Assembly (NCBI GenBank): GCA_963402885.1 | Contig: OY727096.1 | Span: 1,302,001-1,366,000, forward strand | DNA length: 64,000 nt | Reading direction: 5' to 3' | Source: Antedon bifida | Taxonomy: Eukaryota > Echinodermata > Crinoidea > Comatulida > Antedonidae | In this document: one piece after another, positions 1-64,000 of the stretch | Layout: each line of letters starts with the position of its first letter | Position numbering within the stretch: the stretch's first letter is position 1 | Position numbers and translations under genes: made by a program | The notes under the pieces: model-generated | Told to the model about the DNA's origin: nothing | The model's input: only the letters and a program-made list of their open reading frames with translations | Database searches by the model: none

Positions 1-70
1 ACGGAACGACGGCGGAGAAGACGGTGCCGCCGTTTTGTTAAAATAATGGAAACGAACGACGCCGTCGTAC

Positions 71-355
71 GGCCAATTTACACAGAAAAGCGGTAACGGT
101 AAGTGGAAAACCGCGTAGCTTGTAGAATCTGCATCTATCTTAAGCGGAAATCGCCCGTGCGCTTCGCGTTGTTTGTAAAGCCCAATTTACACAGACGAGC
201 GGTAACGGTAAGCGGAAAACCGCGTAAATTGACTCACGTAGAATCTGCATCTATCTTGAATGGAAACCGCCCGCCCGCCCCGCGTTGTGTGTAAATGGTC
301 ATAGATTCTATATTTTTTATTACCGTTGCCGCTCATCATCTGTGTATATTGGCCT
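71..355. mobile_element. MITE-C, one full palindromic copy with a 5' half copy in front
   Basis: A half copy (71-178) is followed at once by a fuller copy (181-355). Both begin with AATTTACACAGACGAGCGGT-like sequence and run through GTAGAATCTGCATCTATC and an AACCGCCCG block. The fuller copy ends in the inverted complement of its start, a TTACCGTTGCCGCT stretch near 320-334 followed by TCTGTGTATATTGGCC. Further copies lie at 20,126-20,298 and 30,640-30,776. No coding capacity was seen, so this is a non-autonomous inverted-repeat DNA transposon. Confidence 0.7.
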
Positions 356-960
356 TTACTCTCCGTGGTGGTAAGTGTGGCTTGAATGCCTGGATAATTT
401 TCTAAAATCAACGTTTTCCTGACGATTGTAATATGTTTATTCACACAAGAAAAAATAACCTTTTTTTTATTACATTTTTAAAATTGGTATTTTACTGTTT
501 GTCTAATCTCTGAGTGAGAAAGATGACAGATTGATTGGTGTACCATATTGTCAGAGCTTGATTGTTCAATAAATCACCAGTGTGTTGTAATCAAATTCGT
601 GCTTCCATTTAAGATATACATCATTGAACCGTTTAACAATCGGAAGATGAGTGTCCCTGGCAACAGCATTCATCAAGATGTTAGTCATAGCAACCATAAA
701 TAAGCAAAACAAAATAACAATACAGCTGTTATTAAGAAACACGCTGTAATATGCAACATGCCATTTAATAATATATCAAAATAACATAGGAACGATTAGC
801 ACAATCCAACAAAGGCGTATGAAGTGTGAAAAACTAGTTGTTCCCAAAATAATAAATAAAAAGGTGTTTCTTGAGCTTACAGATGCAAGAGATCTTAGAC
901 TAGTCTAATAGATGAGATTTTAATATTAAGCCCACGATCTATATGGTCTTTACTATAATG
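356..960. other. non-coding stretch, nothing recognised
   Basis: This is AT-rich sequence between two palindromic transposons. I see no convincing exon, RNA gene or repeat in it. Confidence 0.5.
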
Positions 961-1132
961 TAAAGCTTGGTTGCCTAGAGACGCAACGCAAGGACGTAAC
1001 GCAACGTAAGTGATTTGACCAATCACAAGCGATGGATTATTCGAACAGTGGCTTGTCATTGGTCAAGTCGCTTGCGTTGCGCGTAAGTCCTTGCGTTGCG
1101 TCTCTAGGCCCCCTAGTAGGAACCACGCTTTA
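961..1132. mobile_element. MITE-B copy (near-perfect palindrome)
   Basis: The copy starts TAAAGCTTGGTTGCCTAG and ends CTAGTAGGAACCACGCTTTA. The arms carry ACGCAACGCAAGGACGTAACG and its complement, with a centre of TTGACCAATCACAAGCGATGG followed by its inverse. It is about 170 bp and non-coding. Its relatives are at 3,271, 3,415 (partial), 5,303, 21,896 (partial), 31,457 and 34,029. The flanking TA suggests a TA target site. Confidence 0.8.
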
Positions 1133-1531
1133 CATTGACGTTGAACAGAGCAGTCATAGAGCATTGTATAGTTTATTGTTTATATCATATCATGAAAAAA
1201 ATAGTTTATATATAAATAAATATGACGGCATTATAAACACACATGACGTCATAATATTGTGATGCCTATACAATATTTTGTCAACGAAATTTATGAGTTT
1301 GAACGAAAGCTAAAGAACAGAATGTTATGTCTTGTTGTTAACAAGCATATATTGCATTTTGAAACTTGAGCATCAAATAATTATATCAGTAAGATGATCA
1401 TCATTCTGTATTCTCCTACGGGACTAATTTCTGTTAACGTTAACTTTCGTGTTCGTTTATGTGAAATTCTAACATGCAATAACCCTGATGTAAAGATGAT
1501 GACGTAATGATGTACCATTTCGCAACATCCA

Positions 1532-1866
1532 TGTTTAAAGATGTATTGTCCCACAAAAAGATGAAAAATTAAGATCAACTAAATCAGACTTTAAATAGCC
1601 TATTTTCTAGTTTTAGTAAAGTTAATCACTTCTGTAAAGCAAAACGAAAAAAAAAATGTTAAAGGGGTTAAATTCAACCAAAAACCCATTGGCTGGCAGT
1701 TAATTTTGACTATTATTTTGCCTTAAATTACAGTTTTTTCAGGTAAATAATTGTTTAGATCCAATTTTTGGTCAAAGTGGATAACTATTATGTGACATTA
1801 AAATGGCATATTTAACAAGAAAAATTTAAAAATTATTTTTTCAGGGGGACAATACATCTTTAACTT
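1532..1866 (+). mobile_element. MITE-D copy, ~335 bp
   Basis: The terminal inverted repeats are TTTAAAGATGTATTGTCCC on the left and GGGGGACAATACATCTTTAA on the right. The internal sequence (AAATTCAACCAAAAACCCATTGGCTGGCAG, cited in two parts: AAATTCAACC and CCCATTGGCTGGCAG; then GGATAACTATTATGTGACAT) recurs at 13,162 and, inverted, at 15,929 and 54,427. There is no ORF. Confidence 0.75.
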
Positions 1867-3270
1867 TCGTGTTCGTTATGTGAAATTCCAACATGATGTA
1901 AAGATGATGACGTAATAATGTATATCATGTCACAAACATGCAACATGTTTAAATTAATATTATGGTGTTTTCAATTCGCACTTCTGTTTACGTCTACACG
2001 ATATTCATTCATATTCATCAGTATGAAGAATCTAACTATAGTGATGCAAGCAGTTTCATCGACATCAAATATCATTTGATAGCTATGGTAACATATAGCG
2101 TTTGATTACCGTTTTAATTATGTATTTTCCTGTCCGGAAATAATTTACATACGGACGGTTGTTGATAGATTGATTAGTAGGAGCTTCTCCATTGGAATGA
2201 ACATGTTGTTTATTTATTTCCTCATCAGTTGTGTCGTATTGTGTCACAGTCGAGTCAGGGTTTTGTTTAAAAAAGTAGGAATCGCATTGTTCATATTTAA
2301 ACACAGGCAGACTCGTAAGCAGTATTTTAACCAGCTGTAAGTATACCGTAATATTCATCGTTTGGTGGCCTAGACACGTCCCGGATGCCCTTTATAATGT
2401 CCGGTGATGAATTGAAAGGCCTGGTTGATTTAGACACTAGTAATATTGATACAATATTTCAGGAAATTATATTGCTATTAACATTATTTAGATGTCATTG
2501 TGTGTTTATCGTGAATCTAACTAAAGGGTCTTTCACACCTGTTCCGGCACGGTTCAGGTCCGGCGAATCGAACATTAATGTTCCGTTTTCACGACGCTCC
2601 ACGCGGCTATGCGCCAATCGATTTCTTTCCTTTTTTCACGTTTTTTTTCTTTGTGATATTAGTTTTTACCAAAGGGTCTTACGACTGCAGACAATTACTT
2701 GTCTCTGTAAAAGCTCTATAATGTAAATATTTATATTGCTGCATAAATGTGAATTGAATTGAATTGACGTTATTTCAAAAAAATATCAATACCATTTGTA
2801 ATTTATTGAAAACGTGAAAATGTGAACAAGAATACGATTTTGAGGCAAATCGTTTGGAAAATTTTTACTAATACTATTTTTGTAATTGATTGTGGGAACT
2901 AATTTTTATATTCATTCATTCATTCATCAGTGGATATCGATTCTTGAGCACCAGATCCCATGAGAGCGAAGGCTACGGTGGTGATCCCATTAGTCTTAAC
3001 AAGGAACGGTTTATTTTCGCCATAAATACATTCATACAGTTATCATTTCAACAGGATTCACGATTCTTTAATATATTTTACAGAAATGATATGAATAATT
3101 TATAACAAAATTTATGGATTAACAAATTAATGTAAATCATCGAACCTGGAGGTCTTGATATTAATGGTAGGAATAATTTTTAGTAATAGTATTAATAATC
3201 AACTCATAATTACGTTCCCCACACCGTTACCCTGTTAAAGTTTATAATTCACACCAAGACGCAACACAAG
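1867..3270. other. intergenic, with a short (ATTC)n tract
   Basis: Apart from the doubtful minus ORF, this region holds a plus-strand open stretch from ATG 2385 whose first 20 or so residues are acidic. I cannot link that stretch to a gene. A short ATTC repeat lies at about 2,913-2,927. Nothing else was recognised. Confidence 0.4.
2083..2358 (-). CDS. doubtful 91-codon ORF, unrecognised
   Basis: An open frame begins at an ATG at 2358 and runs 91 codons to a stop. The first residues are hydrophobic, and the middle is acidic and polar with Asn/Gln/Thr-rich composition that reads somewhat like a protein. An acceptor-like TACTTACAG on the minus strand lies 10 codons in, so it could instead be an internal exon starting near 2339. 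I recognise no family and no partner exon is evident. It may be chance in AT-rich DNA. Confidence 0.2.
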   Translation of the reverse strand: MNITVYLQLVKILLTSLPVFKYEQCDSYFFKQNPDSTVTQYDTTDEEINKQHVHSNGEAPTNQSINNRPYVNYFRTGKYIIKTVIKRYMLP

Positions 3271-3410
3271 TAAAGCGTGGTTCCTACTAGAAACGCAATG
3301 CAAGGACGTACGCGCAACACAAACGAGTTGACCAATGACAAGCAACTGAATAATCCACCACTTGTAATTGCGTTACGTCCTTGCGTTGCGTCGCTAGGGA
3401 ATCAAGCTTA
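3271..3410. mobile_element. MITE-B copy, shortened
   Basis: It starts TAAAGCGTGGTTCCTACTAG and ends GCGTCGCTAGGGAATCAAGC. The palindromic arms carry the CGCAATGCAAGGACGT motif. It is followed directly by a second partial MITE-B and then a MITE-A, so three elements are stacked over 3,271-3,647. Confidence 0.75.
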
Positions 3411-3414
3411 ATTT

Positions 3415-3501
3415 GACCAACGCGCGATGGATCACTGTCGCTTGTGATTGGTCAATTCACTTGCATCGCGCCTACGTCGTTGCGTTGCGGGAATCAAGCT
3501 T
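3415..3501. mobile_element. MITE-B fragment (right half)
   Basis: GCGATGGATCACTGTCGCTT begins a half palindrome that ends GCGTTGCGGGAATCAAGCTTA. It is the right arm and centre only, lying between a full MITE-B and a MITE-A. Confidence 0.65.
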
Positions 3502-3647
3502 AAAGCCTTGTCTACACTATCAGACAATGTGATATGCCCATATATGATGATGTCATATCACTACCATATTTGGGCACATCACTGCCATATTTGGGCACGT
3601 TACGTTTTTTTTTTGTCAAACTAGTTTGGTAGTGTAGACAGAGCTTA
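3502..3647 (-). mobile_element. MITE-A copy 1
   Basis: It starts AAAGCCTTGTCTACACTATC and ends GGTAGTGTAGACAGAGCTTA. The internal signature ACCATATTTGGGCACATCAC is present twice. This is the most abundant palindromic family in the window. Confidence 0.85.
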
Positions 3648-3708
3648 ATATCAGCAATTAACCAATGACTATTGACTAATGTGCCCATATTTTATTCAAT
3701 TTCAGAAC

Positions 3709-4158
3709 ATGGAGACGAGGTTCAACGGAGTTTTGATTGACTGTGACAACCTACTGCATCCAAATGATGCCGAAATACGTAAAAAACGAGAGGAACAAAT
3801 ACCAAAAAGAATCGAAAAAAGACATAGAATTATACAAAAGAAAAAGACTATAAAAGACGAAACAATGCCTATTAAACATTTGAACTCTGTTAACAACAAC
3901 AACCCACAGAACGCATCACTTAAAACCAAGAAATTATCTAAGTCATTGTTAACATTGAGCAGAATTACTGAGGATGAAGAGGACACAGAGAAGGAGAATG
4001 ACGCTTCTCTGACGTCACAACGTGGGTGGAGGTCCTGTCCAAACTCTCCACTACCCACCCGTCACGCGGGTGAATATGCAATATACCCAAATTGTACCGG
4101 TTATGAACGAAAAACGTCAAATATAGCGCAACAGTTACCGCAGATCATTGTCAGCTGA
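3709..4158 (+). CDS. probable terminal coding exon of an unrecognised basic protein
   Basis: A strong acceptor (TATTCAATTTCAG, ending at 3705) opens an exon at 3706 whose first in-frame ATG is at 3709. The frame stays open 150 codons to TGA at 4156-4158. The product is hydrophilic: an N-terminal DCDNLLHPNDAEIRKKREEQ stretch, a Lys/Arg-rich probable helix over roughly residues 25-50, an Asn run, then an acidic EDEEDTEKEND segment. There is no signal peptide or membrane segment. I do not recognise the family. Translation may begin here with a non-coding exon upstream, or the exon may continue a longer upstream frame that I could not find. A MITE-A lies just upstream and another just downstream. 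Confidence 0.5.
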   Translation: METRFNGVLIDCDNLLHPNDAEIRKKREEQIPKRIEKRHRIIQKKKTIKDETMPIKHLNSVNNNNPQNASLKTKKLSKSLLTLSRITEDEEDTEKENDASLTSQRGWRSCPNSPLPTRHAGEYAIYPNCTGYERKTSNIAQQLPQIIVS

Positions 4159-4203
4159 CCAGGTTAGAAGAACACGTGATGAGGTTTTAAGCGACTCGTC
4201 TTA

Positions 4204-4368
4204 TAAGCTCTGTTTACACTTATCAAACTAGTTTGACAAAAAAAGTATGATGTGCCCAAACGTGGTAGTGATATTTACAATGGTAGTGATATGACATCAC
4301 CATGTCTATAATATGGACACATCACATTGTGTTGCCACATAAAGTTTGATAGTGTAAACAGAGCTTTA
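4204..4368 (+). mobile_element. MITE-A copy 2
   Basis: The left end is AAGCTCTGTTTACACTTATC and the right end is GATAGTGTAAACAGAGCTTT. The centre contains the conserved TGGTAGTGATATGACATCA. It lies about 45 bp after the stop of the preceding ORF, so it may sit in that gene's 3' UTR. Confidence 0.85.
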
Positions 4369-5302
4369 AGTGAAAGAAAACTGCTGCTAATTTTCTATAT
4401 TTCATTGTGGTTTTTTTTTTTTTGTATAGAATGCAATCCCTTTTAACGAATTTGATAAACACCATTACAGGTCGGAGGATTGTATTAATCGACCACTTCA
4501 ATATGTCTAACAACCAATCTCTTTATGTGATTAGTGCACTTAATCCGTTGTTATGGTAATCTCTTTATCACGCACAACTCGAGTACTGTCTGTTAACATC
4601 CAATCATACACCAGGAGAAATCACAAATTGAATTTTGAATTTAATAATCGATCCAAATCAATTAAGAGTAGGCTATAACGTTTGTTATAATGACCACGAT
4701 TTATATCTGCATAATTTCGGTCTACATTTGTTGTACACGAATCATATATTATTTTATTTTATTGTATTATATTTTGAAAATAGGAATCACAATATTATTG
4801 CGTGTATCGATTACGTAATTTGCTAGGGTAGACCAGAACTCTAGTTTTCCCCTCAGATTCGAGAACTGATATACTGTAATTGATTTCTAATAATGCCATC
4901 TCTTCAATTACTTATTTCATATTATAATGTCAGTGATTTATTAATTTTATGTAATTTTATTCTTCTTTATGTTTATCTATTTTAAGAAATGATATACGTT
5001 CTAGTTTCAGTCTTTTAAAGGCCAAAACTCGCTAAGGGTAGATTTATTTTCTTCATGGGACTTGATAATGACCCCATGATGGAGTCGAAACGTCGTTCTT
5101 TTTTAAGTGTTATTTTTCTATTATTTAAAACGCGATAAGCGAAAGCTTTATTTGTTGGTCTTTTGTCTTAAGTTATGATATTTAAGTGATTTTTTAAAGA
5201 CAATAACGATTAATGTTTTAATACATAATGGTTTTTAATTTGGAAAAGCTAATACTGTAAGCCCTACTTCAAACCATAGCAACAATATTGACAAATGTCT
5301 GC
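4369..5302. other. intergenic; hairpin motif near 5,065
   Basis: I see no exon here. Around 5,063-5,098 the sequence TTGATAATGACCCCATGATG, followed by GAGTCGAAACGTCG, can pair GACCCCA with TGGAGTC. The unpaired flanks resemble a small hammerhead-ribozyme core, weakly. The tail (TTTAAAACGCGATAAGCGAAAGC) could also belong to a dispersed repeat. Confidence 0.3.
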
Positions 5303-5466
5303 TTAAGCGTGGTTCCCACTAGAACGCAACGCAAGGACGTAAGCGCAACGTAAGCGAGTTGACCAATCACAAGCGATGGATTATTTAAACTTTCGCTTGT
5401 CATTGGTCAACTCTCTTGCGTTGCGTTTACGTCCTTGCATTGCGTTCTAGTGGGAACCAAGAATTA
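5303..5466. mobile_element. MITE-B copy, nearly complete
   Basis: It starts TTAAGCGTGGTTCCCACTAG and ends CTAGTGGGAACCAAGAATTA. The arms are almost perfect complements around GCGATGGATTATTTAAAC. It is about 164 bp and the best preserved member in the window. Confidence 0.85.
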
Positions 5467-6230
5467 AAATACAGAATGGTAAAAATACATTAACCTAATC
5501 TAACCGACTACTGCTAACTTTTATTCAAGCTGTTAATAGTTTTTTAACATTATTTTAAACTGTATTTTAACATATAAACATTATTTTTACATTGCCTTTT
5601 GCAATTTGATGTATTTTTCTTTGTTGTTTTATTGTCTATTATGCCAAGCAAAATGAATTTCCATTTTAAAGTGGACAATACAATTTCTTGAATCTTGAAT
5701 CTGTCACTATGAACTGTCATGATAGTTTAAAGCTTGAGTATAAACGAAACTTTGTGTACGACCTATTGTCGAACTTTTTGATGTTTTTATTGTTAATTAA
5801 TTGTATGCATATATTTACTTTTTAATAAAATGTATATACACCATGATGTTGAATATTGTTTTGTTTGGAAAAACAAAATGCACATAATCAATAAATATAT
5901 TTTGTGAATTGTATTTTGAGTACTACTTATTTATCTTTGAGAAAATGAACATTTATCCGAAGCTTTAATGACCTATGGGCCTATTACTAGCAATTGTATT
6001 TAATGATAAACCACACCCACGCCCTCTTGGAAAAGATGACGAGGTTCGGACACAGTAACACCCACTGAATAATATCATACAAATCTGACAATTTGTCTTG
6101 GCTTGAATGCTCAGATTTCTAAAATAATAGCGTATAAAATAATATGCAATTTAATTATTACGTTATTACTAAACATATATTATTATAATACTTATTATAA
6201 TAGACTTACCGATTCCATGCTCAGAGCATG
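5467..6230. other. intergenic, AT-rich, nothing recognised
   Basis: This is the region between the MITE-B copy and the PRPF40A promoter. I see no exon, RNA gene or named repeat. Confidence 0.5.
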
Positions 6231-6400
6231 ACAATGGACACAACCCGAGAAGACTCTACTCGCGCTCCATACTTTTCTTGTTTGTTTGTTTGCCGCCCTC
6301 TATATTGACATCAAGAGAACATGGTGGTTCGGCGTCGATTCACCGGCCGCACGATCGAAATTATTGTAACAGAAAGTGAATTTAAGTAATAATAACTTCG
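6231..6400 (+). promoter_or_regulatory. putative PRPF40A promoter / 5' UTR with a 22-codon upstream ORF
   Basis: GC and CpG content rise here relative to the flanks. A short upstream ORF starts at ATG 6321 inside AGAACATGGTGGTTCGGCG and stops at TAA 6387-6389, 11 bases before the proposed main ATG at 6401. If transcription starts upstream of 6321 this uORF would be in the 5' leader and could lower translation. The GAACATGG context also resembles a YY1-type element, so it may be a promoter motif instead. The start site is not determined. Confidence 0.35.
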
Positions 6401-17832
<11,432 letters not shown>

Positions 17833-18800
17833 ACTGCTGTACCAATATTGGTGTCTATCCTACACCGTCATGGCGGCTATAACGCTCTGTCTATGTACAT
17901 GATGATGTCATCTATCTACCATATTTGGACATATCACTACCATGTTTGGGACAATAGCAGCTTTCTTCAAATACCTGGGGGTCACAGAAACCAGACCAAT
18001 ACAATCATTTTGTTGCAGATGATAATCAAGCTAAAGATTTCATATGTGCATTTTTATACCAAAATTCCATCTGATTTCAATACTTTTCTTTTTACACTAT
18101 TGAGTGGAAAAATCTTCCTACTTGAAAGCTCAGAAACATTTGAGTATTTGCTTAGATTTAATATTTCAACACTAATGATGTTGATTTCTGAAACTTTGTT
18201 AGTTGTCAAGCAAAAATTGTGGTCAAATCCAAATAAACTTATAAACTTATGTTTTATTGATTGAGTAAAACATGAGCTCTCTAAGGTCAACTGACGTTCA
18301 TTAATCCAAAAACAGGTTTTTCTAGACTAAAATCTTTACTTTTTATGTCTGTACATTTTCTAAAATTGCTAAGCCTGACAAATTATTATTTCAAGAAAAC
18401 AAATGATTAATTCCTTAGAGTAGCGAGGTGATAAAAATTGTGATGATGATGCTTCAGTTTATGAGTCATTAAAATATTCCACTTTTATCTTATGATTTAT
18501 TATGTATACATTGTCGTCAGTCAAACCACAAAGGTAAAACGTGTTTACTTGTTTACATCAATGTAGAGGCTCTTCGTTCAAAGCGTAAACCCCTCGTGAA
18601 TCCGCTATCGGAAATATGCAGTATACAGTTTCGGGTAATCTTAATTAGGCTTTGTGAGCTGGGGGGTTTGAACGTGTTGGTCACATGTCTGTCTATGTCA
18701 TTGACCATGTGTAGTTTATCATATGTTGTAAAATGTTATTTCGTGTAATCCAATGCTTCTTGTTTATCATATTAAACGCTTAATAAATGAGCCTTATTGA
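17833..18800 (+). other. probable PRPF40A 3' UTR and polyadenylation region
   Basis: The sequence after the stop is AT-rich and non-coding. It holds a MITE-A internal fragment at about 17,894-17,955 (ATGATGATGTCATCTATCTA, then ACCATATTTGGACATATCAC). An AATAAA occurs at 18,782-18,787 and is one candidate polyadenylation signal. An open stretch of 138 codons inside this region looks like chance. Confidence 0.4.
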
Positions 18801-19065
18801 ACGTTCATTTATTCTTACTGCTGTAAAATCTGCTGCAAAACATCTATCAATTATTAATGCACGTCTTAAAAGTTAATGCCTTAAACATATTTAAGTCTTA
18901 TGAGAATATCGTAACTGTATTGTGACGCAGTGAAAATATTATTATGAATAGGAAAACAATTTAAACGAATAATATACCAGTAGTATAAATGATCAAGCAC
19001 TATAGAGTTTATAGAGCTTTTTCGTTCCAAAATTATATTTTTGTGGGGTTTTTTGTGAGTGAAAA

Positions 19066-19277
19066 GTGATGATAATAGTACAGGTTTTGTACGCGCGCGC
19101 AGAAACACTAATAATAATGGTACTTCTTTCGTACGCGCGCGTTGAAACACCGATAATAATGGTTCAGCTATTGTACGCGCGCGCGTTGAATGAAATACTG
19201 ATAATAATGGTACTTCTTTCGTACGCGCGCGTTTGACTGGAACACTGGTAATGATACAGCTTTTGTACGCGCGCGTC
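19066..19277. repeat. GTACGCGCGCG minisatellite, five units
   Basis: GTACGCGCGCG begins at 19,089, 19,131, 19,173, 19,221 and 19,265, giving periods of 42, 42, 48 and 44 bp. Each is preceded by a TAATAATGGTACTTCTTTC- or TTCAGCTATT-like stretch. This makes a CpG-dense island in AT-rich, CpG-poor DNA. A minus-strand open frame through it gives repeats of RARTKEVPLLSVF, almost certainly a by-product. Confidence 0.85.
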
Positions 19278-20125
19278 AACATTGTGTTTATGTGCCATGC
19301 GCCATTTAAAAAATACTATACTAATATTTTGTAAGTTAGTACATACGTTATTGATTGTTCATCAAACCCATCTGACTGTTTTTGTTTTCTGTAAGAGACA
19401 TTGTTTTGATTTTTAAGCTATTTACTATTATTAGACTGATCGATACACGTGTTAAATACAATACCATTGAACACAAAGATTACAAACTTATTGTTGCAGA
19501 TGGCGATGTTGTTTACTGTCACCGGTTAAGTAAATAACTCAACTTAATGTCAGCATCTTGAACTATCACCTGCTATTGTTGTGCGGACGAACGTCAAGTG
19601 ACTACTGAAACAATTGCAGTATAAATCTAGGTTCATTAATTATTACAGTCGCAATTGTGCATGGTATATTCATCATTCATTCACATTCACACATTAGTTT
19701 GATAATTATAGTCGATATGCTTACAGCAAAGAAATCTAACAACAGGACACTGAGCTCGTCTTGTCAAGATAAGAACTCGTAACAGTCCTTTGATCTTATG
19801 TCTGGCTACGACAAATACCAACCAACACTGTACTACTACGTACATAATACTCCGCAGCGCGGTGGTGTCTGTTAATGAGCGTGGATCTGATCGTGTCGCA
19901 GCCACAGATAAACCCTTTGATCTTCGGAACTCGGCAGCTTATAGCAACGTTCACTCGCTCCACCGGTTTCTTGAGTTACGTTTCAGTTGATTGCACAAAA
20001 AAAAATCGCAATCGCATCCTTAGTTTAAAGAAGCTCTTTTTAATGCATAAAATACACCGATAAAATGGGCATACGAACGGTTTTACCTGTACATGATTCT
20101 TTACAACCTTAAATATACCGTCTTA
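19278..20125. other. intergenic, nothing recognised
   Basis: Short open frames occur on both strands between about 19,690 and 20,060, in a locally less AT-rich patch. None has splice signals or family resemblance that I can defend. Confidence 0.4.
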
Positions 20126-20298
20126 AGGCCAATTTACACAGACGACCGATAGCGGTAATCAAAATATAGAATCTATGGTATTCCTTATGACCAGTTGCAC
20201 ACAAGGCGGAGCGGACTGGCGGTTTCTGCTCAGGATATATACAGATTCTACGCGGTTATCCGCTTACCGTTACCGCTTGTCTGTGTAAATTGTTCTTT
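20126..20298. mobile_element. MITE-C copy, complete
   Basis: It starts GGCCAATTTACACAGACGAC and ends CGCTTGTCTGTGTAAATTG. The centre has GGCGGAGCGGACTGGCGGTT. The arms are long complements. This is the best example of the family in the window. Confidence 0.8.
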
Positions 20299-21551
20299 AG
20301 GCCAAAATGTTCAAAATCAAAATTCGATTAGAACTAGAAAAAAAAACTAAAATAAAGGCGAAGAGGAAAGCGCCCGTAACCAGGCACAAGCGCGTAACTG
20401 CATCAGAGTCCTTTGGTTTCTATATATTCATGAGTTGTATTTGTACGGTTTCGGGTTCAATCCTGATAATGTTGTGTTCCTTTGACGATGTTCCCCTCCT
20501 ATTCTCTTTGGTTCGCTGCCAGGATATCGGACTAGACTGTTTCGGGTATGAGTGGACATCATTGTGACATCATGCTTTTATTGCGTTTAGCTTGACTGAA
20601 ATAACAATAATCGTTACAATATTATATCACGTACGGAAGATATTTTTTGTTTAAATAATGATTTGATTCCCGCATGGTGTCTAGATGCAGATGGTAATAT
20701 TAAACGTAGCATAGAAATGCATACAGTTTTAATGGGTTATATCATGGGCTAAAATGCATTAGTTATATCACAACGATTTACTGGATAAATGAAGCAGAAT
20801 AGGAAATGTTGCGGTATATCGTATTTCATTGACATTTGCAACAAATAATTCAAATGTATTAAGTTTAATTCGAATTATTCCAATCTTTCCTTTACATTAT
20901 ACGCAATGGGGTTAATTATCGCAGGTTACAAAATGTTGGTTACCAACCGGTAAACATTCCCTCTGTGCATTCTAAATACGTGAATCAGTTTAAACCGCGT
21001 TATCCGTGCGAACATACTCCGTTTAACGTTCTCTAGAGACGCGTTGTGGTACACTTAAACGGGAGGAAGCAGCAGTATATTCACGCGGTTTAACAATCCC
21101 ATTGGACGATTTGGTTTTCTTCATCTTTAACAAGAATTTGGTTAATTTAACTGTGTTTGTTGCCTTCTCTCGTTATCTCAACGAAAAGGAATTACATGTT
21201 AAATAAAGATTTCAAATTCGTGCAATCTAAAGGAAGTGATAGGGTCTATTATTGAAATGAAAGTGTTTCCATAGGAAAATTAGTAACTTAATAACATTTG
21301 AGATTATTTTCATTTAGAGAAACTTCTTCAATAATGCTTACAGTCATCTCAGCTCGCGAAATTGGACTCGAACAAGTCCGGTTTACTGCAAATGCAAATA
21401 ATTCTTTGACTAAAGAAGGGGTAACTGACTCTTTGAGTTATAGTAATTGTTTTGCTTTGTTGCCCCTGACCATTGTGCTTTGTTTCTGTTCTGTATCTGT
21501 GTATTGGTCGAACAAATAAATGAAATGAAATGAAACTAGAGATTTAAATAC
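20299..21551. other. intergenic, with one inverted repeat
   Basis: Apart from the palindrome near 21.0 kb I see no gene. Plus-strand open frames at 20,307-20,567 and 21,298-21,519 lack supporting signals. Confidence 0.4.
20988..21095. repeat. short inverted-repeat element
   Basis: AGTTTAAACCGCG on the left pairs with CGCGGTTTAAC on the right. Inside, CTCCGTTTAACG pairs with ACTTAAACGGGAG. The total length is about 105 bp. It looks like a small palindromic transposon or foldback, with no second copy noticed. Confidence 0.5.
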
Positions 21552-21623
21552 CTTTGATCTAACCCAGCAATATCGCCATCTTTTTCGAAGCCAGTCCATA
21601 CAGGGAACAAGTCGCACGGATGA
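21552..21623 (-). other. possible downstream exon of the 22.4-kb secreted-protein gene
   Basis: On the minus strand one frame reads AETHPCDLFPVWTGFEKDGD and ends LDQ before a donor-like AAAG|GTATTT at 21,552/21,551. Acceptor-like AG dinucleotides occur at its 5' side. The fit to the phase-0 end of the upstream exon is not clean, so this is a weak candidate only. Confidence 0.18.
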
Positions 21624-21731
21624 GTTTCTGCTTCGCTTCAGGATACTGGATGTGTGTGAACCAACATTATCCTTTAAAAAAGTTAACCATTTTTAAAAAC
21701 TTGAATTCAAATATTTACATCGCGTTCCCAC

Positions 21732-21896
21732 TTAAGCTGTGTCTACACTATCAAACTTGTTTGACAAAACTGTGTGATGTGCCCAAATATGGTAGTGATA
21801 TGCCTAAATACTATAGTGATATGACATCATCATGTCCATATATGGGCACATCAATTTTATTTGTAACATAAAGGTTGATAGTGTAGACAGAGCTTA
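21732..21896 (+). mobile_element. MITE-A copy 12
   Basis: The ends are TTAAGCTGTGTCTACACTATC and GATAGTGTAGACAGAGCTTA. A MITE-B remnant follows directly. Confidence 0.85.
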
Positions 21897-21991
21897 GACG
21901 CAATGCAAGTAATTTGACCAAGATGGGTCTTCCTAATGGTTGCTTAATGTGATTGGTCAGGTTGCGTTGCGCCTCTTCGTTGCGTCGCGTC
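21897..21991. mobile_element. MITE-B remnant
   Basis: GACGCAATGCAAGTAATTTG, then ACCAAGATGG, and a right arm GTTGCGTTGCGCCTCTTCGT. The termini are lost at the junction with MITE-A copy 12. Confidence 0.55.
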
Positions 21992-22310
21992 CATACATTT
22001 TTAAAAAATGACACAGAAACAGAAACGATACTAAGCCTATCGTCACTTAAAGTTTAAGCTTAAGTAAAGTTTATAGTGTAGACGTGTATGATGGGAATGA
22101 ATTCGAGACAGCGATTATTTGACAAAATCATTAAAGTCTCTTTAAATCATTTGTTTTCACAAATTAGGAAATATATATAGAAACGATTTAGAATTCCAAT
22201 TTAAACCTCTGGAGGTGGTGAACTATATTAAGAAATATACAAAATGAATGAATGCTGCATTATTTAGGTTATCACACTGTGACCTAGTATGGATAATTGA
22301 TGATACTAAC

Positions 22311-22454
22311 CTTAGTTGCCTCAGCCGCGGTAGCATCAGTAAGGGGTCTGTCGTCAAATTTAGGCGGCAAAGACCAGTCGTCTGCTGCTGCTGCAAATAC
22401 CGCGCTCGTCGCCACTATCATGACAACAAGGCAGAGTAGCACTAATTTTTGCAT
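22311..22454 (-). CDS. first coding exon of a small secreted protein (gene incomplete)
   Basis: The 48 codons from ATG 22,454 encode a classic signal peptide: MQKLVLLCLVVMIVATSAVF, then an Ala run with probable cleavage before DDWSLPPKFDDRPLTDATAA. The exon is bounded by an acceptor (TTTAATTACAG, exon start 22,461) and a strong donor (AAG|GTTAGT after 22,311, phase 0). Two upstream non-coding exons fit: one ending at a donor after 23,046, and a 33-bp exon 23,011-22,979 flanked by TTCTTATTAG and AG|GTAAGT. The remaining coding exon or exons must lie at lower coordinates and were not found with confidence. The size and layout would suit a secreted peptide, hormone precursor or defence peptide, but I do not recognise it. 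Confidence 0.6.
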
Positions 22455-22724
22455 TTTTAGTCTGTAATTAAATGAAAACAAAAACATTCAATTCAGAATT
22501 GGTATATTCGTTAAAGCCATCTGATAATTCTAGCAATAGTTAAAAATATGACGCCGATAAAGTGTGGACTATAAGTCTTTGGTTTCGGACACTTTGATAC
22601 AATCGCTTAAATATTATTATCGCAGAAAAAAAGTTAAAACAAAATACTTATATGTAGCCTAATTTATTAAATAAAATGGTCAAGCTTTTACTTCCAAGCT
22701 ATATTTTAACAGTCTGTTAATAAG

Positions 22725-22873
22725 GAAGCCTTGTCTCCAATCAAACTATCTTATGTAAAAAATATGATGTGCCCGTGCCATTAATGGACATGATAATGTC
22801 ATATCACTACCACGTCATTTGAGCATCACTACCTTTTTTTGGTCAAACTAGTTTGAGTGTAGACAGAGCTTTA
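22725..22873 (-). mobile_element. MITE-A copy 13, in the 5' UTR intron of the secreted-protein gene
   Basis: It begins AAGCCTTGTCTCCAATCAAAC and ends TTTGAGTGTAGACAGAGCTTT. It is diverged, with several small losses in both arms. Confidence 0.75.
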
Positions 22874-22978
22874 GTGAAGTTCCAGAAAGTAGAGGGAAAG
22901 TACCGTGCATAGGCTACAAAATCATGTAGGCATAGTGGCCTAATATTAAACCAACTTGTAAAATATGTATAAACTTAC

Positions 22979-23160
22979 CTCAAAAGGATGGCGGCAATTT
23001 TAATTTTACTTCTAATAAGAATGAACAAAATAAGCAGAAACTTACCGTTGCCGTTGCAGTGGTTCCGTACCTAACCAAACCCTTACTCAATTTCTAATGA
23101 AATGCTCCCAATTCACTTTTTATAACTTTACAACCAACATCAGGGTTCACTCACAGTACA
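22979..23160 (-). promoter_or_regulatory. 5' UTR exons and likely promoter side of the secreted-protein gene
   Basis: On the minus strand, CAACG|GTAAG (last exon base 23,046) and GAG|GTAAG (last exon base 22,979) are good donors. The latter ends a 33-bp exon with a pyrimidine-rich acceptor. The start site should lie above 23,046. The OXSR1 start lies about 860 bp further on in the other direction, so the two genes are divergent. Confidence 0.4.
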
Positions 23161-23700
23161 CCCTCTTCTGATTGGTCAAAAAGCATTCGCACTCACGTTG
23201 GCATAGAAACGATATGGCATACGTCATAAGTGCTTTGTTATTATTTGAGCTTATGAAACAATTATCATTCATCTTGTTTGGGTTGATGATAGAAATCGAA
23301 GTATTAAGAAAATATTATCGACTTGCAGAAACGGTATATTGTTCAGCAGGTGTCTGAGTGACATATCTTCTATGCCATTTACATCAGGACGGTCATATCT
23401 TACAGAGATCAAAATTAATCTTAAATTCAGCTGCCATATTCTATACGTAATGATGACGTCATACTAATTATTGCTGTATTAATTTTAACAATAAACTAAT
23501 TGACAATAATTAAAACCAATATTATTTTAAACGATTAATATTTTTGCTATATTGTTTTATCAGACTTCTCTTGTGAGACAATGTGGCGCATGTGGAATTT
23601 GAGTTATGCGCATATTGTTTTTGATTGGCTAGTAGTTATTGGGACGAAAGATTTTTGGAAATTTTAATTTTATAGGATGTTTAAGTATGATCTTACTTTA
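23161..23700. other. non-coding stretch between two divergent genes
   Basis: This sequence separates the divergent secreted-protein and OXSR1 genes. I recognise no repeat or exon in it. Confidence 0.4.
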
Positions 23701-23911
23701 GTACTATAATTATAATATAAGTGCGACGATGAGACTGAGAGCCGATTCGCCGCGAACGATCTGATATACAGTATGACGTATTATATTTGTGGACATGCGT
23801 AAACGAAACCAAAAGCGGGGAGCAGAAGTAACATACAAGCGAACGGTACGAAACGACCGACACACGGTGGTGGCACGGTGGCGGTAATTAATTGATTTTA
23901 TACGGGTCCAA

Positions 23912-32848
<8,937 letters not shown>

Positions 32849-32988
32849 ATTCACCAGAGCTAAGTAAATTCTTAAATATATATTATTTGATAAGACATTT
32901 TAAACAGATGAATCTATTGTGGTTTCTCAATAGTCTTTCAAATCAGTCTATAAAAACAAAGTCTTTACAGTTGCAAATGTTTTAATCA

Positions 32989-32994
32989 ATAAAT
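32989..32994 (+). terminator. candidate OXSR1 polyadenylation signal
   Basis: AATAAA lies 141 bp after the OXSR1 stop, inside TCAATAAATAAGAAATT. It is the first canonical hexamer after the stop that I noticed. Confidence 0.45.
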
Positions 32995-33249
32995 AAGAAA
33001 TTATAAAAAGAGGTGCTCAGAGTAATATCATCATATCATCATGGTCTAACTTCGGTCTAAAATAACATTTATATTGGTTTAAGCTGACCTGATTAAACTG
33101 TATAGGTAATTTTATATTTCCAAATCATGACAGATATAGATACTTGCTGGCCACTAACAATAAAGTGCAAATGAACAACAGCTATTTGAAATGCCTTTGT
33201 AAAATATGGTTGCAAATGTACTATGCGATAACAAACATAAATATCAACT

Positions 33250-33612
33250 TATACCTCTTTTACAATGGCAGCAAAAATGCGGATTTTATCCGGAATTGTG
33301 TAACCCGATTTGTACCAGAGACGCGGAAATGTAGGCCAGTATAAACAAACAGTTTAATAATTTAAGTACCTGTGTACTTGCATGTTCACGGTGTAAACAG
33401 TCCCGCATAGTTTTTTTGTATTATTAAGTAGCAGGTATAATGAACGGTTACTAGGGTGTTTCTTCATTCTCCAGAACATTTACACGGGTTGGTATTTTGC
33501 AGTGTAAATATACGAAACCTGTGTCATTCCCAGGTTAATGAATGTGTGTGAAATTATCCGAACACGACACAGGTTTGTTCTAAGCTAGGCAGTGTAAAAG
33601 AGGTGTTATAAG
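33250..33612. mobile_element. inverted-repeat element, ~360 bp
   Basis: The left end TATACCTCTTTTACAATGGC is matched by the right end GGCAGTGTAAAAGAGGTGTT, and both ends are flanked by TTATA-like sequence. The interior has further partly complementary blocks (ACACGGGTTGGTATTTTGCA; GACACAGGTTTGTTC). It is non-coding and probably a non-autonomous DNA transposon. Confidence 0.6.
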
Positions 33613-34028
33613 AGCTTGAATACAATCTAGATTTATCATGGCAAAATACTAATCAAAACTCCTCTTCTCCAAATAATGACTACAGGTCTTTTTTATATTC
33701 TTAGTTCAATATAAAATTTATTTGCACTGCATTCAATTTATCATTTTTAACGTAAAAAAAAAATGATGTACACTAAACAGGAAAATGACCATAAAGAGAG
33801 TAACTTTTTTTTCTAAAAAGAAAAAGAAATGATTTTTAATTGTTTTAAATTAATATACAAAAGCAGAGAATCTATACTTGTTCGTACTTCTTTCTGTTAG
33901 ATTACATTTGTAGCTAAAAGTAGGACAAGAAAATGCAATTCCATCCAACTGAGTTTAGCCCTGCTTTTGCTAATGAATTGCAGTCCTGTACTAAACACAG
34001 TAAAGCAATTACTTGTAACTTGACTCGC

Positions 34029-34181
34029 TAAAGCTTGGTTCCCACTAGGACGCACCGCAAAGACAAGCTTATTGACCAATGACAAGCGACAGTTTAAATA
34101 ATCCATCGCTTGGGATTTGTCAACTCACTTACATATCATTACGTCCCTGTGTGCTGCGTCTCTAGTGGGAACCAAGCATTA
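34029..34181. mobile_element. MITE-B copy
   Basis: The ends are TAAAGCTTGGTTCCCACTAG and CTAGTGGGAACCAAGCATTA. The arms are worn inside, but the palindrome is clear. Confidence 0.8.
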
Positions 34182-34962
34182 CTCGTCCTCACTACTGATT
34201 TCATCAGGTCATCATTGACTGGTTTCAGTTGACGTATGCATTGCTTAATAATATCTTATTTACATTTAATAAGTAGTTAAATTAATAAATATTATAAATA
34301 CTAAAGGACACTTAGCAGGTACTCTACCCTCAGACCATTAGGATCAGGTACCTCCTGATTGGTTAATTTTTTTCAATCCCTCAATTTATTTTAGCTTCTA
34401 TTTCACAATTCTCAGAATAGCATGAAAAACACAAACATGTTAGTGAACAATATAAGATGATCATGTGTATACGGCTGTCTTTGCTTTATTCAATTGTTCT
34501 CTCATTCAAAACTTTGCTAGTGAGTCGTGAATAGAAAAAACATTCTCATCCACCTTGTATTTTAAGTCATGATTTTAACTATGGTAATAATGTGTATTTA
34601 TGAAGAAAAAAGTTAATGAATTATGAAATAAATGAAGGGAGATTTTATAATTGTTTTACAGTAGTGAGATTGAATGTTTGTCTTTTAACTAACCATAATA
34701 ATTATTTTAATTTGTAGTTTGTGTTTTTCAAAATTTGAGTGTGCAAGTATTTTTCAGCATTAGCCTATCCGATGTAATTTATATAATATCTCTCAATCAT
34801 GCCTGTATATGTAAATACAGTTTGGTTTGAACAAAATATTTCAAATTTAAATTCTATCTAGTTGATTGATTATCATACGAAAATAGCACAAAATGTACAC
34901 ATTTCTAACCTAAAACCAGTCATGGCAGTGAAATAAATGTATATAAATATATGAATAAATCT
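34182..34962. other. intergenic, nothing recognised
   Basis: AT-rich sequence between transposon copies. I see no exon or repeat that I can name. Confidence 0.45.
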
Positions 34963-35089
34963 TAAGCTCTGTTTACACTATCAAACTTTATATGACAAAA
35001 AAATGTACTGTTGCCATATATGGATATGATGATGTCATACCACTACCATATTTAAGCATATCACTACCATATTTGGGCACATCACACTT
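34963..35089 (-). mobile_element. MITE-A copy 19, right end lost
   Basis: TTAAGCTCTGTTTACACTATC starts a copy that stops after CCATATTTGGGCACATCACA. The second terminal repeat is missing. It lies about 180 bp beyond the 3' end of the first TPR-TIR gene. Confidence 0.8.
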
Positions 35090-35266
35090 AGAGATCATTA
35101 AGAAGTGCACAATCACATGGACACGTGACCAAATTATGAATGGCCACATTTAATATTTTTACTGAGGAATAAAGAGTCGACAGATAAACAGAGGTCGTTT
35201 GATTATCAATTTTTTGATCAAGTATTTTCATCAACCAATAATAAACAACATTACATTTCTAATTCG

Positions 35267-37135
35267 TTACGATGTTTTTAATTGGCTAATTTGAGTTGTT
35301 ACAAAGTCGTAAAGTCGCTGCCAATCTATGACGCCATCATTACATCTTATCAACCTTTCACTAAAGGGCTGCAGTTCATTGGGAACTTCACACTGTTCGA
35401 TCATTATTTGTAACACTTTGTAATTTGGTAAACGGTCTATAGCATCATGTAAAGCAAAACTAAGTTCATACTTAATCCAAGAAGATACTTTAAAATTAGG
35501 TGATAAGATAACTATAATATATCTACTATTAAACATTGCATCAACCCTTGCGTATACATTGTATTTCCCGACTTCTCTATCTCTCCAATGTAAGTAACCT
35601 TTCAAATTATGTTCAGATTCTAGCTTTGGTATAAGATTTTCAATGACCCACTTTTGATCATATTCACATGATATTACATAGAAATCATGTTTGTAGGTTG
35701 GCGATTCATGAGTAGTTTGACTAACTTCGCTAATTAGCTGCCTGTATGTAGGCCTATTTGATTGTCGATGACTTGCTAGAGTATCTCCGTGATCTTCACT
35801 CATTCTACGTAATAATTGTATACCTCCATCTTCATCCGTTAACTTTAAGCATCTTTCCCACCGTTTGTACGTTTCTATAGGGTTAAAATAATCGTCACTA
35901 TCCGTCAATTTGACAGCTTCGGCGAAATCCAATTTGGCCATGCCAAGCAATTTTTTAGCTGCTTCTGAATCTCTAGGATTCTTTGAAAGTATTTCTTTTG
36001 CTTGTAGTAAACAAACGTAGCCGTGATCAGAGTAATCAGCGTGTGTAGTTTTTAATGTATACGCTTGTTTAAAAGAATCTTTGGCAGATAACAAGTGTTT
36101 CACATCTTCAGAACCTTCGTACATTTTTAAGTAAAGCCTACCCATATGTCTATGCCCAAACCACGATTCTTCCTCTTTAAGTGATTCTTCGAACAACTTT
36201 TCGGCTTCTTCCAAATTGTCCAGGTGAATGTACTCTGATGCAACGCGTCGGAGAACATTAGCATCCGTCTTATCTATTGAGAGACCCTTGGCTAGACATC
36301 CACATGGATCCAAGTTAAGGTCCGCGAACCGCTTGCAGTACTCTAAGTATGGAGTACTTTCTCCTATTTTGTCATCAAATGATGTCTTAAGCCGCAATAG
36401 TATAGCAATGAAAATATACGATAGTGCTTTACAGTCTTTCGGAGATTTAGGAATATCTATAACATCAAGGAAACTATTTATAGTTTCACCGAGTAATTCA
36501 TTTGAATGCTGTATTTCAGTATCATCCAAAATAGCAAATTCAGTTTTCTGAGCATATTGGCGATACAACCCCAAACTATAATCAAACATAATCTCCCCTC
36601 GTTCTATTTCTATGTCGGAATCTTCATTCCGTTTTACCTTTCCAATGTGATATTTCGCCTTTTCTAGAAATTCAAAATAGGTGAATTGGCGCTTATCCTG
36701 TTCAAAATGACGTATGATATGGGCTTTATCGCAGTAGGCCCTCGCCAGCGCCAAATCACATTTGTCATTCATAATTTTCTTCAACTTCCTACTATAGTCT
36801 TTAGCTTTGATGTGGTCGAGTGTATGTTCATAATAATATGTAATATCCGCCAATGCTGTAATATTTTCTTCATCATCTTTTAGTACTTGTAGTAAATACG
36901 TTTCACTTTCTTGTTTTGTTTCGGAGTCTTTAGCTGCTTTAAATAAAATAGCTGCATACATAGTTTTCATAGTCTGATAGTACAGTGGTCTAAGTTTACA
37001 ACGTTCCTTTAGTTTTTCTAACTTGTTATACACTGATCTTGTCTCAATATCGTTTTTAATCCGGTCCAATGGAACATCTTTATCTAAAATTTTAAAATGC
37101 CCGAATTCACACTCGACATCATCAAGTGACGCCAT
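35267..37135 (-). CDS. TPR-TIR protein, type 1 (622 aa, intronless)
   Basis: A single uninterrupted frame starts at ATG 37,135 (MASLDDVE). Residues ~35-440 are helical tetratricopeptide-like repeats, with marks such as RAYCDKAHIIRHFEQDKRQF and SWFGHRHMGRLYLKMYE. Residues ~481-612 form a TIR domain: box 1 YKHDFYVISCEYDQKWV, a BB-loop RDREVGKY (the usual Pro is absent), DAMFNSRYIIVILSPNF, then SSWIKYELSFAL with Glu557 at the position used by catalytic TIR NADases but also kept in Toll-like receptor TIRs. By family knowledge TIR domains pair with other TIRs in Toll/IL-1 signalling or cleave NAD+; which applies here is unknown. There is no signal peptide or membrane segment, so it should be cytosolic. 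It is homologous along its length to the protein at 45,998-47,827. Its 5' flank and start are duplicated at 42.3 kb. Confidence 0.9.
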   Translation of the reverse strand: MASLDDVECEFGHFKILDKDVPLDRIKNDIETRSVYNKLEKLKERCKLRPLYYQTMKTMYAAILFKAAKDSETKQESETYLLQVLKDDEENITALADITYYYEHTLDHIKAKDYSRKLKKIMNDKCDLALARAYCDKAHIIRHFEQDKRQFTYFEFLEKAKYHIGKVKRNEDSDIEIERGEIMFDYSLGLYRQYAQKTEFAILDDTEIQHSNELLGETINSFLDVIDIPKSPKDCKALSYIFIAILLRLKTSFDDKIGESTPYLEYCKRFADLNLDPCGCLAKGLSIDKTDANVLRRVASEYIHLDNLEEAEKLFEESLKEEESWFGHRHMGRLYLKMYEGSEDVKHLLSAKDSFKQAYTLKTTHADYSDHGYVCLLQAKEILSKNPRDSEAAKKLLGMAKLDFAEAVKLTDSDDYFNPIETYKRWERCLKLTDEDGGIQLLRRMSEDHGDTLASHRQSNRPTYRQLISEVSQTTHESPTYKHDFYVISCEYDQKWVIENLIPKLESEHNLKGYLHWRDREVGKYNVYARVDAMFNSRYIIVILSPNFKVSSWIKYELSFALHDAIDRLPNYKVLQIMIEQCEVPNELQPFSERLIRCNDGVIDWQRLYDFVTTQISQLKTS

Positions 37136-38683
37136 CTTTGTAAAATATCAACACAATTAATATTTCGGTGAAGCACATCACGTCTGCTTGTATCAGTATG
37201 GATACACTTCTTTAATGTCATTCATGGAGTTGTATATACACATCCGATTCAAAGGAAATTGTACAGCTAAAATATCGGTAGTTGACACGGATGTATTACG
37301 CTTATATATAAACTATGTATTTCTGAATCCATTCACCTCGATTTGTTTGTCGATTGTGGCCTGGTCCATCCACCCATAATCCACAATAACATATGGACTA
37401 CAAAGTAGACACATTTTACTAATACTAACATCTCTTTTCAATTTTACTCAATAACTCATGCTTGTTCGGTAAATAGGCCTATACACCGATGAGTCAGTCG
37501 TTCCGTCTGAAACAAACCTGGTTTTTCCGACACTGATATAAATAGTTTACCTAACCTTTTCTTCCTTCCAACCCATCAAACTCGTGATGTATTCATCGTT
37601 GTTGGTAACTTGATTATTCATTGTGTAGGTATTTATTTTATATTGAGACATAGTTTTGTGGAAATGGGATTTCTGTTTTGTTTGAAATTTACGTCATGAT
37701 GGGCATGCGTGACGATTTGGTTACCAAGACCAAACGGTTAATGATGCATATAATTAATGCAGTGAATATTCTGAATGTGTATTGAAATAGATCTTTGGGA
37801 CCCAACCAAGTTTCTCCTTAAAGGACAACTTTACCGAGAACCATATTTTAACAACTTATTAAGGATGTACATATGATTTCAGAATAATCGCGATATTTAC
37901 GATATCGCCGTACGCGCTCACCGTACAGCCGTCGCCGCAAATTGATGTGACGTCACAAGTGTATAGCAAAATCTACCTCATGAGTTTTCACTGTTGTTAA
38001 CATAGAATAGATAGGTACCGTCACTTCAATTGCTGATTTGACCTGTATTAGGCTTACATTTGCCAAAATGTTTAGTCTGGTAGTTTGAAGAAACACTTCA
38101 TTATCCAGATATACAAAAGAAACAATAAAACATTTCAAAATTTATATTTTTTACGATTGATTTTAAAAAATGTGTTTAACTAGACATTTTCGCGCTTGGC
38201 CAAAAACATGACGCATGATGCCCTGGAATCATTCAACCATATCGATTTTTTTTAATACGATCGCGCTGCGATTGTTGGTGAATATTAAATAATAAAGACG
38301 ATGATGTTTATAGAAATCAACCGGCGGCCAAAATAATCAGACCGACTCGATACCTAGCTAGTAGTGTGCCTAGCCTAGGCCTAGGAGGCTAGGCATACGG
38401 CAACCGAGTAGGCATATCAATAGGCTGCAGAATCATCTACACACACCGACATGACCCGTCGCGTGTCACACCACAGGAACGTTTTGAGTGTGATATGGTT
38501 GAGTGATTCCATGGCGTCATCACATACGCTGTTAAAATATGGTTCTTGTCCTTTAATAGGGGTGTCTCCAGAATAGGTATTGGATTTTCCTTAGTTCGTT
38601 TCAGGAAGGTGTTCCTTTGAAAGAGGTGTCCCAACTTGCCAACTATGTTTCGTCCTAAGTTACTTGATGGTGGGATAGTAAAG
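37136..38683. repeat. segmental duplication, copy 1: 5' flank of the type 1 TPR-TIR gene
   Basis: Blocks here are repeated in the same order at 42,315-43,030. They include TTGTACAGCTAAAATATC, GTAGTTGACACGG, TTGAAATTTACGTCATGATG, TGGGACCCAACCAAGTTTC and TATGTTTCGTCCTAAGTTAC. Identity between copies is high in blocks, broken by insertions and deletions. A small TAGGCCTAGG-rich patch lies at 38,350-38,420. No exon was recognised. Confidence 0.75.
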
Positions 38684-38738
38684 TAAAGCTCTGTCTACAC
38701 TATCAAACTTTATGTGACAAAAATGTGATGTGCCCATG
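38684..38738 (-). mobile_element. MITE-A fragment (left end only)
   Basis: TAAAGCTCTGTCTACACTAT to GTGATGTGCCCATG, then ordinary duplicated sequence. The rest of the element is gone. Confidence 0.75.
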
Positions 38739-38775
38739 CAACCAGCATTCTCAGTTATACTTTACACAACTTATA

Positions 38776-39255
38776 CCCTGGAAACGCACTGTTTAGAAAT
38801 AACGTCAGACTATTTTTGACATGATCGTTAAACTGTTGATAGTTTGTTTTTCAGCTTCTTATTGCGTCTTGTTTTAAGTTGGTCTTCTTATTATGCCAAA
38901 TAAAAACAATTGTTAGTTTCACGTCCGGGATTTGAAAGTTTGTTTTTAGGAGGGACTTTACTTATTAGTTATTATCTATCTTTTGACAAACTAAAAATGG
39001 TGCTACGTAACCATTATGTTTCAACTGATATCATAACACATTTATAGATATATGTTATGGTTATTTCTATTGATCATTATTATTAATATTTATTAGCAAG
39101 TGTACCGATGCATGAATTACTTCATGTGACATCACAATTGTCGAGCGTCATCACCGACTGATGATATACGCATTCAGGTTTATTAGGATATTAATCATCA
39201 GTTATCCTTTTTACTTTTAAATGTCTTAGTAACATATCACGCTTGGTATATAAGG
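38776..39255. repeat. segmental duplication, copy 1: 3' side
   Basis: This matches blocks at 44,170-44,215, 45,121-45,280 and 45,760-46,010. Shared text includes TACCCTGGAAACGC, CAGCTTCTTATTGCGTCTTG, ATTGTTAGTTTCACGTCCGG, GATGCATGAATTACTTCATG and AGGATATTAATCATCAGT. Copy 2 carries extra insertions of about 900 and 440 bp relative to this one. Confidence 0.75.
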
Positions 39256-39265
39256 TCCACACAAA
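39239..39265 (-). pseudogene. relic of the last codons of a type 2 TPR-TIR gene
   Basis: On the minus strand GACCTTATATACCAAGCGTGA encodes DLIYQA-stop, matching the DLKYQA-stop end of the gene at 45,998-47,827. It lies at the exact place expected from the aligned duplicate flanks. Upstream of it (above about 39,265) similarity ends. Almost the whole coding region of this duplicate has therefore been lost or replaced. Confidence 0.6.
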
Positions 39266-39859
39266 CTTACACTAGCAATTATCCCCGCCCAGGCAGGTTT
39301 CAAATTTAGTTTGACCTCCACCCCTCTACAATCACCCCCTCACACTTGGGTGATTTAAAAAAAAAATTCCTTCCCAGTACAATGTTCAACAACTTTACCT
39401 TCACAATGATAGGCCAAGAGGATGATACATAGCTATACTATGGTTCACTTTGCAAATTGTTTATATGAATAGGTGTCATATTGGCTACTGATTAACATAT
39501 CTAATTTTGATACAGCTGAATTACCTCTGCTCCAGCCTTTTTTCTCCTCTCCCCATCCCCACCACAATCAACAAACCTTAACTGCTCCCAGGACATAGTT
39601 TAAATGTAGTAACTGTTCCCAGTACAATTCCAATCATGTTGTACTTCATTACCCACGAAACGCCAGTAACACCGCCCTCCCCCTCCCTACACACCTTATA
39701 CTGGGTGATGTGTTTAAGACGTTTCCACTACAAATGATTTCGAGCCATCACTCCCAATCCATAACCCCTTAGTGGCAGTTTTCAAAGTTGTTGATTGAAT
39801 TTATACTAATAAACAGTATTAAAGTAACTAAAGATGTATACTATACATTACAATGTAAC
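39266..39859. other. intergenic, pyrimidine/purine-biased, nothing recognised
   Basis: Several C-rich stretches (CCACCCCTCTACAATCACCC) lie between the duplication end and the death-domain gene. I see no gene. Confidence 0.4.
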
Positions 39860-40953
39860 TTAACTTCGCACGACACCTGATGTGTACGGCGATACCCATT
39901 CAGCTTCCCTAAGAAGTTCTGCTTGTCTCAGTTTTTCATTTAACATATTACAAAACTCGTAAGGAGTTTTGTATGTTTTGTCTAATAACATTAGCAGGTT
40001 TAATGTTGGGTCTTTAACATTAATTCTCATCTTTTCGATCGTGTCAGCTTTGATTCCCATTGCGTCAGCTAAAGCTCTCCAATCAAGTGGGCCATTTTTA
40101 CCTTCCCTTTCCACGTCAAGATTTGTCATTAAACGGTGACAGACTTCTTCTGGGAGTTTAGTATAAAAGGAATGTTGTGTATCTCCGGCAATTCGACGGC
40201 ACATTTGAAGATTGAAGTCAACATCATCGGCAGGCGGCGGTACCTGAAAGAATTGAATGATACAACACTAAATGTACCATGATACTCAAGTACATTAATG
40301 CCAAAAAGGCTTATATACAAAAAAGTTTGAGGTGGTTATTATTAATAATACAGTGTGAATGAGGCTTTAGTCAGTTTTTGTTGGAATAATATCAGGCTTA
40401 GCAAGCTTTACATTTTCTTTAAAAAAAAGAGGAGCCAGATTAGTTTAAAAATGTGATGTGCCCATATATGGACATGAGGATGTCATATCACTACTATATT
40501 TGGGCATATCACTACTTTATTTGGTCACATCACACTTTTTTTGTCAAAATAGTTTGATAGTGTAGACAGAGCTTTAGACATCTAATTTTTGTTTCAGTTA
40601 ATTCTGTACTGTTTTCCTACTATTTGATTTGCAGCAATATTCATCGGTATTACCGTTTTGTTTCACTTTCATATCGTGCTGATTTTGACATTTTGACAAA
40701 AAATATTTCGATCTGACTAAATAACCAGTCTATTACAATACGTATGCCCAGAAATCTACAAAGTTTTATTTCAACATACTGGCCGCGTCGTCGTCAGAAC
40801 AAAAATGCAAAGATTAAACCGCTTTCTTACCATTTCATCTTCGTATGATGACTGCCATCCATCCTTTCGAAGCGTCTTTTCATAAACAGTGCCTTGCTCG
40901 TCTTGAATAGGCTCTGGTGGTTCAAAATCTAAATTATTAGATAATTCTTCCAT
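39860..40953 (-). CDS. small death-domain protein (two exons, 168 aa)
   Basis: Exon 1 is 40,953-40,831 (41 codons, MEELSNNLDFEPPEPIQDEQ..., donor GAAATG|GTAAGA, phase 0). Exon 2 is 40,243-39,860, opened by acceptor TTCAATTCTTTCAG, with a stop after GVVRS. Exon 2 carries a death-fold segment: LPEEVCHRLMTNLD, the family-typical DWRALADAMGI, IEKMRINVKDPTLNLLMLLD and a last helix, roughly residues 68-155. Death domains make homotypic contacts in receptor and adaptor complexes such as MyD88/IRAK, Unc5 or NF-kappaB p105; this short protein looks like a free-standing adaptor or decoy. It lies on the same strand as the TPR-TIR genes, between them. Whether it is closest to MyD88, Unc5-like or another family cannot be decided by eye. 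The intron carries a MITE-A. Confidence 0.82.
40445..40576 (-). mobile_element. MITE-A copy, left end lost, intron of the death-domain gene
   Basis: ATGTGATGTGCCCATATATG through TTTGATAGTGTAGACAGAGC. The left terminal repeat is not recognisable. Confidence 0.8.
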
Positions 40954-41339
40954 GGTTTTACTGGTTCATACGGAAATAGTGAGAGAAAATTTGATTCGTT
41001 TCTATACTGAATTCCATCCATTCAATCATTAAAATACGGTTTTTTATACAAAAAAAAGGATGAATTGAAACAGTGGAGTAAACATAGATACAGTTCACCG
41101 AGAACCAAGGCGCAGTATTGGTCCTTTTGCCGGTAGTCACTGCTATTGACAGTGTTAAAAAATAGGAGGAAATTTACTACTTAGCTTAATGCTGCTCTAT
41201 TCTTACATGATGTACACTTACTTACATTTTGCTGCTGGACTTTATTGCGATTGTGCTTAAGCTGTTAATTTTGCTTAATCACAGTAAGATGCAACGGTGA
41301 GTTGAATAATTGCTAATGTGCAAAGACTATTTTCTCTGA

Positions 41340-41555
41340 GTTCAGTTTCAGCAGCTTAAACAACACTTTACATCATGTCATAATATATTAGCAGTTTCAG
41401 CACATATTAAAAGTTGTAACAACTTAAGCAATACATTACAGCGTGTCAGAATACATTTAGCAATTTCAGGACATACAGTATTAGGCCTATAAGTTGTAAC
41501 AGATTAAGCAAGTAATTTATTAGCAGTTTCAGCATCTTAAGCACAGCATGTTAGA
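41340..41555. repeat. degenerate tandem repeat, TTAGCAGTTTCAGCA type
   Basis: At least four units of about 60-80 bp each contain TTTCAGCA- or TTTCAGGACATA-like starts followed by a CTTAAGCA-like stretch. The array ends at the stop side of the rearranged TIR gene, that is at its breakpoint. Confidence 0.6.
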
Positions 41556-42314
41556 TTAGTAGTTTTCACTAATTTTTATTTCTAATTGTATACCTCTTTG
41601 TTCATCCGTTAACTCTAAGCACCTTTCCCTCCGTTTGTACGTTTCTATAGGGTTAAAATAATCGTTGCTATCTTTCAATTTGTCAGCTTCGGTGAAATCC
41701 GATTTGGCAATGCCAAGCAATCCAGTAAGTCGCTTCCAACCACGTTCATCCATGACGCCATCACTGCATCTTATCAACGTTTCACTAAGGGGCTGCAGTT
41801 CATTGGGAACTTCACACTGTTCGATCATTATTTGTAACACTTTGTAATCTGGTAAACGTTCTATAGCATCATGTAAAGTAAAATTAAGTTCATACTTAAT
41901 CCAAAAAGACACTTTAAAGTTAGGTGATAATATAACTATAATATATCTACTATTAAACATTGCGTCAGCCCTTGCGTCTAGTTTGTAATCCCCGAATTTG
42001 CTATCTCTCCAAATTAAGTAGCCTTTCAATTTATGTTCAGATTCTAGCTTTGGTACAAGATTGTCAACGACCCAATCTCGATCAGATTCACATGATATTA
42101 CATAGAAATCGTGTTTGTAGTTTGGTTTGACATGAGTTGCCGGACTAACCTTGCTAATTAGTTGCCCGTATGTATTTGATTGTCGATGAATTGCTAGAGT
42201 CTCTTCGTGATCTTGACTCATTTCACGTACTCCATTTTTAATCCGGTCCAATGAAACTTTATCTAAAATCTGACAATGCCCAAATTCCAACTCGACATCA
42301 TCAAGTGACGCCAT
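41556..42314 (-). CDS. shortened, permuted TPR-TIR paralogue (252 aa)
   Basis: ATG 42,314 (MASLDDVELEFGHCQILDK) starts like the 622-aa type 1 protein. An upstream in-frame extension has no ATG, so this start is preferred. After about 30 residues the roughly 400-residue TPR region is missing, and the sequence jumps to the pre-TIR linker (SQDHEETLAIHRQSN) and a full TIR domain (~66-190; YKHDFYVISCESDRDWV, SPNFKVSFWIKYEL). After the TIR comes a block that in type 1 lies before it: LLGIAKSDFTEADKLKDSND, then ETYKRRERCLELTDE. Domain order is therefore circularly permuted. The frame is open throughout, which suggests it is young or still used. It may encode a TIR-only regulator or be an unexpressed relic. 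Confidence 0.7.
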   Translation of the reverse strand: MASLDDVELEFGHCQILDKVSLDRIKNGVREMSQDHEETLAIHRQSNTYGQLISKVSPATHVKPNYKHDFYVISCESDRDWVVDNLVPKLESEHKLKGYLIWRDSKFGDYKLDARADAMFNSRYIIVILSPNFKVSFWIKYELNFTLHDAIERLPDYKVLQIMIEQCEVPNELQPLSETLIRCSDGVMDERGWKRLTGLLGIAKSDFTEADKLKDSNDYFNPIETYKRRERCLELTDEQRGIQLEIKISENY

Positions 42315-43030
42315 CTTTGTAAAATACCGTATCCACACAATTAATGTTTCAGTGAAGCACGTCACGCTTGCTTGTATGAGAAAGGAAATTGTACAGCTAA
42401 AATATCAGTAGTTGACACGGTTGTATTACGCTTATAAAACTATGTACAATATTACTAAACTCCATTCACCTCGATTGGTTTGTCACAAATGTCCTGGTCC
42501 ATCAATCCATAATCCAAAATTACATATGGGCTACAAATCGTGTTGAGTTGAATCATTCTGTATACACATTTTTCAATACATATAATAATAACTTCTCTTT
42601 TTTGGTAAATATATAACCGATGTGTCAGTCGTTCCGTCTGAAACAGATTCGTGGATTTTCCGATACTGCCAACCCATCAATCTCGTGATGTATTCACCAT
42701 TGTAACCCGATTATTCATTGTAAGGGCCTAGGTATTCATTGAGACTGAAATTGTATGTCTGTTTTGTTTGAAATTTACGTCATGATGGGCATGTTTACCA
42801 ACGGATAATGCATGAATATAAATGCAGTGAATATTCTGAATGAGTATTTAAATAGATCACATTTTAAGGGGTCATCTTTGGGACCCAACCAAGTTTCCCC
42901 TTAATAGGGGTGTCTCCTGAATAAGGATTGGATTTTTCTTCGTTCGTTTCTCCCAAATGAGGTGTTATACTTATACTATATACTTGTCAATTATGTTTCG
43001 TCCTAAGTTACTTGATGGTGGGATAGTAAT
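42315..43030. repeat. segmental duplication, copy 2: 5' flank of the permuted gene
   Basis: This matches 37,136-38,683 in the same order (TTGTACAGCTAAAATATCAG, GTCATGATGGGCATG, GGGACCCAACCAAGTTTC, GTCCTAAGTTACTTGATGG), with small gaps. It shows that gene and promoter were copied together. Confidence 0.75.
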
Positions 43031-43220
43031 ACGCAGTACGGTGCATAATGAGAGAGATCTCCTTTCATCGGTTGTATTGCACTTTAGCCCTATACTGTCT
43101 GATTAACAATCAAGTGCCCTATAGGCCTACAATAGGATAGACATTTATTTCCTCTTTCGGTATGTATGTCACCTACAGGCCACAATAATGAGGTTGTGAT
43201 AAATATTGGTCACATTGTTT

Positions 43221-43757
43221 GCTTAACGATGTATTGTCCCTTTGTCAAATTCCAAAAAAATTTAAAAAAAAAGATTTCGAAAAAAAGTTGGTCATTTTGA
43301 AGTATCATAATAGTTATTAACTTTCACCAAAAATTAGTCGAAAAAAAAATCATTTAACTGAAATACAGACGTTTTTTTGTTCAAAAAATAACTTTGACTT
43401 CCAGTCAAAGTTTTCAATCGAAACATATCTCATAATGTTACGCGCTTGTTTGGCTACTCTGTATGCATAATCATAAAACTTCCTCGCGATCTGTGTGAGA
43501 ACACCTTCTCAACCGTGACGAGTTGTAAACAATCCTAATTAGCATCATGCATAATGCATACTCACGGTTTGAAATCTTTGTTTACTTTCGCTCGCGACGA
43601 TTTTCCAGACGAATATAATCAAATTAATTTACCTGTTAATTACGTAAACTTGTTGTTTTCAACTTAAAGTGAATAACTTTAATATTACTTTCATATGGTC
43701 AATTTAAATTTAGAATATTTTGACCCTCATTTTTTGTGTTTCAAGGGACAATACATC
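43221..43757. mobile_element. MITE-D relative, ~535 bp, inserted in duplication copy 2
   Basis: The left end GATGTATTGTCCCTTTGTC and the right end AAGGGACAATACATCTTTAAA form terminal inverted repeats like other MITE-D members. The interior is longer and different (AGTATCATAATAGTTATTAA near the left; a CTCGCGATCTGTGTGAGAAC segment in the middle). It is absent from the corresponding place in copy 1. Confidence 0.7.
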
Positions 43758-43883
43758 TTTAAATTATGCAAATATGAACAGTGAACATTGGCCTATGATT
43801 ATGCAATAGTTATGCAGGATGACATCCTCGTGTACATATTGAGGTTATCAAATATGACAACCAGGCTCATGGTATAGGCCTAC

Positions 43884-44051
43884 TTAAGCTCCGTCTACAC
43901 TATCAAACTTTATGTGACAAAAAATGTGATGTGCCCATATATGGACATGATGATGTCATATCACTACCATATTTAGGAATATCACTACCATTCTTTGGGC
44001 ATATCACACTTTTTTTTGTCAAACTAGTTTGATAGTGTAGACAGGGCTTTA
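43884..44051 (-). mobile_element. MITE-A copy 20
   Basis: The ends are TTAAGCTCCGTCTACACTAT and GATAGTGTAGACAGGGCTTT. It is well preserved and lies in duplication copy 2. Confidence 0.87.
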
Positions 44052-44215
44052 CTTATTGCTTATACTTTTTTGATAAAGTAATTGGGACTAAGCTAGGATA
44101 TTTGGATGCTAGTAGGCGGATTGCAACCTGCATGCACAGTCATACGTTACACTATTTATCAGAAATATTAAATACCCTGGAAACGCGCACTGTTTAGAAA
44201 TAACGTCAGACAATT

Positions 44216-45120
44216 TTTTATCTAAACTTAATGAAGTGTAATAAAGTACACCCTTGTTGTCTGATCTGTTTATTATGGCTAAGGAAATCCATGAATGACA
44301 CAGCATTTATGTCTCAGCATGATAACAGGTAGCTGGCAGCACTTTGTATTCATAGTACTGTACTGTACTGGTTAAAAAGGAACCGTTTTTGGAGTTGTTT
44401 GGCACCCACCGGGCAAAACCCTGTACATTTTAACCAATTGAATAATGAACATGCTCTTTTTCATCACTTTTTGAAAACATTTTTTTGCTTCAATAATCAA
44501 ACGCAAAGGTATCTACTCATGCTTCAATGTCAATATTATAGTAACGTTTTGAGTAATTCAACAAACGGTATAGTTTCGGTAGAATTACCAACTTTTCGAA
44601 ACTGAACACTCGTTAAATAGCAGATTTGTATCACAATATAAACAACGGTCTATATTCTCATAACGTTCTCCGGTGTGTGTGTGTGTTTGTTTTTTACTAT
44701 GTTCGACCTTTTGATGTTTATTTAAAATTGTACATTCATTATGCGTCCTTAATAACTTCTTACAAATTGTAATGAGGTTTTTGTAAAAAGTAGTACATGA
44801 TTAGCTGAAACAAAATGTTTGTTTATTTTTTTTTGGCGAGTAATTAGCCTAAGATCTGTATCAATAGAAATGCATTTGTTAACTGGTATGGACAATCAAA
44901 CACAACAATACCATTACCATTACTGTATTCAATAACGTAATGGACCAAACAAATGTTTTTATTGCAGTTACTGCAGTAAATACATTTTTTACTGTTAAAA
45001 CGTGCTTATGCAATTATTTAGCAAGTTTTTAGTTAATCATACACTGTTTATTGCAGTAAGTACTATTTGCAGTACTGTAGTTACTGCAGTAATGTAGTTA
45101 CTACAGAGTAATATAATAAT
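44216..45120. repeat. ~900-bp insertion in duplication copy 2, with GTTACTGCAGTAA motifs
   Basis: This block interrupts sequence continuous in copy 1 (CAATTTTT...TTTGACATGATC). Its right part has repeated TTACTGCAGTAA-type words (44,960-45,115) and resembles 60,530-60,800, which also ends in a GCAGTAA run followed by TGTTGACGTGATC. It is therefore probably a dispersed element; the class is not known. Confidence 0.45.
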
Positions 45121-45280
45121 TTTGACATGATCTTTAAACTGGTTGTTTTTCAGCTTCTTATTGCGTCTTGTTTTAAGTTGGTCTTCTTATTATGCCAAAT
45201 AAAAACAATTGTTAGTTTCACGTCCGGGATCTGATTTTTAAGAAGGGACTTATTATCTATTTTTTGACAAACTAAAAATG

Positions 45281-45997
45281 CTGATATGTAACCATTATTC
45301 TCATTGTTTTAAACCAAGTTAGTTGTTAGATTGCCTTGTTTTAACAATTTGTATAATAAATCGAATTATCTTTTCATCTTTGTTAAAGAATACGAACATT
45401 TCTTTTTAAAATAGCACAATAAAGTAATGCGGCTCTAAACTTCATGAGGTAGAGGTAAAACATTTTTTAAATGCAAAGTTTCAAACATTAGGTGAAATTT
45501 CTTTATTTTTGTTTTTATTTCTGCTCACACACAATAATATAGTACATACATTGAATACTGTAGGCCTATTGTATACAGTAGTAAAGAAATTAAACCAACT
45601 CGCCAATGTATACAAAGACCATAACCAACTTCCAAATTAAACCAACTCGCCTCGTATACAAAGACCATAACCAACTTCCAAATCATCTATTAATTTGTAA
45701 TTGTCCTAATGTTTACGAGAATTAAAGTCTTCATAGGAATAGTTTGGTTTCAAACCAAGTGACGTCATAACACATTTATAGACATATGTTATGGTTATTT
45801 CTATTGATCATTATTATTAATATGTATTGGCAAGTGTGCCGATGCATGAATTACTTCATGTGACGTCACAATTGTCGAGTCATCGCCGACTGGTGAATGT
45901 ACTCATTCAGGTCTATCAGGATATTAATCATCAGTATTACTGTATTTCCTCCATGGTATATCCTTGTTTACTTTTAAATGTCCTGCTTCGTAACATA
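45281..45997. repeat. segmental duplication, copy 2: 3' side
   Basis: Sequence from about 45,755 to the stop of the type 2 gene aligns with 39,010-39,260 (ATAACACATTTATAGACATA, TGGTTATTTCTATTGATCAT, AATTACTTCATGTGACGTCA). The 45,290-45,750 part is absent from copy 1. Confidence 0.65.
45588..45682. repeat. tandem duplication, two ~47-bp units
   Basis: AAATTAAACCAACTCGCC, then TATACAAAGACCATAACCAA and CTTCC, occurs twice in a row with one or two differences. Confidence 0.75.
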
Positions 45998-47827
45998 TCA
46001 AGCCTGGTATTTAAGATCTTCCGCTAATTTGTGCCAATGATGCTTGTGAAATTGACCGCTGACACACTCAATCCTTTGCATTGTTTCTAATGTTTCAGGT
46101 ACCTCACATTCTCGTAGCATTATTGGAATGATGCACTTCCTTTTAACGTTTTGGTCTAAAGCTCGACGGATTTCCTCGTTACAATAGTGACTTTTTATTG
46201 AGTCAGGAGACATAATAATAATTGTTTTATGACTTTCTTTAATTGACGTCATTATATTTTCAATTATTGTATAACCAAGCCCATAGTCTCTATACCGTAT
46301 GCATCCTATAAGGTCAAAGTCATTTTCGAGTTTCTTCAACAGTGCACTAGCCCACTTGTGGTCTATGTGACAAAAACTGAGAAAAAAATCGTAACGGAAT
46401 GGTTTCCGATCGCCGGATATTCGTGGTCTGTAGGCGATTTCATGTGCAGTTTTAATACTAACAAATCCTTCTCGTTCGTCATGTCTATATTGAGAATGAT
46501 GGCGGTTGCATTCATTGCCATTGCAATCTGTTCCGTGTTTTTTGCCACGTTTTTCTATCTCATCAATCATACTTCGTAACTCTGTCGTCAAAGCGTCAGC
46601 AAGTTCCTGCTGTAACGTAGCACTCTCGTATTCTCCACATGCTTTTAAACATTCAGCCCAACGTCTGTGAGTTTCTGTTGTGTCAAAGTTGTCATTATTC
46701 TGGTTATATTTAGCACGAAGAAATTCTTGAAGAGCATTGTCCCATTCTCGTTTTAAGAAATACACGTAGCCAAGATCAGAGTGATCGGCGTGTACGTCCT
46801 TCTTTTCAATAGCTTGCTTTAAACTACCTTCGGCTTTTGTCAGTAAGTTTGTATCATGCGTCTCCTCATACATGCGTATATACATTAGTCCCTGGTGCCG
46901 GTACGCAAACCACGATTTCTCTAGGCTGAGCGATTTAGTGAATAGCTTCGCAGCTTCTTCATGGCGACCAACGCGCGAGAATTCAGATGCAACTCTCCTA
47001 GTAACGATTTGATTTTCAGGCGATATTTCCAGACCTTTTTCAATACAGTCAATGGAGTTCAGTCCGTGAATTTCAGCATTTTTCGGAAAGCAACGATCTA
47101 ATGATCGCGTCGCATCATGTCTTAGTAAAATCCCCATAAAAACCCACGACAATGCTTTATATACCTCACAACCTCCTTCCACCTGGATAACCTTATAGAA
47201 CGTGTCAATAGCCTCATTAAAATTTGGATCCTTTTCCTCCAAACTAGCACGAGCAAGCAGAAATTGGAAATCCTTTCTAAATAATGCTAAGCCATAATCA
47301 AACAACCATTCACCCTTTTCGGGAATTGTGATATTGTTGCTAAACTCCAATGCTTGGCATAAATAAGGCATGTACGTAAATTCGCGACAATCTTGTTGAA
47401 AATGACGCACCGCGTGCGCTCGCTCACAAAATGCACGCGTAATAATGATGTCTTCTTTGTTTTTGCATAGTCTCTGCAAGTCTCTCTTGTAGACATTTGC
47501 AATTGTAATTCTTCCTTGACGCGTATATATCGTAAACAGATTACTAACTGCGTTCAGATTGTCGGGGTCTTTCTGCAGTACCTCTTTAAATATATCTATA
47601 CTCTCATTTACTTTATGTAACTTAAACAAGATATATCCGTACAAGTTTTTGATTGAAATGAAATATGTGGGGAGTGTATCAAAGTCTACACGTCTGACAC
47701 TTAAGATTGTTTCCTCCCTTCTCAAAATATCTTGCTGAATGTCTTTCAGTTCGTCCCACGTCAGGTGCGAACCCATGTTACAAATGATTTCGTCTACATT
47801 TTGACAGCTATTGCAGCCAGATGACAT
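45998..47827 (-). CDS. TPR-TIR protein, type 2 (609 aa, intronless)
   Basis: A single frame starts at ATG 47,827 (MSSGCNSCQNVDE); four upstream in-frame codons begin with GTG and are not taken as start. Residues ~50-420 are TPR-like helices that align with the type 1 protein at RAFCERAHAVRHFQQDCREF, RRVASE, SWFAYRHQGLMYIRMYE and HADHSDLGYVYFL. A His/Asn-rich linker (~430-455) precedes the TIR domain (~477-605): YDFFLSFCHIDHKWA, BB-loop RDYGLGYTI, ENIMTSIKESHKTIIIMSPD (very close to Toll-like receptor TIRs) and CNEEIRRAL with Glu at the catalytic/structural position. No signal or membrane segment is present. It is most likely a cytosolic TIR signalling protein. A recent 186-bp tandem duplication lies about 300 bp upstream of its start. 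Confidence 0.9.
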   Translation of the reverse strand: MSSGCNSCQNVDEIICNMGSHLTWDELKDIQQDILRREETILSVRRVDFDTLPTYFISIKNLYGYILFKLHKVNESIDIFKEVLQKDPDNLNAVSNLFTIYTRQGRITIANVYKRDLQRLCKNKEDIIITRAFCERAHAVRHFQQDCREFTYMPYLCQALEFSNNITIPEKGEWLFDYGLALFRKDFQFLLARASLEEKDPNFNEAIDTFYKVIQVEGGCEVYKALSWVFMGILLRHDATRSLDRCFPKNAEIHGLNSIDCIEKGLEISPENQIVTRRVASEFSRVGRHEEAAKLFTKSLSLEKSWFAYRHQGLMYIRMYEETHDTNLLTKAEGSLKQAIEKKDVHADHSDLGYVYFLKREWDNALQEFLRAKYNQNNDNFDTTETHRRWAECLKACGEYESATLQQELADALTTELRSMIDEIEKRGKKHGTDCNGNECNRHHSQYRHDEREGFVSIKTAHEIAYRPRISGDRKPFRYDFFLSFCHIDHKWASALLKKLENDFDLIGCIRYRDYGLGYTIIENIMTSIKESHKTIIIMSPDSIKSHYCNEEIRRALDQNVKRKCIIPIMLRECEVPETLETMQRIECVSGQFHKHHWHKLAEDLKYQA

Positions 47828-48118
47828 GGCGTTCCACACTTCATTATATTATCCAAACTACACTATGTGAACGGAAGATATTATTGATTGTGATAGGATT
47901 TCCCGGACGTCTTCTGGTAGCATTTTCTCCCTACAAGAAAAAATATATATGTCACCATACCACGGAATATGGTTTTATTTTGCAGCATAAATTATGTCGG
48001 GTATAATATTAATATATTGCACTTTGTGTAGGCTTATGTGTTAGATCGGCCAGGATATTTGCTGCAGGAGAGTCATGTGATGTGAGCACAGACTAAACTT
48101 GTTTTCTATTAAATCTGC

Positions 48119-48490
48119 CGTGCATGTGTAATTTTGGAGTGAACTCAAACTACCCACTCAGTCTTATGCAATAAAAATAATATTTGTGAGTAACTCATGC
48201 TTAGTACTAGTAGCCTATAGTAACACATAACAGAAGGAAATGAAGGAACCAATATGCATTTAGACACAAACTTGTCGCCCTCACTGCCTATCTATACAAC
48301 CACACGTGCATGTGTAATTTTGGGAATGAACTCAAACTACCCACTCAGTCTTATGCAATAAAAATAATATTTGTGAGTAACTCATGCTTAGTACTAGTAG
48401 CCTATAGTAACACATAACAGAAGGAAATGAAGGAACCAATATTCATTTAGACAAACACTTGTCGCCCTCACTGATCTATGTATGCAAACA
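48119..48490. repeat. recent tandem duplication, two 186-bp units
   Basis: CGTGCATGTGTAATTTTG begins at 48,119 and again at 48,305. The units are nearly identical over TTATGCAATAAAAATAATAT, AGTACTAGTAGCCTATAGTA and AAGGAACCAATA, with only a few differences. Confidence 0.9.
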
Positions 48491-49684
48491 CAATTACCTG
48501 TAACAATAGGCCTAATTCTTAATCAGATTTTCATTACGGATTTGAATCGAGAGTTGTATATATAAATATTTGATTTGTAATCTTCGGCAGACAATACAAT
48601 ACAGACGAACTAGAGTAGAATTAGAAAAAAAATCAATCAATCGCCAAGATAGCAGCAATAATAGGAAAAAATGGCATAAGGAAAGACTTTTGACTTTTGT
48701 GTATTTGTATAAAAATGTTGACTTGTAAACTATATACAGTAATATGATATAATGTAATAGCATGGAGGTATAAAATCCACGTTAATAGCATGGAGGTAAC
48801 ATTTTTTACCTCCATTGTATAGTAAGTATTCTAGTTACACTACAGACAAACGTCATGGCATTTCGCTGTGGGAACAATCATGTGCTTAGTTACATTCCAG
48901 CTCCCATGAAGCCTAACAGGTTAAATAGGCTCGAGGTCACACTTCTAAACGTTTCCTTATAAACTTATTAAAGCTATGCTCAGGACACTGGTTTTACTTG
49001 TAACATGAAGATAACTTACCTTCTCCGGAGAAAGCCTAAAGCCTGTCGATTTACTAATGCTCCAGATGTTTGTATATTTTACCTTAGTACGCCAAAGTAC
49101 ACGTCACTGTTATTTTAGAATTGTCTTCAAATCATGATTCATATAGACACATACAGATCGGTTGTCGCATGAAAGTTTCAACAAAAACCTCTCAATATGA
49201 CCTTACAGTCCTGATTAGTAACTTGACCTTAAATGGCGTATGTACCAAATCTGATTGGTTTAATAAAGTATACATGCCTATTACGTCATCGTGTCTTACT
49301 GGTAGCTTATTCCATGACGTTGTTGAAATGTTTTAGAACAACCTATACAGTAATCATGAATTATAATGGTATAATCATGGATAAATAATGTATCCATGCT
49401 ATTATAGACCATGGATTAGATGAATTATCTAGATAAATAATCATAATAATAGACTAAGTCGAGGCACTTAAAAAACGATCACTATTCTTTACTCCATGCT
49501 GAAACTATATTATACAATCTAATATTTATCTCTACAAATGATTTGGGGGGAAAAGTGAATAAATTATTACGTAAACAAACAAAATGTACAGAGATGCTAA
49601 ACTCAAACTTGGAGTTATAAATCAACAGACAAGATGTCTAACTAATAAAGTAGATAACTAACTAACAAACTAACAACTACTAAC
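48491..49684. other. intergenic, nothing recognised
   Basis: No exon, RNA or repeat here is convincing. A short open frame at 49,121-49,336 has no support. Confidence 0.4.
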
Positions 49685-50016
49685 AAATAACAACTAACAA
49701 ACTATACCTCCATGAAAAACAAACTAACACACTGGATTGTAATTGTTTGTAACTACTGTGGAGTAGCATTGCGTCAGGGTGTTGAGTAATTGGTCAGATG
49801 TTTTGCCCGCAAGCTAGTGATCTTGAGGTCGTGGGATCGAGTCCCACCCGAGAATTACTTGCGTATTCTCAATAAATATATAAATATATAAAGTATTCTC
49901 AATGTACTTAGTATTAAGTACAAATTACGTCAGAGTAGGGCAAAACATCTGACCAATTAACTAACAAACTCAACTAACAAACTATACCTCCATGAACAAA
50001 CTAACAACTAACAAAC
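49685..50016. repeat. SINE-3-like foldback flanked by ACTAACAAACT direct repeats
   Basis: The stretch AACTAACAAACTATACCTCC occurs at about 49,690 and 49,972. Between the copies, ATTGGTCAGATGTTTTGCCC (about 49,790) and its complement GGGCAAAACATCTGACCAAT (about 49,938) are inverted. The left part contains a tRNA-like T arm, GTGGGATCGAGTCCCAC, and an A-box-like TTGAGTAATTGG. A third GGGCAAAACATCTGACCAAT lies at 63,826. Confidence 0.6.
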
Positions 50017-50589
50017 TAATCGAGCAGCTGATGAAATAATGCACACTATTTTGTTTTAGTAATAAAAACATAGAGGCATGTTATTAATTTTTTTGTTTGA
50101 GAATGATCAGGGTCGTCAGAAACTGGATGACATGGTTTGATTATCAAAAATTATTATATAAAATATATATATATAAATATGTGAAAATTCTGACACGTTT
50201 ATTTCTTTACAAGAAGAAACGCTATTTGAATTTTGTATGTAGATATTTCAGACTGAAAGAAAAAATGCAATGTCATTACAAAGACAGATTTTCCTGGTGA
50301 GAGATCATGTGAATTGAAAAGGAGACAAATGCATGCCCACTCATCCAAACCGAGTCCCAGGTAAAATAGGCTACTACTACATCTCAGTGGCCCACAATTC
50401 CCCACAATAATCCAATATTTCAATCAAATACCGTTAGATATTTATGATTACAAAAGGTGGAAATCTAAAAGAAACACTTTGATGCTAGGAATCATTCAAC
50501 CGTGAAAATTAAATTTTCGGGACTTTCCCTTGTGGCTTTTCCTATTATGTCTGTGTCAAGTAAACTCTCGGTTTTAAAACTTAGACAAA

Positions 50590-50862
50590 TAAGCACACAC
50601 AGAGGAAACAAATCATACTCACTTACGGTGGTATATCTAACAATGGATGGAGGGCAGGGTGCAATCGTTTTGTCATTTTAGTATGATTTTGTGGAATAAA
50701 CTGCCAATATATTATATAAAGACATCAGAAAACGTCAATACCTTCAAAATACCACTGAAAACCCACTTGTACTCAGAAGCATCCTGTTTAACTTTGTCAA
50801 GCGCCCCTGAACATTATTTTATGGATACCGGCGCTATATAAGTCTGATTGATTGATTGATTG
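50590..50862 (+). mobile_element. 5'-truncated LINE, reverse-transcriptase C-terminal end
   Basis: The frame from 50,647 reads FSMILWNKLPIYYIKTSENV and FKIPLKTHLYSEA, matching the WNxLPxxIR...FKxxLKTHLF ending common to CR1/L2-type non-LTR retrotransposon reverse transcriptases. It is followed by GGCGCTATATAAGTCTGATT and a short (TGAT)n tail, the usual 3' end of such elements. Only the last 60 or so codons are present, so it is a dead-on-arrival copy. Confidence 0.75.
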
Positions 50863-50922
50863 TACACGTCACTCTATTTTCATTTTAAGCATTATTAATA
50901 TAAATATTATTAATTATTAATA

Positions 50923-51021
50923 TGTGATGATGATGATGAATGAAGATGATGATCTAATGATGTAAGATGATGATGTACAGTATAATGATGATGTATAATG
51001 ATGATGATGCCGATGATGGTG

Positions 51022-51053
<32 letters not shown>

Positions 51054-51062
51054 GATGATGAC
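50923..51062. repeat. (GAT)n microsatellite, imperfect
   Basis: About 140 bp consists mostly of GATGAT units broken by short variants. Confidence 0.9.
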
Positions 51063-52159
51063 ATGTTTGTATAACTTGTCACTGATGATCACATGATTGT
51101 GAAAATTTCCAAGTTCAATTGAGGAACTATATTCGAACTATTAAAATTAAAACAGGATCAATGATATATGGGAAGGGCCAACAACATTAAATCTAACATT
51201 AACCTAATCCTAAAACCCAGCCATGTTGCTCACACTTTACGACTGTCCAAACATATATCTGATGCAGAGTTGCAATGGTAATGTAAAACTAAAGTAAAAC
51301 TTGCGGTATCGACATACCATTATGTCTCTATAAAACGTTATTCCAGTGTGGTTCTCTTAACTGAAGACAAGTTACGAAAATAATAAAGATGGTTAAAAAA
51401 CAAATCCTATATAGGCGCGCCTACTTACCATCTCATATATGAAAATAATTCAAAATGACACGTCGTTTGTGACACCACATTAATCTGATTTGAACGAGTA
51501 CTTTCCTTAAAATGATCAAGATTTCTATTTGACTGTATCAACAAGCAGAATACCGGTTTGCGAAGTCTCAAGACAAACGGGAAAGTCCCTTCTAATAGTC
51601 ACGTGCCACCGACTGTGTTATTCTTCACATCACACTTATGCAGTGGTCAACAGGCATTCAGCATATTAATTATGTAAACACTTGACATGAAGATAAACAA
51701 TGGATGTAGTATACACATTAAGTAGGGGTACATTTACAGCAAATTACAAATTAATCAAATAAAAATCGAGTATAATGAACAATACAAAACCAGTCAGTTG
51801 TGTTAATTGGCAGGGAAATTCCAAAACTTTAAAAACTGCAGATTCCGATCCTGTTTTAATACAGCTAATAACTGATTATAGACCAGATTTCAATTAAATA
51901 TGAGTACTACAGAATTCAAGACATCCTAAGTAATCAATATTATCTATTTAGGACTCATTTGTATTTTTGTACAGCCTGCTATTTTAGATCCTACTGATTT
52001 CACTTTTAATAATTTTAATTCTCTGGCGACTTTGGCGTACCATTTGGAAACGTTGGTGGCGCTATAACCGAAATGATTTCACGATTTTGTTGCGTGTATA
52101 ATTCAAACACGAAATAAAGTTAGCATTTATTTTTTATTTTCAACGCCGTAACTCTATTT
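51063..52159. other. intergenic / RPP25 upstream region
   Basis: I see no coding exon here. A patch at 52,020-52,080 with GGCGACTTTGGCGTACC and GTTGGTGGCGCTATAACCG is relatively GC-rich and could be the promoter and first exon of the RPP25 gene downstream. Confidence 0.35.
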
Positions 52160-52620
52160 AGGCCTAGTATTAACTAGTCATTCACTAGGCCTAGCCAGAC
52201 TAAGTCTGTCAAACAATTTTAGTAATAAAATACCTAGGCTTAGGCTAGCCCAGTGTACCACCTTACTACACACTAAGGCTGCTAGGCTAGGCCCTAGTAG
52301 AGTGCTAGTAGTAGTAGGGCCGTCTAGCTAGCCTAAATTAGTGAACTATTGCTAGAGGCCTAGGCCTACCACCACCACCCAACACAGACAGGCAAGCTGG
52401 TAGGCGAAAAATCGCATCCCGGCCTAGCTAGCTAGACACGTCCGACACAAAGGCCGAAAAAATCCTTTGATATACAGTAGTACTGTATAGCTAACTAGGC
52501 CTAGTTAGTGTCATAAATAATAATAAACATTTTGACAAATTTTAAAAATAAATAGGCCTTTTATAATATGAATAACTAGTCACTAGCCTAGTTAGGGCCT
52601 CTAGACTAGGTAGGGCTATT
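52160..52620. repeat. TAGGCCTA-rich tract upstream of RPP25
   Basis: Many overlapping AGGCCTAG, CTAGCTAG and CTAGGC words occur over about 450 bp, ending just before the acceptor of the first recognised coding exon. It resembles the tract in OXSR1 intron 1. Confidence 0.6.
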
Positions 52621-52656
52621 TTTACACAATATGTTTAACATCTTATTCAATCTTAG

Positions 52657-55211
52657 TGGAGTATTACAAGAAAGGAGAATTGCTAGAGCTGAATGTTGAT
52701 ATACCGACTTTGTTCAATAATGATATGAAAGATGATGCAGTTGTAATGAGAGTTAAGAATGGAAGCAGAGTTAAAAACCTCATTGGCTTTGCAATCAGAA
52801 ACTTCAAGGTAAATATTAATCAATCAAAGTAACATTTATTTCTCTTATAAGTTCATAATAACAAATTAACAATAATTTGATTTAAATAAGAGGGGCAAAA
52901 TTACAAAAAAAGCAATGGTTGTTTGAGGCGGCCCATAAAAGTAAAATAGAAAACAGAATAACATGTTACGCAACTGGAGACCTCGGGCGTTTTTAACCTT
53001 TTTCGAAATATTTCAATGCTTGTTTTTCCTCACTGCTCAGCAGTACTGGAATCGTCTGTCTAATTTTAATTTATTTATCTATTTTTCTAGCTGTTTTACT
53101 TTAATGTTTTGACTTTTTGCTTATTTTATTTTGTATCTCCATTGGGATCCAGCCACTGATACCCACAACATTTTTTCAATAATTTGCCTTTATCTTTAAT
53201 TATGTTTATTAAATCTCCTATTCTACATACATTGCATAAAATATTTTCTGAAATTTATTTGTAGGATGACAAGACACGGCAAATAACATTTACAGGAGCC
53301 GGGCCAGCTGTCAGTAAAACAATTACTTGTGCAGAAATTATGAAAAGAAAATTTAAAAATATTCATCAGATTACAAAGTTATTCAGAAAAGAGTATGTAC
53401 TACATATATTTTATAGAAGAAGATAACTACATTGTATTAAGCTCTGTCTACACTATCAGACTAGTTTGACAAAAAAAAGGTGTGATATTTCCAAATATGG
53501 TAGTGCTACTATCATCATGTCTATATATGGGCATATTGCATTTTTTTGTCACATACATTTTGAAAGTGTAGACAGAGATTTATAGATGAACCTTTCATAT
53601 TAGGTATAGGCTAAAACACAACTGTGCTGATTACTGGCTGCAACTTTTACTATTATATTTACCCTCACTTTTTGTAAAAGATTAACAATTGGTTAGTTGA
53701 AAAGTTAACCCTTTTTTTTTCATTCATAGAATTGAAGAGTATTGGGAGCCACTAAAAGAAGGCTTGGATAGGTACTGTATGTACATTATTAAATGTTAAA
53801 CTTAAGGACAGTGTGATGATGAAGCGATAACTAGAGTCTGTACAGCGTTTGACTGGCAGACATTGATGTTTGATTGCTGAAAAGATCTGACTGTCTTCTA
53901 CAATATTATTATATTATTACATTATAAGAAATCTGACATTTTCATTTGTTTCAACTCAAACTTATTGAGGCATAATTGCAATTTGAAAGATGGACCAACA
54001 ATTAAGTCTAGATTATCTATATACCTGTATGGAATCATAATTCTGAACTACTAAGGCTCTGTCCACACTATCAAACTTTATGTGACAAAAAAAATGTGAT
54101 GTGCCCATATATGAACATGATGACATAATATCACCACCATATTTGGGCATATCACTGCAATATTTGAACACATCACACTTTTTTGTCAAACTAGTTTGAT
54201 AGTGTACACAGAGCTTAACATACAATACTGTGCATAATCCTTAAAACTATTTTGATTTGCATATCAATCTATAAGCTATAGGATGTGTATATGTAGATAA
54301 TCCTAATTATTTGTTTCAGATTGAAAGTAACTAGAAATATACCAGGCATATGTATTCTACTTTCTAAGGATTCATTAGATGCATCACAACCCGGGTAGGT
54401 ATACAGCATGCAGTAAGTTGATATATTAAAGATATATTGTCCCCCTAAAAATATTTGTAGTTAAATTTGTTGTTTAATATGCCATTTTAATTTCACATAA
54501 TAGTTATTCACTAAAAACTGGATCTGAAAAAAATTATTTATCTGAAAAAATTTAATTTAAATAAAAAAATACTTAAATTTTTCTGTCTTTTTATTAGGGG
54601 GCTGAGGGGAGGTTATACAGAACTGAATAACTTAAAACTGCAAAATGGCCTATTTTATTAATCTTCATTTTTCATGTTTTGGGGGGATAATACTGTACAT
54701 CTTTAATGTAATTTGTTTAAAAAATGGTGTTTTCCATTTTTTCCTGAAATGTTATGATTTTCAATTCAGATACCAAGCTGCTGGTGTTTATGATGCATTG
54801 TGGTCCACATTGGACACCGATAAACAGAAGCGAAAACAGTCTGGAAGAAATCGCAAACGACAGTTCCATGACAAACAAAAACTAGTGAAAAAACATGTAG
54901 AAAAACCTACAAATATAAAGAAAGATAAAAAACCCAAAAATGATATTGGAATTGCTGGGAAAACAACAGGAATAGTTGAAGCAGACTTTGATGGCGATTC
55001 TGCAGTATGTCATGAATCAAAGAAGAAAGATAAGGTGAATCTTAAAAGGAGGGAGGAATACCAAAAGAAAGATGAAAACATACAAAAGGAACAGGAGCTT
55101 GGTGAATGTAAGAAAGATAGACTACTCAAAACTAACATTTCAGAACAAGTTGAAGAGACAATTGAGTATGCTCCAACTCAGGATGCTCCAACTCAGGATG
55201 CTCCAACTTAA
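52657..55211 (+). CDS. RPP25L: RNase P/MRP subunit, RPP25/RPP25L type (Alba domain)
   Basis: By family knowledge this Alba-fold protein pairs with POP7 (Rpp20) and binds the RNA of nuclear RNase P and RNase MRP, which process tRNA and rRNA precursors. The exons are 52657-52808, 53265-53392, 53730-53771, 54320-54394 and 54770-55211, all in phase. The first begins TG GAG TAT TAC AAG, so the initiator ATG appears split by an intron (A|TG); the product starts MEYYKKGELLELN like human RPP25L (MEHYRKAG). Diagnostic parts are VMRVKNGSRVKNLIGFAI, FTGAGPAVSKTITCAEIMKR, HQITKLFRKE, IPGICILLSKDSLDASQPGY and a basic QKRKQSGRNRKRQ. About 100 extra Lys/Glu-rich residues follow, ending with a 15-bp repeat coding APTQD. 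The length of 279 aa exceeds vertebrate RPP25/RPP25L. Symbol chosen by closest N-terminus; the gene may equally be ancestral to both. Confidence 0.9.
52990..53170 (+). repeat. dispersed repeat fragment, RPP25 intron
   Basis: CTAGCTGTTTTACTTTAATG, CTTTTTGCTTATTTTATTTT and TCCATTGGGATCCAGCCACT match 63,670-63,765 closely. Class unknown. Confidence 0.6.
53437..53582 (+). mobile_element. MITE-A copy 21, RPP25 intron
   Basis: The ends are TTAAGCTCTGTCTACACTATC and GAAAGTGTAGACAGAGATTT. It lies 44 bp after the donor of the second recognised coding exon. Confidence 0.85.
54053..54217 (-). mobile_element. MITE-A copy 22, RPP25 intron
   Basis: The ends are AAGGCTCTGTCCACACTATC and GATAGTGTACACAGAGCTTA. 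It is full length. Confidence 0.86.
54427..54708 (-). mobile_element. MITE-D copy, RPP25 intron
   Basis: It starts ATTAAAGATATATTGTCCCC and ends ACTGTACATCTTTAATG. The internal TTTCACATAATAGTTATTCA marks the family. It sits about 60 bp before the last acceptor. Confidence 0.72.
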
Positions 55212-55441
55212 GGTGGTAAGAAAGCTAGACAGTATAACACAATTTACCGTGCAATTATAACATTGTTTCAGAACCGTAACTTGTGCAGTCATATGACCAA
55301 TGCAAAGATATGAGTGTTCGTGCCAACTTGGCATTGTAGCTTTTCTAAAGGTTACACTCTGTGTTCTCCCAGTTTTACCAGCAAGATTTACCGGTATAAA
55401 TTGCTTCCCAAACGGTATTTAAAAAGAGTGTAGGAAAATTT

Positions 55442-55447
55442 AATAAA
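55442..55447 (+). terminator. candidate RPP25 polyadenylation signal
   Basis: AATAAA lies about 230 bp after the stop, within AAAATTTAATAAAATAAC. Confidence 0.4.
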
Positions 55448-56185
55448 ATAACATGAAACCATTACACAACAGTAATTAAAGGCTATTTTGTCAGTTGGAT
55501 TAATAAAGTACAATACTTTTTTTTTGTATACATCTTATACTATACAGTGTACCACCTCATTCCGGTACCCCTTAATTTCCTGGAATTGATTTATAAATTG
55601 GGAGAACCCTGACATTAATGTAATGTATAATTGGTTTCTGATAAAAAGACGATAAAGGAAAAATACTAAAAATATATTGCAAATATTTATTTGGTTGAAG
55701 GGCATGGTACAACATATAGCCCAAGGAGATTATACGACGAATATATAGTTGTTGAGGGTGAAACACGTGCAGTTAAGGTGGTTTATAGTTCCCGGGCATG
55801 GCAATAAATAACTAACGATTAACCAATCAGATGCTATGAATTGAAAGATGCCGATATATATAAACACCAATTATACAGTAATGCTTGTTTGTGTACCACA
55901 ATCTAGGCTAGCATGTGATTTGTATCAATGATTTCTATGACGTCAATTCAAATGATTCTAACATGCAAAATGCTATGATAAGAGTAAACACCGCATTCTG
56001 AGTGTTCCCAGACTAATTAAATATGAAGAAGACTTGTTCCTTTTAAAATAAATAATTCACATTCTCAACACTTATAAATAGCATGCTAACATGTTATGAA
56101 TACCAATCAGATTGTGGCAATAATAATGTAACACAAAATCTCATTAATGCAAACCTTACTTTGTGTCAGAATAATGAATTCTAAA
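55448..56185. other. intergenic, nothing recognised
   Basis: AT-rich sequence after RPP25. I see no gene or named repeat. Confidence 0.45.
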
Positions 56186-56327
56186 AAAGCTCTGTCTACA
56201 CTATCAAACTTTATGTGGAAATGTGATGTGCCCATATATGGACATGATGATGTCATATCACTACAACCATATTTGGGCACAGCACACTTTTTTTGTCAAA
56301 TTAGTTTGATAGTGTAGACAGAGTTTA
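56186..56327 (-). mobile_element. MITE-A copy 23
   Basis: The ends are AAAGCTCTGTCTACACTATC and GATAGTGTAGACAGAGTTTA. It is followed 33 bp later by another copy in the other orientation. Confidence 0.86.
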
Positions 56328-56360
56328 GATTGAAAGATATTGAAAACAATCTTAAACACT

Positions 56361-56542
56361 TAAGCTCTGTCTACTCTTACTCCATGGTCTACTCTATCAA
56401 AGTAGTTGGACAAAAAAAGTGTGATGTGCTCAAATATGGTAGTGATATACCCAAATATGGTAGTTATATGACATCATTATGTCCATATATGGGCACATCA
56501 CATTTTTTTGTCATAAAGTTCGATAGTGTAGACAGAGCTTTA
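56361..56542 (+). mobile_element. MITE-A copy 24, with duplicated left end
   Basis: TAAGCTCTGTCTACTCTTAC then CCATGGTCTACTCTATCAAA shows the terminal GTCTAC block twice. The right end GATAGTGTAGACAGAGCTTT is intact. Confidence 0.85.
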
Positions 56543-57235
56543 AACATTTACCAGTACGTAATCTGTAATCAATAGTTTCATAAATGGCTTAACAAGATTC
56601 TGATACGATCCTAAATAATAAACACTAAAAAGTTTACCAGAAAGAATGCCATTATAATATTAAACAGTAAAAGAATATTTACCAGTATATACACTGAAAT
56701 CTCTAATCAATGGTTTGATTCAATACATAAAATAAATAATAAACTAATACGTTTACCTGTGTTGTATATAAATTTAAAGCTGTAAAATGCTTAATAATAA
56801 GCTTGGTTTTATTGTAATAATACATTCCTGGACAATTATTCCATACAGATTGATGGTTGAATTGAAGTACACTGGTATGTGTACTATATTTTAATAAACT
56901 ACTGGCTTCAGAGTTGAATGATTTCATTTAACAAACTACAATACTTATTCATAATTTCCTGCTAAGTAGCTCATGGAGGTATCGAGTTTAGGTAAGCATA
57001 TCTTACATTAAGTATCTGCTTTATGGATTAGTAGCTAAATGATGTAAACAGGCTTTGAATGACATTGGACATGCTTCACTGATTTACACTTTCTTCAAAT
57101 CCAACTTCTTTGTGCAAGTTTGGTCCAGGGGCTTTTACAGCCAGTTTGTTTTTGCACACCCTTGATTGCAATTTTGCACTTGACTTCAAACAACCATAGT
57201 AACATTCATAGCACTTTACAGTACATTGTTATCCA
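56543..57235. other. intergenic, nothing recognised
   Basis: No convincing exon or repeat. Confidence 0.4.
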
Positions 57236-57237
57236 TC

Positions 57238-57461
57238 CAGGGCCTGTTTCTAGTATTGAAAAATCCAAGAACAACATTATTATTCGAAACCGATTTCATT
57301 GCAGCTAAAATGCTCCACTGAAACTGTTTTTATGATCAAGACAAGAATAAAAAATATCTGTTCTTTTTATATGAACCTGTTTTGGTGGTAAGAAAATACT
57401 GTTCTTTCAAAACACTATATTCAATCTGGCATTTTCTTGCTTAGTGGAAACAGGCCCTAAT
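57238..57461. mobile_element. inverted-repeat element with CAGGGCCTGTTTC ends
   Basis: The left end CAGGGCCTGTTTCTAG and the right end TGGAAACAGGCCCTA are complementary over 11-12 bases, about 220 bp apart. CAGGG-type ends recall hAT-type elements. Its right flank (57,440-57,515) recurs inverted at 59,960-60,055 (AGGGCCTGCTTTCTACTGAG), so a related element or flank lies there. Confidence 0.5.
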
Positions 57462-57539
57462 TATCAAGGTGGCTATATCTTCTAGAGTTTGCGGCCTTTA
57501 TTTCAATCCTTATATTATTGACAATTCTTAAAGAGTAAA

Positions 57540-57725
57540 ATACATTCTCTATGCATTGTCAGGGGCATAATGCGCAGGGAAAAGAAGGCCCCTGGTGTAG
57601 CACTCCTAAGAGTCTTCTCCAACACTGGGTAATTGCATTGGACTGCTCATGCCCTGGGGCCCCTTAAGCTCACGGTCCTTGGGTTTAGCCAGTGAGCACT
57701 CATAGCCATTACGCCACTGTGCATT
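57540..57725 (-). repeat. dispersed repeat (SINE-4)
   Basis: On the minus strand: CAGTGGCGTAATGGCTATGA, GTGCTCACTGGCTAAACCCA, GAGCTTAAGGGGCCCC and TGCAATTACCCAGTGTTGGA. It is longer than its relative at 27,050-27,135. Confidence 0.6.
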
Positions 57726-57821
57726 GTGTATTATTTATTGGGAACAGTTCATAACATGTTTCAATTTTGATAAAATAAGCACTTTGTGATGCAAAGTGAA
57801 AGTGATGGATAATGTGCAAAT

Positions 57822-57890
57822 TAATTTGATTATTAACATTTTTATTTCTATTTAAGAATAGAAACAAAAAATGTTAATAATCAAATTTGT
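57822..57890. repeat. long perfect-looking hairpin
   Basis: AATTTGATTATTAACATTTT and TATTTCTATT are mirrored by AATAGAAACAAAAAATGTTA and ATAATCAAATTT across a 4-base loop (TAAG). The arms are about 30 bp. It could be an AT-rich cruciform or a tiny foldback transposon. Confidence 0.7.
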
Positions 57891-59250
57891 GGAATGTTTG
57901 TAAAATGTCAAATCTATAAATTGCTATTATGTAGTGATCATTGAAATGGTATGCAAAATATTACCTACAACTTATTATATAAAAACTAAAAAAATCGCCA
58001 CAAATTGACTTCTTCATCAGTACTTCTATGAATGAATGATTAGGTGGGCACATGAACGCTAGTTGATCATACCCAGTACCGTTTTGATCATAAGATTAAT
58101 CGGGAAAACACCTCACAACGTTTATACCAAAATATACTGTATATTCATAGTTCTTACTATCTTCTGGTTATCACAAAGTACCGTCAGAAAACACTTGACT
58201 ATCCATTAAGAAGATTACAGAATTAACTTAAGCATGGCATTTTTATACCTCTATGAGTTAAGCTAGTAATCTAGTATAATAACTACGCATCAACAAAGAA
58301 TGCTGTAATGGAATTATAAGATTTTAGTTGTTTGCATGTTAATAGAGAAATAAAATGTTAATTCTTCTTTTTATTATCATAATACTAAATCATGTTAAGT
58401 GATAAATACTAGAGGTAATAATACATGCTATTTAAGGAAAAATGAACTTATACCAAGCATACAAAATAATTATTTTTAAAAAACTATCCATAAAAAATCA
58501 AAATGTGACAAATAATACTTAGTAGATACTAATTCAAAAGATAAAAAATGTTGTTAAATATTCATTGTCTATTTCCATATATACAGTAGGCCTAGATATA
58601 TAATTCAATAAAATTGAAATAAAATATAAACATTATTTGATATTGGTTGTGTGCACTTTGTGCAAAACATTGACAGCGAATTTTAGAAAAACAAAATTCT
58701 AAAAGTAATAAGTGAAATTACAGTTGAAAGTAAAAGTAAAAAATGTATTTATTCAATCAATTTTTATTTGTCATGATGGATAATAATTTGATTTGTTATG
58801 CAATTGTGAAATTTGATTATAAGAAATAATTTTTCCAATATTATTTGTGTCAAAGTCATTGACTTTAGCTAATCAGCTAGTTAATCGGACAAATGACTAC
58901 GCTATAATGGTAATGCTCAGTCATGCATATCATAATGAGGCAACCAGTCTCATATTAACTAATTAAGAATTATGTACATACAATCCTACCATTCAGATTC
59001 TAACTCTGCTCTTGTAAGTATTATTGTTGCTATGGAAATTTCATTCTACATGCATGAGTGATTCGCAATTACATCAGCGAATCACTTTTAAGTAGCAACT
59101 TGCTCATTATATGTTTGTTAGATCTCATCATTCTCCTGTTGCCATAGTGATCTTTTCTTCGCAGATGTGAAGAAAATAGATTTCTGTGAGGCAGGTTTTG
59201 GATTGGCTAGTGATAAATTTGCCGGTCTGAGAGGAGTGTGTTAGATAAAT
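57891..59250. other. intergenic; 10-bp-arm hairpin at 59,057
   Basis: AGTGATTCGC and GCGAATCACT (59,057-59,086) form a perfect small hairpin. Otherwise this is AT-rich sequence with no gene seen. Confidence 0.4.
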
Positions 59251-59382
59251 TATAGAGATTGGGCAGCTTCTGCATTGTGTGACCAAATAACGATATTACG
59301 ATATTTTCATTGCCGGCTTGATACATTAATTTTTGACGTGTCGTCGGATCCATCACCGGGGAGTACAAATCACACTACAGGT
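59251..59382 (+). other. possible non-coding first exon of a gene running out of the window
   Basis: A patch of higher CpG content (GACGTGTCGTCGGATCCATC, ACCGGGGAGTACAAATCACA) ends in CTACAG followed by GTGGGT, a usable donor near 59,382. It has no ATG-led frame. The downstream 4.6 kb would then be intron 1. The support is weak. Confidence 0.2.
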
Positions 59383-60529
59383 GGGTGGTAATAATGTACC
59401 ATTTAAGTAAAATTAAGCTGGTTTTAGTTTTTCATGATAGTGTTTAGCAACAGTGGTAATAACAGTAATTTATATGGTCTATGTTGTGTAACATATGGAT
59501 AGTGAATCACTCATTGTCTCTTGTTAAGATTGTTATTAATTAACCTGGAATTATGATATACAGTAGTGTATACATGTTCAGTACAGTGATCGAAATGACC
59601 TCTTTGTTTATCAGTGGAGTTTTGTTTTGCATTAGCAATGTCAAATGCTAAACCTTTGTTCTATGTCTGTAGAAATTACAGTAGAAAATACAATTTTTAT
59701 TTGTAATTCAAATCTTTTTTCTAGGATTTTCTGTACATTATGAGTAAAACAACTGTTCATTGTTTTTAAAATGTTTACATTTTTTTCATCCGCATCATTC
59801 TTTTTCCAAACATTTTTTTTTTCGATGATTTGTTCGGTATATTATATATGATTTGTTCGGTAATTATTTTAGTACAACAATCACCAATCAATTCTTCATT
59901 TGTTTCATTTCATTTTTCGAAATTGAAGGACTGGTTTTGGCAGATGTCCCAACTTGAAAAATAGGGGTTGAAATAAAGACCGCAAACTGGACGATATACA
60001 GTAGCCACCTTGATAATTAGGGCCTGCTTTCTACTGAGAAAGAAGGTATTTCCAGGTGGAGCTATATAAATAAAATATACATCAAATATACTATAGAGGC
60101 TTTGAACACAAAAAAAGATTTTTTTTTTTTCAATTTACAATTTTGGTTTTTGTAATATTAAAATGATTGTATAGTTCTTTTCAGGGGATTTTTTAAGCTT
60201 ATTGTGTTTAGAAAGAAATTTGAAAATATGTAAATGCCGATAATAAAAGGAAAATATTTTGCTGATTCATTTTTAAAGGGGACTTTCAAGTGGAAATGAT
60301 TACAAAATCAAGTGGTGAATTATTAATTGAAGTGCTCTTCTTGGCTATGTTATTTTTGTTTGTGAAACTAATGTATCTACCGTATGTTGTCATACATTAA
60401 TACGACTAACTACGTAAGAAGAAATACTCAAATCCCAAAAGTATAAATTTAATGAAATGTTCTTGTAAGAAGGATTGGATTGAGCACATACTATGTCTTG
60501 TATTCATAGGGTTCATATCAAAATTATTC

Positions 60530-60800
60530 TACTTCAGTTGTACTGCAGTAACTACCTTTTGCTTATTCTCAAGAACATGGTTATTGCATACCATTACCGA
60601 AACGTCTCAACCATACTATTTTTCCTTTTGTGTACGGCAAACCTAACATTCGTAGCATTGCAAACAATATTGTAACCTGCTTTTTTGGGGTAATGCGGTC
60701 ATACACATGCCTCATAACTGGAACCATATGTTACAGTATTTCAGTAAAAAATGTAGTTACTGTAGTAACTGCAGTAAAAAAATGTTGACGTGATCCCTTA
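60530..60800. repeat. dispersed repeat with TTACTGCAGTAA motifs
   Basis: GTACTGCAGTAACTACC near the left and TAGTTACTGTAGTAACTGCA near the right resemble the 44,960-45,120 insertion, including a following TTGACGTGATC. Class unknown. Confidence 0.4.
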
Positions 60801-61146
60801 AGATAATCTTAAGTCTAAATGTTCAGAATATCAAACATATTTTGTTATTTTTTTGGCTTAAATTTCTACATTTAAGTATTTAAAGTAGATGGTTCTAGTT
60901 TCAGCATTTGATCTGTTCTTCACATTTGCTCGCGTGTTGCATTTCAGTATGTTTATTAGTTTGAAATTATGGTAGAAAAGTTCTACAATTTTTATTTGTA
61001 ATTCAAATCTTTTTTGAATTTGTAATTAGGTTATAGAGAATGTAGCCATTGTGAATTCCAAGAAAATGTGCTCAAATAATGTTCATTAAATTAAATCATA
61101 ACATTTATAATTCCTTCTTTCAACATAAGGTACACCTTCCTTCTTT

Positions 61147-61480
61147 ATTGGGCGCATTTATTCATTACAAATTGGAAATAACAAAGATAACAAAGAACTT
61201 ATAAATATTAAAATAAATAACATGTGCATGTTTGTGATGTGATTTCAGAATATCCTGTTTTGATAGGATTTAATAAGCTTTATTACTTTAAGTGCATTTA
61301 ATCAGAATCCATTTTAACTAAGAACTTAGCTAATTAATTCCAATTTATCAAGAATCATTATTTAAAAAGTAAAGAATTAGATTTATTCAGTGGCATAATA
61401 AATTACCATATTCAACAATAGACAATAGACAATTTACATAATAATATAAACATGCTAATTTACTGGTATGATATTATTGT
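61147..61480 (+). repeat. direct repeat, first copy (~330 bp)
   Basis: Blocks ATTGGGCGCATT, GTGATGTGATTTCAG, GATTTAATAAGCTTTA, AATTAGATTTATTCAGTGGC and ACATGCTAATTTACTGGTAT recur in order at 62,697-63,023, about 1.55 kb on, at moderate identity. Confidence 0.75.
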
Positions 61481-61514
61481 TTATAATCAAATATAACATT
61501 TATTGTTCTTTTTA

Positions 61515-61735
61515 ATTCAACAAACATTTACTTCATCAAATGCCATACAAATAATACAGAGCATAAAATGTTTATGCATAAGGTACAAAATATAGCATCC
61601 ATTCTTTATTATTCCATTCAATCCAATTCAACAAACATTTATTTAATCAAATGCCATACAAATAATGCAGAGCATAAAATCTTTCAACATAACATACAAA
61701 ATGTAGCATTCATTCTTTATTATCCCTTCAATTTA
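61515..61735 (+). repeat. tandem duplication, two ~110-bp units
   Basis: TTCAACAAACATTTA, ATCAAATGCCATACAAATAA and CAGAGCATAAAAT, then ATTCTTTATTAT, occur twice in a row. Confidence 0.75.
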
Positions 61736-61934
61736 TTCAAATAAAAAACAGCTAAAACTATGATTTCTAATTCACTTATTGAAGTAATTTATATGTTAAA
61801 AATGATGAAACCAGCCATTGTGAATATACCTTGTCTTTGTGTGCGTCTTGCAGACAATTTTTATCAAGGTTTCTTCTGAATTGATGTCTTTCACAGTGTG
61901 ATTAATAATCCATTATCTACTGTTGTTTGCATTC

Positions 61935-62590
61935 GCAACATTCAATCATTTCATTATTATTCCAGTTTCTACGTGAAACACATTTCAGGAATTATTCGAT
62001 CTGAAGAAAAGGAATTTAGGTACTGTTTTATTATACAGCTGTGCGTTCTATACTATATTTGTTGCATTTCCAACAACATTCCATTATTCTAGTCTCTACG
62101 TGAAACACATTATTATTTCATCTAAAGAATTTATTTTGCTTTAAAAAACAAGGAATTTAGGTACTGTTTTATTATAGAGCTGTGTGTTTTATACTTTCAT
62201 ATTATTCTAGTCTCTACATGCAACACATTTTAGGATTTATTTGATCTAAAGAATTTATTTTGCTTTAAAAAACAAGGAATTTAGGTACTGTTTTATTATA
62301 CAGCTGTGTGTTCTATACTTTATTTTTTATGTTCGCAACGTTTTATCATTTCAATATTATTCTAGTTTCTACTTCAAACACATTTTATAAAAACATTTAA
62401 AAAACAAGGAATTTAGGTAATGTTTTATTATAGAGCTGTGTGTTTTATACTTTATTTTTGCATTCTATCATTTCATTATTCTTTTTTTATAGGAATTAAG
62501 AATTATTTGAACCTAGAGAATTTATTATTAAAAAAAAATATTTTTTTTATAAAGCAATGGATTTTATAATATAGAGCGGTGTCTGGAATT
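61935..62590 (+). repeat. minisatellite-like array, four to five ~110-160-bp units
   Basis: Each unit has TATTCTAGTCTCTACGTGAA or a variant, ACACATT, then AAGGAATTTAGGTACTGTTT and ATTATACAGCTGTGTGTT. The unit starts are near 61,960, 62,085, 62,205 and 62,360, and the last unit is worn. The array is enclosed by the 330-bp direct repeats. Confidence 0.75.
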
Positions 62591-62696
62591 ATGTTATATT
62601 GTTTACAAGAAATTCATTTTTGAAAATTGAGTATAAAAATAATAGTTAATACTATTGAAAATTACTCTAATACTGTCTAATAATAAGAGAGATAAT

Positions 62697-63023
62697 ATTG
62701 GACGCATTACATTGGAAATAATAAATTCTAATATAGATAGAACTAATATTAAAATAATTAACATTTGGACGTTTGTGGATGTGATTTCAGGGTCATCCTA
62801 TTTTGATAAGATTTAATAAGCTTTAACTTAAATTGCATTTGATTAGAATCCATTTTGACTAAGACCTTACTAATTAATTCCAATGAATTTTTTAAGAATC
62901 ATTATTTAGAAAGTATGGAATTAGATTTATCCAGTGGCATAATACATTACCATATTAAACAACAGACAAATATACTTTTTGCATAATACAAACATGCTAA
63001 TTTACTGGTATGATATTTGCATA
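62697..63023 (+). repeat. direct repeat, second copy (~330 bp)
   Basis: It matches 61,147-61,480 in order and orientation. Copy 2 has several small deletions. Confidence 0.75.
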
Positions 63024-63300
63024 AATGCTGATTCATTATAAATATATACTGAAGTATTCTATAATGTCTCATTACAAAAATGTCTAGGATGAGAAAGGGT
63101 GGGTTTGCTTGGGTAGATAACTTTCAAAATGTGTGACACAGATGGACTGAAATATAGATTATCAGTTGAACCATGTATTGATTAAATAATTATTTAATCC
63201 ATAGTTGGACTGTCCTTAAAAATTCTCTTTACCCACATATTGTTTTTATATTTGACCTTTTATTGGTGTTTTACACTGTTGGTTTGAAATAGAAAATAAT

Positions 63301-63359
63301 CTACTACCATATTTGGGCATATCACTACCATATTTAAGGCACATCACTACCATATTTGT
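63301..63359 (-). mobile_element. MITE-A internal fragment
   Basis: ACTACCATATTTGGGCATAT then CACTACCATATTTAAGGCAC shows the internal block three times over, with no terminal repeats. Confidence 0.6.
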
Positions 63360-63634
63360 ATACAGGAAATGAATCTATTAACTGCAGCACTTGTAACTTT
63401 GTTTTCAATGTAAAATGACCTGCTTGAGTCAAATCGTGATTCCTAGCAAGGCATTATTGATTTACCCGTCCATGCATTCCATTTTTTATAGTAGTTTGCT
63501 GAGCGTGCTTGCTAACCATGCCCGTGCATATTGTAATATAGATTGGTAAATACTTATTACAAGTAATTAAATCACTTTATTTCTTTTATTTAGCCTCTAT
63601 TTTATTATATAATAAATGTTATGTTATAAATGCA

Positions 63635-63770
63635 CTGATGAAGGGCTAGTGTTGCCCGAAAGCTCTGCTAATTTTTCTGGCTGTTTTACTTCATCGTTTT
63701 GATTTAGCTTTTTGCTTATTTTATTTTGTATCTCCATTGAGATCCAGCCACCGATACCCATGGAATTGTC
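63635..63770 (+). repeat. dispersed repeat with hammerhead-like hairpin
   Basis: CACTGATGAAGGGCTAGTGT and TGCCCGAAAGCTC form a GGGC/GCCC hairpin between CTGATGA and GAAA. Downstream, TTTTTGCTTATTTTATTTTG and TCCATTGAGATCCAGCCACC match 52,990-53,170. One extra A sits between CTGATGA and the stem, so the ribozyme reading is tentative. Confidence 0.45.
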
Positions 63771-64000
63771 ATTATTTCAGTTTCAATCCAACCAGAAAAT
63801 TAATGTTTACATACGTTAGTGCAGGGCAAAACATCTGACCAATAAATTCTGTTATATATCTGTAGTGTCAATAAAAGTTGTTGTTAAATTTTACAATAAT
63901 AAATTTTGACACTAATATTTTATATTGCTATAAAAGAAATTGAATTTATCGGTTCAGATAATATAGCTTGGTTTTCTCATAGAGATATTATAGTGAACTA

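Follow-up and report, generated by a model that had tools for sequence, protein, structure and literature searches.

The arrangement of TPR-TIR genes around a possible death-domain gene in the crinoid Antedon bifida raises the question of whether a MyD88-type module can be divided over neighbouring genes. We addressed this in a window of 64,000 nucleotides (contig OY727096.1, positions 1,302,001 to 1,366,000), in which two TPR-TIR genes, a TIR-only copy and a death-like frame all lie on the minus strand within ~12.6 kb, in the one-strand order described by the first-pass annotation (Table 1). Our preferred reading, to which we assign a probability of about 60%, is that the locus is a small tandem cluster of the known invertebrate cytosolic TIR-TPR class, with products that are adaptors or regulators and with a death gene that is probably a bystander.

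Table 1 Features of the TPR-TIR cluster and their positions in the window.
Feature	Position	Strand	Description
TPR-TIR gene A, 622 aa	35267-37135	-	TPR-like scaffold at residues ~50-440, TIR at ~483-600
5′ flank of gene A, common to the TIR-only copy (42904-42315)	37136-37821	-	Nucleotide similarity
Relic of a gene-B-like 3′ end	38811-39257	-	Identity of last codons and 3′ flank
Probable death-domain gene, exon 2 (127 codons + stop)	39860-40243	-	Death match below Pfam cut-off
Probable death-domain gene, exon 1 (41 codons)	40831-40953	-	Translation, splice sites
Permuted TIR-only copy of gene A, 252 aa	41556-42314	-	Near-neutral divergence
TPR-TIR gene B, 609 aa	45998-47827	-	Helical TPR array at residues ~53-430, TIR at ~479-606

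Genes A and B are each a full-length open frame, which agrees with their initial description as intact intronless genes, a term that here refers to the coding part. The Pfam model TIR_2 scores 34.4 bits in gene A, 63.2 bits in gene B and 35.3 bits in the TIR-only copy against a cut-off of 28, placing all three TIR proteins above it. The TPR array of gene B is likewise recognized by profile (TPR_2, 43.8 bits versus a cut-off of 27). In gene A all TPR models fall below their own cut-offs, and its array is supported because the protein is homologous to that of gene B over this part: the two are colinear, with 31% identity across 588 columns (E 2e-72). The 252-residue copy has no TPR match. Pfam thus bears out the proposed domains for TIR in all three proteins and for TPR in gene B only, and Death stays below its cut-off.

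The predicted model of gene B is weak (mean pLDDT 56, TIR part mostly below 50). It forms a helical array, and the PDB structures that it matches are TPR proteins: the best 50 of 1227 include SPINDLY, consensus TPRs, IFIT5, OGT and IFIT1, at TM-scores to the query of at most 0.25. Pfam returned no NB-ARC match in the proteins. Up to E 1, it also placed no Death domain in the three TIR proteins and gave neither an ARM nor a SAM match, unlike the architecture of SARM1. In a simple hydropathy test, no 19-residue stretch of any of the four proteins reaches a Kyte-Doolittle mean of 1.6, as expected from the earlier view that no membrane part is present. Pfam, the solved TIR matches described below and hydropathy all support the proposal of cytosolic proteins which join TPR to a Toll-type TIR.

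The best solved matches of the TIR domains are TLR1/2/6/15, Hydra Toll-receptor-related 2, TLR10 and MyD88. A TIR-STING fusion also appears (4.8e-5, above MyD88, in one search and 0.39 in the other), as does an unspecified “TIR domain protein” (0.023 in the latter). These matches bear on whether the TIRs could instead be NAD-consuming enzymes under TPR control, as in SARM1. An invariant column (E552 of gene B), which we take to correspond to the catalytic glutamate of SARM1, is kept in all three TIRs. However, aligned TLR TIRs keep the same glutamate, and its neighbourhood alone cannot decide. SARM1 is missing both from the best 60 of 67 solved matches and from all 31 in the second search. With Toll and adaptor TIRs as the closest solved structures among those listed, we set the SARM1-like enzyme aside as very improbable.

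All three TIRs do depart from MyD88 in the BB-loop. In MyD88 this loop reads RDVLPG (RDxxPG), with similar loops in TLRs, the IL-1R family and TIRAPs according to PMC7075850, whereas the proline is missing from RDREVG, RDSKFG and RDYGLG in the three TIRs described here. For this reason, their contact with MyD88 may differ from the usual kind.

A possible relative of the TPR part of gene B is TTC22, a vertebrate TPR protein which, unlike gene B, has no TIR: the two are colinear at 24% over 353 columns (82 bits, blastp with a provisional human sequence), and gene A gives a weak match to the same sequence (28 bits). Searched with this TTC22 sequence, phmmer gives no solved TPR protein more than 24 bits. 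If the TTC22 link holds, it would offer an origin, open to testing, for a vertebrate gene that has received little study. A far-reaching extension, namely that the invertebrate TPR-TIR scaffold is ancestral to TTC22, the latter being what is left of an immune sensor after loss of its TIR, and that in this lineage the scaffold signals through the adjoining stand-alone death-domain adaptor in a divided MyD88-like relay, strikes us as very improbable.

We then considered how the cluster arose. The gene between A and B that had been described as a third TIR paralogue does encode a TIR, but it is not a plain paralogue. It is a permuted copy of gene A that has lost the TPR array, its pieces running in the order start (42314-42235), TIR (42229-41748) and a fragment of the TPR end (41721-41565). 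Over the TIR part, its divergence from gene A is almost neutral (dN/dS 0.87-0.93), which leaves either of the two as the relaxed partner. The 5′ flank of gene A matches that of the copy, gene start included (68% identity, 815 columns, 191 gaps), and the duplication therefore included the upstream region. In the relic, the last seven codons read DLIYQA-stop, corresponding to DLKYQA-stop, and the 3′ flank after them aligns with 46018-45756 and 45298-45117 at 81-83% identity. A TPR-TIR gene that has since been lost left its 3′ end beside the death-domain gene.

From these comparisons, the cluster seems to have formed by tandem duplication and decay, with a neighbour gene in its midst. Tandem duplication would have come first and been followed by rearrangement and loss, with one copy presumably losing its TPR array and another being reduced to its 3′ end. 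The permuted copy, the relic and the near-neutral divergence could also be taken to mean that the entire cluster is decaying and its function gone. This is highly unlikely: genes A and B retain full-length frames and colinear 31% identity despite a silent-site distance between them that is too large to compute.

The stand-alone death-domain gene of the first-pass annotation proved to be incomplete, its frame at 39860-40204 being part of a longer gene. A first exon, absent from that frame and lying upstream of it, ends in a GTAAGA donor and is followed by a 587-base intron and a TTTCAG acceptor before 40243, in phase, to give an open two-exon model of 168 residues. Its death domain falls short by profile: the Pfam Death match has E 0.056 and E 0.12 with exon 1 added (14.0 and 12.9 bits, both below the cut-off of 22.6), and a scan of the same reading frame as a single stretch of 4999 residues does not list it up to E 10. 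A home-made profile, built from provisional death-domain sequences, gives the death-like exon 18.3 bits, whereas none of 5000 shuffles exceeds 8.8. In pairwise comparison with 12 human death domains, also provisional sequences, it scores highest with the UNC5-type (z 4.4), EDARADD (4.3) and MyD88 (4.1). A PDB sequence search with the exon found no match up to E 10, and its single-sequence model has six helices at a poor pLDDT of 44; none of the 41 PDB rows that it matched is a death fold.

The sub-threshold match, its loss in the frame-wide scan and the lack of fold support would suit a gene that encodes something other than a death-domain protein, or a chance frame. Of 300 base shuffles of nearby non-coding DNA (4602 bases, read in three frames of one strand), 2 produced a stop-to-stop frame of at least 135 codons. 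Against this stand the two exons, which join in phase at good splice sites, the margin of the home-made profile over the shuffles, and codon preference, which, with the two TPR-TIR genes as reference, is highest in the stated frame for both exons (0.31 and 0.16, with no more than 0.14 and 0.05 in any of the other five). We consider that reading rather unlikely, and a death domain in the two-exon gene probable. Further TIR exons 3′ of the death exon were also sought and rejected: the three minus-strand frames of 33000-47999 contain one, zero and two TIR stretches, respectively, by Pfam, which recognized no family at all in the second frame, and these stretches fit the three known genes (stops were read as X, and short exons could escape such a scan).

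Could the locus nevertheless be a split MyD88 module, in which cytosolic TPR-TIR sensors signal to the neighbouring death-domain adaptor and from there to IRAK-like kinases or caspases? The shared strand and close spacing are in its favour, as are the shuffle result for the death-like exon and the presence of MyD88 among its nearest matches. However, a TIR usually pairs with another TIR and a death domain with another death domain, and a further adaptor carrying both would therefore be expected. The sub-threshold Death match, the fruitless PDB search, the poor model and a cluster history of duplication and decay also count against it, and we regard it as unlikely. The functional TPR-TIR and death module proposed at first is accordingly not upheld: its death domain is only probable and single-copy, with tblastn (E up to 0.01) finding the gene at its own place only in the window, and the TIR genes look duplicated and decayed. 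The death gene is most likely a bystander, an independent neighbour left lying between the copies.

In the preferred reading of a TIR-TPR cluster, the proteins would use their TPR array, a scaffold that is probably TTC22-like, to bind a partner or ligand. Their C-terminal TIR, of Toll type, would join or block TIR-TIR assemblies with TLR- or MyD88-type proteins. Such a protein would act as an adaptor or regulator and not as an enzyme. The locus offers a local example of invertebrate cytosolic TIR genes duplicating, losing domains and becoming permuted. If the linkage of the death gene proved to be conserved, it would point to a MyD88 relay in two-gene form.

Bivalve TIRs were reportedly surveyed by Gerdol and colleagues in 2017. 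Scans of viral contigs gave 2 pattern matches for gene B and 14 for the death exon, none a relative, and the exact 29-base pattern of a dispersed repeat was not found in them. The scan of prokaryote contigs gave 123 pattern matches, of which one locus is a flavobacterial TIR (residues 468-584, 24% identity). Within the accessible parts of the open-licence literature, we found no description of a TPR-TIR cluster with a death-domain gene, and those of PMC11797021, PMC2575513, PMC4083563, PMC7642931 and PMC8195603 show no TIR-TPR protein.

Among known systems, MyD88 likewise has a Toll-type TIR, but it carries death and TIR domains in one polypeptide, whereas here the death-like domain is in a neighbouring gene; the likeness of that domain to those of UNC5-type proteins, EDARADD and MyD88 is weak and drawn from provisional sequences. 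Plant TIR-NBARC-TPR and actinobacterial TIR-TPR proteins both share with genes A and B the combination of TIR with TPR, but they carry the TIR N-terminally, according to PMC9153377 and PMC7075850, and the plant proteins also have a central NB-ARC. In genes A and B the TIR is C-terminal. TIR-TPR is a named class in oyster and Aplysia surveys (PMC4346834, PMC9334734), in line with the earlier remark that such fusions are already known. As is the case with those proteins, likened here by class description, genes A and B combine TIR and TPR in one protein, and the cluster adds a member to this invertebrate class.

Genes A and B, the two genes read as encoding a TPR scaffold followed by a TIR domain, are real and fall into a known class; they sit in a small cluster of duplicated genes (Table). 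Both coding frames (622 and 609 residues) are uninterrupted throughout, Pfam places TIR_2 above its cut-off of 28 bits in each (34.4 bits in gene A, 63.2 bits in gene B), and the proteins share 31% identity across 588 columns (E 2e-72), which upholds the first-pass annotation of two TPR-TIR genes. The TPR scaffold it gave to both is borne out in gene B, where TPR_2 scores 43.8 bits (cut-off 27), but in gene A all Pfam TPR matches are sub-threshold. The best solved matches of the gene B TIR domain are Hydra Toll-receptor-related 2 (1.5e-11), TLR15/TLR2 and TLR1/6/10, followed by a TIR-STING fusion and MyD88; those of the gene A TIR domain are TLR6, TLR15/2, TLR1 and TLR2 (from 6e-9), while TIRAP, TICAM2 and an unspecified TIR protein match far less well. 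As the earlier reading of a cluster without a membrane part held, none of the four cluster proteins has a 19-residue stretch sufficiently hydrophobic for a membrane helix by Kyte-Doolittle. A possible duplicated promoter element, a tandem pair of 187-base units that are 94% alike, begins ~290 bases 5' of the gene B ATG.

Table. Positions of cluster genes, their pieces and neighbouring features.
Feature	Position	Strand or gene	Remark
WW domain	7925-8194	+	above Pfam cut-off; exon of PRPF40-type gene
FF domains	11543-11878	+	above Pfam cut-off; exon of PRPF40-type gene
Pkinase	27744-28025	+	below Pfam cut-off; OXSR1-type kinase
Pkinase	28427-28753	+	above Pfam cut-off; OXSR1-type kinase
OSR1_C	31707-31946	+	above Pfam cut-off; OXSR1-type kinase
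Gene A	35267-37135	-	
Relic	39257-38811	-	
Death-domain gene, exon 1	40953-40831	-	
Start piece matching gene A	42314-42235	-	sequence comparison with gene A
TIR piece matching gene A	42229-41748	-	87.5% identity
TPR-end piece matching gene A	41721-41565	-	86.6% identity
Gene B	45998-47827	-	
TPR region resembling vertebrate TTC22	46406-47650	gene B	provisional TTC22 sequence
187-base tandem pair	48119-48492		
Dispersed short element	34960-35089, 40446-40578, 43883-44051		many other sites

A model of gene B made from three window sequences (mean pLDDT 56) shows fair TPR helices, with many ten-residue blocks at pLDDT 70-93, and a TIR part in which strands and helices alternate at low confidence. 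The best 50 of its 1227 PDB matches are TPR/helical-repeat assemblies (SPINDLY, IFIT5, IFIT1, OGT, consensus TPRs), none with a query TM-score above 0.25, and no TIR structure is among those 50. Compared by blastp with a provisional human TTC22 sequence, the gene B TPR region scores 82 bits, with 24% over 353 colinear columns; by Smith-Waterman it scores 214, where the highest of 200 shuffles scored 66. For gene A the match is weak (28 bits; Smith-Waterman 84 versus a shuffle maximum of 57). Phmmer controls gave at most 24 bits for the provisional TTC22 against solved TPR proteins, and 39 and 18 bits for gene B against an engineered TPR protein and natural PEX5; beside these scores the blastp match of gene B to the provisional sequence looks specific. 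A literature search joining TTC22, TPR and TIR domain found no paper.

The 252-residue frame (41556-42314) proposed as a third TIR paralogue is a TIR-bearing relative of gene A, but not a plain paralogue: on sequence comparison it is a permuted copy in three pieces. Gene A runs from TPR end to TIR, whereas the copy runs from TIR to part of the final TPR repeats, an order that would follow from tandem duplication of the gene end and then two deletions. Approximately 590 upstream bases are common to both (68%, many gaps). Between the TIR pieces (165 codons), first, second and third codon positions carry 20, 15 and 22 differences, and dN/dS is 0.87 (NG86) and 0.93 (YN00); NG86 gives 0.85 for the TPR-end piece and 0.60 for the short start piece (26 codons). 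With 44 random substitutions (half of the 88 differences, indels left out of the simulation), the copy's frame stays open in 13% of trials, so an open frame here argues only weakly for function. At the 27 aligned TIR residues where gene A and the copy differ, gene B shares the gene A residue at 2 and that of the copy at none.

The frame annotated as a stand-alone death-domain gene began inside an exon, and exon 1 had been missed. This exon, upstream on the same strand, opens with ATG and closes at a GTAAGA donor; a TTTCAG acceptor lies before 40243, and removal of the 587-base intron keeps the reading phase, giving a 168-residue product. Death is the sole Pfam match, but a sub-threshold one: E 0.056 and 14.0 bits (cut-off 22.6) for the frame as first annotated, E 0.12 for the whole product, and unlisted up to E 10 when the gene's whole reading frame across 15 kb was scanned. 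A PDB sequence search with the death-like frame returned nothing up to E 10. The single-sequence model has six helices at pLDDT 44, and the absence of a death fold among its 41 PDB matches hence carries little weight. Scored with a profile built from twelve provisional human death-domain sequences, the death-like exon gets 18.3 bits, the best of 5000 shuffles (4145 scored) reaching 8.8. Pairwise z values with these human domains are 4.4 for UNC5-type, 4.3 for EDARADD, 4.1 for MyD88, 3.7 for ANK1 and 2.8 for FADD, down to 1.0 for IRAK4, 0.6 for NFKB1, 0.2 for FAS and -0.5 for IRAK1. The two-exon gene probably encodes a death domain (about three chances in four).

The window DNA (G+C 33.4%) is eukaryotic, judged by its introns, and scans of viral and prokaryote sequence collections gave no useful relatives. 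The plus-strand exons upstream of the cluster read as a PRPF40-type gene and then an OXSR1-type kinase, names taken from their domains; the last kinase exon ends, by eye, with TAA at 32846-32848. The cluster follows on the opposite (minus) strand. The kinase gene (27744-32848) lies near the somewhat MyD88-like death-domain gene (39860-40953); human MYD88 and OXSR1 are adjacent genes, and the orientation here differs. Spread through the window in 70 overlapping match pieces is a short MITE-like element that has inverted termini and an internal 21-base repeat.

Just past the death-domain gene, the relic's first seven codons read DLIYQA-stop, versus the DLKYQA-stop ending gene B, and it goes on with the gene B 3' flank at 81-83% identity (46018-45756, 45298-45117). 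These matches identify it as the 3' end either of a gene-B-like gene since lost or of a duplicated segment bearing such an end. Together, relic and permuted copy show that duplication and decay have shaped this region. Within the window, tblastn (E up to 0.01) gave no second copy of the death-domain gene, which leaves proximity as its sole link to the TPR-TIR genes; on that proximity, a MyD88-like system split over neighbouring TIR and death-domain genes is possible.

No description of a TPR-TIR and death-domain gene cluster was found in the open-licence literature searched. The TPR-TIR protein class is itself already known: a comparison covering human, sea urchin, fly, oyster and sea anemone names TIR-TPR as a class (PMC4346834), and TIR-TPR stands among the abbreviations of an Aplysia survey (PMC9334734). 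Oyster MyD88-like genes are described as clustered or paired, 4 of the 10 with TIR only (PMC4346834), and conserved non-receptor invertebrate TIR proteins as hypothetical adaptors or regulators (PMC6321704). Plants and actinobacteria combine TIR and TPR within a single protein, TIR first (PMC9153377, PMC7075850). All three TIRs here have a BB loop of the form RD-x-x-x-G (RDREVG, RDSKFG, RDYGLG) and lack the proline of the MyD88 loop, RDVLPG, to which those of TLRs, the IL-1R family and TIRAPs are described as similar (consensus in PMC7075850).
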